Shown here: positions 1-64,000 of the stretch, in pieces
How positions within the stretch are numbered: position 1 is the first letter of the stretch
Layout of the letters: the number at the start of each line of letters is the position of its first letter
Assembly (NCBI RefSeq): GCF_937425535.1
Contig: NZ_OW485601.1
Span: 115,001 to 179,000, forward strand
Direction: 5' to 3'
Length of the DNA: 64,000 nucleotides
Source: Rhodovastum atsumiense
Lineage (GTDB): Bacteria > Pseudomonadota > Alphaproteobacteria > Acetobacterales > Acetobacteraceae
Notes under the pieces: model-generated
Databases searched by the model: none
Told to the model about the DNA's origin: nothing
What the model saw: the letters and a program-made list of their open reading frames with translations, nothing else
Program-made: the position numbers and the translations under genes

Positions 1-1
1 A

Positions 2-226
2 CTGCTGATCGCCGCCTTCCTGGCCATCGTGACCTGGGAAGGCACCAACGGCAGGCTGGACCGGCGCATCGCCCGGATGGCCGCGCGCGGGGACATCGCG
101 CATTCAGCCCGGCTGCGCACCTTGCTGCCGCTGCTGCGCTCCTCCCCGCCCCCGGGCGCGCCGGCCGCTCAGCGCAGATGCGCCGGCACCGGGACGGTGT
201 TCGCGGGATTGGTGTCCTGCTTGTAG
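2..226 (+). CDS. Possible 3' end of a membrane protein gene (5' truncated by window edge)
   Basis: An open frame enters from the left edge and stops at 226. It begins with a hydrophobic stretch (LLIAAFLAIVTWEG) that could be the last membrane helix, followed by a basic tail (RLDRRIARMAARGD). The final residues are low-complexity Pro/Ala/Arg and overlap the end of the opposing gene by about 58 bases, which is unusual. I do not recognise the family. It may be the real tail of an upstream gene or a chance open frame in GC-rich DNA. Confidence 0.25.
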   Translation: MLIAAFLAIVTWEGTNGRLDRRIARMAARGDIAHSARLRTLLPLLRSSPPPGAPAAQRRCAGTGTVFAGLVSCL

Positions 227-594
227 ACGCGCGTCACCGCATGGTCATCCACGAGGGGAAGCAGCTCCGCCTCGAGCGCGTCCGCCGCCGCACGGCCATA
301 CACCTCGTGCCCGGCCACGTGGATCACAAAGGATCCAAGATACTTCTTCATCTTGTCCGGATCGTCGATGGTCAGCTTCGTCCACCGGTACAGCGGGAAA
401 TTCTCCGGACCGTTCTTTTCGGCCTCGGCAACGTATTCGGCGAAGGCATCGTACTGGCAGACCAGGCGCGCCTTGTGCCGCGCCAGCACCTCCATGAGCG
501 GCCGGAGCGCCGGATTGGCGGGATCGCGCCGGGCCGCCTCGGCCAGCGCCTCGCCGAGATCGAGCCGCACCTGGTACTGCCATTCCCTGGTCAT
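169..594 (-). CDS. Hypothetical protein, about 141 aa
   Basis: This is a soluble protein of about 141 residues that I do not recognise. The start is placed at the ATG at 594 (MTREWQYQVRLDLG) because a strong GGAGGA ribosome binding site lies 7 bases upstream; the longer frame to 648 adds an unlikely N-terminus. It is rich in charged residues and helices (ALRPLMEVLARHKARL, YVAEAEKNGPENFPLYRWTKL). No signal peptide or membrane segment is seen. It lies 101 bases downstream of the phytochrome operon on the same strand, so it could be the last cistron of that operon, but nothing in the sequence ties it to light signalling. Confidence 0.7.
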   Translation of the reverse strand: MTREWQYQVRLDLGEALAEAARRDPANPALRPLMEVLARHKARLVCQYDAFAEYVAEAEKNGPENFPLYRWTKLTIDDPDKMKKYLGSFVIHVAGHEVYGRAAADALEAELLPLVDDHAVTRVYKQDTNPANTVPVPAHLR

Positions 595-694
595 GGCCGG
601 TTCCTCCCTGGCTGCCATGAGCTTCATCTTGTGGCGCAGCGGCGGCAAGCGATCCGTTCAACACCGCGTCGCCGGCCCCGGCGAAGAGGCCGCA

Positions 695-3600
695 TCAGTT
701 TTCCGCGATCGGCTCGCCTGTCCTGCCGGTGGCGGCAGCGGCCTGATCGAGCGCCTGCCCGGATCGCAGCATCAGTTGCAGGATGCGTTCCGGCCAATCG
801 CCATCGGTCACGGCGAAACCCACGGCGAAGTCGGGCATGCCCGCGCCCCCCCGGGCGGTGCGCGCGGCCTCGCGCAGGCGGCGGACGATGCGCAGGGCCC
901 GCACCCGATCCAGCCCGGGCATCAGCACCGCGATCTGGGCATCACCAAGTTGTGCCAGCGTGTCCGTCCCCCGGGCCGCGCGGCGCAGGGCGCGCAAGGC
1001 ATCCATCATGACGGCTTCGGCCTCCGCGCGACCGCGCTCACGCGCGATCGCCTCCAGGCCGAGCGGCGAGAACCGGGCCAGGCAGAGATCGCCACCGCCG
1101 GCGGCCAGACGCCATCCCGCCGCCATCAGCATGTCGGGAGGCACCAGCGCGGCGGGCTCACCGGCGACATCCTGCGGCCCGGCCGCCACCGCCTGCGCTT
1201 CCGTCGCCTCCAGGATGACCGCGCGCCATGATCGCGCCCGTCCCGCGGCGAGAATGGCGGCGACATCGGCCGCGGCGATCGGCCGCGCCAGCGCGAATCC
1301 CTGGGCCGCGTCGATCCCGCTGCGAACGGCCACGGCGAGGCCGGACGGCGTCTCGATCCCCTTGGCCATGACCTCCAGCCCGGCACTGCGGGCCAGATGC
1401 AACACCGCCTGCAGGAACCCCGCATGGCTCGCGGCCAGGACCGCGCCGGCCCGCGGCAGCAACGCACTGTCCAGCTTCACTTCATCGGCCGGCAACAGGC
1501 GCAGTTGCGACAGCGAGGAGTAGCCGGCGCCGAAATCGTCCACCGACACCCGGATGCCGCGACGGCGCAGTTCCGCCAGGGTGGCGGCAGCGGCCGCATG
1601 GGTGAAGGCATCTTCCTTCACCTCGATGCACAGCGCCCCCACCGCAACGCCGTAACTGGCCAGCAGCCGCTGCGCCGTGACGACGAAATCCGGATGCATC
1701 AACTGCCGCGCGGTCATGTTGACCGAGACGAACGGCATCGTCCGCCCCGCCGGCAGCCGCGCCGCCCAGCGCCGCACCTGGCGCAGCGTCGCATCCAGCA
1801 CCCGCACGCCGACCGCCCCCCCCAGATCGGCTTTCTCGACGAGAGGGAAGAATTCGGCCGGGCCGATGACACCGCGGTCGGGATGCTGCCAGCGCAGCAA
1901 CGCCTCCAGGCCGCGCAGCGTGCCCTGGGGAAGCGCGACGATAGGCTGGAAGTCAAGGAAGAACTGCTCGCAATCCGCCAGCATGGCGGCACGCAGATCC
2001 TGCTCAAGCGTGTTCCTGGGCATGGCATCGGCCGGCACCGGCACGGAGAAAGTCTCGGCCCGGTTGCCGCCCAGCCGCTTGGCCGCATACATCGCGGTGT
2101 CCGCAGCCGTCAGCAACGCCGAACCGCCCCGACCGGCGCGGTCACTGTCGGCCACGCCAATGCTGGCATGGGCCTGGTAGGGCCGCCCGGCGAGATCGAA
2201 CGGAACGGCGAACTTCGCCCGGATGCGCTCGGCCAGCGCCTCGGTCCCGCCGGCCTCCAGCCCGGTGCAGAGCACGACGAACTCGTCGCCGCCGAGCCGC
2301 GCCACCAGTTGCTCGGGCGGCACCACCTCACGCAGCCGCCCGGCGACCTGCACCAGCAGGGCGTCACCCGCGGCATGGCCGAGCGTGTCGTTGACCTGCT
2401 TGAAGCGGTCGAGGTCGAGAAACACCAGCGTGACCCGCTGCGGCATCAGCCCGGCGGCGATCGCGTCGAGGCGCTCCTGCACGCTCCGGCGGTTCGGCAG
2501 GCCGGTCAGCGGGTCGGTGTCGCGCAGGCGGCGCAATTCCGCCTCGGCCCGGCGCAGCAGCGCCTCGCCCACGATGGCACGCAGATCGCGGGCGATGTCC
2601 TTGTCGACATCGTTCCAGGGGACTGACCGGTCGCGCACCTCCTCGCGCCAGGCCGCGAAGGAAGCACGGGGATTGAGCTGCCCGGTCGCCGGATCGGTCG
2701 TCACCGCCTTGCGCGGATCACCGCCCCAGCGCACCGTTTGCGCCACTTCCGGCCGGTACCAGACGACGGCATCGCCGGGCGCATGCAGGATCGGCAGCAC
2801 CATCGCCCCGGCGGCCAGATCGACATGGGCCCTGGCTTCGGGCAGGAGGGCGGAGACTTCGTTGCTGGCGGCAACATCACCCAGCGCCATGCGCAGCAAC
2901 TGCGCCTGCACCGCCACCGCGAGATCCGGCGGCGGCACCTGGCCGGCGGAGACGGTATGCCCGCCGATGGTGATCGTCGCCCCGCTCGCCCGGACGATCC
3001 CGAGCAGCGGCCCGGCAACGGCAAGGGCCTCGGCAACCGGCGCCTCGCTGCGGGCGACCGCCTCGGCCAGGTTGCGCAGGCCGACCTGACGGCTCAGCCG
3101 GTCGTCGAAACGCTCCCTTTCCTCGAAGACATGCAGGGTCAGGGACAGCAACTGGCCGATCACGTCCCCCAGCCCACGCAACCCGGACGTGGCCCGGCGC
3201 GGGGTGCGGTGATGCCCCATCAGCAGGCCCCAGAGCTGGTCATCGCGCAGCAGCGAGACCGCGAAGGACGCACCGACCCCCATGTTCCGGAGATAGTGGA
3301 GGTGGATCGGCGACACGCCGCGCAACTGGCAGCAGGTCATGTCGACCGGTTCCCCCCCGATCCCGGGCCCGGCGAGCAGTGGCACCGGCACCGCCGCGAC
3401 ATCGGCAATCGTGCGCACCGGCTGGCGGACATAGAGGCGCCGGGCCTGGCGGGGGATGTCGCTCGCCGGGTAGCGCAGGCCAAGATAGGGATCGAGACCC
3501 TCAGCCCGCGATTCGGCCACCACCTCGCCATGGCCGTCGCGGTCGAAGCGATAGACCATGGTGCGGTCATAGCCGCTGATCCGGCGCAACCAGCGCACCG

Positions 3601-4042
3601 CACTGTCGCAGAGTTCGTCACTGTTGCGCGCGCGGCGCAGATCCCGCAGCACCGCCCCCATCTCCGGCAGGTTCGGGGCCGCTTCGTCAGGTCCCGCGAC
3701 CGGCTCGAACTCGGCAAAGATCCGCGCCTCGTACCGCCGCAGGCTGACCGTGAGCGGACCGGCCGGCAAGCAGGCATCGGCAAGGACGAACTCCTCGGGC
3801 AGGCCTGCCTGCGGCGCGGCCTGGCCCAGCAGCGCCTTCAGGGGACGCCCGAACGCGGCTTCGGGCGCGCAGCCGAGCAACGCGGCCAGGTTGGCACTGG
3901 CGTGGGTAACCTCGTCGGATGCGGCATCGGCCACCAGCAGCGCGCCATGCGGCTGGATCTCCCCGGGAATATGGATCGGCTCGAGATCGCAGGCCGTGAC
4001 GTCGAGATCGCCGGAAAGCCTGGACGAAGCGAGACTGTTCAC
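695..4042 (-). CDS. Bacteriophytochrome with GGDEF, degenerate EAL and C-terminal GGDEF-like domain (BphP1)
   Basis: This 1115-aa red/far-red photoreceptor is predicted to control cyclic di-GMP. The photosensory module is complete: Cys18 before EPIHIPG (the biliverdin-attachment Cys of bacteriophytochromes), PAS/GAF with the YPASDIP motif, and a PHY tongue motif (PRASF). GGDEF spans about 505-665 with DPLTGLPNR, FLDLDRFK and an intact GGDEF at 584-588; there is no RxxD inhibitory site. EAL spans about 700-930 and keeps EALLRW (E713), the Asn, the DDFGAGYSS loop and Lys of VKLD, but the AEGVE motif reads AKGIE. Lys894 therefore replaces the glutamate regarded as the general base in EAL phosphodiesterases. 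A third, decayed GGDEF-like domain (about 975-1105, LGDAQIAVLMPG) ends the protein. Inference: a light-controlled cyclase with an inactive or ligand-sensing EAL. It lies 62 bases behind bphP2 and is probably co-transcribed. Confidence 0.93.
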   Translation of the reverse strand: MNSLASSRLSGDLDVTACDLEPIHIPGEIQPHGALLVADAASDEVTHASANLAALLGCAPEAAFGRPLKALLGQAAPQAGLPEEFVLADACLPAGPLTVSLRRYEARIFAEFEPVAGPDEAAPNLPEMGAVLRDLRRARNSDELCDSAVRWLRRISGYDRTMVYRFDRDGHGEVVAESRAEGLDPYLGLRYPASDIPRQARRLYVRQPVRTIADVAAVPVPLLAGPGIGGEPVDMTCCQLRGVSPIHLHYLRNMGVGASFAVSLLRDDQLWGLLMGHHRTPRRATSGLRGLGDVIGQLLSLTLHVFEERERFDDRLSRQVGLRNLAEAVARSEAPVAEALAVAGPLLGIVRASGATITIGGHTVSAGQVPPPDLAVAVQAQLLRMALGDVAASNEVSALLPEARAHVDLAAGAMVLPILHAPGDAVVWYRPEVAQTVRWGGDPRKAVTTDPATGQLNPRASFAAWREEVRDRSVPWNDVDKDIARDLRAIVGEALLRRAEAELRRLRDTDPLTGLPNRRSVQERLDAIAAGLMPQRVTLVFLDLDRFKQVNDTLGHAAGDALLVQVAGRLREVVPPEQLVARLGGDEFVVLCTGLEAGGTEALAERIRAKFAVPFDLAGRPYQAHASIGVADSDRAGRGGSALLTAADTAMYAAKRLGGNRAETFSVPVPADAMPRNTLEQDLRAAMLADCEQFFLDFQPIVALPQGTLRGLEALLRWQHPDRGVIGPAEFFPLVEKADLGGAVGVRVLDATLRQVRRWAARLPAGRTMPFVSVNMTARQLMHPDFVVTAQRLLASYGVAVGALCIEVKEDAFTHAAAAATLAELRRRGIRVSVDDFGAGYSSLSQLRLLPADEVKLDSALLPRAGAVLAASHAGFLQAVLHLARSAGLEVMAKGIETPSGLAVAVRSGIDAAQGFALARPIAAADVAAILAAGRARSWRAVILEATEAQAVAAGPQDVAGEPAALVPPDMLMAAGWRLAAGGGDLCLARFSPLGLEAIARERGRAEAEAVMMDALRALRRAARGTDTLAQLGDAQIAVLMPGLDRVRALRIVRRLREAARTARGGAGMPDFAVGFAVTDGDWPERILQLMLRSGQALDQAAAATGRTGEPIAEN

Positions 4043-4104
4043 GACGGCGGCGCCTGCTGGAAACGGGATACGGGAGAGGCGGCGGGCGGAAGCACGGCAT
4101 TCAT

Positions 4105-7100
4105 TCAGATCTTCCCGCCAGGATGGGCCACGGTGCGGCGAACGCGTCCGATGCGGGGCAACACGGCCTCGGCGCGCGCGATCAGGCGGTCCAGACCAGG
4201 AAACGGCGAACGGGCCGGCACGCAGGCAACGCCGACGCCACAGCTTGCGCGCACCGGCCCGGACGGGGTCGGGACGGTCGCCACGGCGAGGGTCCGGCGC
4301 AGCCGTGCGGCGATGAGGTTGGCTTCGGTGGTGGTCGCCAGGCCGGGCATCAGAATGGCGAAGCGGCGCCCCCCCAGGCGGCCGACCAGGTCGGCCCGGC
4401 GCGTGTACGTCATCAGCAGGTCGGCCACGCCCAGCAGCAGCGCGGGGGCGGCTCCGTCCCCGGGTGCCACGGCGGCCGGCGTGCCCCTGACCTCGATCAG
4501 GACAAGCGTGCAGCCCTCTTTCCCGGCCAGGATGCCGGCGGCACGCCGGGCAAAGCCGCGCCGGTCGAGGACACCGGTGGCCTCGTCGCAGCCGATGGCC
4601 CGCTCACCGGCCGGTCCCGGTCGCGGCCCGGCGGGACCCAGGGCCGCAGTGGCCGTCCGTGCCAGGACACCGTGCCAGGGCATCTCCGCCGGGCCGGCCC
4701 GCAGCAGCGCCCCGGCCGGTTGCGCCGGCATCGGACGCGCGAGCAGATATCCCTGCACGGCATCGCATCCCGCCCGCCGCAGCAAGGCCAGTTGCGCCTC
4801 GGTTTCGACCCCCTCGGCAATGAGGCTCAGCCCGACCGTGTGAACCAGGCGGATCACCGCAGCCACGAACGCCTCCGCCCCCCCGTCATCGGCGCCGCCA
4901 TCTTCGGGCAGGAAACTACGGTCAAGCTTGATCACATCTGCCGGCAGCCGGTGCAGGTAGGACAGCGAGGAATAGCCGATGCCGAAATCATCCACCGCGA
5001 CCCGCACGCCAAGCGCGCGGATCCCGGCGAGCACCGCGGCGGCCGCCTCGTCGGCCAGGATCCGTTCGGTGACCTCGAGCCAGAGCGCCTCGGCGGGCAG
5101 GCCATGGGCGCGCAGGCGCTGGCCGATATGCGCGGCGAAGCCCCGGCGCCGCGCCTGCAGCGGGGAGATGTTCACCGCGACCTGCGGCCCCCCGCCCGGC
5201 CCGGCCCCGGCCCACCAGTCGGCGAGCTGCGCCAGGGCGGCTTCGAGGACCCAGTCACCGAGCAGCTCGATCAGGCCGGTTTCCTCGGCGAGCGGGATGA
5301 AGGCATCGGGCGGGATGCGGCCACGGGTCGGATGGTTCCAGCGCAGCAGCGCCTCGAAGGAGCGCAGGCTGTCGGCCGCGTCGAGCCTGACCACCGGCTG
5401 GTAATGCAGCTCGAACTGCCGCCCCCCCTCCCGCAGCGCGGCGTGCAGGTCCTGCTCCAGTTCCAGCCGCTCCGCCGCCGCCTGGCGCAGGCCCTCGGTG
5501 AAGACGACGGCGCAATTGCCGCCGCGGCGCTTGGCCGCGTGCATGGCGGCATCGGCCGCGGACAGCAGGTCGCGGGGACCGCCGGAAGTGGCGGTGTGGG
5601 CGATGCCGATGCTGATACAGGTCTGGACCGGGCGGCCATCCAGCTCGAAGGGCAGCTCGAAAGCCAGCCGGATCTGCCGGGCCAGCGCTTCCGCCTGCCC
5701 GGGCGGGATGTCGGTGCAAAGCACCGCGAACTCGTCGCTGCCGACCCGGGCCAGCAGCGGCTCCGGCCCGACCACGGTGACGAGCCGGTCGGCGACGCTG
5801 CCGAGCAGCCGGTCGCCGATCTCGTGGCCGTGGCCTTCGTTGATGGCCTTGAAGCGGTCGAGATCGACCACCAGCATCGCCGCAGGCAGCGCCGGCGTCG
5901 CCGCAGCGAGGCTGTCGAGCCGGTCCTGGACGGCGAGCCGGTTCCGCAGGCCGGTGAGCGGATCGAGCGCGCGCGAGCGCAGCAGCTCGACCTCCGAGCG
6001 CCGGAGCAGCACGGTGCCGATCTCCCGCCGCAGCGTCCGCGCCATGACCAGGTCGAGGTCACGCCAGGGCACCGACCGCCCGCGCACCTCTTCGCGCCAG
6101 ATGGCGAAGGACTTGCGGGGAGAGAGCTGCCCGGTCAACCGGTCCGGGATGGTCGCCTTCGCCGGGTCGCCACCCCAGGTCACGACGGTGGTGACCTCCG
6201 GGCGGAACCACAGCACGCCGTCATCCATGCCGTGCAGCAAGGGCAGCAGCATGGCGCCCCCGGCACAGGCCATGAAAGGCGCCACCCCGGGCACGCTGGT
6301 CGCCAGCGCCGGCTCGGCGACCACGTCGCCGGCCGAGCGCAGGCGGAGCTGCGCCATCACCTGCAGGGCCACCGGCTCGGGCGGGGTGTGGCCGAGCGTC
6401 ATGACCCGCCCGCCGAAGCGGGCCACGCAGCCACCGGCGTTCACCAGCCGCAGCAGCGCCTCCCCCGCCTGCGCGAGCATCCCGGTGAGACAGGGTTGGT
6501 CCTGCTCCAGCACGGCGATGATGTCGCGCAACGCCGCCTGCCGGACAGCCCGCTCGGCGTTGGCCGCCCTGGCCTCCAGCCCGGCGAGCAGGATCGACAG
6601 GCGCTGGCCCAGCAGCTCGCACAGCGCCCGCATGTCGGCCGGAATGCGGCGGGGGGTCATGTTGTGACAGACCAGCAGCCCCCAGAGCGCATGGTCGTGC
6701 ACCAGCGACACGGCGATCGTCGCCCGCACGCCCATGTTCCGCAGATACTCCCGATGCACCGGCGAAACGCTGCGCAGGGAGCAGAACGACAGGTCGAGCC
6801 GCGAGGGCGGCTGTGCCAGGTCCGCCAGCAGCGGCACGGGGTCGTACACGGCGTCGGGAATGGCGCGGACACGCTGCAGCAGATAGAGGCGCCGCGCCTG
6901 CCGGGGAATGTCGCTGGCCGGATAGTGCAGGTCCAGGAACGATTCCAGCCCGGCCGCGCGATCCTCGGCAACCACCGCGCCATGCCCGTCCGCGTCGAAG
7001 CGGTAGACCATGCAACGATCGAAGCCGGTCAGGTACCGCAAGGCACGCGTCGTCATCGCGAACAGGTCGTCGGGCGAGCGCGCCTGCCACAGCGAACGCA

Positions 7101-7515
7101 TCACCTCTCCGGCGCGGTCACGGTCCGGGCCATGCCCGGCCGTCTCCGCGACCGGCTCGATCTCGACGCAGATGCGGTGGTCGTCGGCACGGTGGATGGA
7201 CAACCCGAGGGATGGCGGCGTATCGCCGGGCCGCGCCGGCAGGCCGGGCAGGATCGCCGCCCCCGGTGCGCGGACATCGCCACCGAGGGACGCGAGCGCC
7301 GCCCGGGTGGCCTCCGCCCCGATCAGATCGGCGAGCCGGCGCCCGAGGGCATCCTGCGGCGCGACGCCGAGAAAGGCGGCCAGGTTGGCGCTGGCATGGG
7401 TGACCACGAGATCAGGCCCTTCCGCGGCAAGCAGGGCCCCGTGCGGCTGGATGGCCTCCGGAACGTGGATCGGCTCGCGGTCGCAGCTTGTCAGGGCCTC
7501 GACGAGGTCGCTCAT
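4105..7515 (-). CDS. Bacteriophytochrome with degenerate GSDEF, intact EAL and C-terminal GGDEF-like domain (BphP2)
   Basis: This 1136-aa protein is a paralogue of the next gene with the same domain order. Cys11 precedes EPIHVPE and should carry biliverdin; YPASDIP and the PHY motif PRKSF are present. The first GGDEF domain keeps DPLTGLRNR and VVDLDRFK but its signature is GSDEF (592-596), and no RxxD site is seen. The EAL domain keeps all the residues I can check: E721 of EALLRW, Asn of AVNIS, Glu of LEVTE, DDFGIGYSS, Lys of IKLD, E901 of AEGVE and Gln of VQGY. It should be an active c-di-GMP phosphodiesterase. A C-terminal GGDEF-like domain reads GGRRF (1048-1052) and cannot be a normal cyclase. 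Its ATG overlaps the bphO stop by 4 bases (ATGA), so translation is likely coupled to supply of the chromophore. Confidence 0.93.
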   Translation of the reverse strand: MSDLVEALTSCDREPIHVPEAIQPHGALLAAEGPDLVVTHASANLAAFLGVAPQDALGRRLADLIGAEATRAALASLGGDVRAPGAAILPGLPARPGDTPPSLGLSIHRADDHRICVEIEPVAETAGHGPDRDRAGEVMRSLWQARSPDDLFAMTTRALRYLTGFDRCMVYRFDADGHGAVVAEDRAAGLESFLDLHYPASDIPRQARRLYLLQRVRAIPDAVYDPVPLLADLAQPPSRLDLSFCSLRSVSPVHREYLRNMGVRATIAVSLVHDHALWGLLVCHNMTPRRIPADMRALCELLGQRLSILLAGLEARAANAERAVRQAALRDIIAVLEQDQPCLTGMLAQAGEALLRLVNAGGCVARFGGRVMTLGHTPPEPVALQVMAQLRLRSAGDVVAEPALATSVPGVAPFMACAGGAMLLPLLHGMDDGVLWFRPEVTTVVTWGGDPAKATIPDRLTGQLSPRKSFAIWREEVRGRSVPWRDLDLVMARTLRREIGTVLLRRSEVELLRSRALDPLTGLRNRLAVQDRLDSLAAATPALPAAMLVVDLDRFKAINEGHGHEIGDRLLGSVADRLVTVVGPEPLLARVGSDEFAVLCTDIPPGQAEALARQIRLAFELPFELDGRPVQTCISIGIAHTATSGGPRDLLSAADAAMHAAKRRGGNCAVVFTEGLRQAAAERLELEQDLHAALREGGRQFELHYQPVVRLDAADSLRSFEALLRWNHPTRGRIPPDAFIPLAEETGLIELLGDWVLEAALAQLADWWAGAGPGGGPQVAVNISPLQARRRGFAAHIGQRLRAHGLPAEALWLEVTERILADEAAAAVLAGIRALGVRVAVDDFGIGYSSLSYLHRLPADVIKLDRSFLPEDGGADDGGAEAFVAAVIRLVHTVGLSLIAEGVETEAQLALLRRAGCDAVQGYLLARPMPAQPAGALLRAGPAEMPWHGVLARTATAALGPAGPRPGPAGERAIGCDEATGVLDRRGFARRAAGILAGKEGCTLVLIEVRGTPAAVAPGDGAAPALLLGVADLLMTYTRRADLVGRLGGRRFAILMPGLATTTEANLIAARLRRTLAVATVPTPSGPVRASCGVGVACVPARSPFPGLDRLIARAEAVLPRIGRVRRTVAHPGGKI

Positions 7516-8168
7516 GAGCCGCTTCCGGTCCCCTGGAAAGCAGCGGAAAACCAGGACACATAGGCGGCGAAGCTGCGCTGGGCGCCGGTCACGACGCGCC
7601 TGGCGGCATCGGGATGGGCGGCGCCATGCGCATTCAGCGCGGCGCAGAAACCGCGCCAGGCGCTGCCCGCCGCATCGCCACGCCCATCGAAGAAAGCCAG
7701 CGCCGCGGCGATGTCCGGACCCAGGCGCTGCCTGAGATCACGGGCAATGACGCGGCCGCCGAGCGTGGAGCCTTCGAGCACATACAGCGCGCCCAGGGCT
7801 TCGTGGAAAGTGGGCAGGACAGGCAGCGCCTCCACCGGGGCGCGGGTCACCTGAGCAGGATCATGGCCGAGCGCCCGCAGATCGACCGTCAGCGCCGCCG
7901 CGCGGCGGCGGGCGGGCAGGTCGATGCCGGCGGCATCCCAGTCACCGAAACGGGCCAGCGCCGCCTCCAGCGGCTCGTGCAGGCCGAGATGAGCACGCAG
8001 GCAGCAGGCGTAATCGTCGATGTCACGCACCGAGGCCGGAAGGCCCAGCAGCCGTTCCAGCTCGGCGTGCACCGGCGCCGTGGCACGACGCAGGCGCGCC
8101 TGCAGGGGCTCCGCACCATGGTCATCGGGACCCGGCAATTCTGCCGGCGACGAGCGCAATGAAAGCAT
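7512..8168 (-). CDS. bphO: Heme oxygenase, bacteriophytochrome-associated
   Basis: Heme oxygenase opens heme to biliverdin, the chromophore of the two phytochromes encoded directly downstream. The 218-aa reading from the ATG at 8168 has the family layout: RATAPVHAELERLL supplies the proximal heme-ligand His, and ALYVLEGSTLGGRVI is the distal-helix Gly-rich motif. The longest frame reaches 8276 but adds an atypical N-terminus with no family likeness. The stop overlaps the bphP2 start by 4 bases. This is the first gene of a bphO-bphP2-bphP1 operon, a classical arrangement for chromophore and photoreceptor. The gene symbol follows the context; the family call rests on the motifs. Confidence 0.9.
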   Translation of the reverse strand: MLSLRSSPAELPGPDDHGAEPLQARLRRATAPVHAELERLLGLPASVRDIDDYACCLRAHLGLHEPLEAALARFGDWDAAGIDLPARRRAAALTVDLRALGHDPAQVTRAPVEALPVLPTFHEALGALYVLEGSTLGGRVIARDLRQRLGPDIAAALAFFDGRGDAAGSAWRGFCAALNAHGAAHPDAARRVVTGAQRSFAAYVSWFSAAFQGTGSGS

Positions 8169-8374
8169 GGCGAGGCGTCCGTGCTGAGTGCTGTTACGGT
8201 AGCGAAGGGCAAAGCCGTGGAACGGAGCCACCCGAGACCGGCACGGCATGCCGCGGAAGGAAGCAATCCGAAGCAACGGCGTTCACGACCCCGGACAACC
8301 CATGGTGGTTCGTATGGTGTTTTGGATTGCCATAAAGCGCGCCCCGGATGAAGCGCCTCTTCAAAATACAACCC

Positions 8375-8387
8375 TTAGAAGTTCTAA
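8375..8387. promoter_or_regulatory. Palindrome TTAGAAGTTCTAA, candidate operator
   Basis: A perfect inverted repeat with 6-base arms around a single G sits in the AT-rich part of the bphO-nrdJ gap, 207 bases upstream of the bphO start. It is A/T-rich in a GC-rich genome, so chance is less likely. The regulator that would bind it is unknown. Confidence 0.3.
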
Positions 8388-8505
8388 TACACCCAATATT
8401 CTATCCATGCGAGCAAAATAAGACCTTTGCACTGACAAAACATCGTTGCCGATGAAAGCGGAAAATCCCGCTCAGATTTGGTGACATCCGTAGATCATTG
8501 CTTAT

Positions 8506-8523
8506 TTGACACGAATCTTCGTG
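8506..8523 (+). promoter_or_regulatory. TTGACA hexamer merged with palindrome CACGAATCTTCGTG, candidate nrdJ promoter/operator
   Basis: A consensus -35 hexamer TTGACA (8506-8511) runs directly into an inverted repeat CACGAA-TC-TTCGTG (8510-8523). No good -10 follows at the normal 17-base spacing. The layout fits a repressor or activator site at the nrdJ promoter, about 140 bases upstream of the start codon, but is unproven. Confidence 0.3.
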
Positions 8524-8660
8524 CATCCCCACGGCCCACGCCCTCCCCCTCGCTCCTGCCGCATCGTCGGCTTGCGTTGTGGCGACGCTCGCCGCAAAGG
8601 AAGGGCGGGACGCGGTTTCACCGAATCGGACGGGTGACGCAGATCACAGGAGACACGCGT

Positions 8661-10934
8661 ATGGACATCCCCGCTTCTGCCCTGACCAGGGTCGCAGACA
8701 GTCTCGCCCCGATCTCACGGCAGATCTGGGATGCCAAGTACCGGCTCAAGACACCCGATGGCACGCCCCTCGACGCCACTGTCGAGGATTCCTGGCGGCG
8801 CGTGGCACATGCCCTGGCCGCGGCGGAGCAAGAGCCGCAGCTCTGGGAAGAGCGCTTCCACGGGGCGCTGACCGATTTCCGCTTCCTCCCCGCCGGGCGG
8901 ATCCTCTCCGGGGCCGGCAGCGACCGGCGCGTGACGCTGTTCAACTGCTTCGTGATGGGCAGCATCGAGGACGACCTCGCCAGCATCTTCACCCATCTGC
9001 GCGAAGCCGCGCTGACCATGCAGCAGGGGGGCGGCATCGGCTACGATTTCTCGACCCTGCGCCCGCGCGGCGCGCCGGTCCGGGGCGTGGGCGCGGATGC
9101 CTCCGGTCCGCTCAGTTTCATGGATGTCTGGGACGCGATGTGCCGGACCATCATGTCCGCCGGGGCCCGGCGCGGCGCGATGATGGCGACGCTGCGCTGC
9201 GACCACCCCGACATCGAGGCCTTCATCGCCGCCAAGCGCGAACCGGGGCGGTTGCGCAACTTCAATCTCTCGGTGCTGGTCACCGACGCCTTCATGGCGG
9301 CAGTGGACCGCGACGCGGACTGGCCGCTGGTCTTCGGCGGCACCACCTACCGCACCGTCCGGGCGCGCGAGCTCTGGGACGCCATCGCCCGCGCGACCTA
9401 TGACTACGCCGAGCCGGGCGTGATCTTCATCGACCGCATCAACGCCCGCAACAACCTGGCCTATTGCGAGACCATCCAGGCTACCAATCCGTGTGGCGAG
9501 CAGCCGCTGCCGCCCTATGGCGCCTGCCTGCTTGGCTCGATCAACCTCGCCCGGCTGGTGCGCAGCCCCTTCACCCCGGACGCGCGGATCGACGGCGACG
9601 AACTGGCCGACCTGGTCGGCACGGCCGTGCGCATGCTCGACAACACCATCGACGTCTCCGGTTTCCCGCTGGAGGAGCAGCGCCAGGAAGCCCTGGTCAA
9701 GCGCCGGATCGGGCTTGGCATCACCGGCCTGGCCAACGCGCTGATGATGGTGGGGCTGCGCTACGGCTCGCCGGAAGCCGCGGCACAGGCCGGGCACTGG
9801 GCCGAGGCGATCAGCCACGCCGCCTACCGTGCCTCCTGCCGCCTGGCCGCCGAGAAGGGGCCGTTCCCCCTGTTCGACCGCGACGCCTATCTCGCCGGCG
9901 AAACCATCCAGGCCCTGCCGGCCGATATCCGCGAGCGGATCGCCGAGGCGGGGATCCGCAACGCCCTGCTCACCTCGATCGCGCCGACCGGCACGATTTC
10001 CCTGCTTGCCGACAATGTCTCCAGCGGCATCGAGCCGGTGTTCGCGCACAGCTATGTGCGCCGCGTGCGCGAAAAGGACGGCAGCACCCGCGAGGAGGAA
10101 GTGTCGGACTTCGCCGTCCGCCGCTACCGCCACGCCTTCGGCGCCAAGGCCGCGCTGCCGGCACATTTCGTCACCGCCCAGGATCTGGCGCCGTCCGAGC
10201 ATGTCCGCATGCAGGCCGCGGTGCAGCGCCACGTGGACAGCGCCATCTCCAAGACCGTGAACGTGCCGAAGGACATCAGCTTCGAGGACTTCAAGGAAGT
10301 CTATCGGGATGCCTACCGGTCCGGCTGCAAGGGCTGCACCACCTACCGGCCGAACGAGGTGACCGGATCGGTTCTGGAAGTGAAGCCGGCGGAACCCTCT
10401 CCTGCCCCCGCCGTGAGCGATTCCACCGCCGACCTGCTGGTGCGCGCCGACAAGCTGAGCGGCGCCACCTACAAGCTGCGCTGGCCGGACACCGATCACG
10501 CCTTCTACGTGACCGTGAACGACATCGAGCACGAAGGTATCCGTCGTCCGCTGGAAGTCTTCATCAATTCCAAGGCGCTGGAGCACTACGCCTGGGTGGT
10601 GGCGCTGACGCGGATGATCAGCGCGGTGTTCCGCCGCGGCGGAGAAGTGTCCTTCGTCGCCGAGGAACTCAAGCAGGTCTTCGACCCCCGCGGCGGGCAA
10701 TGGGCCAATGGCCGCTATGTGCCCTCGCTGGTGGCCGCGATCGGTGACATCCTTGAACGTCACATGGTCGATATCGGCTTCCTGACGCCGACCGGCCCGG
10801 GACGCGCCGCCGCGGCGGCACCGGTGGCCGGCGCCGCCCCGGGAACGTTCTGCCCGAAATGCAGCCAGCCGGGACTGATCAAGGAAGAAGGCTGCCTGAG
10901 CTGCCTGCATTGCGGCTGGTCGAAATGCGGCTGA
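8661..10934 (+). CDS. nrdJ: Adenosylcobalamin-dependent (class II) ribonucleotide reductase
   Basis: This 757-aa enzyme reduces ribonucleotides to deoxyribonucleotides using adenosylcobalamin, so it works with or without oxygen. The ATG at 8661 is chosen because AGGAGA lies about 7 bases upstream and the longer frame to 8478 gives an arginine/proline-rich leader. Motifs include FNCFVMGS (substrate-reducing Cys), QGGGIGYDFS, MSAGARRGAM, NPCGEQPLPPYGAC (Cys278 is the radical Cys with its Glu partner), and LTSIAPTGTISLLADNVSSG. CKGCTTYRPNE is near 560. The C-terminus CPKCSQPG...CLSCLHCGWSKCG is a zinc-ribbon or redox-active Cys module that in this family regenerates the active-site disulfide. 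The gene stands alone; no nrdR or thioredoxin neighbour is present. Confidence 0.96.
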   Translation: MDIPASALTRVADSLAPISRQIWDAKYRLKTPDGTPLDATVEDSWRRVAHALAAAEQEPQLWEERFHGALTDFRFLPAGRILSGAGSDRRVTLFNCFVMGSIEDDLASIFTHLREAALTMQQGGGIGYDFSTLRPRGAPVRGVGADASGPLSFMDVWDAMCRTIMSAGARRGAMMATLRCDHPDIEAFIAAKREPGRLRNFNLSVLVTDAFMAAVDRDADWPLVFGGTTYRTVRARELWDAIARATYDYAEPGVIFIDRINARNNLAYCETIQATNPCGEQPLPPYGACLLGSINLARLVRSPFTPDARIDGDELADLVGTAVRMLDNTIDVSGFPLEEQRQEALVKRRIGLGITGLANALMMVGLRYGSPEAAAQAGHWAEAISHAAYRASCRLAAEKGPFPLFDRDAYLAGETIQALPADIRERIAEAGIRNALLTSIAPTGTISLLADNVSSGIEPVFAHSYVRRVREKDGSTREEEVSDFAVRRYRHAFGAKAALPAHFVTAQDLAPSEHVRMQAAVQRHVDSAISKTVNVPKDISFEDFKEVYRDAYRSGCKGCTTYRPNEVTGSVLEVKPAEPSPAPAVSDSTADLLVRADKLSGATYKLRWPDTDHAFYVTVNDIEHEGIRRPLEVFINSKALEHYAWVVALTRMISAVFRRGGEVSFVAEELKQVFDPRGGQWANGRYVPSLVAAIGDILERHMVDIGFLTPTGPGRAAAAAPVAGAAPGTFCPKCSQPGLIKEEGCLSCLHCGWSKCG

Positions 10935-11033
10935 CCCCGCCCCGCTGACGCGCAGCATACCATTCAGCGCTTCGTTGACGCGGAATCGGGCGAGCAAGCC
11001 GTCATGGTCGTCGGGCGTTTTTGGCAACTCATA

Positions 11034-11054
11034 CCAGCCGCCCAAAGTGTTGAC
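11034..11054 (+). repeat. Left terminal inverted repeat of the IS630 element
   Basis: The repeat begins CCAGCCGCCC and ends TTGAC. It matches the right end read on the opposite strand at 17 of 21 positions. The TA before it is the target-site duplication. Confidence 0.8.
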
Positions 11055-11124
11055 TCTTATGTGAGTTTCGGACTGGCGCTGGTTCGGTTCACTCTGGTTG
11101 TCGGGTCAAATGACGGGAGGGGAC

Positions 11125-12194
11125 ATGGGCCGGGCGGTGACGATCACGCGGCGGGAGTTTGATGCGGCTGACCTGCGGCGCGAGGCATCGCGCACGCGGG
11201 ATGGGCGTGTGTCGTGTCGCTTGCTGGCCCTTGCGATGGTTCTGGAAGGCGCTTCGCGGGCCGAGGCGGCGGCGGCCGGCGGGATGGACCGGCAGACGCT
11301 GCGGGATTGGGTACACCGCTATAATGCGGAGGGGATTGCCGGACTGGCAGACCAACCGCGCGAAGGCCGGCCACCTGTGCTGACGGCCGAACAGATGCAG
11401 GAGCTGAAAGCGTTGGTGGTGGCGGGTCCAGACCCGGAGCGCGACGGCGTAGTTCGTTGGCGCTGCGTTGACCTCCGCCAGCAGATCGCCACGCGCTACG
11501 ACGTGGACATCCATGAGCGTACGGTCAGCAAGTTGTTGCATCGGCTGGATCTGGTGCCCCTGAAGCCACGGCCTTGCCATCCCAAGAAGGATGCTGATGC
11601 CCAGGAGGCTTTCAAAAAAACTTTGCCGACCTGGTAACCGCGGCGCTGCCACCGGGTGCTACCGACAAGCCGATCGAGATCTGGTTTCAGGATGAAGCCA
11701 GGGTCGGACAGCAAGGTACGCTGACCTACGTTTGGGCGCCGCGTGGTTCGCGTCCGGGGGCGGTACGCGATAATCGTCATGATTCTGCCTACCTGTTCGG
11801 TGCCATCTGCCCCGAACGGGCTGTTGGTGCCGCGATCATCATGCCGGCGGTCAACAGCGAAGCCATGGCCGAGCATCTGATCGAGATCAGCCGGCAGGTG
11901 GCACCCGGCGCGCACGCTGTGTTGGTCTGTGACGGGGCCGGATGGCACCAGCCCAGCCAACGCCTGCCTGTGCCCGACAACATCAGCCTGCTGCGCCTGC
12001 CAGCCTACGCGCCGGAATTGAACCCGATGGAGAACGTCTGGGAATATCTGCGGGCCAACAAGCTCAGTCTGCGCGTATGGAACAGCTACAACGCCATCCT
12101 GGTCGCTTGCCTGGATGCCTGGAACTTTCTGATGGCTACCCCAGACACCATCAAGTCCATCACTCAGCGTGCCTGGGCATCGGTCAAAATTTAG
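11125..12194 (+). CDS. IS630-family transposase, two frames joined by -1 frameshift
   Basis: The first frame (stop at 11637) encodes the helix-turn-helix part (ASRAEAAAAGGMDRQTLRDWVHRYNAEGIAGL) and the linker to VSKLLHRLDLVPLKPRP. The second frame, read from about 11619, encodes the catalytic DDE domain: WFQDEARVGQQG (first Asp), LVCDGAGWH (second Asp) and LNPMENVWEYLR (Glu). The frames meet at ttcAAAAAAAc (A7 at 11614-11620), where a -1 slip restores one continuous protein of about 356 aa. Such A-run slippage is known in IS630 elements, so this is probably programmed rather than a mutation. The start at 11125 follows a GGGAGGGG ribosome binding site. The stop codon lies inside the right terminal repeat. 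Confidence 0.85.
11614..11620 (+). other. A7 slippery site for transposase frameshift
   Basis: Seven consecutive A residues follow TTC in the first frame. A one-base backward slip moves ribosomes from frame A, which stops 17 bases later, to the DDE frame. It is the only place where the two frames can be joined without leaving a gap. Confidence 0.7.
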
Positions 12195-12203
12195 GGCGGT
12201 TGG
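12183..12203 (-). repeat. Right terminal inverted repeat of the IS630 element
   Basis: Read on the minus strand it begins CCAACCGCCC and ends TTGAC, pairing with the left end at 17 of 21 positions. The TAG stop codon of the transposase falls inside it. Confidence 0.8.
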
Positions 12204-12204
12204 T

Positions 12205-12235
12205 ATCACTGATCGCGCGTCAGCTCGTCAGTGAT
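12205..12235. repeat. Inverted repeat at the IS right junction
   Basis: Arms ATCACTGA (12205-12212) and TCAGTGAT (12228-12235) are perfect complements around a 15-base centre. The left arm starts inside the TA target duplication, so the IS landed at the edge of this palindrome. Its own function is unknown. Confidence 0.5.
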
Positions 12236-12259
12236 CGGCTGATTTCCCAGATCCTGCGC

Positions 12260-12295
12260 GCGGTTGCTCTGAGTGACAGGACTCAGGGCAACCGC
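12260..12295. terminator. Strong 15-bp hairpin, candidate terminator
   Basis: Arms GCGGTTGCTCTGAGT and ACTCAGGGCAACCGC pair over 15 positions with one U-G wobble around the loop GACAGG. On the minus strand it begins 15 bases after the peptide gene stop. On the plus strand it is followed by TTTGCTCTTT. Neither side has a clean U tract, so this may be a two-way terminator or a REP-like hairpin. Confidence 0.5.
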
Positions 12296-12310
12296 TTTGC
12301 TCTTTAGTCG

Positions 12311-12469
12311 CTAGTCGTTGTACCTGCCGTGTTGATGCGGATCGTGAATATGGCGGCGATGGGATCGAGGATCTTTCCGCGGCGGCGGCGGGACGTCGCA
12401 ACTGCCGCCACAGACCATGTCAACTTCGGCGTCTGTCAGCTCGATCAGCTTGGAATTTTCGTTATCCAT
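12311..12469 (-). CDS. Small double-glycine-leader peptide with His/Pro/Arg-rich core (52 aa)
   Basis: The 52-aa frame starts at the ATG at 12469, with AAGGA 8 bases upstream; a longer frame to 12685 lacks any support. The N-terminal 22 residues end in LTDAEVDMVCGG. This matches the leader type cut after Gly-Gly by C39-peptidase ABC exporters of bacteriocins and related peptides (family knowledge). The remaining 30 residues start SCDVPPPPRKDP and contain six His plus several Arg, Pro and Asp, with HIHDPHQH near the end. That composition suggests metal binding or a basic antimicrobial or signal peptide, but this is inference. No maturation enzyme or exporter lies nearby, so it may be an orphan. 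A hairpin follows its stop and an IS630 element lies 108 bases away. Confidence 0.6.
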   Translation of the reverse strand: MDNENSKLIELTDAEVDMVCGGSCDVPPPPRKDPRSHRRHIHDPHQHGRYND

Positions 12470-12551
12470 TGGCCATGTCCTTAATACAAGTGAGAAGAAA
12501 GTCAGTTTTACCGGCCACAAACCATAAAGTTTACTTAGCCGGCTCGAGCTA

Positions 12552-12570
12552 TGTGGGAATTTTTCCCACA
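12552..12570. promoter_or_regulatory. Palindrome TGTGGGAATTTTTCCCACA, candidate operator
   Basis: A perfect 8-base inverted repeat around TTT lies 83 bases upstream of the peptide start. Its size and symmetry fit a dimeric repressor site. No regulator gene is adjacent. Confidence 0.4.
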
Positions 12571-12733
12571 AACCCGGCGCAAAACTACTCCCCAGTTTCG
12601 ATGCGCGTCCATTGAGCCAAAAGGTACCATTCCCCTGGTACCGGTATGCCGCCTGCCTGGCCCAACACAACCGCGCGTGGCCCATATGTTCTCCGCGCAG
12701 GCGAACATTGGGCCATCACCAAACGGGCGTTTT

Positions 12734-12759
12734 CCGGCTCCGGATCTTCCCGGAGCCGG
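12734..12759. terminator. 10-bp GC hairpin behind nadE, possible terminator
   Basis: Arms CCGGCTCCGG and CCGGAGCCGG form a perfect stem with a 6-base loop, 58 bases downstream of the nadE stop on the minus strand. A run of four T precedes it on the plus strand, so the minus-strand transcript ends the stem with A rather than U. It is therefore a weak intrinsic terminator candidate. Confidence 0.35.
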
Positions 12760-12816
12760 GAATGAACACCGTGTGTGGCAGCGCTCCTTATTGGAATCCG
12801 ATGGTCAAACAGGCTC

Positions 12817-14874
12817 TCAGGCCGGTGGAACGTTGCGCTCCAGTTCCTCCAGCCAGACCGCGGCATTGCCGTCGGAGGGCGCCCGCCAGTCGCCGCGCGG
12901 CGACAGCGCGCCGCCGGCCGAAACCTTCGGCCCGTTCGGCATGGCCGAGCGCTTGAACTGGCTGAAGGCGAAGAAGCGGCGCAGGAACAGTTCCAGCCAG
13001 TGACGGATCTCGGCGAGGGTGAATTCCCGCCGCCGGTCCGGCGGAAAATGCGGCGGCCAGGTGCCGCGCGCCGCGTCCGCCCAGGCATGCCAGGCCAGGA
13101 AGGCGACCTTGGACGGGCGGAACCCGTGGCGCAACGTGTAATAGAGATGGAAATCCTGCAGTGCGTAGGGGCCGATATAGGATTCCGTGCTCTGCGGCGC
13201 GGCACCTTCCTCGGCCGGCACCAGCTCGGGTGAGATCTCGGTATTCAGGATCGCCTGCAACGTCTCGCCAACCTCCGCGGCGAACTGCCCGGATTCGACC
13301 ACCCAGCGGATGAGGTGCTGGATCAGCGTCTTCGGCACGCCGCCATTGACGTTGTAGTGCGACATCTGGTCGCCGACGCCATAGGTGCACCAGCCGAGCG
13401 CCAGTTCGGAGAGATCGCCGGTGCCGAGAACGATGGCGCCGTTCTGATTGGCGAGGCGGAACAGGTAGTCGGTGCGCAGCCCCGCCTGCACGTTTTCGAA
13501 GGTAATGTCATAGACCGGCTCGCCGCCGGCGAAGGGATGACCGATATCGGCCAGCATCTGTCGCGCCGCGGGGCGGATGTCGAGCTCCTGCGCGGTGGTG
13601 CCGAGGCTGCGCATCAGCCGCCAGGCATTGGCCTTGGTGGCCGTGCCGGTGGCGAAGCCGGGCATGGTGAAAGTCAGGATATTGGTCCGGGGCAGGCCGA
13701 GCCGGTCCATCGCCCGGGCCGCGACGATCAGCGCATGCGTGGAATCGAGGCCGCCGGAGATGCCCAGGACCACGCGTTGCAGGCCGGTGGCGCGCAGCCG
13801 CTGCACCAGCCCGGCGACCTGAATGTTGTAGGCCTCGTAACAATCCTGCGCGAGCCGCCCCGGATCAGCCGGCACGAAGGGAAAACGTTCCAGCGGCCGT
13901 TGCAGACCGAGATCGAGGTCGGGCGGGTCGAGGCGGAAGGAAACGGTGCGGAACGCATCGGTGACGGCGGCATGGCTGCGGCGGTTGTCGTCGAAGGTGC
14001 CCATCCGCATGCGCTCCTGGCGCAGCAGATCGAGATCGATGTCGGCAACCAGCACCTGCCCGTCCGGCAGGAAGCGCTCGGCCTCGGCGAGGCGCACACC
14101 GTTCTCGAAGATCATCGCCTGGCCGTCCCAGGCCACGTCGGTGGTGCTCTCGCCGGTGCCGGCCGCGGCATAGAGATAGGCGGCGAGGCAGCGCGCCGAG
14201 GCGGATTGCGCCAGCAGGCGCCGGCTGTCGGCGCGGCCGATGGTGATCGGGCTGCCGGAGAGATTGGCGAGCACGCTCGCCCCGGCCAGCGCCGCCATGG
14301 CGCTCGGCGGCACCGGGACCCAGAAATCCTCGCAGATCTCGACATGCAGCACGAAGCCCGGCACGTCCCCGGCGGCGAAGAGCAGGTCGTTGCCGATCGG
14401 GGCGCGCTGGCCGGCGAGCAGGATCTCGCCACGCAGCATGTCTCCGGCCGCGACCTGGCGGCGTTCGTAGAACTCGCGATAGGTCGGCAGGTAGGATTTC
14501 GGCACGACGCCCAGCAGCCGGCCCCGGTGGATGACCAGGGCGGTGTTGTAGACGCGCCCGGCATGGCGCAGCGGCGCGCCGATGACGAGCACCGGGGTCA
14601 GGTCGGCGGATTGCGCCAGCACGGTCGCGATCGCCTGCTCAACCGCATCGAGCACGGCGTCCTGCAGCAGCAGATCCTCGATCGAGTAGCCCGATAAGGT
14701 GAGTTCGGGAAAGATCGCCAGCGCCACGCCCTGCCGGTCGCAGTCGCGCGCCATCGCCAGCACGGCCTCGGCGTTCCGCGCGGGAACGGCCAGGGACGTG
14801 GCGATGGTGCAGGCGGCGACCCGGGCGAAGCCGTGGGCGTAGAGCGAACGGAAGGTCTTGGGGGAAGCAGACAT
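12817..14874 (-). CDS. nadE: NAD+ synthase, glutamine-hydrolysing
   Basis: This 685-aa enzyme makes NAD+ from deamido-NAD+, ATP and glutamine in the last step of NAD synthesis. The N-terminal nitrilase-fold glutaminase (about 1-290) has [14 protein letters not shown] (Glu), [17 protein letters not shown] (Lys) and [11 protein letters not shown] (Cys181), the Glu-Lys-Cys triad. The C-terminal synthetase has the ATP pyrophosphatase P-loop [20 protein letters not shown], and [20 protein letters not shown] and [17 protein letters not shown] further on. The length matches the long glutamine-dependent form. The start MSASPKTF at 14874 is chosen over the 14988 frame, whose first 38 residues look non-coding. 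The ammonia source is built in, so no separate glutaminase is needed. Confidence 0.96.
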
Positions 14875-15123
14875 GGGACCGCCCTGGAACGACAGATGAC
14901 GATGGCAGCCGAAGGGGCCGCATGTTCGCACAGGACATTGCCGGGGGGCAACGCAGTCCCACCCCCGCGCCATTGGCGCTGACGGCACCAGGCAGTAAAC
15001 GCAATGGTGAACCGCGCATGGCAGGCGCCCGGTTTCCTGCCGTGCCGAACCGCGCCGCGCTCACCCATCGTGGGGTATTGCCGTATTCCTGTCGCGGCAA
15101 CGCCAACCGGGAAGCGCCCTCGC

Positions 15124-16437
15124 ATGCAGAAGCTGACCACCTATATCGTCCTGGCCATGCTGCTCGGCATCGGCGTTGGTTATGCCTGCCACGAATTATG
15201 GCCCGATCCGCGGGCCGCGCAGGCGATCGCCGGCTACATCTCCCTGTTCACCGACATCTTCCTGCGCCTGATCAAGATGATCATCGCGCCGCTGGTGTTC
15301 TCGACCCTGGTGGTCGGCGTCGCCCATATGGGCGACATCAGGGCGGTCGGGCGGATCGGCGGCAAGGCGATGCTGTGGTTCGTCTCGGCCTCGCTGGTTT
15401 CGTTGCTGCTCGGCCTGGTCCTGGTGAACCTGCTGCAGCCCGGCCAGCACCTGAACCTGCCGCTGCCCGATGCCAGCGCCACCACCACCATCCGCGCCTC
15501 CGCGCTCTCGCTCAAGGATTTCGTCGCGCATCTCGTGCCCGTCTCGATCTTCGACGCGATGGCACGCAACGAGATCCTGCAGATCGTGGTGTTCTCGCTG
15601 ATGTTCGGTACCGCCGCCGCCGCGCTGGGCGAACGCGCCCGCACGGTCGTGCAATGGACCGAGGAGCTGTCGCACATCATCCTGCGCGTCACCGGCTACA
15701 TCATGCAGCTCGCCCCGCTCGCCGTGTTCGCCTCCATGGCGGCGATCATCACGACGCAGGGCCTGGGCGTGCTGGTGACCTACGGCAAGTTCGTGGTCGA
15801 GTTCTACCTCGGCCTCGCTTTGCTCTGGAGCCTGCTGACCGGGATCGGCTTCCTGTTCTTCGGCCGGCGCGTGATCGAGCTGGTCTCGCTGCTGCGCCAG
15901 CCCTTCCTGCTCGCCTTCAGCACCGCCAGCAGCGAGGCCGCCTATCCGCGGCTGATGGAACAGCTCGCCCGGTTCGGCGTCAGCCCCAAGGTGATCTCCT
16001 TCGTGCTGCCGCTGGGCTATTCCTTCAACCTCGACGGCTCGATGATGTACTGCACCTTCGCGGTGGTGTTCATCGCCCAGGCCTACAACATCGACCTCAG
16101 CCTCGGCCAGCAGGCCACCATGCTGCTGTTGCTGATGCTGACCAGCAAGGGCATGGCCGGCGTGCCCCGCGCCTCGCTGGTGGTGATCGCGGCGACGCTC
16201 GCCACCTTCAACATCCCCGAGGCCGGCCTGCTGCTGATCATCGGCGTCGACCAGTTCCTCGACATGGGCCGTTCCGCCACCAACGTCATCGGCAACTCGC
16301 TCGCCGCCGCCGTGGTCGGCAAGTGGGAAGGCGACCGCACCGCCGAACCCGGGGGGGCGATCCTGCCCGAACCGGCTGCGGGACTCTTCGACAAGGCGGA
16401 AACCGAGGAACCGGCCCCGACGCCGCGTTCGAGCTGA
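15124..16437 (+). CDS. Dicarboxylate/amino acid:cation symporter (DAACS family)
   Basis: This 437-aa inner-membrane transporter belongs to the glutamate/C4-dicarboxylate family. The start MQKLTTYIV at 15124 gives a normal N-terminal helix; the longer frame to 15004 adds a non-hydrophobic leader. Family landmarks are AFSTASSEAAYPRLM (hairpin HP1 serine-rich motif), GYSFNLDGSMMYCT (NLDG, cation site in TM7), SKGMAGVPRASLVVIAATL (HP2) and VDQFLDMGRSATNVIGNS (TM8 substrate-contacting Asp/Arg/Asn). The Arg in DMGRSATN is typical of carriers of acidic substrates. Whether it moves glutamate, aspartate, succinate or malate cannot be read here. It stands alone, divergent from nadE. Confidence 0.92.
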   Translation: MQKLTTYIVLAMLLGIGVGYACHELWPDPRAAQAIAGYISLFTDIFLRLIKMIIAPLVFSTLVVGVAHMGDIRAVGRIGGKAMLWFVSASLVSLLLGLVLVNLLQPGQHLNLPLPDASATTTIRASALSLKDFVAHLVPVSIFDAMARNEILQIVVFSLMFGTAAAALGERARTVVQWTEELSHIILRVTGYIMQLAPLAVFASMAAIITTQGLGVLVTYGKFVVEFYLGLALLWSLLTGIGFLFFGRRVIELVSLLRQPFLLAFSTASSEAAYPRLMEQLARFGVSPKVISFVLPLGYSFNLDGSMMYCTFAVVFIAQAYNIDLSLGQQATMLLLLMLTSKGMAGVPRASLVVIAATLATFNIPEAGLLLIIGVDQFLDMGRSATNVIGNSLAAAVVGKWEGDRTAEPGGAILPEPAAGLFDKAETEEPAPTPRSS

Positions 16438-16450
16438 GCCGCGCGCACGC

Positions 16451-18460
16451 TCAGCCCGGCGCCGGCACCGCCTGCGGCGTGTCCATGTGCCCTGCCTCCG
16501 CGGGCGCCGGCTGTTCCGCCTTCGTGGCCTTGCGCGCCGCCTCCAGGCAGGCCTGCACGGTGTCGCGCAGCGTCGTCGTGTAGGTGCTGGCCCCGAGCGC
16601 GGCCCGCAACTGCTCGTCGCGGAGCACGGCCGCCTCGGCCGGCCAGAACCCGACCAGGGTCGGCGCGCCGGGCAGGCGCGCCTGCAGGCGCCGCAGCAGG
16701 TAGCGCAGATGCGACGGCGTGCCGGCGATGTCGAGATAGGTAAAGCAGATCATGGCGGCGTCGGAGATGTCGAGGCTGCCGACCCGCGCGCGTGAAACGG
16801 CGTCGTGCGGCAGCACCCGCGCCCCCAGCCCGTGCTTGCGCAGCAACTGCGCCAGCATGGCGGCGGCCGCCTCGTCGAGAGGCCCGCGCCCGGCGATGCA
16901 CAGCACCGCGCCCTCCCCTTGCCAGGCGGAGGGCAGCGCCTCGCGCTCCGGCAAGGACACATCCAGGGCCGGGCTGGATGGCAGGGCACGTTCCGCGGCC
17001 GAGGGAGGCATGGGATCGGCGATGGGAGCTTCAGGGCGCGGATCACTGTCGTCATGTCCTTCGAGGTCATCGACCAGCGACCGCACCGCCTCGCGGACGC
17101 GATCCATCTGCGCCGGGCCCAGCACGCCGCGCTGCGCGTCGCCCACGGCCAGATGCAGCCCCTTCAGCGCCACCTCGTCATAATAGGAGGCCAGGGAACG
17201 TTCCCGCAGCAGCAGCTCCGCCTGGTCCAACGCCTCGTCGGGATCGTCCGCCAGCATGCGTTGGTAGAAATTCTCGACCGGTGTCAGCGCCGGGCGGTCG
17301 CCGAGCAGCACGTCGAGGAATTCCATGTGCTCCACATAGCGGCCCAGCACGACCAGCAGCAGGGTCAATGGCGTGGCCAGCAGCAGGCCGATCGGCCCCC
17401 AGAGCCAGGTCCAGAAGGTGGCGGCGACCACCACCGCGAAGGGCGAGAGGCCGGTGGAACGGCCATAGACGACGGGTTCGATCACATGGCCGATCAGCGG
17501 CTCGACCACCAGGTAGAGCGCCGCCGTCCACAGCATCATCGACCATCCCGGATCGACCGCCGCCGCGATGGCCAGCGGCAGCGCGGCGGACAGCAGCGAG
17601 CCGACATAGGGAACGAAGCGCAGCAGCGCGCCGAGAATGCCCCACAGCGCCGGCGACGGCACGCCGATCAGGAACAGCCCGAAGCCGACGATGACGCCGA
17701 AGCTGGCATTGATGGCAAGCTGGAACAGGAAGTAGCGGCTGAGGCGCCCGGCCGCCTCGTCCATCGCCGCCGTGGTGCGATGCAGATCCCGTGATCCGAA
17801 CAGCCGGATCAGGCGGTCGCGCAGATCCTCGCGCTGCAGCAGGATGAACACGGCGAAGATGAAGACGATGGCCGTGGTCGACAACGGCCCCAGCACCGGC
17901 GAAAGGACCCGCTCGGCCACCTGCAGCGGCGAAGAGGCGGGTTCGTGCACTTCCACGGGCAGTGGGGCGCGGCCCTGCTGGAACGGTGTCCGCGCCGAGG
18001 GGGACGCGGGCGTGGTTTCCGTCGGCCCGCCGCTGGCGCGTTCCACCTGCCGTCCCACGCCGCGGATGATCTCCGTCAGGCGGCCGATGGTGACATCGCG
18101 CACCGCGCCGACCTTCTGCTCGATCGTCACCTGGTACCGCGGCATCTCCCGCGCCAGGTCGGCGACCTGCATCCCGATCAGCGTGCCGAGCGAAAGGATC
18201 ACGCACAGCGCGACCACCACCGCGAGCAGCACGGCAGGCACGCGGCCCAGCCGCAGGCGGCGGAGCAGCCCGACCAGGGGCGCCAGCACGAAGGACAGCA
18301 GGATGGCCAGGGTGACCGGGATCAGCACCTCGCGGCCCAGATAGAGCGCCGCCACCACCACCACGCCCACCGCCAGCGCGAGCAGGCGGCCAAGCCCCGG
18401 CGTCTCGGCCGGCGGTACCCGGGCGGGGGCACGAAATCGCGAGGCGCTGTCATCGGACAT
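16451..18460 (-). CDS. AI-2E family transporter with C-terminal cytosolic extension
   Basis: The first ~370 residues form an AI-2E (PerM/TqsA-like) membrane protein: paired helices at the N-terminus (LLALAVGVVVVAALYLG, VLIPVTLAILLSFVLAPLVGL), a periplasmic loop, and the conserved FVPYVGSLLSAALPLAIAA and YLVVEPLIGHVIEPVVYG segments. An unusual C-terminal half (about 400-669) follows. It has a helical segment (LADDPDEALDQAELLLRERSL) and an alpha/beta domain (AVLCIAGRGPLDEAAAAMLAQLL ... AMICFTYLDIAGTPSHLRYLLRRL ... TLVGFWP) that resembles a Rossmann or B12-binding-like fold without obvious ligand residues. Export function and substrate are uncertain. It lies 41 bases after the helicase gene and is probably co-transcribed. 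The start at 18460 follows GGGAAA. Confidence 0.85.
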   Translation of the reverse strand: MSDDSASRFRAPARVPPAETPGLGRLLALAVGVVVVAALYLGREVLIPVTLAILLSFVLAPLVGLLRRLRLGRVPAVLLAVVVALCVILSLGTLIGMQVADLAREMPRYQVTIEQKVGAVRDVTIGRLTEIIRGVGRQVERASGGPTETTPASPSARTPFQQGRAPLPVEVHEPASSPLQVAERVLSPVLGPLSTTAIVFIFAVFILLQREDLRDRLIRLFGSRDLHRTTAAMDEAAGRLSRYFLFQLAINASFGVIVGFGLFLIGVPSPALWGILGALLRFVPYVGSLLSAALPLAIAAAVDPGWSMMLWTAALYLVVEPLIGHVIEPVVYGRSTGLSPFAVVVAATFWTWLWGPIGLLLATPLTLLLVVLGRYVEHMEFLDVLLGDRPALTPVENFYQRMLADDPDEALDQAELLLRERSLASYYDEVALKGLHLAVGDAQRGVLGPAQMDRVREAVRSLVDDLEGHDDSDPRPEAPIADPMPPSAAERALPSSPALDVSLPEREALPSAWQGEGAVLCIAGRGPLDEAAAAMLAQLLRKHGLGARVLPHDAVSRARVGSLDISDAAMICFTYLDIAGTPSHLRYLLRRLQARLPGAPTLVGFWPAEAAVLRDEQLRAALGASTYTTTLRDTVQACLEAARKATKAEQPAPAEAGHMDTPQAVPAPG

Positions 18461-18501
18461 GCGGATTTCCCGGTCGCGCTGGCCCCGGTCGGCCGACAAG
18501 G

Positions 18502-21500
18502 TCACGGCCCGGCGGACTGCTCAACACGGGCGGAGCGACACGGTTCCGTTTGTCGGATGGCCGTGACCGGCACCACCTCCACCGGCAGCATCGCCAGTTC
18601 GGCCACGAGCTCGCTGGCGGCCGTCCAGCGGGCGCGGTCGCCTACCACATAAAGGCGCCGCTGCGCCCGGGTCACGGCGACGTTGAGGATGTTGGGAGTG
18701 AAGCTGGCCCAGCGGATGGCACCGTCCGAAGTGCCGCCCAGCGCCAGGATGACGGTCTCCCTCTCCCGGCCCTGGAAGGCATGCACCGTTCCCACCGCCT
18801 TCCGTCCCCAGGCAAGCACGCGCTCTTTCGGGGCCTGCGCCGCGAGGTCCTGGCAGAGCAGCCGCCGCAACTCCTCGGCGACGGAGCGGAACGGCGAGAT
18901 CACGAACAGCGGCGGCAGCCCGTCAGTGTCCACCAGCCCGGCGGCGAGGCAGGCCGCGACCAGATCCCGCACCACCGCGCCCTGTTCGGGAATGAAATGC
19001 TTCGGGCCACCACTTTTGGTCCCGACATCGATCCAACGGCTCGGGCCGAGCAAGGGCCGGGACACCGTCAGCGCCGCCTCGGCCGCCGCCTTGTCGCGGG
19101 CCAGCACCATGCCGCCGGCATAGGCGAGCCGGTTGGAGATCCCGAACATCGGCTCCACGCAGCGCCGGTGTACCCGGAGCGGACAGCCAACCCAGACCGG
19201 GGCCCCGCGATGCGAGCGCACCCAGGCCCCGTACCGGCTGGCCGTATCGGCCAGGGTCTGCGCCGAGGCCAGGGTCGCGCGATGGCGATCCGGCACCCCG
19301 CGCCGCTGCGCCAGCTTTGCATCGGCGTTGCGGTCCATCGCCACCACCGGCTCCACCTGGAACGGGTCGCCGACCACCACGGCCCGGCGCGCCCGCCATA
19401 CCGCACCCACGGCCTGGTGCGGCACCGCCTGGCCGGCCTCGTCCAGCAACAGCCAGGGAATGCTCCCCGCCCCCATGTGCGGGAAGGTCCGCGACAAGGA
19501 AGCGAAGGTGGTGGAGACCACCGGCGTGACCAGCGCCAGCGTGGCCCACAGATGCGCCGCCGCCTTCTGCACGACCGGCTGCACCTCCGGACGGCCCATC
19601 AGCATGTCCAGCGCCACCCGCAGGTTGCGATCGAACAGCTCCGGCCCGGCGGCGCAGACGAAGGCGAAATGCACGCGCATCGCCGAGACGAACAGCCGGG
19701 CCCGCGCCTCCGCCAGCGTCCGGCTGGATCCGGGCAGCATCGCCTGCCGGACCGCCTCGTCCGGTTCGCCCGCCACCGCCGCGACGGTCACCAGTTCCGG
19801 ATGGCGCTCCGCCAGCCGCGCCGCGGCTTCCTGCGCCGCATCCGCCTGCAGCCGCAGCTCCGCGAGCGCCGTTTCGGCTGCTTCGGCGCCCTGCCGGGCC
19901 CGCTCATGCGCCGTTCGCGCCACGCGCCGTGCCTGCTCGGCGTCGCTCAGGCCGCGCTCGGCACCCGCCCGCAGCGTGACCGCCTCGGCGAGCAGGTCCT
20001 TCCAGCGTGCGGTGCGCCACCCCAGCAACGAGCCGAGGCCGGTGGGCCTGGCCTCGCGCGCCAGGTCGACACTTCTGTCGGCGCGGTCGAACGCCGCCTT
20101 CGCATCAGCCCAGGCCACCTCCGCGGCGTCATCGTCGGCCACGGCCCGCCGCAATGTCGCCGCCGCCTGCGCCGCCACCGCCTCGACGGCGACAAGGCGG
20201 GCGGGCAGGTCCGGATCGACCGGCCCTTCCGCGGCGGCCACCTCGGCGCGCAGCGCCTCCACCGCCGCCAGACAGCGCAGGAAGTCTTCCCGGGCCGCGC
20301 GCCAGTCCACCCCCTGGCGCCGCGCCTCCTCCAGTTGCCGGAAAACATTGCAGGCGGCGCGCTGCCCCTTGCGCGGCCCTTTCTGTTCATGCGCGTCCAT
20401 GATGCGCACGAAGCGGGCCTTGTTGGCGACACGGCCGAGCGGCGCCGACATCAATCCCCAGGCCCGGCGCTCCACCGGCGCCGCCTCCTCCGAGTCCTCC
20501 TCCTCGGCATCTCCGCCCTCGCCGGGCCGAAGCTGCAACAGCGCGTCGGCGGTCTCGCCGAGGAAACGGAAGCCGTCCAGCAGGCGTTCCTCCACCTTCG
20601 CCGCACTTGGCAGTTCGCGCGTGATGTTCTCGACCGCACCATTGTTGCTGCTCGCCACCACGATGAGATGATCGAGCAGGCTCTCGTGCAGTCCATGCAC
20701 CCAGCCCAGCGGCGTGTTCCACATGTCACGCGCGAAGGCGTCGGCCGGATCGGCGAAGCCACAGAGCAACACGGCCCGGCGCGCCACCACCGCGGCGACC
20801 AGATCCATCAGCAGCGTCGTCTTGCCGGTGCCGGGCGGCCCGTTGACGGCGAGCAATCCCCCATCGGCAAGGTCGGCCACCGCGAGATCGACGGCGAGCT
20901 GCTGCATCAACGCCATGCTGTGCGCGGCGGGCCAGCGCGCGCGGGGATGCGTCCGGGCAGTGCAGGCAGTGGCGACGAAGCCGCGCCCGGTGCAGTCGCT
21001 GCGCTCGGGCGTGCCGGCCAGGTAGCGCGCGACCAGGCCGCCATTGCCGTTGCGCACGGCCCGCAGCACCAGCCGCAGGTCATCGAAATAGAAGCTGTCG
21101 ACAGGCGGGATCTCCGCCTTGCGGGGCTTCTCCCGGCGCAGCCGCGCCAGCCCGCCTTCCGCATCCGTGCCACCGCGCGATTCCACCTCGACGAACACGC
21201 TCGAGACCACCGAGCGCACGATCGCCTGCGGCAGGCCGGGCGAGAGGTCGCGCAGCCAGGTCAGGGTTTCGGCGGTCACGTCGTGCACGGCCCTGACGAA
21301 ACGTTCGTCGACCTGGCGATCGGCGCCGGCATAGGCATCCACGATCTCGTCGAAGATCGCCCGGGCGCCGCGGCGGAAGGTCTCCAGTTCGTCATCGAAA
21401 TCCAGCGGGGATCCTTCCCAGAGCCGCTCGAAGGCCAGCCCGAAGGCAGGCAGGCGCAGGCTGCCGGCGATCGCCATGCCGTCATGGCCCACTTCGAACA

Positions 21501-21870
21501 GGCCGGCGAAACCGAACCGCTTGCCCTTGATCACCGGCCGGGTGTCGTGGTCCTCCTCGGGATCGGTCGCCAGGGCGCGCACGATCTCGGCCTGATAGAG
21601 CTCCTTGCCGAACACGCCGAAGCGGACGAAGTGCCGGTAGCGCCGGTCCGGATGGCCGAACGCCTCGTCGCGCCAGGGAAAATCCCGATCCGGCACATGC
21701 CGCGCGACGAAGCTGGCAGCGGTATCCGTCTCGCCGTCCTCCTCGGCCTGTGGCGGCGTCAGCGCCTCGACATCCATCCAGTAAAGCAAGGTCCGCGCCG
21801 TGTCTTCCACCAGCCACGCCGGATCGGTCCGCGCCTCCTGTCGTTCCTTGCCCATTCCGAGGGCCCCCAT
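18502..21870 (-). CDS. Superfamily 1 DNA/RNA helicase (AAA_11/AAA_12 type)
   Basis: This large soluble ATPase has about 1122 aa. Walker A is GPPGTGKTTLLMDLVAA. About 450 residues later come LLLDEAGQAVPHQAVGA (Walker B, DEAG type of Upf1-like helicases) and VVVGDPFQVEPV. The C-terminal RecA domain has VGTVHAFQGRERETVILALGG and NVAVTRAQRRLYVVGD (motifs V/VI). The long insert between Walker A and B is Ala/Arg/Glu-rich and likely coiled coil (LRAEVAAAEGPVD, QARRVARTAHERARQGAEAAETALAEL). The ~300-residue N-terminal part has no domain I recognise. Starts at 21870 or 21855 are both possible. The target (DNA or RNA) and role, whether repair or defence, are open; no nuclease or methylase is adjacent. 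Confidence 0.88.
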   Translation of the reverse strand: MGALGMGKERQEARTDPAWLVEDTARTLLYWMDVEALTPPQAEEDGETDTAASFVARHVPDRDFPWRDEAFGHPDRRYRHFVRFGVFGKELYQAEIVRALATDPEEDHDTRPVIKGKRFGFAGLFEVGHDGMAIAGSLRLPAFGLAFERLWEGSPLDFDDELETFRRGARAIFDEIVDAYAGADRQVDERFVRAVHDVTAETLTWLRDLSPGLPQAIVRSVVSSVFVEVESRGGTDAEGGLARLRREKPRKAEIPPVDSFYFDDLRLVLRAVRNGNGGLVARYLAGTPERSDCTGRGFVATACTARTHPRARWPAAHSMALMQQLAVDLAVADLADGGLLAVNGPPGTGKTTLLMDLVAAVVARRAVLLCGFADPADAFARDMWNTPLGWVHGLHESLLDHLIVVASSNNGAVENITRELPSAAKVEERLLDGFRFLGETADALLQLRPGEGGDAEEEDSEEAAPVERRAWGLMSAPLGRVANKARFVRIMDAHEQKGPRKGQRAACNVFRQLEEARRQGVDWRAAREDFLRCLAAVEALRAEVAAAEGPVDPDLPARLVAVEAVAAQAAATLRRAVADDDAAEVAWADAKAAFDRADRSVDLAREARPTGLGSLLGWRTARWKDLLAEAVTLRAGAERGLSDAEQARRVARTAHERARQGAEAAETALAELRLQADAAQEAAARLAERHPELVTVAAVAGEPDEAVRQAMLPGSSRTLAEARARLFVSAMRVHFAFVCAAGPELFDRNLRVALDMLMGRPEVQPVVQKAAAHLWATLALVTPVVSTTFASLSRTFPHMGAGSIPWLLLDEAGQAVPHQAVGAVWRARRAVVVGDPFQVEPVVAMDRNADAKLAQRRGVPDRHRATLASAQTLADTASRYGAWVRSHRGAPVWVGCPLRVHRRCVEPMFGISNRLAYAGGMVLARDKAAAEAALTVSRPLLGPSRWIDVGTKSGGPKHFIPEQGAVVRDLVAACLAAGLVDTDGLPPLFVISPFRSVAEELRRLLCQDLAAQAPKERVLAWGRKAVGTVHAFQGRERETVILALGGTSDGAIRWASFTPNILNVAVTRAQRRLYVVGDRARWTAASELVAELAMLPVEVVPVTAIRQTEPCRSARVEQSAGP

Positions 21871-22058
21871 GGCGTCAGCCGGCAGGCTAGAGCGGTTCCA
21901 GGCCGACCGACAACGGGCAGTGCGGTTTAGCCATTTGTTATAAGGCACAATTTCATTGGCGCAGCGCCTCGTGGCGGCGCCACACGGGCGAACCCGGGAG
22001 GGGAAACAACGCAATGCGGTTGCACAGCCGGATGCGACACCAGATATGACGTCCACCG

Positions 22059-22865
22059 ATGTCCATTCTCAAAGCCGGCCTCCTGCTCTTCGCCCTGTTC
22101 TTCGTCCTGCCGCTCGGCATCTCGGCGGCACTGCATCGCTTCAGGGGTGTCGGCGCGGATTGGTGGACCGCCGACCGATCCAGCGCCGGCCTGTTGCCGC
22201 CGGCCGCGCAGCATCGGGACGCCGTGGTACGGATCTTCGCCGCCCCCACGGTGCGCTGGCGCGGCATCTTCGCGGTGCATTGCTGGATCGTTCTCAAGCC
22301 CGAGGGGGCAAGCGCCTATACGCGCTACGACTACACCGCCTGGGGCGATCCGATCCGGGTGAACGGCTTCGCCCCGGATGGGCGCTGGTTCGGGCGCGTC
22401 CCCGAAACCGTCTTCGCCGCCGACGGCCCGGCGGCGTCCGCCCTGATTCCGCGGATGCAGGCCGCCATCGCGGGCTATGCCTGGCGCAACCAGGGGGATT
22501 ACCGGGCCTGGCCGGGCCCGAACTCCAACACCTTCGTCGCCGCGGTGATGGATGCCGTGGCGGAGATCCCGATCACCTTGCCGCCAACGGCCATCGGCAA
22601 GGACTACCCCTATGACGGGCGCTGGCTGCGCCTGACGCCATCGGGCACGGGTCTCCGCCTGACCCTCGGCGGTTATGCCGGCCTGACCCTGGGCTGGGTG
22701 GAAGGGATCGAGGTGAACATCCTCGGCGCGGTCGCGGGGGTCGATATCCGCCGTCCCGCCCTCAAGCTTCCAGGCCTCGGGCGGTTCGGGCTGCGGGGAC
22801 CGGACGGGGCATCGAACCCGCTTTCCCCGCCCCTCTATCCGGCCCCCCCCGGGGATGGGCGCTGA
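22059..22865 (+). CDS. DUF3750 family membrane-anchored protein
   Basis: This 268-aa protein has one N-terminal membrane segment (ILKAGLLLFALFFVLPLGISAAL), so it is anchored with most of it outside the cytoplasm. Conserved-looking blocks are AAPTVRWRGIFAVHCWIVLKP, YAWRNQGDYRAWPGPNSNTF and GLTLGGYAGLTLGWVEGIEVNILG, which I associate with the DUF3750 family of unknown function. The end is Pro-rich. It is divergent from the helicase gene, with about 190 bases between starts, and precedes glgX by 112 bases. No function can be given. Confidence 0.75.
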   Translation: MSILKAGLLLFALFFVLPLGISAALHRFRGVGADWWTADRSSAGLLPPAAQHRDAVVRIFAAPTVRWRGIFAVHCWIVLKPEGASAYTRYDYTAWGDPIRVNGFAPDGRWFGRVPETVFAADGPAASALIPRMQAAIAGYAWRNQGDYRAWPGPNSNTFVAAVMDAVAEIPITLPPTAIGKDYPYDGRWLRLTPSGTGLRLTLGGYAGLTLGWVEGIEVNILGAVAGVDIRRPALKLPGLGRFGLRGPDGASNPLSPPLYPAPPGDGR

Positions 22866-22977
22866 AGCAGGGCACCGTACACCCCCCTCCCGAGTTGCGA
22901 CGCAACGAAGATGCGATGCATCCGTTGTCTCACCGCTGATCGAAACGGGGCCAAAGCATGCGTGACGGAGCGGGGGA

Positions 22978-25227
22978 ATGAACCGGGTGGACAGCGTGAA
23001 ACTGCCAGAGGCGCCCCAGGTGATGCGGCGCTCGCGGATCCGCGAGGGGCTGCCGAACCCGCGTGGCGTCACCTGGGACGGGCTCGGGGTGAACTTCGCC
23101 CTGTTCTCGGCCCATGCCACCAAGGTCGAGCTCTGCCTGTTCGATGATGCCGGCGAGACGGAAATCGAGCGCATCGAGCTGCCGGAGTTCACCGACGAGG
23201 TCTGGCACGGCTACCTGCCCGATGCCCGTCCGGGCACGGTCTACGGCTACCGCGTGCATGGCCCGTACGAACCGGACCAGGGGCATCGGTTCAATCCCAA
23301 CAAGCTCCTGCTCGATCCTTATGCCCGCGCCATCGTCGGCGACCTGAGCTGGGGGCCGGAAGTCTTCGGCTATCAGCTTGAAACCGGCGATGACCTGACC
23401 TTCGACGAACGCGACAGCGCGCCGCTGATGCCGAAATGCCAGGTTGTCGACCCGGCCTTCACCTGGGGCCGTGAACGCCGCCCCACCGTGCCGTGGGAAC
23501 GGACCATCATCTACGAAACGCACGTCAAGGGCTTCACCCAGTTGCATCCCGCGCTGCCCGAGGACATGCACGGCACCTATGCCGGCCTGGCCGCGCCGGA
23601 GGTGCTGGCCTATCTGCGCGAGCTTGGCGTCACATCTGTCGAGTTGCTGCCCATCCATACCTTCGTCAACGACGCGCTGCTGATCGACAAGGGCCTGACG
23701 AATTACTGGGGTTACAACACGATCGGCTTCTTCGCCCCGGTCCGACGCTATGCGCGCAGCCCGGTCACGGTGGCCGCCGAGTTCAAGGAAATGGTGGCGC
23801 GGCTGCACGACGCCGGGCTCGAGGTGATCCTGGACGTCGTCTACAACCACACCGCCGAAGGCAACGAGCGCGGCCCGACGCTGAGCTTCAAGGGGATCGA
23901 CAACGCCAGCTACTACCGGCTGCTGCCCGACCAGAAGCGCTACTACATCAACGAAACCGGCACCGGGAACACCTTCAATCTCTCGCACCCGCGCGTGCTG
24001 CAGCTGGTGACCGACAGCCTGCGCTACTGGGCCACCGAGATGCACGTGGACGGGTTCCGCTTCGACCTCGCCACCATTCTCGGCCGCGAGCCCTATGGTT
24101 TCGACGAGGGCGGCGGATTCCTCGATTCCTGCCGGCAGGATCCGGTGCTGTCCTCGGTCAAGCTGATCGCCGAGCCCTGGGACATCGGCCCGGGCGGGTA
24201 CCAGGTGGGTGGCTTCCCCCCGGGCTGGGCGGAATGGAACGACCGCTTCCGCGACACCGTGCGCGCCTTCTGGAAGGGCGACGCCGGCCAGGCGGCGGAA
24301 CTCGCATCCCGCCTGACCGCATCGGGGGACAAGTTCAACCGGCGCGGCCGCAAGCCCTGGGCGAGCGTGAACTTCGTCACCGCCCATGACGGCTTCACCC
24401 TCACCGACCTCGTCTCCTACAACGACAAGCACAACGAGGCGAACGGCGAGGACAACCGCGACGGCCATTCCGACAACCTGTCCTGGAACCACGGCGCGGA
24501 AGGGCCGACCGAGGATCCGGAGATCCAGGCGCTGCGGGAGCGGCAGAAGCGCAACATGCTGGCAACGCTGCTGCTTGCCCAGGGAACGCCGATGCTGCTC
24601 GCCGGCGATGAGTTCGGCCGCACCCAGCAGGGTAACAACAACACCTATTGCCAGGACAACGAGCTGAACTGGGTAAATTGGACCGGCATCGACGCGAAGG
24701 ACCGCGACCTCGCCGCCTTCGTGCGCAAGCTGATCGCCCTGCGCCAGGCTTTCCCGACCCTGCGCCGCGGCCGTTTCCTGACCGGCACCTACAACGACGC
24801 GGTCGGCGTCAAGGACATCACCTGGCTGACGCCCGCGGGAACCGAAATGCAGGCGGACCACTGGACCGACCCGAATGCGCGCTGCTTCGGCATGGTGCTG
24901 GATGGGCGGGCCCAGGCCACGGGGATCCGCCGCCCGGCCGCGGACGCGACGCTGCTGCAGGTGCTGAACGCGCATCACGACGTGGTCGCGTTCTCCCTGC
25001 CGGAGCCGCCGGCCGGGCAGCGCTGGCTGCTGCTGGTGGACACCAACCGGCCGGATATCGACGAACCCGAACCGTTCGAGTTCGGCCATCCCTACATGGT
25101 GACCGGCCGTTCCCTGCTGCTGTTCGTGCTGCGCCCGGAGCGGGGTGGCGGCGCGATCCTGGCCGCGGCCCGTTCGGCCCTGCTCGCCGGAACCGAACCC
25201 CCGATCCTGGCCGACCACCCGACGTAA
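22978..25227 (+). CDS. glgX: Glycogen debranching enzyme (GlgX/isoamylase family)
   Basis: This 749-aa GH13 enzyme hydrolyses alpha-1,6 branches in glycogen or limit dextrin. An N-terminal CBM48 domain (GVTWDGLGVNFALFSAHATKVELCLFDD) precedes the catalytic barrel. The triad is seen as Asp363 (HVDGFRFDLATILGRE), Glu399 (LIAEPWDIGPGGYQVG) and the HD of FVTAHDGFTLTDLVSYNDKHN; ILDVVYNHTAEGNERGP and GDEFGRTQQGNNNTYCQDN are also typical of GlgX/TreX. GGAG precedes the ATG at 22978. The released linear maltodextrins are substrates for TreY and the Mak-TreZ-MalQ fusion encoded 8 kb downstream, so it probably works in the same glycogen-to-trehalose route. A double-hairpin repeat starts 20 bases after the stop. 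Confidence 0.96.
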   Translation: MNRVDSVKLPEAPQVMRRSRIREGLPNPRGVTWDGLGVNFALFSAHATKVELCLFDDAGETEIERIELPEFTDEVWHGYLPDARPGTVYGYRVHGPYEPDQGHRFNPNKLLLDPYARAIVGDLSWGPEVFGYQLETGDDLTFDERDSAPLMPKCQVVDPAFTWGRERRPTVPWERTIIYETHVKGFTQLHPALPEDMHGTYAGLAAPEVLAYLRELGVTSVELLPIHTFVNDALLIDKGLTNYWGYNTIGFFAPVRRYARSPVTVAAEFKEMVARLHDAGLEVILDVVYNHTAEGNERGPTLSFKGIDNASYYRLLPDQKRYYINETGTGNTFNLSHPRVLQLVTDSLRYWATEMHVDGFRFDLATILGREPYGFDEGGGFLDSCRQDPVLSSVKLIAEPWDIGPGGYQVGGFPPGWAEWNDRFRDTVRAFWKGDAGQAAELASRLTASGDKFNRRGRKPWASVNFVTAHDGFTLTDLVSYNDKHNEANGEDNRDGHSDNLSWNHGAEGPTEDPEIQALRERQKRNMLATLLLAQGTPMLLAGDEFGRTQQGNNNTYCQDNELNWVNWTGIDAKDRDLAAFVRKLIALRQAFPTLRRGRFLTGTYNDAVGVKDITWLTPAGTEMQADHWTDPNARCFGMVLDGRAQATGIRRPAADATLLQVLNAHHDVVAFSLPEPPAGQRWLLLVDTNRPDIDEPEPFEFGHPYMVTGRSLLLFVLRPERGGGAILAAARSALLAGTEPPILADHPT

Positions 25228-25247
25228 AATCTGTGCCGCGCAGCGCG

Positions 25248-25299
25248 AATGGGATCCAAGGGCCTTGTGGCCCTTGGTCGGTCCAGGGCGAAGCCCTGG
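25248..25299 (+). repeat. Double-hairpin intergenic repeat, copy A (behind glgX)
   Basis: It begins AATGGGATCCAAGGGCC and contains two adjacent stems: CCAAGGGCC/GGCCCTTGG (25256-25277) and CCAGGGC/GCCCTGG (25283-25299). A second copy in the opposite orientation lies behind treY (33781-33837). It probably acts as a REP-like RNA 3' element or terminator, or is a parasitic repeat. Confidence 0.75.
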
Positions 25300-25444
25300 C
25301 CTTGCCTTTGGTCATCCTACCTTCACAACCCTGTCACCTGGGTTTGCCTCCCCCGCCATAGCTGCTACGGAACCGCGCAAAAGGCGAATCGGGTGTCTCC
25401 GATTTTGGCATTTTGCCCACCGATTGCCACTGGCAGCTGGAGAG

Positions 25445-25816
25445 ATGACGCAAAACGAGGCAGAGGCGGATCCAATCGCCGTCAAGGCTGAAGCGGCGCG
25501 CGCGGCGCTCGCCGGATTGGCCCCCGCTGGCTTCTTCGAGGACAGGCCGGGCCGGGCGATGCTGCTGGTGACGCAGGAAACCGTGGGCATGTCCCTGTCC
25601 ATGGCGGTGCGCTCCTGCGCGCTCACCCGGCAGATTCCGGCCGTGGCGCATTTGCTGCGGGATCTGCGGGCGGAACTGGCCCGGCGGCTCGGCGAGGACC
25701 GCGTCACCCAGTTGCGTGGCAGCATCAGCAGCGGCACCCCGCCCTGGTTCGAGGCGATCGACCACAAAGGGCGGGTGGTCGTCTCCGGGGAACGTCCCGA
25801 TACCTGGACCGCCTGA
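25445..25816 (+). CDS. Hypothetical protein, 123 aa
   Basis: This is a small soluble protein with no family I recognise. The ATG at 25445 follows GGAGAG closely; the longer frame reaches back into glgX and is not credible. Visible features are an Ala-rich helix (AVKAEAARAALAGLAPAGFF), RAMLLVTQETVGMSLSMAVRSCALTRQIPAVAHLLRDLRAELARRL, and a C-terminal strand region (FEAIDHKGRVVVSGERPDTW). It has no signal peptide or membrane helix. It sits alone between the repeat behind glgX and the transglutaminase gene. Confidence 0.65.
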   Translation: MTQNEAEADPIAVKAEAARAALAGLAPAGFFEDRPGRAMLLVTQETVGMSLSMAVRSCALTRQIPAVAHLLRDLRAELARRLGEDRVTQLRGSISSGTPPWFEAIDHKGRVVVSGERPDTWTA

Positions 25817-25911
25817 CTCCCTTGAACGGCTCCTGAGCAGATGATTCGGCCCCCAGGGTAAACTCCTTCCCTGCACCGGCATTCTGTCGCTTGCCCCTTC
25901 AAGGCGCAGCA

Positions 25912-26844
25912 ATGATCGCCGGTTCAGGTTCTCGCATGCTCCCGGTCCCTTCCCAGGCAGATGCCTTGCCCTCCGTGCTGACGGTGCGTCACGTCACGAC
26001 CTACCGCTATGCCAGCCCGGTCAGGCCCGGCGAGCACAGGATGATGCTCCGCCCCCGCGAGAGCCATGACCTGAGGTTGATCCGGGCGCGGCTGACCATA
26101 TCGCCGCAGCCGGCGCAGTTGCGCTGGGTGCACGATGTCTTCGACAACTCCGTGGCGGTCGCCACCTTCAATGACCAAGCCACCGAGCTGGCGTTCGACA
26201 GCGAGGTGAGGCTGGAACACACCGAGGTGCCGCTTCCCGAATACACCCTGGACGCCGCGGCGCAGCACTTCCCCTTCACCTACCCGTGCGATGACATGCC
26301 GGACCTGTTACGTGCCCTCCACAGGCGCCATCCGGAGCCCGACCTCGACCTCTGGGTGAAAGCTTTCCTGCCCCGTTCCGGCAGGACCGGCACCATGGCC
26401 CTGTTGCGGACCATCACGGCGGAGATTCGCGAGACGTTCCGCTATTCGCGGCGGCTGGAGCGCGGCGTACAGGCCCCCACGGAAACATTGTCCCGCAGAA
26501 GCGGCACCTGCCGCGATTTCGCGCTGCTGATGATGGAAGCCGTGCGCACCATCGGCCTCGCGGCGAGATTCGTCAGCGGCTACATCTTCGTCCCCGGCTT
26601 CGAGCCTGACCCCATCCTGGGGGGGGGCGCCACGCATGCCTGGCTGCAGGTCTACCTGCCTGGCGCCGGCTGGGTGGATTTCGACCCCACCAACAGCATC
26701 GTCGGCAACCGCAACCTGATTCGCGTGGCGGTTGCCTGGGATCCAGCGCAGGCCCTGCCTTTGTGGGGAAGCTATTTCGGCTTCGGCTCGGCCTTTCTCG
26801 GCATGGATGTGTCAGTCTGCGTCCGGGAGGAAAGGCAACGATGA
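25912..26844 (+). CDS. Transglutaminase-like cysteine protease-fold protein
   Basis: This 310-aa protein has the bacterial transglutaminase layout: an N-terminal beta domain (LTVRHVTTYRYASPVRPGEHRMMLRPR, typical of the Bact_transglu_N family) and a core with SRRSGTCRDFALLMMEAVRTIGLAARFVSGY (catalytic Cys) and THAWLQVYLPGAGWVDFDPTNS (His and Asp). These proteins are probably peptidases or amide-bond enzymes rather than true cross-linkers. The ATG at 25912 is preceded by AAGG. The gene is convergent with the next transglutaminase-like gene, and the two stop codons touch (TGATCA). Confidence 0.9.
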   Translation: MIAGSGSRMLPVPSQADALPSVLTVRHVTTYRYASPVRPGEHRMMLRPRESHDLRLIRARLTISPQPAQLRWVHDVFDNSVAVATFNDQATELAFDSEVRLEHTEVPLPEYTLDAAAQHFPFTYPCDDMPDLLRALHRRHPEPDLDLWVKAFLPRSGRTGTMALLRTITAEIRETFRYSRRLERGVQAPTETLSRRSGTCRDFALLMMEAVRTIGLAARFVSGYIFVPGFEPDPILGGGATHAWLQVYLPGAGWVDFDPTNSIVGNRNLIRVAVAWDPAQALPLWGSYFGFGSAFLGMDVSVCVREERQR

Positions 26845-27696
26845 TCAGGCGGTGCGGCGGCGTTGCAGATAGGCCGGAAGCTGCCGCGTATCGACGATCT
26901 CATCCGTCCAGACCTTGAAAGTTTTCAGCGTGCCCGGGCCGAAGGTGGTGCTGATGGCGACGTCGGCCGCGTCCCGCCCGTAGGCGATCGGGATCCTGCC
27001 AATGCGCGGGACATTGTGGCGTGCATCGAAGCTGTGCCACCGGCCGCCGAGGAAGGCTTCGAACCATCCGGAGAAATCCATCGGTTCCGGCACGGCCGGC
27101 ACACCGATATCGCCCAGGTACCCCGTGCAGTAGCGCGCCGGGATGTTCATGCAGCGGCACAGCGCGATCGCCAGATGGGCGAAGTCCCGGCAGACGCCGC
27201 GTCGCTCCTTCAGGGAACTCCAGGCCGTGCGCCGTGGATTCGCGAAGGGGTATCCGAAGGTCAGGTGGCCGTGCACGAAATCGCAGATCGCCTGCACGCG
27301 CGACCATCCAGGCCGGGTGTTGCCGAAGGTCTTCCAGGCGAATTCGGACAGCAGGTCGGTCTCGCAGTAGCGGCTGCCGAGCAGGAAGACCAGGGTTTCC
27401 GGCGGCAGGTCCTGCACGGGATGCTGGATCGCGTCGGCAACGACCGGATCAGGCAGGCCGCTGTCCGCGACAAGACCATCGGCATGAAACCGGATGGATC
27501 CGGACGGCGCCAGCAGGCGACTGCAAAGATTGCCGAACTGGTCGCGGTAGGTTTCCACCGGCACCACCGGATCACTCACAAGGAGAGGCGGAACGACCAG
27601 ATCCGCGCCGCGCGAGGGATGCACCGTCAGCATGAGGACCATGGGGGTCGGGGCGGTATGATGGTACTCTAGCTCGTATCCGATACGGATCAGCAT
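26845..27696 (-). CDS. Transglutaminase-like protein, second type
   Basis: This 283-aa protein has ERRGVCRDFAHLAIALCRCMNIPARYCTGYLGDIG with the catalytic-type Cys. Where the first protein has THAWLQVY, this one has MDFSGWFEAFLGGRWHSFDARHNVPRIGRI, so the canonical HAW His is absent and the nearby His of DARHN may take its place. I recall this DFSxWFE...DARHN form as a conserved bacterial subfamily, so it is not necessarily inactive. The N-terminal part (YELEYHHTAPTPMVLML) is the usual beta domain. The ATG start at 27696 is the only sensible one. Pairs of these proteins often occur together; here they are convergent rather than in one operon. Confidence 0.85.
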   Translation of the reverse strand: MLIRIGYELEYHHTAPTPMVLMLTVHPSRGADLVVPPLLVSDPVVPVETYRDQFGNLCSRLLAPSGSIRFHADGLVADSGLPDPVVADAIQHPVQDLPPETLVFLLGSRYCETDLLSEFAWKTFGNTRPGWSRVQAICDFVHGHLTFGYPFANPRRTAWSSLKERRGVCRDFAHLAIALCRCMNIPARYCTGYLGDIGVPAVPEPMDFSGWFEAFLGGRWHSFDARHNVPRIGRIPIAYGRDAADVAISTTFGPGTLKTFKVWTDEIVDTRQLPAYLQRRRTA

Positions 27697-27873
27697 GCGG
27701 CTTCCTGGATCGTGATGGAATTCACTCTGCCCCGAAGCAAGGGGCTCATGGGTTCATCAGCGTCCCGTTCCCGGATTTGTTCCCGAAGACCTGCCTTGCG
27801 CCGGAAGATATCCGCAACTCCGCCCACGGATCGACCGGTTGCATTCGGAGATCGTCTTTCCCCCGGCCCAATG

Positions 27874-27909
27874 CGAAACGGGAGTTGCAAGGCTGCAACT
27901 CCCGTTTCG
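27874..27909. terminator. Perfect 16-bp hairpin behind the tyrosine kinase gene
   Basis: CGAAACGGGAGTTGCA and TGCAACTCCCGTTTCG pair over all 16 positions with the loop AGGC. It lies 18 bases beyond the stop of the minus-strand kinase gene. The stem ends in TTTCG rather than a long U tract, so termination may be Rho-assisted or the hairpin may protect the 3' end. Confidence 0.6.
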
Positions 27910-27927
27910 ATGATCACGCAGGGCTTG

Positions 27928-30159
27928 TCAGGCTCTCGGCATCCGTGCCGGGCGATAGTAGCCGGGATAATACCGGTACATGTGGGCCAGGCCACCGGTG
28001 CTGAGCCGGGTGAAGCGGGAGAGATGCACCTGCGTCAGCACCGTGCCGAGCAGGCGTATATCCGCCCCCCGCAGCAGCCGCAGCGCATCCCGCGCCGCCG
28101 CCCGCGGTGTCCGCTCCCAGCGCACGACGAAAAGGGTGGCATCGACGATGCGCGCGAGAAGTTGCGCGTCGGCGGCCGCCAGCACCGGCGGGGCATCGAC
28201 GATGACCAGATCATAGCGCGTGCGTGCCATATCCAGGATGCCGGCCAGGCGACGGGAGGTCAGCAATTCCTGGGGATCATGCTCGGGAACACCGGTCGGG
28301 ATGACATCCAGGCCCTTGGTCATGCGACGCACGACAGGGTTGCCGTCGCTCAGGCTGTTGGTGCCGAGCACCTGCGCCAGCCCCGGCTCCGGGTCGATGC
28401 CGAACGCGGCGGCCACGCTGGGATTGCGCAGGTCGCAGTCGATCACGCAGACACGCCAGCCGGCCTGCGCGGCATTGCGCGCGAGGCTGGTGGCCAGGAC
28501 CGTCTTGCCTTCCTGCGGCAAGGCGGAGGTGATCATGACGACACGCGGCCGGGCCTGCGCGTCGATCACCTGCAACGTGCCGCGCAGGCGGCTGAGCGCC
28601 GCCGCGAAATCCGCGGCCCCCCGGCCGTACGGGGCATCGCCGCGCGCCTTCGCGCCCACCGACGGCACCAGCCCGAGCGAGGCCAGGCCAAGCTCCGCCT
28701 CCAGGGCCTCGGGCGTGGACACACCCTCTCCCATGCGATCGAACATACAGGCCAGGCCAATCCCCAGGACCAGGGAAAAGCCGAAGCTGACCGCAAGCAA
28801 CCTGCCGGCGCGCGGGGAATACGGCTCCGAGGGAATCGTCGCCGCCGAGACGAGTTCCGCGTCCGGTTCCTGGATCCCGGCCACATTGGCGAGTTGCGTC
28901 GCGCGGGTGAGGAAACTCTCGTAGATGGCGCGGTTGGTATTGGCCTCCGAGATCAGGCTCTGCAGGCGCACCTCGGCCTTGTTCTCGGTGGTGACGGCCG
29001 AGCGCAGGCTTTCGAGCCGGGCCCGCAAGGCGGATTCCTGCACGGCTGCCGCGGCAACCTCGTTGGCGAGGCCACTGGTGGCATTGGTCATCTCTTCCTG
29101 CAACTTCTGCTGCAGGCCGCGGCGCTGCGAGCGCAACGCCATCAGCTCGGGCGCGCGCTCGCCAAGCGAGACCGACAGCTCCGCGTCACGCCGCGCCAGA
29201 TTGGCTTCCTGCTCGCGCAATCTCTGTACGAGGGGGGAGTTCAGCACTTCCGGCAGGGCGTCATAGCCGCGTTGCGCGCGCAGGGCGGACCTGGCCTGCG
29301 ATAGCTGGGCTTCCTTGCGCGCCTTTTCGCCCGAGACGATCACGAGCTGGCGTGCTGCCTCGTCGAGCTGCTGGCGGTTGATGGTGGGCGAGGTCGGCGC
29401 ATTGCGGGTGTTCAGCACCTCGGCCAGCCCGTTCTGCAGCCGGTAATTCTCCACCGCCTGCTCGGCCGCGCGTGTCTTGGCCCCGAGTTCGCCGAGACGT
29501 TCGCTGAACCAGGTATGCGCCCGTTCCACCGCGGCGAATTTCTGGTAGCGCTTGAATTCGAGGTATTGCTGGGCGAACTGGTTGGCGATGTCAGCACTCA
29601 GGTCCGGCGAGACGGTCTCCGCCCAGATGGTGATGACGTTGGAGCGTGGCTCGTTCTGCTGCCCCACCATGGCGAGCAGCGCGGTGGTCGCGTTGTCGAT
29701 GCGCTCCTGCGGCGTCAGCGGGCGCGAGTCCAGCAAGGGAACGCCCAGCAGGGTGCCGGCCATGTGCAGCACCCTGGTGACGACACCGTCATGCGGCGCG
29801 AAGGCCGGGTGGTCGACCAGGGCAAGCCGCTCGACCACGCGCCGGGCCAGGGCGGGCGAGCGCAGCAGGTCGATCTGTGTCCGGATCAGGTTGGCATTGC
29901 CGGGATCGGCGGCGATCGCCTGCAGGTCGCTCACCTGGGTCTGCCGCGGCTCGACCAGCACGGCGGCTTCCGCCCGGTAGGTCCGCGGCGCCTTGGCAAG
30001 ATAGAGCCCCATGCCGCCCAGGCCGAGCGTCATGACCAGCAGCACGAGCAGGAAGCGCCGGCGCAAAATGGTGCCAAGCCGCCGCAGCGGCACGCCGATC
30101 GGCTCAAGCGTGTGGACGGGATCCGGTGCGGGGCCTGTCAGAGCGGGATTCGCCGTCAT
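27928..30159 (-). CDS. Polysaccharide co-polymerase with bacterial tyrosine kinase domain (Wzc-like)
   Basis: This 743-aa inner-membrane protein combines a Wzz chain-length domain with a BY-kinase. TM1 is FLLVLLVMTLGLGGMGLYLA (about 35-54). A long periplasmic coiled coil follows (ERAHTWFSERLGELGAKTRAAEQAVENYRLQ, EANLARRDAELSVSLGERAPELMALRSQ), with GNVR-type residues before TM2 (LLAVSFGFSLVLGIGLACMF). The kinase has ITSALPQEGKTVLATSLA (Walker A), VIDCDLRNPS (Walker A') and LVIVDAPPVLAAADAQLL (Walker B). The last residues, MYRYYPGYYRPARM, are the Tyr cluster used for autophosphorylation in this family. GAGGAG precedes the ATG. No wzx, wzy, export or glycosyltransferase gene is near, so its polysaccharide locus must be elsewhere. 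Confidence 0.9.
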   Translation of the reverse strand: MTANPALTGPAPDPVHTLEPIGVPLRRLGTILRRRFLLVLLVMTLGLGGMGLYLAKAPRTYRAEAAVLVEPRQTQVSDLQAIAADPGNANLIRTQIDLLRSPALARRVVERLALVDHPAFAPHDGVVTRVLHMAGTLLGVPLLDSRPLTPQERIDNATTALLAMVGQQNEPRSNVITIWAETVSPDLSADIANQFAQQYLEFKRYQKFAAVERAHTWFSERLGELGAKTRAAEQAVENYRLQNGLAEVLNTRNAPTSPTINRQQLDEAARQLVIVSGEKARKEAQLSQARSALRAQRGYDALPEVLNSPLVQRLREQEANLARRDAELSVSLGERAPELMALRSQRRGLQQKLQEEMTNATSGLANEVAAAAVQESALRARLESLRSAVTTENKAEVRLQSLISEANTNRAIYESFLTRATQLANVAGIQEPDAELVSAATIPSEPYSPRAGRLLAVSFGFSLVLGIGLACMFDRMGEGVSTPEALEAELGLASLGLVPSVGAKARGDAPYGRGAADFAAALSRLRGTLQVIDAQARPRVVMITSALPQEGKTVLATSLARNAAQAGWRVCVIDCDLRNPSVAAAFGIDPEPGLAQVLGTNSLSDGNPVVRRMTKGLDVIPTGVPEHDPQELLTSRRLAGILDMARTRYDLVIVDAPPVLAAADAQLLARIVDATLFVVRWERTPRAAARDALRLLRGADIRLLGTVLTQVHLSRFTRLSTGGLAHMYRYYPGYYRPARMPRA

Positions 30160-30407
30160 GTTGCTCCTCTGTCCAAGAGCGCCCGGGCCCCCTCGACATG
30201 TCCCGCACCGTGCGCCGTCGGCAAAAGCCGGATCGGCTCATCGGCGCGCTTCTGCGGGACGCGACCCGCCACATGGTCATGCCATGAGAGGCCGATCGAT
30301 CTCATGCTGCGTCGATCTCGTCGCATGCTCATAGAACTAGCGGTCGAATCGCCAGCGCGATGATCAGGCGGAACGGAAACTTTTCATGCAAGGCATGGCA
30401 AGCCCGC

Positions 30408-31166
30408 TCACCGCGCACAGGCCAGCAGCGGCCGGATCTGCCCGACGCGGCGCTCGATGATGGCCGCCCGCTGCCGCACATGCGGGGCCGGGGATGCCGC
30501 CGACCATTCCAGCGGGCGCGGCAACACCGCCGCCAGCAGCGCCGCTTCCCGCGGCGAGAGCTGCGACGGCACCTTGCCGAAGAAACGCCGCGCCGCCGTC
30601 CCCGCGCCATAGACGCCCGGGCCGAATTCCACGATGTTCAGGTAGACTTCAAGCACCCTGCGCTTGGGCCACAATACCGCGATCTGGGGCGTCAGCCACG
30701 CCTCCACGACCTTGCGGACCGGGTCGCGCCCCGGCCAGAGCAGCAGGTTCTTGGCGGTCTGCATGGTGATGGTGCTCGCCCCGCGGGGGCGCTCGCCGTT
30801 CGACCAGGTCTCGATCTGCCCGCGCATGGCGGCGAAATCGAAGCCCAGGGTTTCCTCGCAGAACAGGTTGTCCTCGGCGGAAATCACCGCCTGGGCGAGC
30901 GCCGGGGCGATATCCTCGTAGGCAATCCATTCCCGGTGCAGGCCATACCCCTGGATCAGGCGGATCACCATCAACGGGGTCAGCACCGGCGGCACGAAGC
31001 GGAACAGCACGATCAGCAGCAGCGGCCCCAGCAACGCCAGCAGCAGGGCCCGGCCGACCAGCCGGCGCAAGCGCGGACGCCAGGAACGCCTGGGTCGCGC
31101 CTGGACCTCCGGTACCCCCCGGCTCGGGCGGCGTGCCTGCTCGGCATCGGGGCGAGGACTGGCCAT
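30408..31166 (-). CDS. mtgA: Monofunctional biosynthetic peptidoglycan transglycosylase
   Basis: This GT51 enzyme, about 252 aa, polymerises lipid II into glycan strands at the inner membrane. One membrane anchor (ALLLALLGPLLLIVLFRFV) follows a basic Pro/Arg-rich tail. The catalytic motif AQAVISAEDNLFCEETLGFDF carries the Glu donor site. RPRGASTITMQTAKNLLLWPGRDPVRKVVEAWLT and KRRVLEVYLNIVEFGPGVYGAGTAARRFFGK are the further GT51 motifs. No transpeptidase domain follows, which separates it from class A PBPs. The start at 31166 is preferred because GAGGGG lies just upstream; 31184 is the alternative. Confidence 0.94.
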   Translation of the reverse strand: MASPRPDAEQARRPSRGVPEVQARPRRSWRPRLRRLVGRALLLALLGPLLLIVLFRFVPPVLTPLMVIRLIQGYGLHREWIAYEDIAPALAQAVISAEDNLFCEETLGFDFAAMRGQIETWSNGERPRGASTITMQTAKNLLLWPGRDPVRKVVEAWLTPQIAVLWPKRRVLEVYLNIVEFGPGVYGAGTAARRFFGKVPSQLSPREAALLAAVLPRPLEWSAASPAPHVRQRAAIIERRVGQIRPLLACAR

Positions 31167-31208
31167 GCGCCCCTCATGTCGCACCTGACCAGCCGCATCA
31201 ACGCCCTT

Positions 31209-31736
31209 TCAGCCTGGGCGGCGATCCGGACCCCGGCGGGCATCGCCCTGCCGGAACGCCGCGCGGGCAGCCCACGCCGTCCGGTTCGGCCCGCGCGGCT
31301 TGCGCGGCGGCCGCGACGCCCCATCTCTCGTGCCGGCGGAAGCGGCCGGTGGCCCCTCGAGCATGGCATCGATCAGCCAGGCGGCCACCCGGCCCAGGGT
31401 CGCGCGCCCCGCCTCACTCAGCCTCGCCGTTCCCGGCTCGAAGGCCACCCCCGCCGGCCTGAGGGCAGCCGGCCGGTCGAGCGGATGAAAGCCGCCGCGG
31501 AACGCACGCGGCATGACGGTCAGCGTATCGGGCGCCTGCCAGCGGAACTGCGGCTCGTTCAGCGTGGCGTCGACGCAGAACTCGCCGAGCGCTGCACGGA
31601 AGATCCATCCGTTCGACTGGCTGACCTCGGCGCCGCGCCCGGCCAGCTTCGCGCCGGCCTGCAGCAGCAGCCGCATGATTTCCGCGCGCCGGGCATTCCA
31701 GAGGGCATCGGTCGCAGGGTCGGATCCGGTGGCCAT
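31209..31736 (-). CDS. Hypothetical protein, 175 aa
   Basis: I do not recognise this protein. AAAGGA lies 6 bases before the ATG at 31736. The first ~130 residues look folded (DALWNARRAEIMRLLLQAGAKLAGRG, SNGWIFRAALGEFCVDATLNEPQFRWQ), with no membrane segment. The last ~45 are a basic Arg/Pro/Ala-rich tail (RPPRKPRGPNRTAWAARAAF) that is probably disordered. It lies 42 bases upstream of mtgA on the same strand, so the two are likely co-transcribed, but a role in the cell wall would be a guess. Confidence 0.65.
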   Translation of the reverse strand: MATGSDPATDALWNARRAEIMRLLLQAGAKLAGRGAEVSQSNGWIFRAALGEFCVDATLNEPQFRWQAPDTLTVMPRAFRGGFHPLDRPAALRPAGVAFEPGTARLSEAGRATLGRVAAWLIDAMLEGPPAASAGTRDGASRPPRKPRGPNRTAWAARAAFRQGDARRGPDRRPG

Positions 31737-31868
31737 GGGGGTCCTTTCCAGAAGGAGATGCCCCCGATATAGGATTTGTTCATGTTTTGTTCCAGACCCC
31801 CGGCCCCCTAAAAGAGCATCCCCGCCCCCACGCGAACGGAGACCTCACCCCAGGCGTTCATCTCCGTC

Positions 31869-32573
31869 ATGGCATTCCAGTCAGCAGCCCCGATCATGCG
31901 ATGGCTGCTCGGCCTCGCACTCCTGTTCGGACTGGTTGCCCTGGGGCTGCGTCACCTGCCGCCGGAATGGGATCCGCGGCGGCCGCTCGACCTCACCGCC
32001 GCCCCCAATGCACTCACCGGGCTGAAGCTGCGGGCCCTGCAATTGCAGCCCGATCTCTGCCCCGCCGCCTTTACCGGCTCAGGGCTTCCGTTCCTGCCGG
32101 TGCCCGACCGCCCTGCCGATAACGGCTGCGCGATCGAGCATGCCGTGCGGCTGACAGGCCCGGTCCGCGCCATGCCGGCCAACCCGGTCGTCACCTGCCC
32201 GCTCGCCGCCGCCTGGACCCTGTTCGAGCGCAACACCCTGCAGCCCGAGGCGAGGCAGCTTCTCGGCACGGAAGTTACCGCCATCCGCCACTACGGCACC
32301 TATGCCTGCCGCAACGTCAACCACGCCCAGGCCGGACGCCGCAGCCAGCACGCCACCGCGAACGCGATCGACATCGCCGGCTTCGTGCTGCGCGACGGGC
32401 GGGAGGTGAAACTGGCCGGCAACTGGGGCGGCAGCGGTCCCGAATCAGCCTTCCTGCACGCCCTGCGCGACGGCGCCTGCCGCTGGTTCCGCGGCGTGCT
32501 CGGCCCCGAGTACAACGCCGCCCATCACGACCATTTCCATCTCGACATGGGCCCCTGGCGGATCTGCCGCTGA
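31869..32573 (+). CDS. Extensin-like C-terminal domain protein
   Basis: This 234-aa protein has an N-terminal membrane anchor or signal (MRWLLGLALLFGLVALGLRHL) and a C-terminal extensin-type domain. Diagnostic blocks are CPLAAAWTLFERNTLQPEARQLLG, HYGTYACRNVNHAQAGRRSQHATANAIDIAGFVL (His and Asp metal ligands) and AHHDHFHLDMGPWRIC. The layout resembles D-Ala-D-Ala metallo-carboxypeptidases, so a cell-wall or envelope role in the periplasm is likely but unproven for this family. ATG codons at 31869 or 31896 are both possible. Its stop abuts that of the convergent site-2 protease gene (TGATCA). Confidence 0.85.
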   Translation: MAFQSAAPIMRWLLGLALLFGLVALGLRHLPPEWDPRRPLDLTAAPNALTGLKLRALQLQPDLCPAAFTGSGLPFLPVPDRPADNGCAIEHAVRLTGPVRAMPANPVVTCPLAAAWTLFERNTLQPEARQLLGTEVTAIRHYGTYACRNVNHAQAGRRSQHATANAIDIAGFVLRDGREVKLAGNWGGSGPESAFLHALRDGACRWFRGVLGPEYNAAHHDHFHLDMGPWRICR

Positions 32574-33734
32574 TCACGCCGGCGAGGTCGGCCCGGCATC
32601 CGGCGCCCGCCACGGGTTGCGCAGCCCCGGCGGGGTGCCCCCCGGCCCACCCCCCGGACCGGCATTGCGCGCCGCCTGCACCATCATCATCTCGCCGACA
32701 TTCTCCGGCGTGATCAGGCCGACCAGCCGCCCACCGCCATCCTCCACCCCCACCGCCGGCAATTGCCGCTCCTGCAGCAACCGCAACGCATCGGCCAGGC
32801 TGGTGCGGTGATTCACCATCGGGATGTCACGCACCATCACCTCGATCACCGGCGTGTCCGGGCCACCCTCACGCAACGCGCGGATCATGGCGTCGCGCGT
32901 CAGCACCCCACGCAACCGCCCGCCCCCGTCCACCACCGGGAATTCGTGCTGCGTGGTGCGGATCAGACATTGCACCGCATCCTCGACCCGGCTCATCGGC
33001 GAAAGACTCTCGAACTGCGTCACCGCGGCATCAGCGGCAATGATCCCCCGCGACGCCTCGCGGATCTGCACCGCATGCGCCTCCGACGCTGCCCCGAGCC
33101 AGACGAACAAGCCGATGAACAACAGGATCGGATTGCCGAACAACCCAAGCACCCCCAGCGCGAAGGCAAGCCCCTGGCCGATCGAGGCGGCGATCTGGGT
33201 CGCCCGCCCATAGCCGAGGCGCCACGCCAGCAAGGCCCGCAACACCCGCCCGCCATCCATCGGGAACGCCGGAACCAGATTGAACAGCACCAAAAACAGA
33301 TTGGCTACCGCAAGCCGGGCCAGCAACCCGGCATCCTGCGCATGCATCTGCAGGCTTTGCTCGGGCAAGGTCCCGCCCAGCACCAGGAACAGGACAACAG
33401 CGATCACCAGATTCACCGCCGGCCCCGCCAGCGCCACCACCAGTTCCTCAACCGGGCGTTCGGGAATGCGCTCCAACCGGGCAACGCCGCCGATCGGCAG
33501 CAACGTGATGTCAGGGGTCTGCACACCATAGCGCCTTGCGGCCAGCACGTGACCGAATTCGTGCAGCACCACACTCAGGAACAGCAGCAAGGTAAAGGCG
33601 ACGCCCTGCACCAAGGCGGACATTCCACCCTGCGCATAGTGCGCGGCAGCAATCCAGGCGAGAAACAACAGAAACGTCACATGCAGGCGAATCACCGTGC
33701 CCTTCAAAGTGACGATGGGAAACGACCAGGTCAT
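32574..33734 (-). CDS. Site-2 protease family zinc metallopeptidase with CBS domains
   Basis: This 386-aa integral membrane protein is of the M50 type. The zinc site is VVLHEFGHVLAARRYG (HExxH) in a membrane helix, with the partner motif NLVPAFPMDGGRVLRALLAW giving the third ligand Asp. Several other hydrophobic helices are present (LFLAWIAAAHYA, VNLVIAVVLFLVLGG). The C-terminal third holds a CBS pair (DAVQCLIRTTQHEFPVVDGGGRLRGVLTRDAMIRAL and SLADALRLLQERQLPAVGVEDGGGRLVGLITPENV), which in this group may sense adenine nucleotides. The start is the ATG at 33734, because GGGAG lies 6 bases before it and touches the ATG at 33740. The substrate protein is unknown; no sigma or anti-sigma gene is adjacent. 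Confidence 0.92.
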   Translation of the reverse strand: MTWSFPIVTLKGTVIRLHVTFLLFLAWIAAAHYAQGGMSALVQGVAFTLLLFLSVVLHEFGHVLAARRYGVQTPDITLLPIGGVARLERIPERPVEELVVALAGPAVNLVIAVVLFLVLGGTLPEQSLQMHAQDAGLLARLAVANLFLVLFNLVPAFPMDGGRVLRALLAWRLGYGRATQIAASIGQGLAFALGVLGLFGNPILLFIGLFVWLGAASEAHAVQIREASRGIIAADAAVTQFESLSPMSRVEDAVQCLIRTTQHEFPVVDGGGRLRGVLTRDAMIRALREGGPDTPVIEVMVRDIPMVNHRTSLADALRLLQERQLPAVGVEDGGGRLVGLITPENVGEMMMVQAARNAGPGGGPGGTPPGLRNPWRAPDAGPTSPA

Positions 33735-33780
33735 ATACATCTCCCGGATCACGCCAGCCCGGGGCGTTGCCCCGAACCCA

Positions 33781-33837
33781 CCAGGAGGCTTTGCCTCCTG
33801 GACCTCCACCAAGGGCCACAGGCCCTTGGATCCCATT
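33781..33837 (-). repeat. Double-hairpin intergenic repeat, copy B (behind treY)
   Basis: On the minus strand it begins AATGGGATCCAAGGGCC and forms CCAAGGGCC/GGCCCTTGG and CCAGGAGGC/GCCTCCTGG. It starts 6 bases after the treY stop and has the same orientation relative to the upstream gene as copy A behind glgX. The second stem has changed in both arms, so base pairing rather than exact sequence is conserved. Confidence 0.75.
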
Positions 33838-33842
33838 TGGGG

Positions 33843-36635
33843 TCAGGTGCCCTCAAGCACCAGAACGGCAACCGGCAAATCGCCCAAAACCACCTCGATG
33901 CCCACCCCATTGTCGCTGGGCACGATCTCACGGCCACTGAACAGGTCACACCAGCGCTGCCCCTCGATCCGGGGCCAGGGAAGCACCGTGCCGGCCCAGT
34001 CCGGGTCGGCTGCCAGCCGCACCGGGAAACGCGCCGCCACCACCACCGCCGCATCTTCCCCATGACGCCGCGCAAAGGCACAGACCTGCTCAGCCCTCGC
34101 CCCCACCGCCACCAGCGGCTCATACGCCCCTTCGGCGAACAAGCCCGGATGCGCGCGGCGATACGCCAGCAACAGGCTGGTCACCCCCAGCTTGATGCGG
34201 CCGTCCCGCCACTCCGCCAGCATCTCCCGCAACGCCGCCCGCCGGTCACGCTCCAGCGCCACCGTCACCTCATCGAGCAGCCACATCCGGCGCTCATAGT
34301 CCACCGGACGCCGGTTGTCCGGATCCACCAGGCTGAGATCCCACACCTCGGCCCCCTGGTAGATGTCCGGCATGCCAGGAACCGTCAGCTTCAGGACGGT
34401 CTGCACCAGACTGTTGTGCACGCCAAGCCGCGCCACCCGCTCCTGGAACGGCAGGAAAGCCCCCAGGAACGCATCGGACGCGGAAACATCCAGGGCATCG
34501 CGCACGAAACCGAGCATCGCTTCCTCGTAAGCGGCATCCGGCGCCGCCCAGGTGGAATGCAGCTTCGCCTCGCGCAGGGACTTGATGATCGCCCCTTCCA
34601 TGCGCCCGACAAAGGCACCGACCTGCCCGGCATCCAGGCCACCGACGCCGGTGAGTTCGGCCGGCCAGGCACCAAGCAGCAACTGGTAGAACAGGTATTC
34701 GTCGTTGCGGTCGGGCGGCGCGGTGCCCTCCACGTCGCCGCGACGGGCCCGCAGGATGCGGCTCCAGGCCTGCACCTGCCGCGCCCATTCCTCCGGCAAC
34801 TCCGACAACACCGCCAGCCGCGCCCTGGTGTCCTCGCCACGCTTGGTGTCATGCGTCGACGTGTTCAGCATCGCGTGCGGCCAACGCGCGGCACGTTGCG
34901 CATTCGACTTGTGGAAGGATGCCAGCGAGACGCCGAAATGGTCGGGATGCCCGCCCACCTCGTTCAGCGCCACGAACCGGTTGTAGCGATAGAAGGCCGT
35001 GTCCTCGAGACCCTTCGCCATCACCGGGCCGCTGTATTGCTGCACCCGCATGGCGAAGCGCACCACCGTGTGCCGGCTGAAGCCGCTGCGCGGCTCTGCC
35101 ACCAGATCCGTCGTCAACAAACGGTGCAGGAAATCGAAGACACTCGGATCGACATCCGTCTCGTTGCGCCGCGCCTGCGCCACCGCCCAATCGATGTAGC
35201 GGCGATCCTCCTCGACCGGCACGGCGCCGTCCACATAGGTGCGGTAGACCGGAAAACAGGCGACGATCTCCTTCAGCGCCCGCTGCAGGATGTTGCGCGT
35301 GAAATCGGCGGTACGCGGATTCTGCCGGGCGATGCGCGCCGCGTCACGGGCCAGCACGTTCAGCTCGCTCGCCATCTCGTTCAGCATGATGCGGATCTTG
35401 CAGTCGCGCACGATCTCGCCAAAGGGACGCGCATCCTCGGCAAAGCCGGCGTAGACCTTGGAAAGCCCCGCTTCGCCCGCCGGATCCACCAGCACCCCGA
35501 GCACGAGGTTGGCGAATTCGTAGCCGGTGGTGCCCTCGACCGGCCACTCCTCGCGCAGCGCCTCGTGCCGGGCCAGGATTTTCTCAACGACCAGATAGAA
35601 CGGCCGGGGCGCCTGCTCGCGCAGCCGCAGCAGGTAGCCCTTGGGATCGAACAGCCCGTCCACGTGGTCGATGCGCAGCCCGTCCAGCACGCCCTCGCGC
35701 AGCAGCGAGAAAACCAGGGCATGCGCATGGTCGAACAGCTCCGGCAGTTCCATGCGCAGCCCGGCGAGCTCGTTGATGTTGAAGAAGCGCCGGTAGTTGA
35801 TGTCATCCGCGGCGACGCGGAAATGCGCGGCGCGCCAGTGCTGCTCCTGGATCAGCGCATCCAGCCCGCGCCAGGTCTCCAGCCGGCCGGGCTCGCCGTT
35901 GAGCCGCGCGACCGCCGCTCCCACCGCCTCCCGCACATCCGCCCGCTCCCGCGCCAGCGCGGCCAGCACGGCCTGCAGGTCCCTGGCACGCTGCACCACG
36001 CGCGGCCGCCAGTTCGGCAGGCCGGAAAACGCGTCGCCCAACCGTTCCAGCTCCGGGTGTGCATCACCGAGCACGTGCTGGTACTGCAGCGGACAGATCG
36101 GCAGCTTGTGCGTGTCATAGGCCCATACCGCGAAGCTGCCGGTCTCCGGCTCGAAGCGCAGGCTGAGCTGGCCGGATTCCAGAACGGCCCCGTACTGGTC
36201 ACCCAGGAAAGGCACCAGCAGCTTGCCCAGCAGATAGCGCCGGTCCGGCTCCCAGTCGATGTCGAACCAGCCCGCGTAGTCGGAATCCGGTCCCCATTCC
36301 AGTACGTCGAGCCACCACAGGCTGTCGGAACCGCCGACGCCCATGTGGTTCGGCACGAAGTCCAGCACCTGCCCCAGCCCGTTCGCCCGGAACGCCGCGA
36401 CCATGTCGCGGAACGCCGCCTCGTCGCCCAGTTCCGGGTTGAACCGGCCGTGATCGACGATGTCGTAGCCGTGGCTGCTGCCCGGCCGCGCCTTCAGATA
36501 GGGCGAGGCATAGACATGGCTGACGCCGAGCCGTGCCAGGTAGGGCGCGAGCGCCGCCGCCTCGGCGAAGCCGAACTTCGCGTGGAACTGCAGGCGGTAG
36601 GTCGCACGCGGCACCGGCACACGGGTTTCACTCAT
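33843..36635 (-). CDS. treY: Malto-oligosyltrehalose synthase (TreY)
   Basis: This 930-aa GH13 enzyme rearranges the reducing-end alpha-1,4 bond of maltodextrins to alpha,alpha-1,1, giving maltooligosyl trehalose. Family marks are ATYRLQFHAKFGFAEAAALAPYLARLG at the start, SHGYDIVDHGRFNPELG, VLDFVPNHMGVG, the nucleophile region LDGLRIDHVDGLFDPKGYL, and LVVEKILARHEALREEWPVEGTTGYEF with the acid/base Glu. NTSTHDTKRGEDTRARL and VPGMPDIYQGAEVWDLSLVDPDNRRPVDYERR close the barrel. Its ATG overlaps the stop of the upstream fusion gene by 8 bases, so the two are translationally coupled and TreY product passes to the TreZ domain of the fusion. Confidence 0.97.
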   Translation of the reverse strand: MSETRVPVPRATYRLQFHAKFGFAEAAALAPYLARLGVSHVYASPYLKARPGSSHGYDIVDHGRFNPELGDEAAFRDMVAAFRANGLGQVLDFVPNHMGVGGSDSLWWLDVLEWGPDSDYAGWFDIDWEPDRRYLLGKLLVPFLGDQYGAVLESGQLSLRFEPETGSFAVWAYDTHKLPICPLQYQHVLGDAHPELERLGDAFSGLPNWRPRVVQRARDLQAVLAALARERADVREAVGAAVARLNGEPGRLETWRGLDALIQEQHWRAAHFRVAADDINYRRFFNINELAGLRMELPELFDHAHALVFSLLREGVLDGLRIDHVDGLFDPKGYLLRLREQAPRPFYLVVEKILARHEALREEWPVEGTTGYEFANLVLGVLVDPAGEAGLSKVYAGFAEDARPFGEIVRDCKIRIMLNEMASELNVLARDAARIARQNPRTADFTRNILQRALKEIVACFPVYRTYVDGAVPVEEDRRYIDWAVAQARRNETDVDPSVFDFLHRLLTTDLVAEPRSGFSRHTVVRFAMRVQQYSGPVMAKGLEDTAFYRYNRFVALNEVGGHPDHFGVSLASFHKSNAQRAARWPHAMLNTSTHDTKRGEDTRARLAVLSELPEEWARQVQAWSRILRARRGDVEGTAPPDRNDEYLFYQLLLGAWPAELTGVGGLDAGQVGAFVGRMEGAIIKSLREAKLHSTWAAPDAAYEEAMLGFVRDALDVSASDAFLGAFLPFQERVARLGVHNSLVQTVLKLTVPGMPDIYQGAEVWDLSLVDPDNRRPVDYERRMWLLDEVTVALERDRRAALREMLAEWRDGRIKLGVTSLLLAYRRAHPGLFAEGAYEPLVAVGARAEQVCAFARRHGEDAAVVVAARFPVRLAADPDWAGTVLPWPRIEGQRWCDLFSGREIVPSDNGVGIEVVLGDLPVAVLVLEGT

Positions 36636-39600
36636 GGTCGCTGCTGTCCTCGGGCTGCGGGGTGCCGCGCTCGGCGCGGAAGATCTCGGCGATGTCGATG
36701 AAGCGTGGCCGCACCGCGAGCTCCTCCAGCGTCATCGACAGGCGGCGCCGCCAGTTCGGATGTTCCTCCGAGGTGGTCGGGACATTCACCGGATCAGCCT
36801 CGTCGGTCAGGTCGTCGATCTGCGCCATCGCCAGCACGGCGGGGCTGCGGGCGAGGAAAGCATGCACCGCCCGCGCCAGCTTCGGGATGTCGGGTTCGCC
36901 CTCGTCCGGCAACAGGCCCTCGGTGCGCAGTGCCTGCAGCAACTGCGTCCGGTCACGCGCGCGGGCCTCGCGCTGGCGCGATGCGTCCGCCGGATCGGGG
37001 AACAGGCCGAGCTGCTCCCTGATCTCGATGTCGCGCTCCGTCCACCAGCCGCGCAGGGTCGGCAGGTCATGGCTGCCGATCACCGCCAGGGCCAGCCCCG
37101 GATAGGCCGCGGGCGGGAAGAAGGCACCGGTCGTGAAGTCCTGCTCGAAATACAGCACCCGGTAGGAAAGGATATTCGCCGCCGCCATGTGCTCGCGGAA
37201 CCCCTCAGGCACCGTGCCGAGGTCCTCGCCGACGACGAGGCAACGCTGGCGATGGCTCTCCAGCGCCAGGATGCCGACCAGATCCTGCAGCGGATACTGC
37301 ACATAGGCGCCGTCCGGTGGCTTGCGGCCCCGTGGCACCCAATAGAGGTGCTGCAGCCCCATGACGTGATCGATGCGCAACCCACCGGCGTGGCGCATAT
37401 TGGCGCGGATCAGTTCGATGAAGCTGCGATAGCCTTCTTCCCGCAATGCCCGGGGATTGAAGGGCGGCACCCCCCAGTCCTGGCCGGCCGGGTTGAGGAT
37501 GTCGGGCGGCGCGCCGACCTGGGCGCCGGAGACCACGGCCGCGGCATTGACCCAGGTCTCGGCACCGGCACGATCGGCCCCCACCGCGAGGTCGCGGTAG
37601 AGCCCCACCGCCATGCCGCGCGCGGACGCCGTCGCCGCGGCGGCGGCAAGCTGCGTGTCGGCCAGCCATTGCAGCCACGCAAGAAAATCCAGCCGCTCAC
37701 GGTTCGCTTCGGCAAAGCGTGCCACCGTGGGGGAATCCGGGTCACGGTACTCCTCCGGCCAGCAATGCCAGTCGGCCAGGGCGGGATCGCGGGCGGCGAA
37801 ATACTCGCGCAGGGCCAGGAACAGGCAGTTGCGCTCCAGCACCGTGCCACGCTCGCGCCGGAACGCCGTGAAGCCCTCCCAGCGGGCGGGGTCGGCGGCC
37901 GTTCTGCAGGCATGGAACAACTGCTCCAGCACCGAGAACTTGAGGGCAGTGACCTCGGCATAATCCACGAGGGGCCGCGCGCTGCACGCCGCCACGCGGG
38001 CGCGGAACGCCTCCGAGGTGATCAGCTCCCGGGTCTGCGGGCAGTCCAGCAGTTCGGGCACCGCTAGCACGTCGATGTTGAGCACGTTCAGCAGCAGGCG
38101 GCTGGCCGGCGAATAGGGGCTGGCATGCTCGGGGTCGTCGTGGAACAGGGCGTGCAGCGGGTTGAGGCCGATCACGTCGGCCCCGCGCGCGGCGGTCAGT
38201 TCCACCAAACTGCGCAGATCGCCGAAATCACCGATGCCCCAGTCGGTGGCGGAGCGCAGCAGATAAAGCTGCGCGGCGATGCCCCAGAGCCGGCGCCCCT
38301 CGGCCAGCCCCGGCGGCAGCCAGCAACGTCCGGGGGTCACCACCAGTGTCGTGGCCGCCTGCCCTGGCTGGAAGGAAAACCGGTGATAGCCCCATGGCAG
38401 ATCGTCGGGCAGCACCAGCCGGCGGCGCTGCAGCGCCTGGCCGTCGACATGGCAGGACGCCACCAGGTCGAGCCGGTCGAACGCCACCTGCGCCACGATC
38501 TCGCTGCCGTCTTCCAGGGCCAGGTGCCAGATGATCTGGCCGGTATCGGGGGGCAGGACGATCTCCACCACCAGCGGCCCGGCAGTGACGTCCAGAACCA
38601 CCACGGGGGGCAACGGGCGCTGCCAGTCGGCCCGCTCCAAGGCCTCAAGGGTCGCGCGGACCTGTGCCTCGTCGTCGGCCGCAACCCCCATCGCGGCGAG
38701 CAGGCTGCGCTTGGTTTGGGCGCTGGCCCGCACCGTTTTCCCCCGGGCGTCACGGAAGACGGGTTCGATGCCCATCCGCCCGGCCAGCTCGTCCAGGGTG
38801 GCGCTGCCGGATTCCGCCGCCGCCTCGATCGCCCACCGGACCGCCCACGGGCCGAAACGCCCGTCCGCCTCCGCGCCGGTCTCGCCTTCCTGCCACAGCA
38901 CCTTTCCGGCAGCGACGGGAAATCCCTCGACCGGCGTTGGGGAGAGATTGGCCGCCAGCACCAGCGCGCCGCCTGCCCCCGTCCCGGACTCACCAAGGTT
39001 CCAGCGCACCACCACCGCGCCGTCGCCGATGATCTCGTAACGCCCACCGGCGCGGATGCCGGTCAGAAGCGGCACGATCTCGGCATGGCGAAGGGCCAGG
39101 ACACGCCGGTACCAATCGAGCCATCCCGCATGCGGCGCGCGCGCCAGATCCTCCCAGCGCAGCTTCGCCGCGGCGAAGGTGGCCTCCGCCGTGGGATCGG
39201 GGATGCGCTCGCGCGTCGCCGGGTCCTGGAATTCGGGGAAGCGGGCGAATTCCTCGCGCCGGCCCCGGCGCACCGCCTCGGCCAGATCGCCGCTGAAATC
39301 ACAGAAAAACGGGAAAGGCTGCGCGGCGGCCCATTCCTCGCCCATGAACAGCATCGGCACCTGCGGCAGCAGCAGATAGACCGATGCCACCGCCCGCACC
39401 GCAGCTTCCGGGGCGAAGGCGGTCAGGCGGTCGCCGAAGGCGCGGTTGCCGACCTGGTCGTGGTTCTGGATGAAGGCGATGAAGGCGCCGGGCGGCAGCG
39501 CCGCGCTCGGCTCGCCGCGGGCATGGCCGCGATAGGGCATGACCTCGCCCTGGAAGGCGAAGCCCTCGGCCAGGGCACGACCGAGCCTGTCGGTATGGCC

Positions 39601-42219
39601 TTTGTAGTCGGCGTAGTAGCCCTTGGCCTCGCCGCTCGCCGCCACGTGCAGCACGTGGTGGGCATCGTCGTTCCACTGCGCGGTATACCAGCGCGGCCTG
39701 CCGTCCGCGTCGCGGACCAGGCGGGAAGCCTGGTTCTCCTCGTTCTCCAGCACGAGATGGACGGGCCGGTCCGGCACGGCTTCGCGCACGCGCCTGGCCA
39801 GATCCTCCAGCAGATGAAGCGGGCTGTCGTCGAGGATGGCGTGCACCGCATCCAGCCGCAGGCCGTCGAGGTGAAACTCCTCGATCCAGTACAGGGCGTT
39901 GTGGATGAAGAAGTCGCGGACCGGGCTGGCCTCGGCACCGTCGGTGTTGATGGCGGCACCCCAGGGCGTCTTGTGGCGGTCGGTGAAGGCCTGCGGCGCG
40001 ATAGCGTGGAGATAGGCGCCCTCCGGTCCGAAATGGTTATAGACCACGTCGAGCAGCACCATCAGCCCGCGCGCATGGGCGGCCTCTACCAGGGCCTTCA
40101 GGTCCTCGGGGCGGCCATAGCTGCCGTCGGGCGCATAGGGCAGCACGCCGTCATAGCCCCAGTTGCGCAGGCCGGGGAAATCGCCGACCGGCATGATCTC
40201 GATCGCGGTGACGCCCAGCGCCACCAGATGATCCAGCCGGTCGATGGCGGCGCGGAAGGTGCCGCCCGGCGTGAAGGCGCCGACATGCAGCTCGTAGACC
40301 ACCGCCTCTTCCCAGGGACGGCCCTTCCAGGCGGCGTCGCCCCAGACATGGGCGGCCGGATCGATCACCTCGCTCGGCCCGTGCACATCGTTGGGCTGGT
40401 GGCGCGAGGCCGGGTCGGGCACGTGCAGCCCGTCCGGCAGCACGTAGCGGTAGCGCGTGCCGGCACGCGCCCGGTCGGTGACCAGCTCGTGCCAGCCACC
40501 GTCCTGTGCCTGCAAGGCCAACGTCTCCGCCGCGCCGTCGAGGGCAAGCCGGATCTGTTTGTGGGCGGGGGCCCAGAGGCGGAAGCGCACCCGCCCATCG
40601 GCCTGCAGCTCGGCACCGAAGGGCATGGCATGCCGGCGCGTCACCGGCGCGGCATCCAGCAGCGCCAGCACGCCGCGCAACGGGATGGCGACCCAGTCCG
40701 GTCGGTTGGCGCGCTCGTAGGCGATCTCGTAGAGCGCCCTCTCCAGCATGAAGAAATGCACCAGCCGTGCGGCCGCCGGTAGGTCAGCCGGGCAGCCCGG
40801 CGTTCCCTGCGCGGCCGCAAGATAAGCATCGAAGAAGGCGCGCGATGCCTCCGCCTCCCAGGCGTCCAGGCGGCGCAGCGCCGCCGTGCGTTGCGCCTCC
40901 GGCAGGTCGGCGGGCAAGGCGCGGCCGGCGGCCGCGGCGGCATAGGCGACAGAGCGCAGCAGCCCCGCCACGTCGCGCAACGGCGCGTGATGGGCGCGGC
41001 GCTCGGCAAGCGGGCGCATGGGCTCGCCCTCGAAATCGATGATGATCGCGTCCTCCCCGGCGACCAGCACCTGACCCAGATGGTAGTCGCCATGGTGGCG
41101 CGTGCGGGCGAAGGCAGGGGCATCGCGCAGCACCGTCTCGAGTTGCGCGGCCAGTTCGTCCCGGCGCCCCAGCAGGGCGGCGGCCAGGTCCCGCGCCGGC
41201 GGCGCCAGTTGCCGGGCATCGGCCGCGAGCCCGTCGAGGACGCGTCGGGCCAGCGCCTGCGCCGCCTCGGTCCAGCCCTGCCGTTCCGCCGGCCCGACCG
41301 CATGCGGCCGGAAGGCCGGATCCTGGCTGTCGATGCCGAAGGCGCGATGCATCTCGGCGGTGCGCTGACCCAGGCGGCGCAGCCAGGCGGTCGTTTCCGC
41401 CAGCATCTGCTCCGAGGCAGGTTCGTCGGCCGCGACGGCGCGCCCCAGTCGCCCCAGCACCCAGTTCCAGCCATCGCCCTGGTTCGGCACGAAAGCCTGC
41501 AGCACCGACAGCGTGATGGACCCGGTGGCGCCCGGAAGGTCCAGTTCGGCCCAGCCGAGCAAAGCCGGCGTCGCCGTGAAGCCGGCCTCGCCGGTGAGGA
41601 AGCGACCAACCTCCAGCTCGGGATGGATGCCCTGCTCCAGCTTGCGGATCACCTTCAGGATCGCCCCCTCGCCGATCCGGATCGAGGTGTTGGACTGCTC
41701 GGCATGGCTGCGGCGCACCGCCCAATTGCCGCCCGGCTCGAGCCCGGCCTGCGCCAGGCGATCGGTGTGGCCCGTACGCAGCCGGTCCCGCGCCGTGCCC
41801 TTCCCCCGCACCAGCGCGCCGATCCAGGCGCGCACGAAGTCATCGGTGGAAAAGGCTTCCACCAGCACCCCGGCCGGGGCGGCCCCGCCCGGCGCCGAGG
41901 CGGGAGCGGGAGCAATCACCTGGGCCGGATCCGTCCCCCCCCCGGCCGGAACCAGCGCGAGCGGCACGAAGAGCAGCAACGGCGCCTGCCCCGGCGGGGT
42001 CACTCGCCAGATGGCGAGCGCGGCAGGCTGGCGGGGGCTCGGAAAGGCAACCAGGGTCGCGAGCGTCACCGCCGGCCGGCCGGCGTCCTTGGCGGGGTAC
42101 CAGCGTTGCCGCAGCAGGAAATCCGGCAATGCGGCCTCGGCCACCGCCTCCAGCCCGGACGGCCAGGATTCGGCGGGAGTGGCATTCTTGTCGGTTGAAG
42201 AGCGTGAGGATGACGACAC
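36628..42219 (-). CDS. Maltokinase-TreZ-MalQ triple fusion enzyme
   Basis: This protein of about 1863 aa joins three activities of alpha-glucan and trehalose metabolism. Part 1 (about 20-510) is a maltokinase: LRQRWYPAKD, RRSHAEQSNTSIRIGEGAILKVIRKLEQG, HHGDYHLGQVL (Asp378) and IIIDFEGEP. Part 2 (about 532-1110) is malto-oligosyltrehalose trehalohydrolase: CBM48-like start MPFGAELQADGRVRFRLWAP, VYELHVGAFTPGGTF, LDGLRLDAVHAI (Asp790), LVLENEENQASR, FIQNHDQVGNRAFGDR. Part 3 (about 1120-1863) is 4-alpha-glucanotransferase with its N-terminal beta domain: DWGIGDFGDL, GGLRIDHVMGLQHLYWVPRG (Asp1617), VVGEDLGTVPEGF, IGSHDLPTLRGWW. The GTG at 42219 is preferred as start because it leaves room for a promoter; an ATG at 42387 would leave only 38 bases to the divergent gene. 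No frameshift is seen. No GlgE or TreS to use or supply the maltokinase substrate is in this window. Confidence 0.93.
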   Translation of the reverse strand: MSSSSRSSTDKNATPAESWPSGLEAVAEAALPDFLLRQRWYPAKDAGRPAVTLATLVAFPSPRQPAALAIWRVTPPGQAPLLLFVPLALVPAGGGTDPAQVIAPAPASAPGGAAPAGVLVEAFSTDDFVRAWIGALVRGKGTARDRLRTGHTDRLAQAGLEPGGNWAVRRSHAEQSNTSIRIGEGAILKVIRKLEQGIHPELEVGRFLTGEAGFTATPALLGWAELDLPGATGSITLSVLQAFVPNQGDGWNWVLGRLGRAVAADEPASEQMLAETTAWLRRLGQRTAEMHRAFGIDSQDPAFRPHAVGPAERQGWTEAAQALARRVLDGLAADARQLAPPARDLAAALLGRRDELAAQLETVLRDAPAFARTRHHGDYHLGQVLVAGEDAIIIDFEGEPMRPLAERRAHHAPLRDVAGLLRSVAYAAAAAGRALPADLPEAQRTAALRRLDAWEAEASRAFFDAYLAAAQGTPGCPADLPAAARLVHFFMLERALYEIAYERANRPDWVAIPLRGVLALLDAAPVTRRHAMPFGAELQADGRVRFRLWAPAHKQIRLALDGAAETLALQAQDGGWHELVTDRARAGTRYRYVLPDGLHVPDPASRHQPNDVHGPSEVIDPAAHVWGDAAWKGRPWEEAVVYELHVGAFTPGGTFRAAIDRLDHLVALGVTAIEIMPVGDFPGLRNWGYDGVLPYAPDGSYGRPEDLKALVEAAHARGLMVLLDVVYNHFGPEGAYLHAIAPQAFTDRHKTPWGAAINTDGAEASPVRDFFIHNALYWIEEFHLDGLRLDAVHAILDDSPLHLLEDLARRVREAVPDRPVHLVLENEENQASRLVRDADGRPRWYTAQWNDDAHHVLHVAASGEAKGYYADYKGHTDRLGRALAEGFAFQGEVMPYRGHARGEPSAALPPGAFIAFIQNHDQVGNRAFGDRLTAFAPEAAVRAVASVYLLLPQVPMLFMGEEWAAAQPFPFFCDFSGDLAEAVRRGRREEFARFPEFQDPATRERIPDPTAEATFAAAKLRWEDLARAPHAGWLDWYRRVLALRHAEIVPLLTGIRAGGRYEIIGDGAVVVRWNLGESGTGAGGALVLAANLSPTPVEGFPVAAGKVLWQEGETGAEADGRFGPWAVRWAIEAAAESGSATLDELAGRMGIEPVFRDARGKTVRASAQTKRSLLAAMGVAADDEAQVRATLEALERADWQRPLPPVVVLDVTAGPLVVEIVLPPDTGQIIWHLALEDGSEIVAQVAFDRLDLVASCHVDGQALQRRRLVLPDDLPWGYHRFSFQPGQAATTLVVTPGRCWLPPGLAEGRRLWGIAAQLYLLRSATDWGIGDFGDLRSLVELTAARGADVIGLNPLHALFHDDPEHASPYSPASRLLLNVLNIDVLAVPELLDCPQTRELITSEAFRARVAACSARPLVDYAEVTALKFSVLEQLFHACRTAADPARWEGFTAFRRERGTVLERNCLFLALREYFAARDPALADWHCWPEEYRDPDSPTVARFAEANRERLDFLAWLQWLADTQLAAAAATASARGMAVGLYRDLAVGADRAGAETWVNAAAVVSGAQVGAPPDILNPAGQDWGVPPFNPRALREEGYRSFIELIRANMRHAGGLRIDHVMGLQHLYWVPRGRKPPDGAYVQYPLQDLVGILALESHRQRCLVVGEDLGTVPEGFREHMAAANILSYRVLYFEQDFTTGAFFPPAAYPGLALAVIGSHDLPTLRGWWTERDIEIREQLGLFPDPADASRQREARARDRTQLLQALRTEGLLPDEGEPDIPKLARAVHAFLARSPAVLAMAQIDDLTDEADPVNVPTTSEEHPNWRRRLSMTLEELAVRPRFIDIAEIFRAERGTPQPEDSSDHE

Positions 42220-42425
42220 GGCGCACCACCCGAGTTGGTTCGGACCAGACGAAACCGCGAGCCCCCCCCGACGTTCCGGGGACCTGCCAGAATTCTTGCG
42301 TTCGCCATGGATTCCAGGGACCTCCGCCCCGTTGCGCGAGAGCCCGGCATCGACGGCGGGCGCAAACTGGTGGAACGTGGCGGCCATCGGATCCGCAACT
42401 GTGACACCAGGAAGGAACGTCCCGC

Positions 42426-43277
42426 ATGGCCTTGGAGTCCGTCTCCCGCGCCCGCTGTTTCGGCGGCACCCAGCACGTCTTCCGCCACCGCTCGGCCGAG
42501 ACCGGCACCGAAATGCGGTTCGCCGCCTTCGTCCCGCCGCAGGCCGGGGCAGGCAGGCTCCCTGTGGTCTGGTTCCTCTCCGGCCTGACCTGCACCGAGG
42601 AAAACTTCACCATGAAGGCCGGGGCACAGCGCGTGGCGGCGGAGCTGGGCCTGCTGCTGCTGGTCCCCGATACCAGCCCGCGCGGCGAGGGCGTGCCGGA
42701 TGACCCCGACGGAGCCTACGATTTCGGCCTCGGCGCCGGCTTCTACCTGGATGCCACGCAGGCGCCCTGGGCGCGGAATTACCGGATGGAGAGCTACCTG
42801 CTGCACGAACTGCCCGCCCAGGTCGCGGCCGAGCTTCCGGCCGACCTGACCCGGCAGGCGATCATGGGTCACTCGATGGGGGGACATGGGGCGATCACCC
42901 TGGCGCTGAAGACCCCGGGCCGCTTCGCCAGTGTCTCGGCCTTCGCCCCGATCAGCGCGCCGATGCGCTGCCCGTGGGGGGAAAAGGCGCTGGGCGGGTA
43001 TCTGGGCCCGGACCGGTCCGCCTGGCGACGCTACGACAGTTGCGCCCTGATCGAGGATGGCGCCCGCCTGCCGGAGCTGCTGGTCGACCAGGGCATGGCG
43101 GACACGTTCCTCGAAAGCCAGTTGAAGCCGGACCTGCTGCGGGCGGCCTGTGCCGATGCGGGCATCCCCCTGACCCTGCGCCTGCAGGAAGGCTACGATC
43201 ATTCCTACTTCTTCATCGCCAGCTTCATCGAGGACCATCTGCGCTGGCATGCCGGACGGCTCGGCAGGGCGGCGTGA
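42426..43277 (+). CDS. fghA: S-formylglutathione hydrolase
   Basis: This 283-aa alpha/beta-hydrolase cleaves S-formylglutathione to formate and glutathione, the second step of glutathione-dependent formaldehyde detoxification. Motifs are VVWFLSGLTCTEENFTMKAGAQRVAAELG (oxyanion region), IMGHSMGGHGAITLALK (nucleophile Ser), VDQGMADTFLE (Asp) and GYDHSYFFIASFIEDHLRWHA (His). An AGGAAGGA ribosome binding site precedes the ATG. The usual partner, class III alcohol dehydrogenase, is not next to it. It is divergent from the giant fusion gene across a 206-base gap. Confidence 0.95.
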   Translation: MALESVSRARCFGGTQHVFRHRSAETGTEMRFAAFVPPQAGAGRLPVVWFLSGLTCTEENFTMKAGAQRVAAELGLLLLVPDTSPRGEGVPDDPDGAYDFGLGAGFYLDATQAPWARNYRMESYLLHELPAQVAAELPADLTRQAIMGHSMGGHGAITLALKTPGRFASVSAFAPISAPMRCPWGEKALGGYLGPDRSAWRRYDSCALIEDGARLPELLVDQGMADTFLESQLKPDLLRAACADAGIPLTLRLQEGYDHSYFFIASFIEDHLRWHAGRLGRAA

Positions 43278-43293
43278 CCGTCCCGCCCCGCGC

Positions 43294-43839
43294 CTAATGC
43301 TGCGGCAATCGCTGCGCCAGGCGCAGATGCTCCTGCAGCACCGGTACGTTGCGCGCGGCAAAGGCCTTCACGTCGGCATCGGTGCCGCTCTGCGCCTCGG
43401 TCTGGTACGCCTGCAGATCGGATCGGTGGTCCTGCACCATGGCCTTGGCATAGGCCCGGTCGAAGGCGCGGCCATGCAGCTTCGCCAGGGCGTCATAGGT
43501 CTGCTGGTGCTCGGCGCCGATCCCGTCCGGCAGCGAGATCTGCTTCTGCTGCGCCAGCGCCGCGAGGTCCTGGTTGGCGCGCCCGTGGTCGGTGACCATA
43601 CGCTGGCCGAAGCGCTTCACCGCCGTGGAGCGCCCGTTCGTCTGGGCAAGCTGGCCGAGCTGCACCTCGGCCATGCCACCGCGCGCAGCCGCGGTGATGA
43701 AGGCGGCATCGCTGGTGGACAAGGTCGGATTGACCTGCGCCTTCGCCGCGGCGACGGTGGTGTCCGTGGCCTTCTGCGTTTCCGCGCAGCCTGCCAGCAG
43801 CAGCAGCGCGAGAGCGGTGCTGGCCAGGATCCGGGTCAT
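43294..43839 (-). CDS. DUF4142 domain lipoprotein
   Basis: This 181-aa protein starts with a lipoprotein signal (MTRILASTALALLLLAGC), the lipobox Cys being at about residue 18. The mature part is a four-helix ferritin-like DUF4142 domain: TSDAAFITAAARGGMAEVQLGQLAQTNGRS, VKRFGQRMVTDHGRANQDLAALAQQ, YDALAKLHGRAFDRAYAKAMVQDHRSDLQAYQ. The function is unknown; members are exported and often linked with stress. It is anchored in the cell envelope. It has its own promoter space of about 54 bases behind the HAD gene on the same strand, so co-transcription is possible. Confidence 0.88.
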   Translation of the reverse strand: MTRILASTALALLLLAGCAETQKATDTTVAAAKAQVNPTLSTSDAAFITAAARGGMAEVQLGQLAQTNGRSTAVKRFGQRMVTDHGRANQDLAALAQQKQISLPDGIGAEHQQTYDALAKLHGRAFDRAYAKAMVQDHRSDLQAYQTEAQSGTDADVKAFAARNVPVLQEHLRLAQRLPQH

Positions 43840-43893
43840 GATGTCTCTCCGTCGTTGCGGTCCAGGACACCAACGTGCGGAGAGGAATACCGT

Positions 43894-44559
43894 TCAGATC
43901 GAAGGCCGGCCGCCCGTCCCGTGGGTGCCGGTGACGTGGACGAGGATCTCGTCGAGAGTCGAGAACAGGACGGAGGGTGCCTGCGCCGCCAATGCCTCTG
44001 GCTGCGTATAACCCCAGGACACGGCCCCGAAGGCAATGCCGAGGGAATGCGCGGCCTCGACGTCGCGGATTTCGTCGCCGATCGCGATCGCCTCGCCGGG
44101 GCGGAAACCGGCCTGCCGCAGCAGGTGCCGCATGCGGGCGGACTTGCCGAAGACCGAAGCCCCGCAGGCATAGTGATCGATCAACCAGGCATTCGTGGGC
44201 CCCAGCGTCCGGCGCACGTTGCTTTCGACATCGGAACTGACCACCGCCAGCGTCACGCCGCATTCCTTCAGGCGACGCAAGGTCGCCGGCACGCCGGGAA
44301 AAAGGCGCATGCGATGGTGGTCGCGGGCCTTCAACCGGCGCATGTGCCGCACGATGAACGGCAGTTGCCAGCGTGGGACGCCGAGTTCCTGCAGCGTCTC
44401 GCGCGCGCCCAATGAGCGGAGGGCTTCCAACCGGGCGTCGTCCAGGCGCGCGAAACCGAAGTGCTCGGCGACGTCGTTGATCACGTCCTGGAACCAGGGG
44501 AAGGAATCGGTCAGCGTGCCGTCGGAATCGAAGATGACGAGACGGTAGCGGGGGGTCAT
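43894..44559 (-). CDS. HAD-superfamily hydrolase, phosphoglycolate phosphatase-like
   Basis: This soluble phosphatase has about 221 aa and a class I HAD core. Motif I is LVIFDSDGTLTDSF (nucleophile Asp and acid/base Asp), motif II VTLAVVSSDVESN, motif III around FGKSARMRHLLRQAGFRP (Lys), and motif IV AIAIGDEIRDVEAAHSLGI. The normal GDS/GDT of motif IV is GDE here. A helical cap follows motif I (FQDVINDVAEHFGFARLDDARLEALRSLG). The start MTPRYRL at 44559 is chosen because everything upstream is non-homologous. The substrate is not determined; phosphoglycolate or another small phosphate ester is the family expectation. Confidence 0.88.
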   Translation of the reverse strand: MTPRYRLVIFDSDGTLTDSFPWFQDVINDVAEHFGFARLDDARLEALRSLGARETLQELGVPRWQLPFIVRHMRRLKARDHHRMRLFPGVPATLRRLKECGVTLAVVSSDVESNVRRTLGPTNAWLIDHYACGASVFGKSARMRHLLRQAGFRPGEAIAIGDEIRDVEAAHSLGIAFGAVSWGYTQPEALAAQAPSVLFSTLDEILVHVTGTHGTGGRPSI

Positions 44560-44724
44560 GGCGTGCCGTATGCCCGCTTTTGCCAGGCATGGCCACCCCC
44601 CGGGCGCCGGTTCACCAATACAACTCAGGGGCGATAAACCGACCCGGTCCCTGCTGGCCTGCATCACACGCCCCGAAGAATGAGGCGGCCGTGCTTGCCA
44701 ATGCAGCACAGGAGGACCAAGCTA

Positions 44725-45894
44725 TTGACCATCCACGGCATCAGATGGGAGCCGGGCATGCGTCGTCTTATTCTTGGCGTGGCCTTCCTGCTGCTTCTGG
44801 TCGCTGCACTCGCCATCCCCGCCGTCCGGCGCCCGCTCGGCACGGGTGTGGAGGCGGCCTATCACGGTGTTGCCGCGCATCTTCCCTGGAGCCCGCCCGC
44901 CCGCATCGCCGAGCAGGCCGAGGGGGCGCCGCCGGAGCGCGCGGCCATCATTTCCGAACTCAGCCGGGTCGCCGAGCAGCGGCAAAGCCTCAAGCCCACC
45001 GACGCCACCCGTGCGCGCATGCACGAATTGCTGCGCCGCGCCGCCGCGATGATGGCCGGCAGCGAGGCAATGGGATCGCTGCGCGACATGCAGGAGGCGC
45101 GTGGCCGGCTGCGTGACCTCGACGCCCGCATCGCCGACGGCCTGCTGGCCGGACATGACGTGAAGGAATTGCAGCAGGCGCGCGGCAAGGCCGCCGTCGA
45201 CCTCACCCGCGCCACCGACGACTTCGCGCGGCGGCTCACCGAACTGGGCGTGCCGATGACCCCCGCCCAGGCGGAGATGATCGCGATCGCGCCGAACGGC
45301 GACGACATGGTGGCGCTGCTGGGCATGCAGGCCAATGTCGCCCACTTCGTCACACAACTGCGCGAGACGGTGGAGCAGAACCGCGGCAACACCGACCTGC
45401 TGCGGCGCTACTACGGCCTGAACGTCGTGCTCTGCGAGATGGTGGAAACGCTGCAGACCGACGTGCGTGACCGCATCCGGGACCGCTATCTGCCACGGCT
45501 GGCCGGGATCGAGCAGGAGAACCTCGCCCTGCAACGCAAGGCCGAGGAAAAGCTGCGCGAGGCGAGCGGGCCCGAGCGGGACGGCTACGCCGGCAACCTG
45601 CGCGCGCTGCAGGGCACGGCGGAGATCATGCCGACCTATCGGCGCTACCTGGCACAGCAGGGCGCGCAGCTCGACGAGGCCATCCGGCGCACCCAGACCC
45701 TGCTCGACCTCGCCGCCAACACCGCCAGCACCATGGAGAACACGGCGGAGGTGCTGGACATGGTGAATGCCGCCAACCGCGATGTCGGCGCGGTGATCAA
45801 CCTGGTGCCGCCCGGCACGCTGCCGCTCGACAGCGACATGCTGCGCCAGGAATTCGAACGCCTGTCACGCAAGCTGAGCGAGCCGACCAGCTAG
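44725..45894 (+). CDS. Membrane-anchored coiled-coil protein of unknown function
   Basis: This protein of about 389 aa has one N-terminal membrane helix (RRLILGVAFLLLLVAALAIPAV) and a long, mainly helical body (LRDMQEARGRLRDLDARIADGLLAGHDVKELQQARGK, LAGIEQENLALQRKAEEKLREA, QQGAQLDEAIRRTQTLLDLAANTASTMENTAEVLDMVNAAN). I do not recognise the family. Two starts compete: TTG at 44725 has a perfect AGGAGG 9 bases before it, and ATG at 44758 has GGGAG 6 bases before it; both keep the membrane helix. It is divergent from the HAD phosphatase gene. A toxic-anion-resistance (TelA-like) link was considered on the coiled-coil style but is not supported by motifs. Confidence 0.75.
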   Translation: MTIHGIRWEPGMRRLILGVAFLLLLVAALAIPAVRRPLGTGVEAAYHGVAAHLPWSPPARIAEQAEGAPPERAAIISELSRVAEQRQSLKPTDATRARMHELLRRAAAMMAGSEAMGSLRDMQEARGRLRDLDARIADGLLAGHDVKELQQARGKAAVDLTRATDDFARRLTELGVPMTPAQAEMIAIAPNGDDMVALLGMQANVAHFVTQLRETVEQNRGNTDLLRRYYGLNVVLCEMVETLQTDVRDRIRDRYLPRLAGIEQENLALQRKAEEKLREASGPERDGYAGNLRALQGTAEIMPTYRRYLAQQGAQLDEAIRRTQTLLDLAANTASTMENTAEVLDMVNAANRDVGAVINLVPPGTLPLDSDMLRQEFERLSRKLSEPTS

Positions 45895-45919
45895 GCGGTC
45901 GGCCAACTGAAACGGGCGA

Positions 45920-45948
45920 AGGAGCCGTTGCTTCTCAGCACGGCTCCT
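45920..45948. terminator. 9-bp hairpin between convergent genes, candidate bidirectional terminator
   Basis: AGGAGCCGT and ACGGCTCCT pair around an 11-base loop in the gap between the coiled-coil gene (ends 45894) and the convergent chemoreceptor gene (ends 46027). There is no U tract on either strand, so the call is modest. Confidence 0.4.
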
Positions 45949-46026
45949 GTTGACGCAAGAGGTTGCCTCAGCCTGGACCCGGCCCGCGCGAGGACATCGC
46001 AGGCCGGCATGCTGCGACGCCCGGCC

Positions 46027-47712
46027 TCAGGCGGCCTTGACGCCGCGGATGAAGTCGCCGACCTCGCCGCCCAGCATCTCCGACTGGCGCGACACGTCCT
46101 CGGCGGCTTTCAGCACATCGGCCGCCGCATCCCCGGTCTCCGCCACCGCACGGCTGACCCCGGCGATGTTGCGCGTGACCTCCTGCGTGCCGGCGGCGGC
46201 CTGCTGCACGTTGCGGGCGATTTCCTGCGTCGCCGCGCCCTGTTCCTCCACGGCGGCGGCAATGGTGCCGGCGATCTCGTTCACCTCGTCGATCGTGGTG
46301 GCGATGCCCTGGATCGCCACCACCGCATCCTGGGTCGCCGCCTGGATCTGCCCGATCTGCGTGGCGATCTCGTCGGTCGCGCGGGCAGTCTGGCTGGCGA
46401 GGGCCTTCACCTCGCTGGCCACCACGGCAAAGCCGCGCCCGGCTTCGCCGGCCCGCGCCGCCTCGATCGTCGCGTTCAGCGCCAGCAGGTTGGTCTGGCC
46501 GGCGATGTCGCTGATCAGCCGCACCACCTCGCCGATCCGCTGCGCGCCGTCGGACAGGGCGCGGACGGTGGCGTTGGTGCGCTTCGCATCCGCCGCGGCG
46601 CGGCCCGCCACCCGGCTGGACTGCGCCACCTGACGGGAAATCTCGGCGACGGAGCTGGAGAGCTGCTCCGCCGCCGCGGCCACGGTCTGGACATTGCCGC
46701 TGGCCTGCTCCGCCGCGCGCAGCACGGCGCCGGCCTGCTCGCGGCTCTGCCCGGCGCCCTGCGACATCGTCCGGGCGGTGGCCTGCAACTCGGTGGCGGC
46801 AGAGGCGAGCACGCCGACGAGCTGCCCGACCGAATTTTCGAAGCCGCTGGTCAGCGCCTCCAGCCGGGCCGCCCGTTCCACCCTGGCCTGCTGCGCCCGT
46901 GCCTGTTCCTCCACCATCCGGTCGGCGGCGATGATGTTGTCCTTGAAGACCTGGACCGCACTCGCCATCGCGCCGATCTCGTCACGCCGGCCAAGCCCCT
47001 CCACCGGCGTGGACAGGTCGCGGGCGGCGAGGCGGCGCATGGTTTCCGTCATTGCCTTGACCGGGCCGGCGATGCCGCGGGCGGTGCCCACCGCGATCGC
47101 GCCACCGGCCAGGACCAGCAGGCCCAGCACGACAGAGATCATCGTGGTGGCCGCGGCGCCGATCTCGGCACTGTGCCGGGTCGCCGCCCCGCCATGGTCC
47201 AGGGCGAAGTCCAGCCCCGTCCTGACGGTTTTGCGCACCTGCAGCAATGGCTGCTGCATCTGCATGAACAGGATGTCGTAGGCGACGTCCTTCTGGCCGG
47301 CCCGGACCGCGATCGCCAACCGCTCCGATGCCGCCCGGTAGGTCAGCCATGCCGCCTGGATCGCCTCGGCGAGGCGGCGTTCCTCGGCGGTCGCGACCAT
47401 GGCGGCGAAGCGCGCCTGGAGGCGGTCCATGGCGGCCAGGCTCTCGGTGACATCCCCGATCTGCTTGACCAGTTCCGGCCCGCTCCGCAGCAGGGTCTGC
47501 GATTCACGCGCGCGCAGCTTCTCGAATTCCGTGGAAAGCTGCCCGAGCACCTGGCCCATCGGCATCCATTTTCCGGCGACCACCGCGCCGGCATCCCTGA
47601 CCGCGCCCAACCGGCCGATCGAGAACAGGCCGATCCCCAGGGTGCAGCACAGCATCAGAAGAAAAGCCGAGGCAATCTTGCCGCGAATGGTCAGGTTCCG
47701 GAAGGCGCGCAT
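46027..47712 (-). CDS. Methyl-accepting chemotaxis protein
   Basis: This 561-aa receptor has TM1 ([25 protein letters not shown]), a periplasmic four-helix ligand domain (about 35-185, including [21 protein letters not shown]), and TM2 ([22 protein letters not shown]). A HAMP linker follows ([44 protein letters not shown]), then the signalling hairpin with tip [41 protein letters not shown]. The ligand is unknown. AAGGA lies 9 bases before the ATG at 47712. It should signal to CheA/CheW; no che gene is in the window. There is no C-terminal CheR/CheB-binding pentapeptide (ends FIRGVKAA). Confidence 0.94.
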
Positions 47713-48079
47713 GCGAAAAGTCCTTCTATGGCCGTTAGCGCGCTCCCCCTTTTGTATCCGGCATGTTTGTGCCGCAGACGCGCCAGAAACCATTGGTTTC
47801 GATGCCAAATTGGTGGCGGAATTGCATGCGAAAGGCAATGCAAAAATTTTCGCATACCGCATCCAGAATCCGGCAATGAACTGCCTGGCGAGGCGGCCAA
47901 GCCCCGCAATTCCAGCCAGATATTCGATTAATTAATTGATATTAAAAGATAAATTTTCTTTGCCCCATGCACGGCGCCAGGTCACCGGCAGGATGGAGGC
48001 CCCGTTATGGGCCGCCGATCTCCGTGCGAAAATACAAGTGTTTCGAGAAAGCAGCGATGCCGGACCGGTCGGTCAGGCG
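47713..48079. promoter_or_regulatory. AT-rich gap upstream of the chemoreceptor gene
   Basis: This 367-base gap separates the catabolic operon end (48080) from the chemoreceptor start. The part 47800-47975 is strikingly AT-rich for this genome (for example ATTAATTAATTGATATTAAA at 47928-47947). It holds one inverted repeat (ATGCGAAA/TTTCGCAT). I found no ORF with a ribosome binding site. It should contain the promoter of the chemoreceptor gene. Confidence 0.5.
47826..47855. promoter_or_regulatory. Inverted repeat ATGCGAAA...TTTCGCAT, candidate operator
   Basis: Perfect 8-base arms at 47826-47833 and 47848-47855 are separated by 14 bases, about 115 bases upstream of the chemoreceptor start. 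The arm sequence ATGCGAAA recurs at 47710-47717, over the antisense of the start codon. Confidence 0.35.
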
Positions 48080-49492
48080 CTATGCTCTTGGTTTCGCGCT
48101 CCGCCGCGCAGCCAGGGCCGCCTCGCGGCCGGCAACCCGGCCGAGCCCGACCGCCGTCAGCAGCCCGTTCCCGGAAAGATAGCCACTGGCCGCCGGGCCG
48201 GACACGCCACAGGCAGCGCCGCCCGCGGCATAAAGTCCGGGGATCGCCGTGCCGTCCTGCCGCATCACACGGGCCGCCGTGTCCACCACCAGGCCGCCCT
48301 GGGTATGGAACAACGCCCCGGTCACCCGCACCGCCCGCAACGGCGGGACGAGCACGGGCGCCTGCGCGAAGTCACGCCCGAACCGGTCACGGCCCTGCCC
48401 CGCCTTCAGGCGATCGACCTCGGCGAGCGTCGCCAGCAGCGCCGGCGCGGGCACCGCCATGCGCGCCGCGAGCGAAGTGGCATCCGGGGCCTCCAGGATC
48501 GCGCCGATCGCCTCGGCCTGCCGGAAATCCTCGAACTGGCGCGCGATTCCGGCGATCCGGGCATCGAAGATCGTCCAGGCGATGCCACCGGGCTGGCGCA
48601 GCACCGCGGCGGCCTGTTCGGAATAGCCCAGCGCCTCGTTGGAAAATCGCGTCCCGGCGGCGTTCACCTGGACACCACCCTCGGTGATGGTGGCCCAACT
48701 GATCAGGATGCCGGCGGGATGGGCGACCGAGCCGTGGCCCTGGTAGCCCGACAGATGCCGCGTCGCCGCCCCCAGCGCCTCACCCCACAGCAGCGCGTCG
48801 CCCTGGTTGCCCTCGTGGCCGAAATAGAGCGCCCCGGCCATCTCCGGCACGTGGCGGGCCACCAGCGCCTTGCTGCCGCCATAGCCGTTGCAGGCCAGGA
48901 CCAGGGCATCGCAGCCGACCCGTTCCTCGGCGCCGTCGGGACGGCGATAGACGACGCCACGCACCCCGCCGGCATCGGCCACCACCGCGGTCACCTGCGC
49001 ATGGCACAGCAACTCGGCGCCGGAGCCCTCGACGGCGGCCCGCAGCGCATCCACCAGTTCCCGCCCGGAGCGGGATGGCAGGCCATGCATCCGGCAGGCG
49101 CCATGGCCGGGATAGCGGAAATCGGTGATGACGGAAAAGTCCAGCCCGTAGCCCGTATGCAGCCATTCCAGCGCCGAACCGGCCGCGTGGGTGACCAGCC
49201 GCACCAGTGCCGGATCAGGCGTGTCCTGTGCCTTCGCCATGATGTCGCCGGCGAAGCGCTCCGGGCTGTCGGCGATGCCGGCGGCGCGCTGCCAGCGCGT
49301 ACCGGCGGCGGGGATCAGCCCGGCCGAGAGCGCGGTGGAGCCGCTCGGCACCGGGTCGCGCTCCAGCAGCAGCACCTCGGCGCCGGCCTCGCGCGCCGCC
49401 AGCGCGGCGACCAGCCCGGCCGCGCCGCCGCCCACCACCACCACCGGAAAGCTCAGGTCAAACCCGGCCGGATCCGGCGCCAGGATGGTCAT
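48080..49492 (-). CDS. FAD-dependent oxidoreductase (fumarate reductase/ketosteroid dehydrogenase-like flavoprotein)
   Basis: This soluble flavoprotein has about 470 aa. The N-terminus FPVVVVGGGAAGLVAALAAREAGAEVLLLERD is the dinucleotide-binding fold for FAD. SGSTALSAGLIPAAGTRWQ and the end GLYAAGGAACGVSGPAASGYLSGNGLLTAVGLGR are the flavin-contacting blocks of the succinate dehydrogenase/fumarate reductase flavoprotein superfamily. ITDFRYPGHGACRMHGLPSRSG lies in the substrate domain. Soluble members oxidise or reduce C=C bonds next to carbonyls (fumarate, 3-ketosteroids, tricarballylate). Its ATG overlaps the stop of the isochorismatase-like gene (ATGA), making it the last gene of the 11-gene operon; it probably oxidises a pathway intermediate. 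Confidence 0.88.
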   Translation of the reverse strand: MTILAPDPAGFDLSFPVVVVGGGAAGLVAALAAREAGAEVLLLERDPVPSGSTALSAGLIPAAGTRWQRAAGIADSPERFAGDIMAKAQDTPDPALVRLVTHAAGSALEWLHTGYGLDFSVITDFRYPGHGACRMHGLPSRSGRELVDALRAAVEGSGAELLCHAQVTAVVADAGGVRGVVYRRPDGAEERVGCDALVLACNGYGGSKALVARHVPEMAGALYFGHEGNQGDALLWGEALGAATRHLSGYQGHGSVAHPAGILISWATITEGGVQVNAAGTRFSNEALGYSEQAAAVLRQPGGIAWTIFDARIAGIARQFEDFRQAEAIGAILEAPDATSLAARMAVPAPALLATLAEVDRLKAGQGRDRFGRDFAQAPVLVPPLRAVRVTGALFHTQGGLVVDTAARVMRQDGTAIPGLYAAGGAACGVSGPAASGYLSGNGLLTAVGLGRVAGREAALAARRSAKPRA

Positions 49493-50112
49493 TGTGCCGT
49501 GTCCGCCTGCATCACTTCGGCGAGGGCCTCGGCGATGCGGGCGATGCGGCAGACCGGCCGCAGCGCCGCGATCGCCGTCTTGTGCGTCGCCGGATCGAAG
49601 GCGGCGCACCCGTCCTCCAGCACCGTCACGTCGAAATCGCGCACATGCGCGTCGCGCACGGTCGAGGCGACGCCGCCATTGGTGACGATGCCGCCCACCA
49701 GCAGGCGCCGGATCCCGGCCTTGCGCAGCACCCATTCCAGCCGCGTCATGTAGAAGGCCGAATAGGCGATCTTCTCCACTGTGAAATCCGCCGGCTGCAG
49801 CGCGTCCACCAGCCGGTGCCCCCAGGCCCCCGGCGCGAAGTCGCCGCGCCCGAGAAACGGCCGCAGCGCCTTCAGGTGCGGCGAGATGATCGGCTCGCCG
49901 CCGCGCCCGGGCACCAGCGTGAACTGCGTGGCGACCACGCAGCCGCCGGCCCGGCGCAGCGCCTGCGTCAGCGGTACCAGACGGCCCGGCAAGGCCGCGC
50001 TCGCCGCCGCGACCTGCCCGGCCCGGCCATAGGCCCCGGCGGGATCGAGAAAATCGTTCTGCAGGTCGACCAGCAGCAGCGCGGTCTCGGCCGGGGGAAT
50101 GGCTTCGGTCAT
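49489..50112 (-). CDS. Isochorismatase-fold (cysteine hydrolase family) protein lacking the catalytic Cys
   Basis: This 207-aa protein has the family fold: TALLLVDLQNDFLDPAGAYG with Asp16, and VEKIAYSAFYMTRLEWVLRKAGIRRLLVGG with Lys114. At the nucleophile position, normally TNxCVxSTxRDA, it reads TNGGVASTVRDAHVRDFDV, so Gly147 replaces Cys. Amidase members (N-carbamoylsarcosine amidase, nicotinamidase, maleamate amidohydrolase) need that Cys, whereas true isochorismatases such as PhzD lack it. The protein is therefore either a Cys-independent hydrolase on a non-amide substrate or a non-catalytic member. It is encoded with 4-base overlaps on both sides in the hyu operon. The start at 50112 is fixed by the overlap with hyuA. 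Confidence 0.87.
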   Translation of the reverse strand: MTEAIPPAETALLLVDLQNDFLDPAGAYGRAGQVAAASAALPGRLVPLTQALRRAGGCVVATQFTLVPGRGGEPIISPHLKALRPFLGRGDFAPGAWGHRLVDALQPADFTVEKIAYSAFYMTRLEWVLRKAGIRRLLVGGIVTNGGVASTVRDAHVRDFDVTVLEDGCAAFDPATHKTAIAALRPVCRIARIAEALAEVMQADTAQ

Positions 50113-52178
50113 GGCGCGGGCTCGAGAATGACGTTGCCCCACGCATCGACCCGCGCCGTCAGGCCGGGATCGACGACGATGGTCGCGTCGGGCTGCTCCA
50201 GGATGGCGGGGCCGGCGAGCACGCTGCCCACCGGCAGCAACAGGCGCGCGAAGATCTCCGCCTCGTGCCAAGCCCCGTCGAACCAGACCGGCCGGGTGCC
50301 GAGCCGCGCCTGCTCCAGCGAGGCCTCGGGTCCCGGCGCCAATGCCGCGAGATCGAAATGCGGGCGCCGGCCGATCGCGGTGGTGCGCAGGTTGACGATC
50401 CGTGCCGGCACGCCGGGCAACAGCCGGCTGAACGATTCCTGGTAGGCCGCCTCGAAGGCCGCGCGCGCAACGTCTTCGGTCAGGCCGGTGGTCCCGCCCG
50501 TCACCGTGAGCGGCAAGGGCACCGTCACGGTGTGGGTCTGGCCGACATAGTGCATGTCGAAGGCAAAACTGAGATCGACGCGCTCCATGGCGAGGCCGGC
50601 GGCGTCCACCACCGCGCGGGCGGCGCGTGCCTCCTCGACCATGCGCCGGTCCAGCGCCCCGGCATCGAGCCCGTCGAGGGCAAGGTTCACCGTCTGCACC
50701 TGGTCATGCCGGATATCGGCAATGACGCAGCCCAGCGCCGAGGTAACGCCGGGATAGCGCGGGATCAGCGCCGCCTTCAGCCCGACATCGCGCAGCAGGG
50801 CACCGGCATGCAGCGCGCCCCCTCCCCCGAACGGCACCGCGGCGAAGCGCGCCGGATCGTGGCCGCGCTCGATCGAGACGAGGCGGATGGCGCCGGCCAT
50901 GTGGCCATTGGCCACGCGTACGATCGCCTCGGCCGCCTCCATCACCGACAGGCCGAGCGGCCCGGCCACCGTCGCGGCGATCGCCGCGCGCGCCGCCTCG
51001 ACATCCAGCCGCGCCAGCTTGCCGCCGATCGGGCGCTCGGCATTGATGCGGCCCAGCACCACATTGGCGTCGGTCAGCGTGGGCCTGGTGTTGCCACCGC
51101 CGTAGCAGACCGGACCGGGGCGGGAGCCGGCGCTCTCCGGCCCCACCTGCAGCAGCCCGCCGGCATCGACCTGCGCGATCGAGCCGCCGCCGGCGCCGAT
51201 CGTGGTGATCTCGATCATCGGCGTGCGGATCACCAGGCCGAAATCGATGGTGGTCTGCGCCGCCAGCGAGGTGCCGCCGCCCACCACCAGCGACACGTCG
51301 AAGGAAGTTCCGCCGAGATCGCCGGTGATCACGTCCGGGAAGCCAGCGGCGCGCGCGATGGCGGCGGCGGCGATCACCCCGGCGGCGGGGCCGGACAGCG
51401 CCGTGCGCACCGGCAGGCGCCGCGCCGTCGCCGTCGACATCACCCCGCCATTGCTCTGCACGATGTGGAAGCGGCCGTCGAACCCGTCCTCGCGCAGCGC
51501 CGCGTCCAGCTTGCCGAGATAGCTGCCCACCACCGGCTGCAGATAGGCGTTCAGCGCCGTCGTCGAGGTCCGCTCAAATTCGCGGATCTCCGGCAGGATC
51601 TGCGTCGAGCAGGCGATGTTGCCGTTCGGCCAAACCGCCTCGGCGGCGGCGAGCGCCGCGCGTTCATTGGCGGGATTGGCGTAGCTGTTGACGAAGACGA
51701 TGGCCAGCGCCTCGGCCCCCGCCGCCAGCAGGTGCCGCGCGGCGGCGGCGACTTCGGCCGGATCGACGGCCTCGCGGATGGTGCCGTCGGCCAGGGTACG
51801 CTCGCCCACCTCCAGGCGCATGTCGCGGTCCACCACCGGCACGAAATCACCGGTCAGCCCCCAGGTGCGGCGGCGGTCGCGCCGGCGCATCTCCAGCACG
51901 TCGCGGAAGCCGCGCGTGGTGATCAGGCCGACGCGCGCACCTTTGCGTTCGAGCAGCGCGTTGGTGCCGACCGTCGTGCCATGCACGATCGAGCCGAGCG
52001 CGGCCACGGCGCCGAACTGGCGCAGTCCTTCGAGGAAACCCACCGCCTCGTCGCCGCGGTTCGACGGCACCTTGGCGGTACGGAAGTGCCCGGTGGCCTC
52101 GTCGTAGAAGAACAGGTCGGTGAAGGTACCGCCGACATCGACGCCGACGATGGTCGCCGCGCTGCGGGACTGGCTCAT
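50109..52178 (-). CDS. hyuA: Hydantoinase/oxoprolinase/carboxylase family protein, subunit A (ATP-binding)
   Basis: This 689-aa protein matches the HyuA half of ATP-dependent N-methylhydantoinase, 5-oxoprolinase and acetone/acetophenone carboxylase enzymes. It has the sugar-kinase/actin fold: TIVGVDVGGTFTDLFFYDEATG (phosphate 1), SIVHGTTVGTNALLERKGARVGLITTRGFRDVLEMRRRD, SGPAAGVIAAAAIARAAG, VITGDLGGTSFDVSLVVGGG, and TTIGAGGGSIAQVDAGGLLQVGPESAGSRPGPVCYG. The start at 52178 follows AGGGAGAG and overlaps the hyuB stop by 4 bases. The family either opens a cyclic amide at the cost of ATP or carboxylates a ketone. The specific substrate cannot be told from sequence. The gene symbol is by family only. 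Confidence 0.93.
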   Translation of the reverse strand: MSQSRSAATIVGVDVGGTFTDLFFYDEATGHFRTAKVPSNRGDEAVGFLEGLRQFGAVAALGSIVHGTTVGTNALLERKGARVGLITTRGFRDVLEMRRRDRRRTWGLTGDFVPVVDRDMRLEVGERTLADGTIREAVDPAEVAAAARHLLAAGAEALAIVFVNSYANPANERAALAAAEAVWPNGNIACSTQILPEIREFERTSTTALNAYLQPVVGSYLGKLDAALREDGFDGRFHIVQSNGGVMSTATARRLPVRTALSGPAAGVIAAAAIARAAGFPDVITGDLGGTSFDVSLVVGGGTSLAAQTTIDFGLVIRTPMIEITTIGAGGGSIAQVDAGGLLQVGPESAGSRPGPVCYGGGNTRPTLTDANVVLGRINAERPIGGKLARLDVEAARAAIAATVAGPLGLSVMEAAEAIVRVANGHMAGAIRLVSIERGHDPARFAAVPFGGGGALHAGALLRDVGLKAALIPRYPGVTSALGCVIADIRHDQVQTVNLALDGLDAGALDRRMVEEARAARAVVDAAGLAMERVDLSFAFDMHYVGQTHTVTVPLPLTVTGGTTGLTEDVARAAFEAAYQESFSRLLPGVPARIVNLRTTAIGRRPHFDLAALAPGPEASLEQARLGTRPVWFDGAWHEAEIFARLLLPVGSVLAGPAILEQPDATIVVDPGLTARVDAWGNVILEPAP

Positions 52179-53854
52179 GCCGTCTCTCCCTGCCGCGCGG
52201 CCGCCGCGGCGCTGACATAGCCGAGCGCGACATCGCGGGCGACCGCCTGCGGATCGCGCCGCGCCGGATCGCCCCAGCCACCGCCGCCGGGGGTTTCCAG
52301 CCGCACCCGCTGCCCGGCGCGGATCGACACATCGGTGACCTTGGACACCATGGGCGGCGACCGCTCGCCGTCGTCGGCCTGCCAGATGAAACGGTTGAGC
52401 GCCGCGGCGCCGCCACCGGCGACCCCGAACGGCGCTGCCTTGCCGCGCTCGCCCAGCAGCGAGACCGAGGCATCGGTCAGCGCCTCGATCTCGTAGATCG
52501 CCCCGAGCCCGCCGCGATGCGTGCCCGCCCCGGCCGAATCCGGGCGCAGCGCCCATTGCGTGAACATCACCGGATAGGCCGCCTCCAGGATCTCCACCGG
52601 CGGAATGGTGGCAGTGGAAATCGGGTTGTTGGCATGGCTGAGCCCGTCGCCCTCGGGATTGCCGCCCAGCCCGCCGCCGAAGAAGGAGAACATCACCCAG
52701 CGCGAGCCATCCGCCCGGTAACCGGCCAGCGACAGCGCGTTGATGGTACCGAAGGGGCCGGCCATCGCCCGCGACGGATCGGCCTGCGCCAGCGCGCCGA
52801 ACACCACGCCGATCAGCCGCAGGATGGTTTCGGTGTAGCCCGCCACCGGCCGTGGCGCCCGCGCACCGAGCAGCGAGCCGTCGGTGATGACGAACTCGAT
52901 CGGGCGCAGGCAGCCGGCATTGGCCGGCACCGCGGTGAAGACGTGCTTCAGCGCCACGTAGCAGGCGGCGATGGTGGTGGCACGGGAGATGTTGATCGGC
53001 CCCTGCGCCGCCGGCGAGGAGCGCGAGAAATCCAGCGTCATCGTCCCGTCGCGGATAGTCAGGTCGAGCGCCACCGTCAGCGGGTCGTCGGTGATGCCGT
53101 CATTGTCGAGCGTGTCCTCGAAGGAATAGCGGCCTTCCGGCAGCGCCCGGATCGCCGCGCGCATCAGCGCCTCGGCACGGTCGGAGAACTGCACGAAGGC
53201 GGCGGCGAGCGTGGTGTCGCCGTACTCGTCGAGCAGCGCGGCGAAGCGCTTCTCGCCGAGATCGAGCGCGTTGAGCTGCCCGTTCAGGTCGCCCCAGTTG
53301 CTGGTCGGCACCCGCGCATTGGCCGCGAGGATGTCGAGCAGGTCGGTGTTCATTCGCCCGGCGCTGATCAGCTTCACCGGCGGGATGCGCACGCCTTCCT
53401 GGAAGCTCTCGGTGGCCTTCGGGTTGTAGCCGCCCGGGACGTTGCCGCCGATGTCGAGCCAGTGTCCGACCGAGGCCATCCAGCAGAACAGCCGCCCGTT
53501 GCGGAACACCGGCCTCACCAGCCGGAAATCATTCAGGTGAGTGCCGCCGTCGTACGGGTCGTTGAAGAGGAAGGTGTCGCCCGGCTGCAGCCCGCCCTCG
53601 CGCGCCACCTTGTCGATGACCGCCTTCACCGCGAAGGCCATGGCGCCGACGAAGATCGGCAGGCCGTTGGATCCTTGCACCAACGTCGCGCCGGTCTCAG
53701 CGTGATAAAGGCCGTGGCAGGCATCCCGCGCCTCGGCGATGATCGGGTTGAATGCCGAGCGGTACAGCGTCGCGTCCATCTCGTCGGCGATCTGCTCCAG
53801 CCGGCCCTTGAGGATCGCCAGCGTGACCGGATCGACCTGGGTGGGGTTGCTCAT
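52175..53854 (-). CDS. hyuB: Hydantoinase/oxoprolinase/carboxylase family protein, subunit B
   Basis: This 559-aa partner of HyuA forms the active complex in the cytoplasm. Recognisable blocks are VTLAILKGRLEQIADEMDATLYRSAFNPIIAEARDACHGLYH at the start, PGDTFLFNDPYDGGTHLNDFRLVRPVF (metal-binding Asp/His region), NVPGGYNPKATESFQEGVRIPPVKL, and ALRPDSAGAGTHRGGLGAIYEIE. These are shared by N-methylhydantoinase B, oxoprolinase C-terminal halves and acetone carboxylase alpha. The ATG at 53854 overlaps the lyase stop by 4 bases. The length is normal for a separate B subunit. No gamma subunit of the acetone-carboxylase type is present, which favours a hydantoinase or oxoprolinase-like reaction. Confidence 0.93.
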   Translation of the reverse strand: MSNPTQVDPVTLAILKGRLEQIADEMDATLYRSAFNPIIAEARDACHGLYHAETGATLVQGSNGLPIFVGAMAFAVKAVIDKVAREGGLQPGDTFLFNDPYDGGTHLNDFRLVRPVFRNGRLFCWMASVGHWLDIGGNVPGGYNPKATESFQEGVRIPPVKLISAGRMNTDLLDILAANARVPTSNWGDLNGQLNALDLGEKRFAALLDEYGDTTLAAAFVQFSDRAEALMRAAIRALPEGRYSFEDTLDNDGITDDPLTVALDLTIRDGTMTLDFSRSSPAAQGPINISRATTIAACYVALKHVFTAVPANAGCLRPIEFVITDGSLLGARAPRPVAGYTETILRLIGVVFGALAQADPSRAMAGPFGTINALSLAGYRADGSRWVMFSFFGGGLGGNPEGDGLSHANNPISTATIPPVEILEAAYPVMFTQWALRPDSAGAGTHRGGLGAIYEIEALTDASVSLLGERGKAAPFGVAGGGAAALNRFIWQADDGERSPPMVSKVTDVSIRAGQRVRLETPGGGGWGDPARRDPQAVARDVALGYVSAAAAARQGETA

Positions 53855-54726
53855 GCGTCGGTTCCCTTGCCACTGGCGTAGGCCTGGCCGAGCGCCAGCA
53901 TCGCCGGCGTGCCGATCAGCGCATTGAGCGCGCCGAAATCGAACATGCGGTCGGCGAAGGGGGCGTTGGTGCCGTGCCGCGCCAGCGAGCCGTAGTATTC
54001 CTGCGCCGTGCGTGCCAGCGCCCGCACGATGCCGCCCGGGAAGATCACCAGCCGGAAGCCGATCTCCCCAAGCTCGTTCGCCGAGGCGAGCGGCGTGTCG
54101 CCGCCTTCCACCATGTTGGCCAGCAAGGGGCGCAGTCCGCCGAGTTCGGCGGTGACGGCGGCCAGTTGCGCCCGGTTGCGCGGCGCCTCGACGAACAGCA
54201 CGTCGGCACCGCAGTCCGCGTAAAGCCGCGCCCGTTCGATGGCCGGCCCGAAGCCTTCCACCGCCACCGCATCGGTGCGCGCGATGATCAGCGTCGCCTC
54301 ACTGGTGCGGGCATCCACCGCCGCACGAATCTTGCCGGCCATCTCGGCCGCCGGGATCAGCGTCTTGTCCTGCAGATGGCCGCAGCGCTTCGGCAGGGTC
54401 TGGTCTTCAAGCTGGATGGCATTGGCGCCGGCCCGCTCGAACAGCCGCACCGTGCGCTGCACGTTCAGCGCATTGCCGTAGCCGTTGTCGGCGTCCACCA
54501 CCAGCGGGGTCGGCACGCGGTCGCGCACCAGCGCGATCGTCTCCACCACCTCGTTCATCGACACCAGCCCGATATCCGGGCGCCCGAGCCGCGTATAGGC
54601 AATCGCCGCGCCGGAGAGATAAAGCGCCTCGAACCCGGCCGCCGCCGCCAGCGAGGCGGTCAGCGCGTCGTACACCCCCGGCGCCAGCAGCACCGCTTGC
54701 TGTTGCAGCCTGTCCTTCAGTCCCAT
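53851..54726 (-). CDS. Isocitrate lyase/PEP mutase family lyase
   Basis: This protein has about 291 aa and a beta-barrel fold. It has APGVYDALTASLAAAAGFEALYLSGAAIAYTRLG, PLVVDADNGYGNALNVQRTVRLFERAGANAIQLEDQ with the Mg-binding acids, the flexible-loop motif LPKRCGH carrying the lyase-type Cys, and TLIIARTDAVAVEGFGPAIERA. The KRCGH motif is typical of members that cleave C-C bonds in 2-hydroxy-diacids (isocitrate, 2-methylisocitrate, 2,3-dimethylmalate, oxaloacetate), rather than of the PEP mutase proper. Product classes would be pyruvate, glyoxylate or succinate. The start at 54726 follows GGTGAG; 54741 is an alternative. Gene order places it between the transporter genes and hyuB. Confidence 0.9.
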   Translation of the reverse strand: MGLKDRLQQQAVLLAPGVYDALTASLAAAAGFEALYLSGAAIAYTRLGRPDIGLVSMNEVVETIALVRDRVPTPLVVDADNGYGNALNVQRTVRLFERAGANAIQLEDQTLPKRCGHLQDKTLIPAAEMAGKIRAAVDARTSEATLIIARTDAVAVEGFGPAIERARLYADCGADVLFVEAPRNRAQLAAVTAELGGLRPLLANMVEGGDTPLASANELGEIGFRLVIFPGGIVRALARTAQEYYGSLARHGTNAPFADRMFDFGALNALIGTPAMLALGQAYASGKGTDA

Positions 54727-54762
54727 CGCGACACTCACCATTCCTTGCGCGAGAAGCCCCGG

Positions 54763-55464
54763 CTACAGGCCGAGATAGGTCCGCTTCAGTTCGGGATCGT
54801 TGCGCAGCACGGCGGCCGGCCCGGAGAGCGCGCAACTGCCGTTCTCCAGGATATAGGCGCGGCCCGCGATCTCCAGCGTCTGCACCACGTTCTGCTCCAC
54901 CAGCAGGATCGCGAGTCCTTCGGCGTTGAGCCGGCGGATCAGCGCGAACATCTCCTCGACCAGCAGCGGCGACAGCCCGAGCGAGGGTTCGTCGAGGATC
55001 AGCAGGCGCGGCTCGGCCATCATGCCGCGGCCAATCGCCAGCATCTGCTGCTCGCCCCCGGACAGCGTGCCCGCGCGCTGCCGGGCGCGCTCGTGCAGCC
55101 GGGGAAAGATTTCGTAGATATGGGCAAGATTGACGTCCCGCCGCGCCCGCCCGCGCCGGTAGCTGCCAAGCAGCAGGTTGTCGCGCACGGAAAGGTCGGG
55201 AAAAATCCTGCGTCCTTCCGGGACATGGATCAGCCCGGCGGCGACGATGGCAGCGGCCCCGGCGCGATCGATGCGGGCACCATCGAAGCGGATCTCGCCG
55301 CCCAAGGGCCGCAGCACGCCGGACAGCGCCTTGTTGAGCGTGGTCTTGCCGACGCCGTTGGCCCCCAGCACGGCGACGATCTCGCCCGCCTCGACCCGCA
55401 GGTCGAGGCCACGCAGCACCTCGACGCCGTCATAGCCGGCGCGCAGCCCGCTGACCTCAAGCAT
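54763..55464 (-). CDS. livF: Branched-chain amino acid-type ABC transporter ATPase (LivF-like)
   Basis: This 233-aa ATP-binding subunit has LGANGVGKTTLNKALSG (Walker A), RAGTLSGGEQQMLAIGRGMMAEPRLLILDEPSLGLSP (signature LSGGEQ and Walker B) and LLVEQNV (His replaced by Gln in the switch region, normal for LivF). It ends LKRTYLGL, the usual LivF tail. The ATG at 55464 overlaps the livG stop by 8 bases. The symbol denotes the family; the cargo of this system need not be leucine. Confidence 0.93.
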   Translation of the reverse strand: MLEVSGLRAGYDGVEVLRGLDLRVEAGEIVAVLGANGVGKTTLNKALSGVLRPLGGEIRFDGARIDRAGAAAIVAAGLIHVPEGRRIFPDLSVRDNLLLGSYRRGRARRDVNLAHIYEIFPRLHERARQRAGTLSGGEQQMLAIGRGMMAEPRLLILDEPSLGLSPLLVEEMFALIRRLNAEGLAILLVEQNVVQTLEIAGRAYILENGSCALSGPAAVLRNDPELKRTYLGL

Positions 55465-56197
55465 GCGCGGCCGCCTGGATGCGCGCGGCCATGCCATGGC
55501 CGAGATAGGCCTCGATCACCGCCGGGTCCTCGCACACCTCGCGCGGCGGGCCATGCGCGATCATCCGCCCCTGCGCCAGCACGTAGACATCCTCGCACAG
55601 CGCCATCACCGCCTGCATCACGTGCTCGATCATCAGGATGGTCACCCCGCCCTCGCGGATCGAGCGCAGCACCGGCAGGATGTCGCGGATCTCCGAGGGA
55701 TTGAGCCCGGCCAGCACCTCGTCGAGCAGCAGCAGCCGCGGTTCGGTGGCCAGCGCCCGCGCCAGTTCCAGGCGCTTGCGCCCGGCCACCGTCAGCGCCG
55801 CCGCCGGCTGGTCCAGCATCGGCCCGAGCCCAACCCGTTCGGCGACGCGGGCGGCATGGCCCATGGCATCGGCCCGATGGGCATGCCGCAGATAGGCGCC
55901 GACGGCGATGTTTTCGTGCACCGACAGCCCGGCGAAGGGCTGCACGATCTGGAAGGTACGGGCGATGCCGCGGCGCGCGCGCAGATGCGGCGGCTCGGCG
56001 GTGACGGCGGTGCCGGCGAAGCGCACTTCGCCGCCGCTGGGCGGCACGAAGCCGGAAATCACCCCGAACAACGTCGTCTTGCCGGCGCCGTTCGGCCCGA
56101 TCAGCCCGACGATGGCCCCTTCGGCGACGGTCAGCGAGGCATCGGCGATGGCCTGCAATCCGCCATACCACTTGGAGACCTGCACGACGTCCAGCAT
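55457..56197 (-). CDS. livG: Branched-chain amino acid-type ABC transporter ATPase (LivG-like)
   Basis: This 246-aa ATP-binding subunit has IGPNGAGKTTLFGVISGF (Walker A) and RRGIARTFQIVQPFAGLSVHENIAVGAYL (LivG-specific Q-loop region). The signature region reads LTVAGRKRLELARALATEPRLLLLDEVLAGLNPSE: the C-loop is not a classical LSGGQ and Walker B is DEV rather than DEP, a variant also met in other LivG-like proteins. MIEHVM holds the switch His. Its ATG shares one base with the livM stop (TGATG). Confidence 0.93.
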   Translation of the reverse strand: MLDVVQVSKWYGGLQAIADASLTVAEGAIVGLIGPNGAGKTTLFGVISGFVPPSGGEVRFAGTAVTAEPPHLRARRGIARTFQIVQPFAGLSVHENIAVGAYLRHAHRADAMGHAARVAERVGLGPMLDQPAAALTVAGRKRLELARALATEPRLLLLDEVLAGLNPSEIRDILPVLRSIREGGVTILMIEHVMQAVMALCEDVYVLAQGRMIAHGPPREVCEDPAVIEAYLGHGMAARIQAAAHA

Positions 56198-57177
56198 CAC
56201 GCCTCCCCGGCGGGCCGGCCCTGCGCGGACCGCCGCCATGACCGCAGCCGCCGCACCGAGCCGACGATGCCGGCGGGCGCGAAGGCGATGGTGAGCACCA
56301 GCAGAAGGCCGAACAGCACCAGGTCGGCGCCGTTGACCGAGACGGCGATGCCCTTGGTCAGTTCGGCCAGCGCGTGCAACGCCAGCGCGCCGATCACCGG
56401 CCCGGTCACGGTGCCGACCCCGCCGACGATCGCGGCCAGCAGCGCCTCGACGGAGATCCAGGCGCCGTAGGCGATATTGGCATCGAGATAGAGGAAATAC
56501 TGGACATAGAGGCACCCGGCGCAGGCGGTCATGCCGGCCGAGAGCACGATCGCCTTCAGCTTGGTCGCCAGCACATCGACGCCGAGCGCCCGCGCCGCGT
56601 CCTCGTTCTCGCGCACCGCTACCAGCTGCGCGCCGAAACGGCCGCGTTCGAGGACGCGCCCCAGCAGCAGCGCCGCGCCGACACAGGCCACAGCGATCCA
56701 GGCGAAGGACGCACGGTCCTGGAACTGGAAGTTCCACGGATCGGGCGCCAGCCGCACCAGCAGCCCGGCGGCCCCGCCGGTGATGTCGGCGGCATTGGCG
56801 AGGATACGCAGCACCTCGGCGAAGGCCAGCGTCACCAGCGCGAAATAGGAGCCCCGCAGGCGGGCCCGGAACACCAGCAGGCCGATCACTCCGCCGATGG
56901 CGGCCCCGGCGAGCACGCCCAGCCCGGCGGCCAGCCAGGCATTCACCCCCAGGCGGATCTGCAGCACGGCGGTGACATAGGCGCCGGTGCCGAAGAAGGC
57001 CGCGTGGCCGAAGGAAAACTGGCCGCCGAAGCCGCCCAGCAGGTTCCAGCCCTGGGCGGCGATCGCCACGATCAGGGCGGTGACCAGGAAATTGAGGAAG
57101 CTGTTGGAGGCAAAGGCCGGCACGATCGCCAGCGCCGCCACCAGCGCCAGCAGCGGCAATAGGTCGCGTGGCTTCAT
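56197..57177 (-). CDS. livM: Branched-chain amino acid-type ABC transporter permease (LivM-like)
   Basis: This 326-aa inner-membrane permease has about eight to ten hydrophobic helices. The family motif NLLGGFGGQFSFGHAAFFGTGAYVTA is present, as is GRVLERGRFGAQLVAVRENEDAARALGVDV, the cytoplasmic coupling region. The last helix LVLFGLLLVLTIAFAPAGIVG precedes a basic tail. The ATG at 57177 overlaps the livH stop by 4 bases. Confidence 0.93.
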   Translation of the reverse strand: MKPRDLLPLLALVAALAIVPAFASNSFLNFLVTALIVAIAAQGWNLLGGFGGQFSFGHAAFFGTGAYVTAVLQIRLGVNAWLAAGLGVLAGAAIGGVIGLLVFRARLRGSYFALVTLAFAEVLRILANAADITGGAAGLLVRLAPDPWNFQFQDRASFAWIAVACVGAALLLGRVLERGRFGAQLVAVRENEDAARALGVDVLATKLKAIVLSAGMTACAGCLYVQYFLYLDANIAYGAWISVEALLAAIVGGVGTVTGPVIGALALHALAELTKGIAVSVNGADLVLFGLLLVLTIAFAPAGIVGSVRRLRSWRRSAQGRPAGEA

Positions 57178-58046
57178 GCCCGGGCCCCGAACAGGCCGGC
57201 CGGGCGCAGCAGCAGGACCAGGATGAAGATCAGGAAAATGCCGATCTGGCCGAGGCTTTCGCCCAGCACCAGCCCGCACAGGCTTTCGATCACGCCCACG
57301 AACAACCCCCCGAGCAAGGCGCCGGGCACCGAGCCCATGCCGCCGAGCACGACGATGGTGAAGGCGACCAGCACGAAGGCATTGCCGACGCGCGGATTGA
57401 CATAGAAGGTCGGCATCAGCAGGCAGGCCGCCACCGCGAGACAGGCGCAGCCGAGCCCGAAGGTCACGGCATAGATGTGGTCGACATTGATCCCGACCAG
57501 CCGGGCGCCGAGCTTTTCCCGGGCGACGGCGCGGATGGCGCGGCCGGTATCGGTGGCTGCCAGCAGCAGCCACAGCGCCAGCGCCACCAGGACCGATCCG
57601 GCGAAGCCGATCAGGCGCGGCTGCGAGATCAGCATCGGGCCGATCTCCACTACCTGGAAGGACGCATCGCCGGCCAGGGTGCGGGTGTCGGAGTGGAACA
57701 CCGCCAGCAAGCCGTTCTCGATGGCGATCGACAGGCCCAGCGTGACCAGCAGCACGTTGCCGTCATCGCCATGCGCCGCCGGGCCGATGACGCAGCGTTG
57801 CAGCGCGTAGCCGATGGCGAAGAACGCCGCCATCAACGGCAGGATCGCCAGATAGGGATCGACGCCCCAGGCGGCGCCGAGCCCCCAGACGGCGAACATC
57901 GCGCAGGTCAGCAGGGCGCCATGCGCGAAGTTGATGATGTGCAGCACGCCGTAGACCAGGGTCAGGCCGAGGGCGACGAGCGCATACACCGCACCGGTGA
58001 GCAGGCCGTTGGCCACGGCCTCGCCGATGATCGCGGGGGAATACAT
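57174..58046 (-). CDS. livH: Branched-chain amino acid-type ABC transporter permease (LivH-like)
   Basis: This 290-aa permease pairs with LivM. It has GLLTGAVYALVALGLTLVYGVLHIINFAHGALL at the start, GRAIRAVAREKLGARLVGINVDHIYAVTFGLGCACLAVAACL (coupling region plus helix) and VLGGMGSVPGALLGGLFVGVIESL near the end, all typical. It starts 40 bases after the binding-protein gene in the same operon. Confidence 0.93.
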   Translation of the reverse strand: MYSPAIIGEAVANGLLTGAVYALVALGLTLVYGVLHIINFAHGALLTCAMFAVWGLGAAWGVDPYLAILPLMAAFFAIGYALQRCVIGPAAHGDDGNVLLVTLGLSIAIENGLLAVFHSDTRTLAGDASFQVVEIGPMLISQPRLIGFAGSVLVALALWLLLAATDTGRAIRAVAREKLGARLVGINVDHIYAVTFGLGCACLAVAACLLMPTFYVNPRVGNAFVLVAFTIVVLGGMGSVPGALLGGLFVGVIESLCGLVLGESLGQIGIFLIFILVLLLRPAGLFGARA

Positions 58047-58086
58047 CCGGCCCTTGCCTCAGCCCTGCCCCGGTCGCATCGCCGGC

Positions 58087-59325
58087 TCAGCCCTTCACCG
58101 GAAACATCGGCTTCGCGTCGGCGAAGCTGTCCGGGAAGATCACCCGGATGGTGCCGTCCTGCACCTGGGTGTTGACCGGCGCGGCGCCCTGGTTCTGGCC
58201 GCCAACGAAGCGGGTCGGCCCGTACGGCATGATGTGGCCGGTGAAGGTCGAGGCAGCCAGCGCCTCGATGATCTTGCCGCGATCGGCGCTGCCGGCCCGC
58301 TCGATCGCGTCGGCCATCAGGCGGACGCAGGAATAGTTGAGCTGGACATTGTAGGTCCACAGCCGGCCGGCGGCCTCGACCTTCTTCTGCAGCGCCTGGG
58401 CGGCCGGGTTGCGCGGATCGGCCCAGTGGTTGCAGTCCATCACCCCGGCGGCGGCGTCCGGGAACTCGCGCACGAAGCGGTAGTTGGAGGCGGCGCCGTT
58501 CAGCACGCAATAGATGCCCTTCGGCCGGATGCGCTGCTGGCGCATGGTGCGCGCGAGCAGCACCGATTCGCCGTAGTAGCTCGACGGGATCACCAGATCG
58601 GGCTGCAGGGCGCGGATGCGCAACGCCACGTTGGACATGTCGCGCGCCGGCGTCGGGTGGGCGATGGTTTCCAGGATCTCGAAGCCGCGCTTCGGCAATT
58701 CGGCCTGCATCAGCTTCGCCAGCCCGGCGCCGAACAGCCCGTCCTCGTGCACCAGCACCACGGTCTTCGCCGGCCGCCCCACGGCGTCGTTCAGGCGCGC
58801 GAGGTTGTCGAGCGCCACCGTGGTCACCTTGCCGAAGCCGGGCGCGAAGCGGAAGGTATTGGCCAGGCCGCGCTGCACGATCTGGTCGGAGACGCCGACA
58901 TCGACGAGGTACGGCAGGTCGTAGCGCGCGGCGGCCTGACTGGCGGCGAGGCAGATCGGGCTGGCATAGCCGCCGACGATCGCGGCCACACGCTCGTTCT
59001 GCAGGCGCTCGACTTCCTGGGTCGCCGCTTCCGGATTGGAGCGGGCATCGCCGAACACCATCTCGATGCTCGCCCCGCCCAGCGCCTTCAGCCCGCCGGC
59101 GGCGTTGATTTCCTCGATCGCCAGCTGCGCGCCGAGGCGGCCAAGCTCGCCGTCCTGGGCCAGCGCGCCGGTCACCGGCTGCAGGATGCCGATCCGCACC
59201 GGCGCGGGGGCCGCGCGCAGGATGGCCGGCGCCCCCACTGCCAGCGCGGCGCCTGTGCCGAGCAAGGCCCGCCGGGTCAGGCGGCGGGCGGGATGGCGGT
59301 CGCGGCGGGTCTCGCGATGGCTCAC
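58087..59325 (-). CDS. ABC transporter substrate-binding protein (LivJ/Peripla_BP_6 type), Tat-type signal
   Basis: This 412-aa periplasmic receptor feeds the LivHMGF system encoded behind it. The start is GTG at 59325, which overlaps the gntR stop by 4 bases (GTGA). The signal region RRLTRRALLGTGAALAVGAPAILRAA has a twin-arginine followed by a mild hydrophobic stretch, so export by Tat or Sec is likely. The mature domain begins VRIGILQPVTGALAQDGELGRLGAQLAIEEINAAGG and has VAAIVGGYASPICLAASQAAARYDLPYLVDVGVSD and TVVLVHEDGLFGAGLAKLMQ. The family binds amino acids, amides, urea or aromatic acids; the ligand here is unknown. Confidence 0.92.
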   Translation of the reverse strand: MSHRETRRDRHPARRLTRRALLGTGAALAVGAPAILRAAPAPVRIGILQPVTGALAQDGELGRLGAQLAIEEINAAGGLKALGGASIEMVFGDARSNPEAATQEVERLQNERVAAIVGGYASPICLAASQAAARYDLPYLVDVGVSDQIVQRGLANTFRFAPGFGKVTTVALDNLARLNDAVGRPAKTVVLVHEDGLFGAGLAKLMQAELPKRGFEILETIAHPTPARDMSNVALRIRALQPDLVIPSSYYGESVLLARTMRQQRIRPKGIYCVLNGAASNYRFVREFPDAAAGVMDCNHWADPRNPAAQALQKKVEAAGRLWTYNVQLNYSCVRLMADAIERAGSADRGKIIEALAASTFTGHIMPYGPTRFVGGQNQGAAPVNTQVQDGTIRVIFPDSFADAKPMFPVKG

Positions 59326-60152
59326 TGCGGTGGCTTCCTGTGCTGGGGGGAGGACGACGCGGCGGGGGCCGGGCGGGCCGGCGCCTGGGCCGTGGGGATC
59401 GGGCTCCATCGCCGCGCCTCGGGCGTGCCGGTGCGCAGCAGGTCCATGGTGAAGCTGAAACGGTCCGGGCGGTACAACGCGTGCAGGTGCTCCACGCCGT
59501 GTCCGCCGTCATCCTCGACGACCCGCACCAGCGAGAGCAGCGGCGCACCGATCTGCACTTCCAGCGCCTCGGCGACATCCGGCCCGGCAAGGGTGGCGCC
59601 GATGGTCTGGCGGGCCCGCGCGGGGACGATGCCGGAGCGTTCGAGCAGGCTCAGCAGCGGCGTCGCCGCGAGATCGGCTTCCGTATAGGTCTGGCCGATC
59701 CGCTCGGGCACATGGGTGGTCAGCCAGGAGAACGGCGCGCCTTCCAGCAGACGGATGCGCACCGAGCGCTGCGCCCGCTCCGCCGTGGCAAGCCCGAGCG
59801 CGCGCGCCACCGCCTCGGTCGGCGCCACGTAGCCGAACTGCAGCAGCCGGACGGTGGTGCGCCGGCCCATTTCCTTCAGATGGCTGAACACATCGGCGAG
59901 ATCGGCGCAGACCGCCTGTTCCATGCCGGTCTCGCGCACGAAGGTGCCGGAGCCGGGCTGGCGGCGCAGCAATCCTTCCTCGGCCAGCAGGTCGAGCGCC
60001 CGCCGCACGGTCATGCGGGAAACGCCGTGCTCGGCGGCGAGGCCGGGCTCGCCGGGCAGGCGCGTGCCGGATGGCAGCTCGCCACTGGCGATTCGCTCGC
60101 GCAGCAACAGATAGAGGCGGCGTGCCTTGAAGGGTTCGACGGAGGAATCCAA
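59322..60152 (-). CDS. GntR-family transcriptional regulator, HutC/UTRA type
   Basis: This 276-aa regulator is the first gene of the catabolic operon. The winged helix (about 10-75) has RLPGEPGLAAEHGVSRMTVRRALDLLAEEGLLRRQPGSGTFV. The C-terminal UTRA effector domain (about 95-240) includes RSVRIRLLEGAPFSWLTTHVPERIG and PLLSLVRVVEDDGGHGVEHLHALYRPDRFSF. UTRA domains bind small metabolites, often a pathway intermediate. The start is a TTG at 60152 with GGGGA upstream, because no ATG fits the family N-terminus. The gene overlaps the binding-protein gene by 4 bases, so regulator and transporter are translated together and autoregulation is likely. Confidence 0.92.
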   Translation of the reverse strand: MDSSVEPFKARRLYLLLRERIASGELPSGTRLPGEPGLAAEHGVSRMTVRRALDLLAEEGLLRRQPGSGTFVRETGMEQAVCADLADVFSHLKEMGRRTTVRLLQFGYVAPTEAVARALGLATAERAQRSVRIRLLEGAPFSWLTTHVPERIGQTYTEADLAATPLLSLLERSGIVPARARQTIGATLAGPDVAEALEVQIGAPLLSLVRVVEDDGGHGVEHLHALYRPDRFSFTMDLLRTGTPEARRWSPIPTAQAPARPAPAASSSPQHRKPPQ

Positions 60153-60333
60153 GGGCTGTCCCCGGGCCGAAGCTGTTCTGAAATCCGATCAGCTATCTGT
60201 CTAAGATATAGGACATGTTGCTTGCGTCAACACGGTATTTGCGGAATTCTTGGGCCATCACGCCGGACGCAGGCGCGTCGGCAAGCAAATGCATACGGAT
60301 TGATCGCAAAATGATCATGGATTGTGCAGCGCA
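60153..60333. promoter_or_regulatory. Divergent promoter region between gntR operon and leuC-like gene
   Basis: This 181-base gap is AT-richer than its flanks around 60185-60320. A dyad-like element TGTCTAAGATATAGGACA (60198-60215, TGTC-N10-GACA) lies 46 bases from the gntR start and is a candidate GntR operator. TTGCTTGC (60218-60225) is complementary to GCAAGCAA (60279-60286). Both divergent transcripts must start here. Confidence 0.45.
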
Positions 60334-61749
60334 ATGACCGGGGCACCGCGCACGCTGTTCGACAAGGTCTGGGACAGCCACGTGGCCGCGCACCGCGCCG
60401 ACGGGCAGGATCTGCTGTGGATCGACCGGCATTTCCTGCACGAAGGCTCGCACCATGCCTTCGGCAAGCTGGCGGCGCGGTCGGCGCGGGTGGCACGACC
60501 CGACCTGACCTTCGGCGTCGCCGACCACTATGTGCCGACACGCGGCCCGATCACCGATCCGGTGGTGCGCGACATGGTCGAGCGGCTGCAGGCCAACACG
60601 GCCCGGCATGGCGTGCGCCTGTTCGGGCCGGGCGATCTGCGCCAGGGCATCGTCCACGTCGCCGGGCCGGAGCTGGGGCTGACCCTGCCCGGCCTGACGG
60701 TGGTATGCGGCGACAGCCATACCTCGACGCACGGCGCCTATGGCGCGATCGCCTTCGGCATCGGCGCCTCGGATGTCGCGCATGTGCTGATGACGCAGAC
60801 ATTGTGGCAACGCCGGCCGAAGCGGCTGCTGGTGCGGGTGGACGGACGGCCCGGCGCGGGGGTGACGGCGAAGGACATCGCGCTCAGCGTCATCGCCCGG
60901 CTGGGCGCCGACGGCGCGCAGGGCCATGCCATCGAATATGCCGGCGAGGCAGTGCGGGCGCTGTCGATGCAGGGGCGCCTGACGCTGTGCAACCTTTCGA
61001 TCGAGAGCGGCGCCCGCTGCGGCATGGTCGCCCCCGACGACACCACCTTCGCCGACCTGCGCGGTCGTCCCTTCGCGCCCGTCGGCCCGCTCTGGGAGCA
61101 GGCCGAGCGTGACTGGCGCGCCTTGCCGGGCGATGCCGACGCGGCCTTCGACCGGGTGGTGGCGCTAAGTGCTGCGGAGATCGTGCCGGTGGTCAGTTGG
61201 GGCACCAACCCCGAGGACGTGCTGCCGGTCACCGCCCGCGTCCCCGATCCGGCCCGCATGGCCGACCCGGGCCGCGCCGCGCATGTCCGCGACGCGATCG
61301 ACTACATGGGCCTGCGCCCCGGACAGGCGCTGACGGAACTGCGCGTCGACCGGGTCTTCATCGGCTCCTGCACCAACAGCCGTATCGAGGATTTGCGCGC
61401 CGCCGCCGCGGTGCTGGCCGGGCGGCGGGCCAGCGTGCCCGGGCTGGTCTCGCCCGGCTCGGCGCAGGTGAAGCAGCAGGCCGAGGAAGAAGGCCTCGAC
61501 CGCATCTTCACCGCGGCCGGGCTGGACTGGGGCGGGCCGGGATGTTCGATGTGCGTCGGCATGAACGGCGACATGCTGGCGCCGGGAGAGCGCTGCGCCT
61601 CTACCACCAACCGCAATTTCAAGGGGCGCCAGGGGCCGGGCTCGCGCACCCACCTGATGTCGCCGGCGATGGCCGCCGCCGCGGCGCTGACCGGCTTCCT
61701 GACCGATGTCCGCGCGCTGTCGCGGGACCCGTCCCCGGAGGCACGCTGA
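60334..61749 (+). CDS. leuC: Aconitase-family dehydratase large subunit (LeuC-like)
   Basis: This 471-aa iron-sulfur hydro-lyase has the three cluster Cys in FIGSCTNSR and [13 protein letters not shown], and the family blocks [33 protein letters not shown] and [16 protein letters not shown]. Length and order match isopropylmalate dehydratase. The N-terminal block reads [17 protein letters not shown] where leucine-pathway enzymes usually have HEVTSPQAFE, so it may be a paralogue acting on another 2-hydroxy diacid. It is coupled to leuD (TGATG) and sits in a catabolic island without leuA or leuB. The symbol gives the family only. Confidence 0.85.
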
Positions 61750-62363
61750 TGCAACCCTTCCGCCGCCTGACCGCGATCGCCTGCCCGCTGCCGCTGACCG
61801 GCGTGGACACCGACCAGCTAATCCCAGCGCGCTTCATGAAGCGCACCCGCGCCGAGGGCTATGGCGACGTGCTGCTGCACGATCTGCGCTTCGATGCCGC
61901 TGGCGCCCCCGTCCCCGATTTCCCGCTGAACCATCCGCAACGCCAGGGCGCGGCGATCCTGGTAACGCGGCGCAATTTCGGCACCGGCTCGTCGCGCGAG
62001 GCCGCGGTCTACGCGCTGGCGGACCATGGCATACGCTGCGTCGTCGCACCGAGCTTCGGCGACATCTTCGCCGCCAATGCGGTCAATAACGGCCTGCTGC
62101 CGGCGCGCGCGGAGGAAGCCGATGCCGAAGCCTTGCTCGCCCTGCTGGCGGGCGGATTGACGGACCTGACCGTCGACCTGGACACCTGCCGCATCCAGGC
62201 CGGGGAACACGCGGTGAGCTTCGCGGTGGATCCGGTCTGGCGCACCAAGCTGCTGAATGGCTGGGACGACATCGACCTGACGCTGCATCACCTGCCGGAC
62301 ATCGATGCCTTCGTCGCGCGGGACCGCGTGGCACGGCCCTGGGCGACGCCCCCGGCGGCATGA
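61749..62363 (+). CDS. leuD: Aconitase-family dehydratase small subunit (LeuD-like)
   Basis: This 204-aa swivel-domain partner of the LeuC-like protein has PLTGVDTDQLIPARFMKRTRAEGYGDVLLHDLRFD, then ILVTRRNFGTGSSREAAVYALADHGIRCVVAPSFGDIFAANAVNNGLLPA, the conserved substrate-loop and GSSRE motif. The start codon shares one base with the leuC stop. Together the pair should isomerise or hydrate a 2- or 3-hydroxy dicarboxylate; whether leucine synthesis or catabolism is served is open. Confidence 0.87.
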   Translation: MQPFRRLTAIACPLPLTGVDTDQLIPARFMKRTRAEGYGDVLLHDLRFDAAGAPVPDFPLNHPQRQGAAILVTRRNFGTGSSREAAVYALADHGIRCVVAPSFGDIFAANAVNNGLLPARAEEADAEALLALLAGGLTDLTVDLDTCRIQAGEHAVSFAVDPVWRTKLLNGWDDIDLTLHHLPDIDAFVARDRVARPWATPPAA

Positions 62364-62561
62364 GGCAGGGCGTCCCCCATAGGCGCCAGTTTCAGGTTGA
62401 TCCGATGCGGAGCGGCATGATTCCAGCAGCCTTATGTGGACGCCCCCCGGGGATCAAGCGACGATGCCCCCGAACCGGAGCAAGCCCGGGGGCGAAGGAC
62501 GCTGCGCCGATCTGCCCTGCATCCCTGGCCAGGATATGCCGGGGTGGCGCCGTGCCCTGGC

Positions 62562-63407
62562 TCAGGATCGCTCCGGACCAACCCGGTTTTCGGACGGGTC
62601 CACGCCACCGAGGCCGGCGGTGATCTTCCCGGCGACCTGCCGCGCGGCCGTGCCGATCCGCTCCACCTCGGCCCAATCGGCCTGCGGGATCATCATGGTC
62701 ACGCTAATCGCCGCGGTGACGGCGCCGAGGTGATCGAAAATCGGCGCTGCCACACAGCGGATCCCGAGATCACATTCCTCATCGTCGATCGCGAAGCCGC
62801 GCGCGCGGGTGCGCTCCAGCTCCTCGAACAGCCGCTCGCCGCTGTCGATCGAGTTCGGCGTGCGCTTCGGCAGGCCCTCGGCAATCCGTTCTTCCGCCAC
62901 CCGCCGCGGCGAATGGGCCAGCAGCGCCTTGCCCAGCGCGGTCGCGGTGATCTCGCGCCGCTGGCCGATGGTCGAGACGATGCGGATGCCACGGGTCGCT
63001 TCGACCTTGTCGATGAACACCACCCACTGCTTGTCCATGATGCCGAGATGAGCGGTGTGGCCGGTCTCCTCCACCAGTTCGCGCAGAAGCGGCTGGGCGA
63101 CGCGCCGGATGTCGAGACCGCCGAGGCACTGGGCGGACAGCAGCAACAGCTTCGGCCCCAGCCGGTAGCGGCCGGTCGCGTCCTCCTGGATGGCAAAACC
63201 CGACCGTTTGAGGTCACCCAGCAGACGATGCACCGTCGGACGGGGATGGCCGACATGGTCGACGAGGTCGGTCAAACGGATCCCGCCGCCCGACTTCAGG
63301 GTGAGCTCGCCGAGCGCCATCAGGATTTCGAGGGCCTTGTCGGCTGAACTCTGACGACGGTCATCCGCCGGATCACCGAAACCAGAACGCGAGAGAGGCT
63401 GTTGCAT
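62562..63407 (-). CDS. IclR-family transcriptional regulator
   Basis: This 281-aa regulator has an N-terminal winged helix (about 20-85: SSADKALEILMALGELTLKSGGGIRLTDLVDHVGHPRPTVHRLLGDLKRSGFAIQ) and a C-terminal IclR effector domain (LRELVEETGHTAHLGIMDKQWVVFIDKVE ... GKALLAHSP ... GFAIDDEECDLGIRCVAAPIFD). The ATG at 63407 has GGAG just upstream; the longer frame would run through the operator. The gene is convergent with leuD and divergent from the aldolase gene. A perfect double palindrome 22 bases upstream of its start is the likely binding site, which would place autoregulation and possibly aldolase control on this protein. Confidence 0.93.
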   Translation of the reverse strand: MQQPLSRSGFGDPADDRRQSSADKALEILMALGELTLKSGGGIRLTDLVDHVGHPRPTVHRLLGDLKRSGFAIQEDATGRYRLGPKLLLLSAQCLGGLDIRRVAQPLLRELVEETGHTAHLGIMDKQWVVFIDKVEATRGIRIVSTIGQRREITATALGKALLAHSPRRVAEERIAEGLPKRTPNSIDSGERLFEELERTRARGFAIDDEECDLGIRCVAAPIFDHLGAVTAAISVTMMIPQADWAEVERIGTAARQVAGKITAGLGGVDPSENRVGPERS

Positions 63408-63428
63408 AAACTCCAGGATCCTTTTATC

Positions 63429-63463
63429 GTCCGCATATCGGACGTGATGTCCGATATGCGGAC
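63429..63463. promoter_or_regulatory. Perfect double operator upstream of iclR
   Basis: GTCCGCATATCGGAC (63429-63443) and GTCCGATATGCGGAC (63449-63463) are exact reverse complements separated by GTGAT. Each arm is itself a GTCCG-N5-CGGAC dyad, and the two centres are 20 bases apart, about two helical turns. This layout suits an IclR dimer pair. On the plus strand the hairpin is followed by TTTTT, so it could also act as a terminator. Confidence 0.7.
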
Positions 63464-63473
63464 TTTTTAGGCC

Positions 63474-63557
63474 AATTCCGGCCGCTGACGAACAGACCAC
63501 CGGCGAGAAGATGCAAATTCCGGCCGCCGACCAGCAGACCTCCGGCCAGACGATGCA
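63474..63557. repeat. Two tandem 42-bp direct repeats
   Basis: Unit 1 (63474-63515) and unit 2 (63516-63557) both start AATTCCGGCCGC and end GATGCA, and differ at 6 of 42 positions. They lie in the gap between iclR and the aldolase gene, just beyond the double operator. The unit length is a multiple of three and reads as an open 14-residue repeat on the minus strand, but no start signal supports a gene. Confidence 0.7.
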
Positions 63558-63734
63558 CTCCCGTTGCGATCAGGGTTCGCCCCCGGTCGTGGCGAAGAAC
63601 GCCCTCTCGTCGGCCGTCGCGATCCTCGCGCAAATCGACGTCTCGTCCTGCCGTCATCAGCAATGCCAAAGACGGCGGCACTCGGCAACGCCTCGCGCGG
63701 GCGTCCTCAATCCGAGCACCTTGAAAGTCGTATC

Positions 63735-64000
63735 ATGTTTCGCCCAAACAAACTCAAATCAAGAATAATATCCGGCGAGAAATCGCTTGGAACATGGGTA
63801 CAAAGCGCCAGTCCAATTTACGCAGAAATGGCAGCTTCTGCGGGATTAGACTTCATCATTGTCGATCAGGAACACGGCCCAGGCGGGCTTGATACCGCAA
63901 TCGACATGATGCGGGCAGCATCGGGATCGCAGACGACCGTCGTGGTTCGCGTGCCGCCAGGCGATCCGGTCTATGTCAAGCGGCTGGTCGAGGCCGGAGT
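63735..64000 (+). CDS. HpcH/HpaI-type aldolase family protein, 3' end cut by window edge
   Basis: The frame opens at ATG 63735 (MFRPNKLKSRIISGEKSLGTWVQSASP in continuous reading) and runs to the window end without a stop. GTWVQ, then AEMAASAGLDFIIVDQEHGPGG and VVVRVPPGDPVYVKRLVEAG, are hallmarks of the HpcH/HpaI aldolase/citrate lyase barrel, including the DxEHGP active-site region. These enzymes cleave 2-keto-4-hydroxy acids to pyruvate and an aldehyde. The first ~12 codons are AT-rich (AGA ATA ATA) compared with the rest. It is divergent from iclR and may be controlled by the double operator. It likely belongs to the same catabolic island. Confidence 0.85.
   Translation, partial: MFRPNKLKSRIISGEKSLGTWVQSASPIYAEMAASAGLDFIIVDQEHGPGGLDTAIDMMRAASGSQTTVVVRVPPGDPVYVKRLVEAG

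Follow-up and report, generated by a model that had tools for sequence, protein, structure and literature searches.

A maltokinase-TreZ-MalQ fusion protein from Rhodovastum atsumiense as a possible branch point between trehalose and GlgE glucan

Introduction

What would a bacterium gain by carrying a maltokinase (Mak), a malto-oligosyltrehalose trehalohydrolase (TreZ) and a 4-alpha-glucanotransferase (MalQ) on one polypeptide, and into which product would such a chain direct its substrate? This question is raised by a gene of Rhodovastum atsumiense located in a stretch of 64,000 nucleotides (contig NZ_OW485601.1, positions 115,001 to 179,000), which is referred to as the window at its full length and within which positions are counted from its first letter. 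An original prediction, made from this sequence alone, held that the three enzymes are joined in one intact frame, that their order was not known to have been described, and that the chain serves to turn glycogen fully into trehalose while Mak traps leftover maltose as maltose-1-phosphate. Maltose-1-phosphate is the donor substrate of GlgE.

A three-domain chain in one reading frame

The fusion gene lies on the minus strand at 36628..42219, in a frame that is unbroken from an ATG at 42387 to the stop codon at 36628-36630 (1919 codons, the numbering used for residues below). Each domain exceeds its NCBIfam cut-off: the Mak domain (40648..42153, minus strand, residues 79-580) scores 408.1 bits against 375.05 for the maltokinase model TIGR02457, TreZ (38818..40632, minus strand, residues 586-1190; GH13 with CBM48 and DUF3459) 703.2 bits against 538.8 for TIGR02402, and MalQ (36658..38805, minus strand, residues 1195-1910; GH77) 465 bits against 206 for TIGR00217, with PF02446 and PF21226 (MalQ_N) also present. 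A three-domain Mak-TreZ-MalQ chain is thereby confirmed.

Translation is likely to start at GTG 42219, yielding 1863 aa, to judge from related sequences. A GTG occurs 38-41 codons ahead of an RWY motif in the window fusion and in four of the five fusions compared with it (L020, L023, L026 and L104), the fifth (L105) having an ATG near that position without the GTG; in Azospirillum ramasamyi (L104) this GTG is the annotated start and is preceded by GGGGAGGAG. The upstream ATG 42387 is disfavoured because the frame of Belnapia (L023) opens just 16 codons ahead of the corresponding GTG. The predicted intact triple fusion of 1863 aa is thus borne out, with its domains above their cut-offs and its start backed by relatives.

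The malto-oligosyltrehalose synthase gene treY (33843..36635, minus strand, 930 aa) forms a separate frame beside the fusion, and its ATG overlaps the fusion stop by 8 nt (ATGAGTGA). A frame for a GlgX/TreX-type debranching enzyme lies at 22966..25224 on the plus strand (TIGR02100, 1078 bits), and this enzyme is likely to supply linear maltodextrin. Other genes around the locus encode an M50-family peptidase with two CBS matches (32574-33836), immediately 3' of treY and in the same orientation, an S-formylglutathione hydrolase (TIGR02821; 42426-43277) diverging from the fusion gene, and a Wzc-like exopolysaccharide transport/tyrosine autokinase (27928-30159, minus strand), whose TIGR01005 match is below its cut-off.

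Distribution and evolutionary history

Database searches recovered the same three-domain order elsewhere, commonly in genomes around Azospirillum brasilense, and hence the fusion is not unique to this genome. It occurs, in the same order, in Belnapia moabensis, the nearest named relative, in genome G027, in Indioceanicola profundi and in Azospirillum. Among the best 100 relatives listed, two (G000 and G027) hold the full fusion, and in G032 Mak and TreZ are fused while malQ is separate, treZ and malQ overlapping by 4 nt (GTGA). A scan of genome contigs gave at least 592 confirmed matches, and five of the 80 loci retained from them hold the fusion (Belnapia moabensis and four Azospirillum species). 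Twelve of 1331 matching plasmid records (one from Indioceanicola and 11 from Azospirillum) cover at least 80% of the fusion in one place, in one piece and at 53-61% identity; a search of viral contigs for relatives of the fusion found none. Around A. brasilense (G250), 38 of 61 genomes match a query spanning the Mak-TreZ junction, which lies within a single frame of 1783-2048 aa in 29 of the 61; the TreZ-MalQ junction, run on 32 of the 38 junction matches, falls in a frame of equal length in the same 29. A. brasilense Sp7 is among the carriers. In even samples of 190 genomes of the class and 299 of the phylum, an unbroken match to the whole junction query was obtained in the R. atsumiense genome only (at 1e-40 and 1e-60), and outside the surroundings of A. 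brasilense the fusion is rare.

Several genomes show other arrangements of these domains, among them G277, G286 and G263, which make up the rest of the 32 genomes around A. brasilense run with both junctions. In G277, TreZ-MalQ forms a 1348-aa frame and Mak lies on another contig. In G286 (L132 4960-8832, with L133), Mak is fused straight to MalQ in a 1291-aa frame followed by treY, with the LEKSLYE..Y, HGD, DFEGEP, LRIDH, GEDLGT and HDL motifs retained, and TreZ and another MalQ lie beside GlgX on a different contig. In G263 (L134 4748-10365) the TreZ portion of the triple fusion is divided between two overlapping frames, which suggests a frameshift or a sequencing error, and the junction match of G565 contains two internal stops. 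Three further candidates were rejected as fusions: in G180 (match 61-331) the reading frames merely overlap, in G429 no Mak adjoins the TreZ, and in G341 (L127 4414-9486) a 1691-aa TreZ-MalQ frame runs into an IS1634 transposase, so that the MalQ joined to TreZ there, which is without its N-terminal part, is probably an interrupted gene. Downstream of the fusion of Azospirillum oleiclasticum (L024 15571-25562) no TreY was found by BLAST, unlike at L025, L026, L027, L104 and L106.

Phylogenetic trees place the fused Mak domains in a single clade with 100/100 support, apart from 25 TreS-linked Mak rows. The MalQ domains of the fusions fall in a 13-row clade (SH-aLRT 99) that includes four unfused MalQ, that of G032 among them; the TreZ tree requires three changes; and the TreY proteins adjoining fusions belong to a 16-row clade shared with unfused operons. 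The TreZ, MalQ and TreY trees omit 37 locus ids (duplicates, near-duplicates mainly from Rhizobium and Bradyrhizobium, and short partial loci) as well as domains below a length threshold, four of the 37 loci being restored in the Mak tree. When the regions 5' of unfused TreZ genes at 20 loci were searched for Mak remnants, which would point to the break-up of an old fusion, the matches obtained were all at chance level, with a best E of 0.064, and a junction match of 43 residues at L030 has E 0.15. The data are compatible both with one old fusion followed by later splits and with up to three formations.

Given the GTGA overlap of treZ and malQ in G032, the fusion could plausibly have arisen when an overlap of this kind shifted into a single frame, and the arrangement in G032 also speaks for the first of the alternative explanations, namely operon collapse. 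According to this explanation, the fusion carries no metabolic significance: overlapping neighbours became fused in frame and stayed fused since they were always made together, their domains acting on a free cytoplasmic pool just as separate enzymes do. It would also account for other joined enzymes of the same pathway, as MalQ-TreY (L028, L062, L117), TreZ-TreY (L126), GlgX-MalQ (L017), TreS-Mak (L016) and Mak-MalQ (L132), and for the unfused TreZ, MalQ and TreY sets that lie near fusions in the trees and also occur in the A. brasilense relatives G270 and G289, where the three are separate. However, the presence of both junctions in one frame in 29 of the 61 genomes around A. brasilense, together with the single Mak clade and the recovery of the fusion in one piece at 53-61% identity, indicates an arrangement that is old and has been kept, and operon collapse is considered a real but minor possibility.

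A proposed branch point between trehalose and GlgE glucan

The reading preferred here, on which we are evenly divided, is that the chain may act as a three-activity branch point between trehalose and GlgE glucan, with the activity of each domain and the direction of flux predicted from sequence and genomic context. GlgX and GlgP would release linear maltodextrins from glycogen, which the separate TreY, made from the overlapping gene, would cap. The TreZ domain would then release trehalose and so shorten the chain by two glucoses, and the MalQ domain would disproportionate the short leftovers into longer chains, glucose and maltose. The longer chains would go back into TreY and TreZ, and the maltose would be converted by the Mak domain, with ATP, into maltose-1-phosphate, which GlgE, encoded elsewhere in the genome, would add back onto alpha-glucan. 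The fused protein would in this way yield maltose-1-phosphate without TreS, and the flux would be divided between free trehalose and the polymer built by GlgE. A kinetic advantage of being fused would be an expectation of the model, and channelling is not claimed; according to passages of PMC11046441, channelling appears to be ruled out by the structure of the Mycobacterium smegmatis TreS-Mak complex.

The branch-point reading is favoured because the fusion joins with trehalose release two activities, MalQ and Mak, whose pairing has a precedent. Passages of PMC8084333 describe the formation of maltose-1-phosphate from maltohexaose and ATP by Pseudomonas aeruginosa MalQ and TreS/Pep2, bypassing TreY, TreZ and TreS, and propose that, with glucose in plentiful supply, this route directs carbon into GlgE glucan. 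It is also favoured because G286 keeps Mak-MalQ; the persistence of this pair without TreZ, seen in one genome, may help the idea of a transfer from MalQ to Mak a little. In somewhat more tentative terms, the fusion could represent a dedicated, TreS-independent entry to GlgE, in which Mak catches the maltose made by MalQ on the chain that also releases trehalose, one protein thereby setting the ratio of trehalose to glucan in Azospirillum and its relatives.

In this regard, candidate partner enzymes are encoded in the R. atsumiense genome. One cluster (L016) holds a GlgE-domain protein (PF11896), TreS-Mak, GlgB, a second TreZ and OtsA, and another (L017) holds GlgP, GlgB, GlgC, GlgA and a GlgX-MalQ fusion; no NCBIfam model matched the PF11896 protein at 1e-60. 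PF11896, a marker domain of GlgE, was present in all eight genomes tested that carry the Mak-TreZ or the triple fusion (G000, G027, G032 and G248-G252), and so was a second Mak match, which is a TreS-Mak by its domains in G000, G027 and G032 and, to judge by frame length, probably also in the others; this second Mak counts against the branch-point reading. PF11896 also occurs in six of ten genomes whose TreZ is an unfused relative of this one (Fisher p 0.09 against eight of eight), so the association between GlgE and the fusion is only suggestive and the presence of PF11896 is non-specific.

The context also bears on the proposal that the chain is a machine for recycling glycogen completely into trehalose, in which Mak merely removes leftover maltose. 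The presence of TreZ and MalQ in one chain, the overlapping treY and a glgX in the window agree with it, and the recycling of short dextrins by TreZ and MalQ beside treY is a sensible part of the original prediction. Its claim of a conversion fully into trehalose fits poorly, because the Mak arm, by producing the GlgE donor, would return carbon to alpha-glucan. Mak moreover uses ATP, a GlgE domain is found in every fusion genome tested, MalQ alone should be sufficient for complete conversion, and G286 retains Mak-MalQ without TreZ in the chain, all of which make complete conversion into trehalose an improbable purpose of the fusion.

Catalytic residues, structure and selection

The branch-point reading depends on three working domains. 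The residues on which the original prediction relied, Asp378, Asp790 and Asp1617, are indeed kept and correspond in the 1919-aa numbering to D434 (the HGD base of Mak), D846 (the TreZ nucleophile) and D1673 (the MalQ nucleophile). D846, E881 and D977 of TreZ and D1673, E1721 and D1774 of MalQ, which we take to be the catalytic D/E/D sets, are invariant in all nine fusion rows of the trees. In the Mak domain of the window, S232, K245, D434, Q439, D451, Y553 and Y557 are retained (the P-loop serine, the lysine, the HGD base, the magnesium-binding glutamine and aspartate, and the pocket tyrosine pair). For 23 key maltokinase positions drawn from passages of PMC4306142, 21 are invariant in every one of the 14 fused rows, which represent 11 distinct sequences; the two that vary are Arg267, which is variable in TreS-Mak too, and Lys413 of the Mycobacterium vanbaalenii enzyme, a maltose-pocket residue replaced by Arg550 in the window protein only, lysine being retained in the remaining 10 distinct sequences.

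The kinase activity of the window protein is in doubt because Arg550 replaces a residue that is essential in M. vanbaalenii, where K413A practically abolished activity (passages of PMC4306142). The change from lysine to arginine is conservative, and it would weaken the claim of a working kinase in the window protein, not the family assignment by score. It nevertheless gives some substance to a further alternative, that the Mak-like domain does not work as a maltokinase here and is another sugar kinase or a structural or regulatory module, as does the finding that Mak is the fastest-changing domain in three Acetobacteraceae pairs. Against this explanation, the TIGR02457 cut-off is passed, the glucosamine kinase model NF041273, whose cut-off is 550 bits, reaches 95, and the other key residues, both maltose-pocket tyrosines included, are kept except for Arg267; a non-maltokinase function is therefore held to be quite unlikely.

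Residues 70-1190 were modelled with AlphaFold at a mean pLDDT of 88.4 and a pTM of 0.67, at which the orientation of the domains is not fixed. The best structural match of this model is 3m07 (0.95), deposited as a putative alpha amylase, and it scores a TMt of 0.87 against Deinococcus radiodurans TreZ (2bhz) and 0.82 against the maltokinase 4u94. Solved TreZ and MalQ structures align across nearly the whole of their respective domains, whereas solved maltokinases cover roughly two thirds of the Mak domain, the N-terminal cap region being outside the alignment. Across all three domains, dN/dS ranges from 0.08 to 0.22 in four Azospirillum pairs and from 0.17 to 0.33 in the three Acetobacteraceae pairs, values consistent with purifying selection on every domain, and by these features each of the domains looks active. 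Finally, chance can be dismissed, and so can a sequencing or assembly artefact, for which nothing in the window speaks and of which the split TreZ of G263 is the one reminder, since the identical single frame recurs in independent assemblies, complete plasmid records included.

Comparison with known systems

The claim that this triple order is undescribed agrees with a search of the open-access literature, in which no paper describing a Mak-TreZ-MalQ fusion was found. The passages available from PMC11046441, PMC2885305, PMC8084333, PMC9041414 and PMC4306142 mention TreS-Mak as the only maltokinase fusion, and the NCBIfam model NF011293 links maltokinase to GlgB. Of three plasmid records of the fusion examined, one is annotated, and there the Azospirillum ramasamyi protein WP_111068116.1, the same triple fusion followed by treY, bears the name treZ alone. 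This public protein thus carries two unlisted predicted activities, and for these plant-associated bacteria both gene-presence tables and the interpretation of knock-outs with respect to trehalose may be misleading as a result. Tying maltokinase to TreZ and MalQ predicts that maltose-1-phosphate can be formed directly from maltodextrin, and A. brasilense Sp7, a tractable plant-growth-promoting carrier, makes the fusion testable.

Several systems resemble the fusion in part. TreS-Mak (TreS/Pep2; TIGR02456 and TIGR02457) likewise combines a maltokinase and a GH13 enzyme of trehalose metabolism in one chain that feeds GlgE; the window fusion is without a TreS domain, its Mak lies N-terminal to TreZ and MalQ, and this Mak belongs to a separate clade (100/100). 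The only GH13 module of the window protein matches TreZ and Mak is its first domain, and it is accordingly not a TreS-Mak. The MalQ-TreY fusion PRK14507 (NF011077) shares the malQ-treY gene order, and its MalQ half is the highest-scoring NCBIfam hit to the window protein, at 854 bits; in contrast to PRK14507, treY is here a separate overlapping gene, TreZ and Mak are fused ahead of MalQ, and the 2148-bit cut-off is missed. Other joined enzymes seen in the survey include a TreZ-TreY fusion in G377, from the same phylum (L126 5833-10752; a 1640-aa frame with both parts over their cut-offs, TIGR02402 and TIGR02401), and a frame of Mucilaginibacter aquatilis (L102 13528-17760) in which TreY comes first and then a domain that resembles MalQ weakly, at 24% identity, the reverse of the PRK14507 order. 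The glgA-treZ-malQ-treY-glgX and glgE-treS/pep2-glgB operons of P. aeruginosa PAO1 encode the same activities as the window, but according to passages of PMC8084333 these reside there in separate proteins, with the maltokinase fused to TreS in the other operon. In conclusion, several other fusions of this pathway exist, from which the present one is distinguished by the joining of Mak to TreZ and MalQ.
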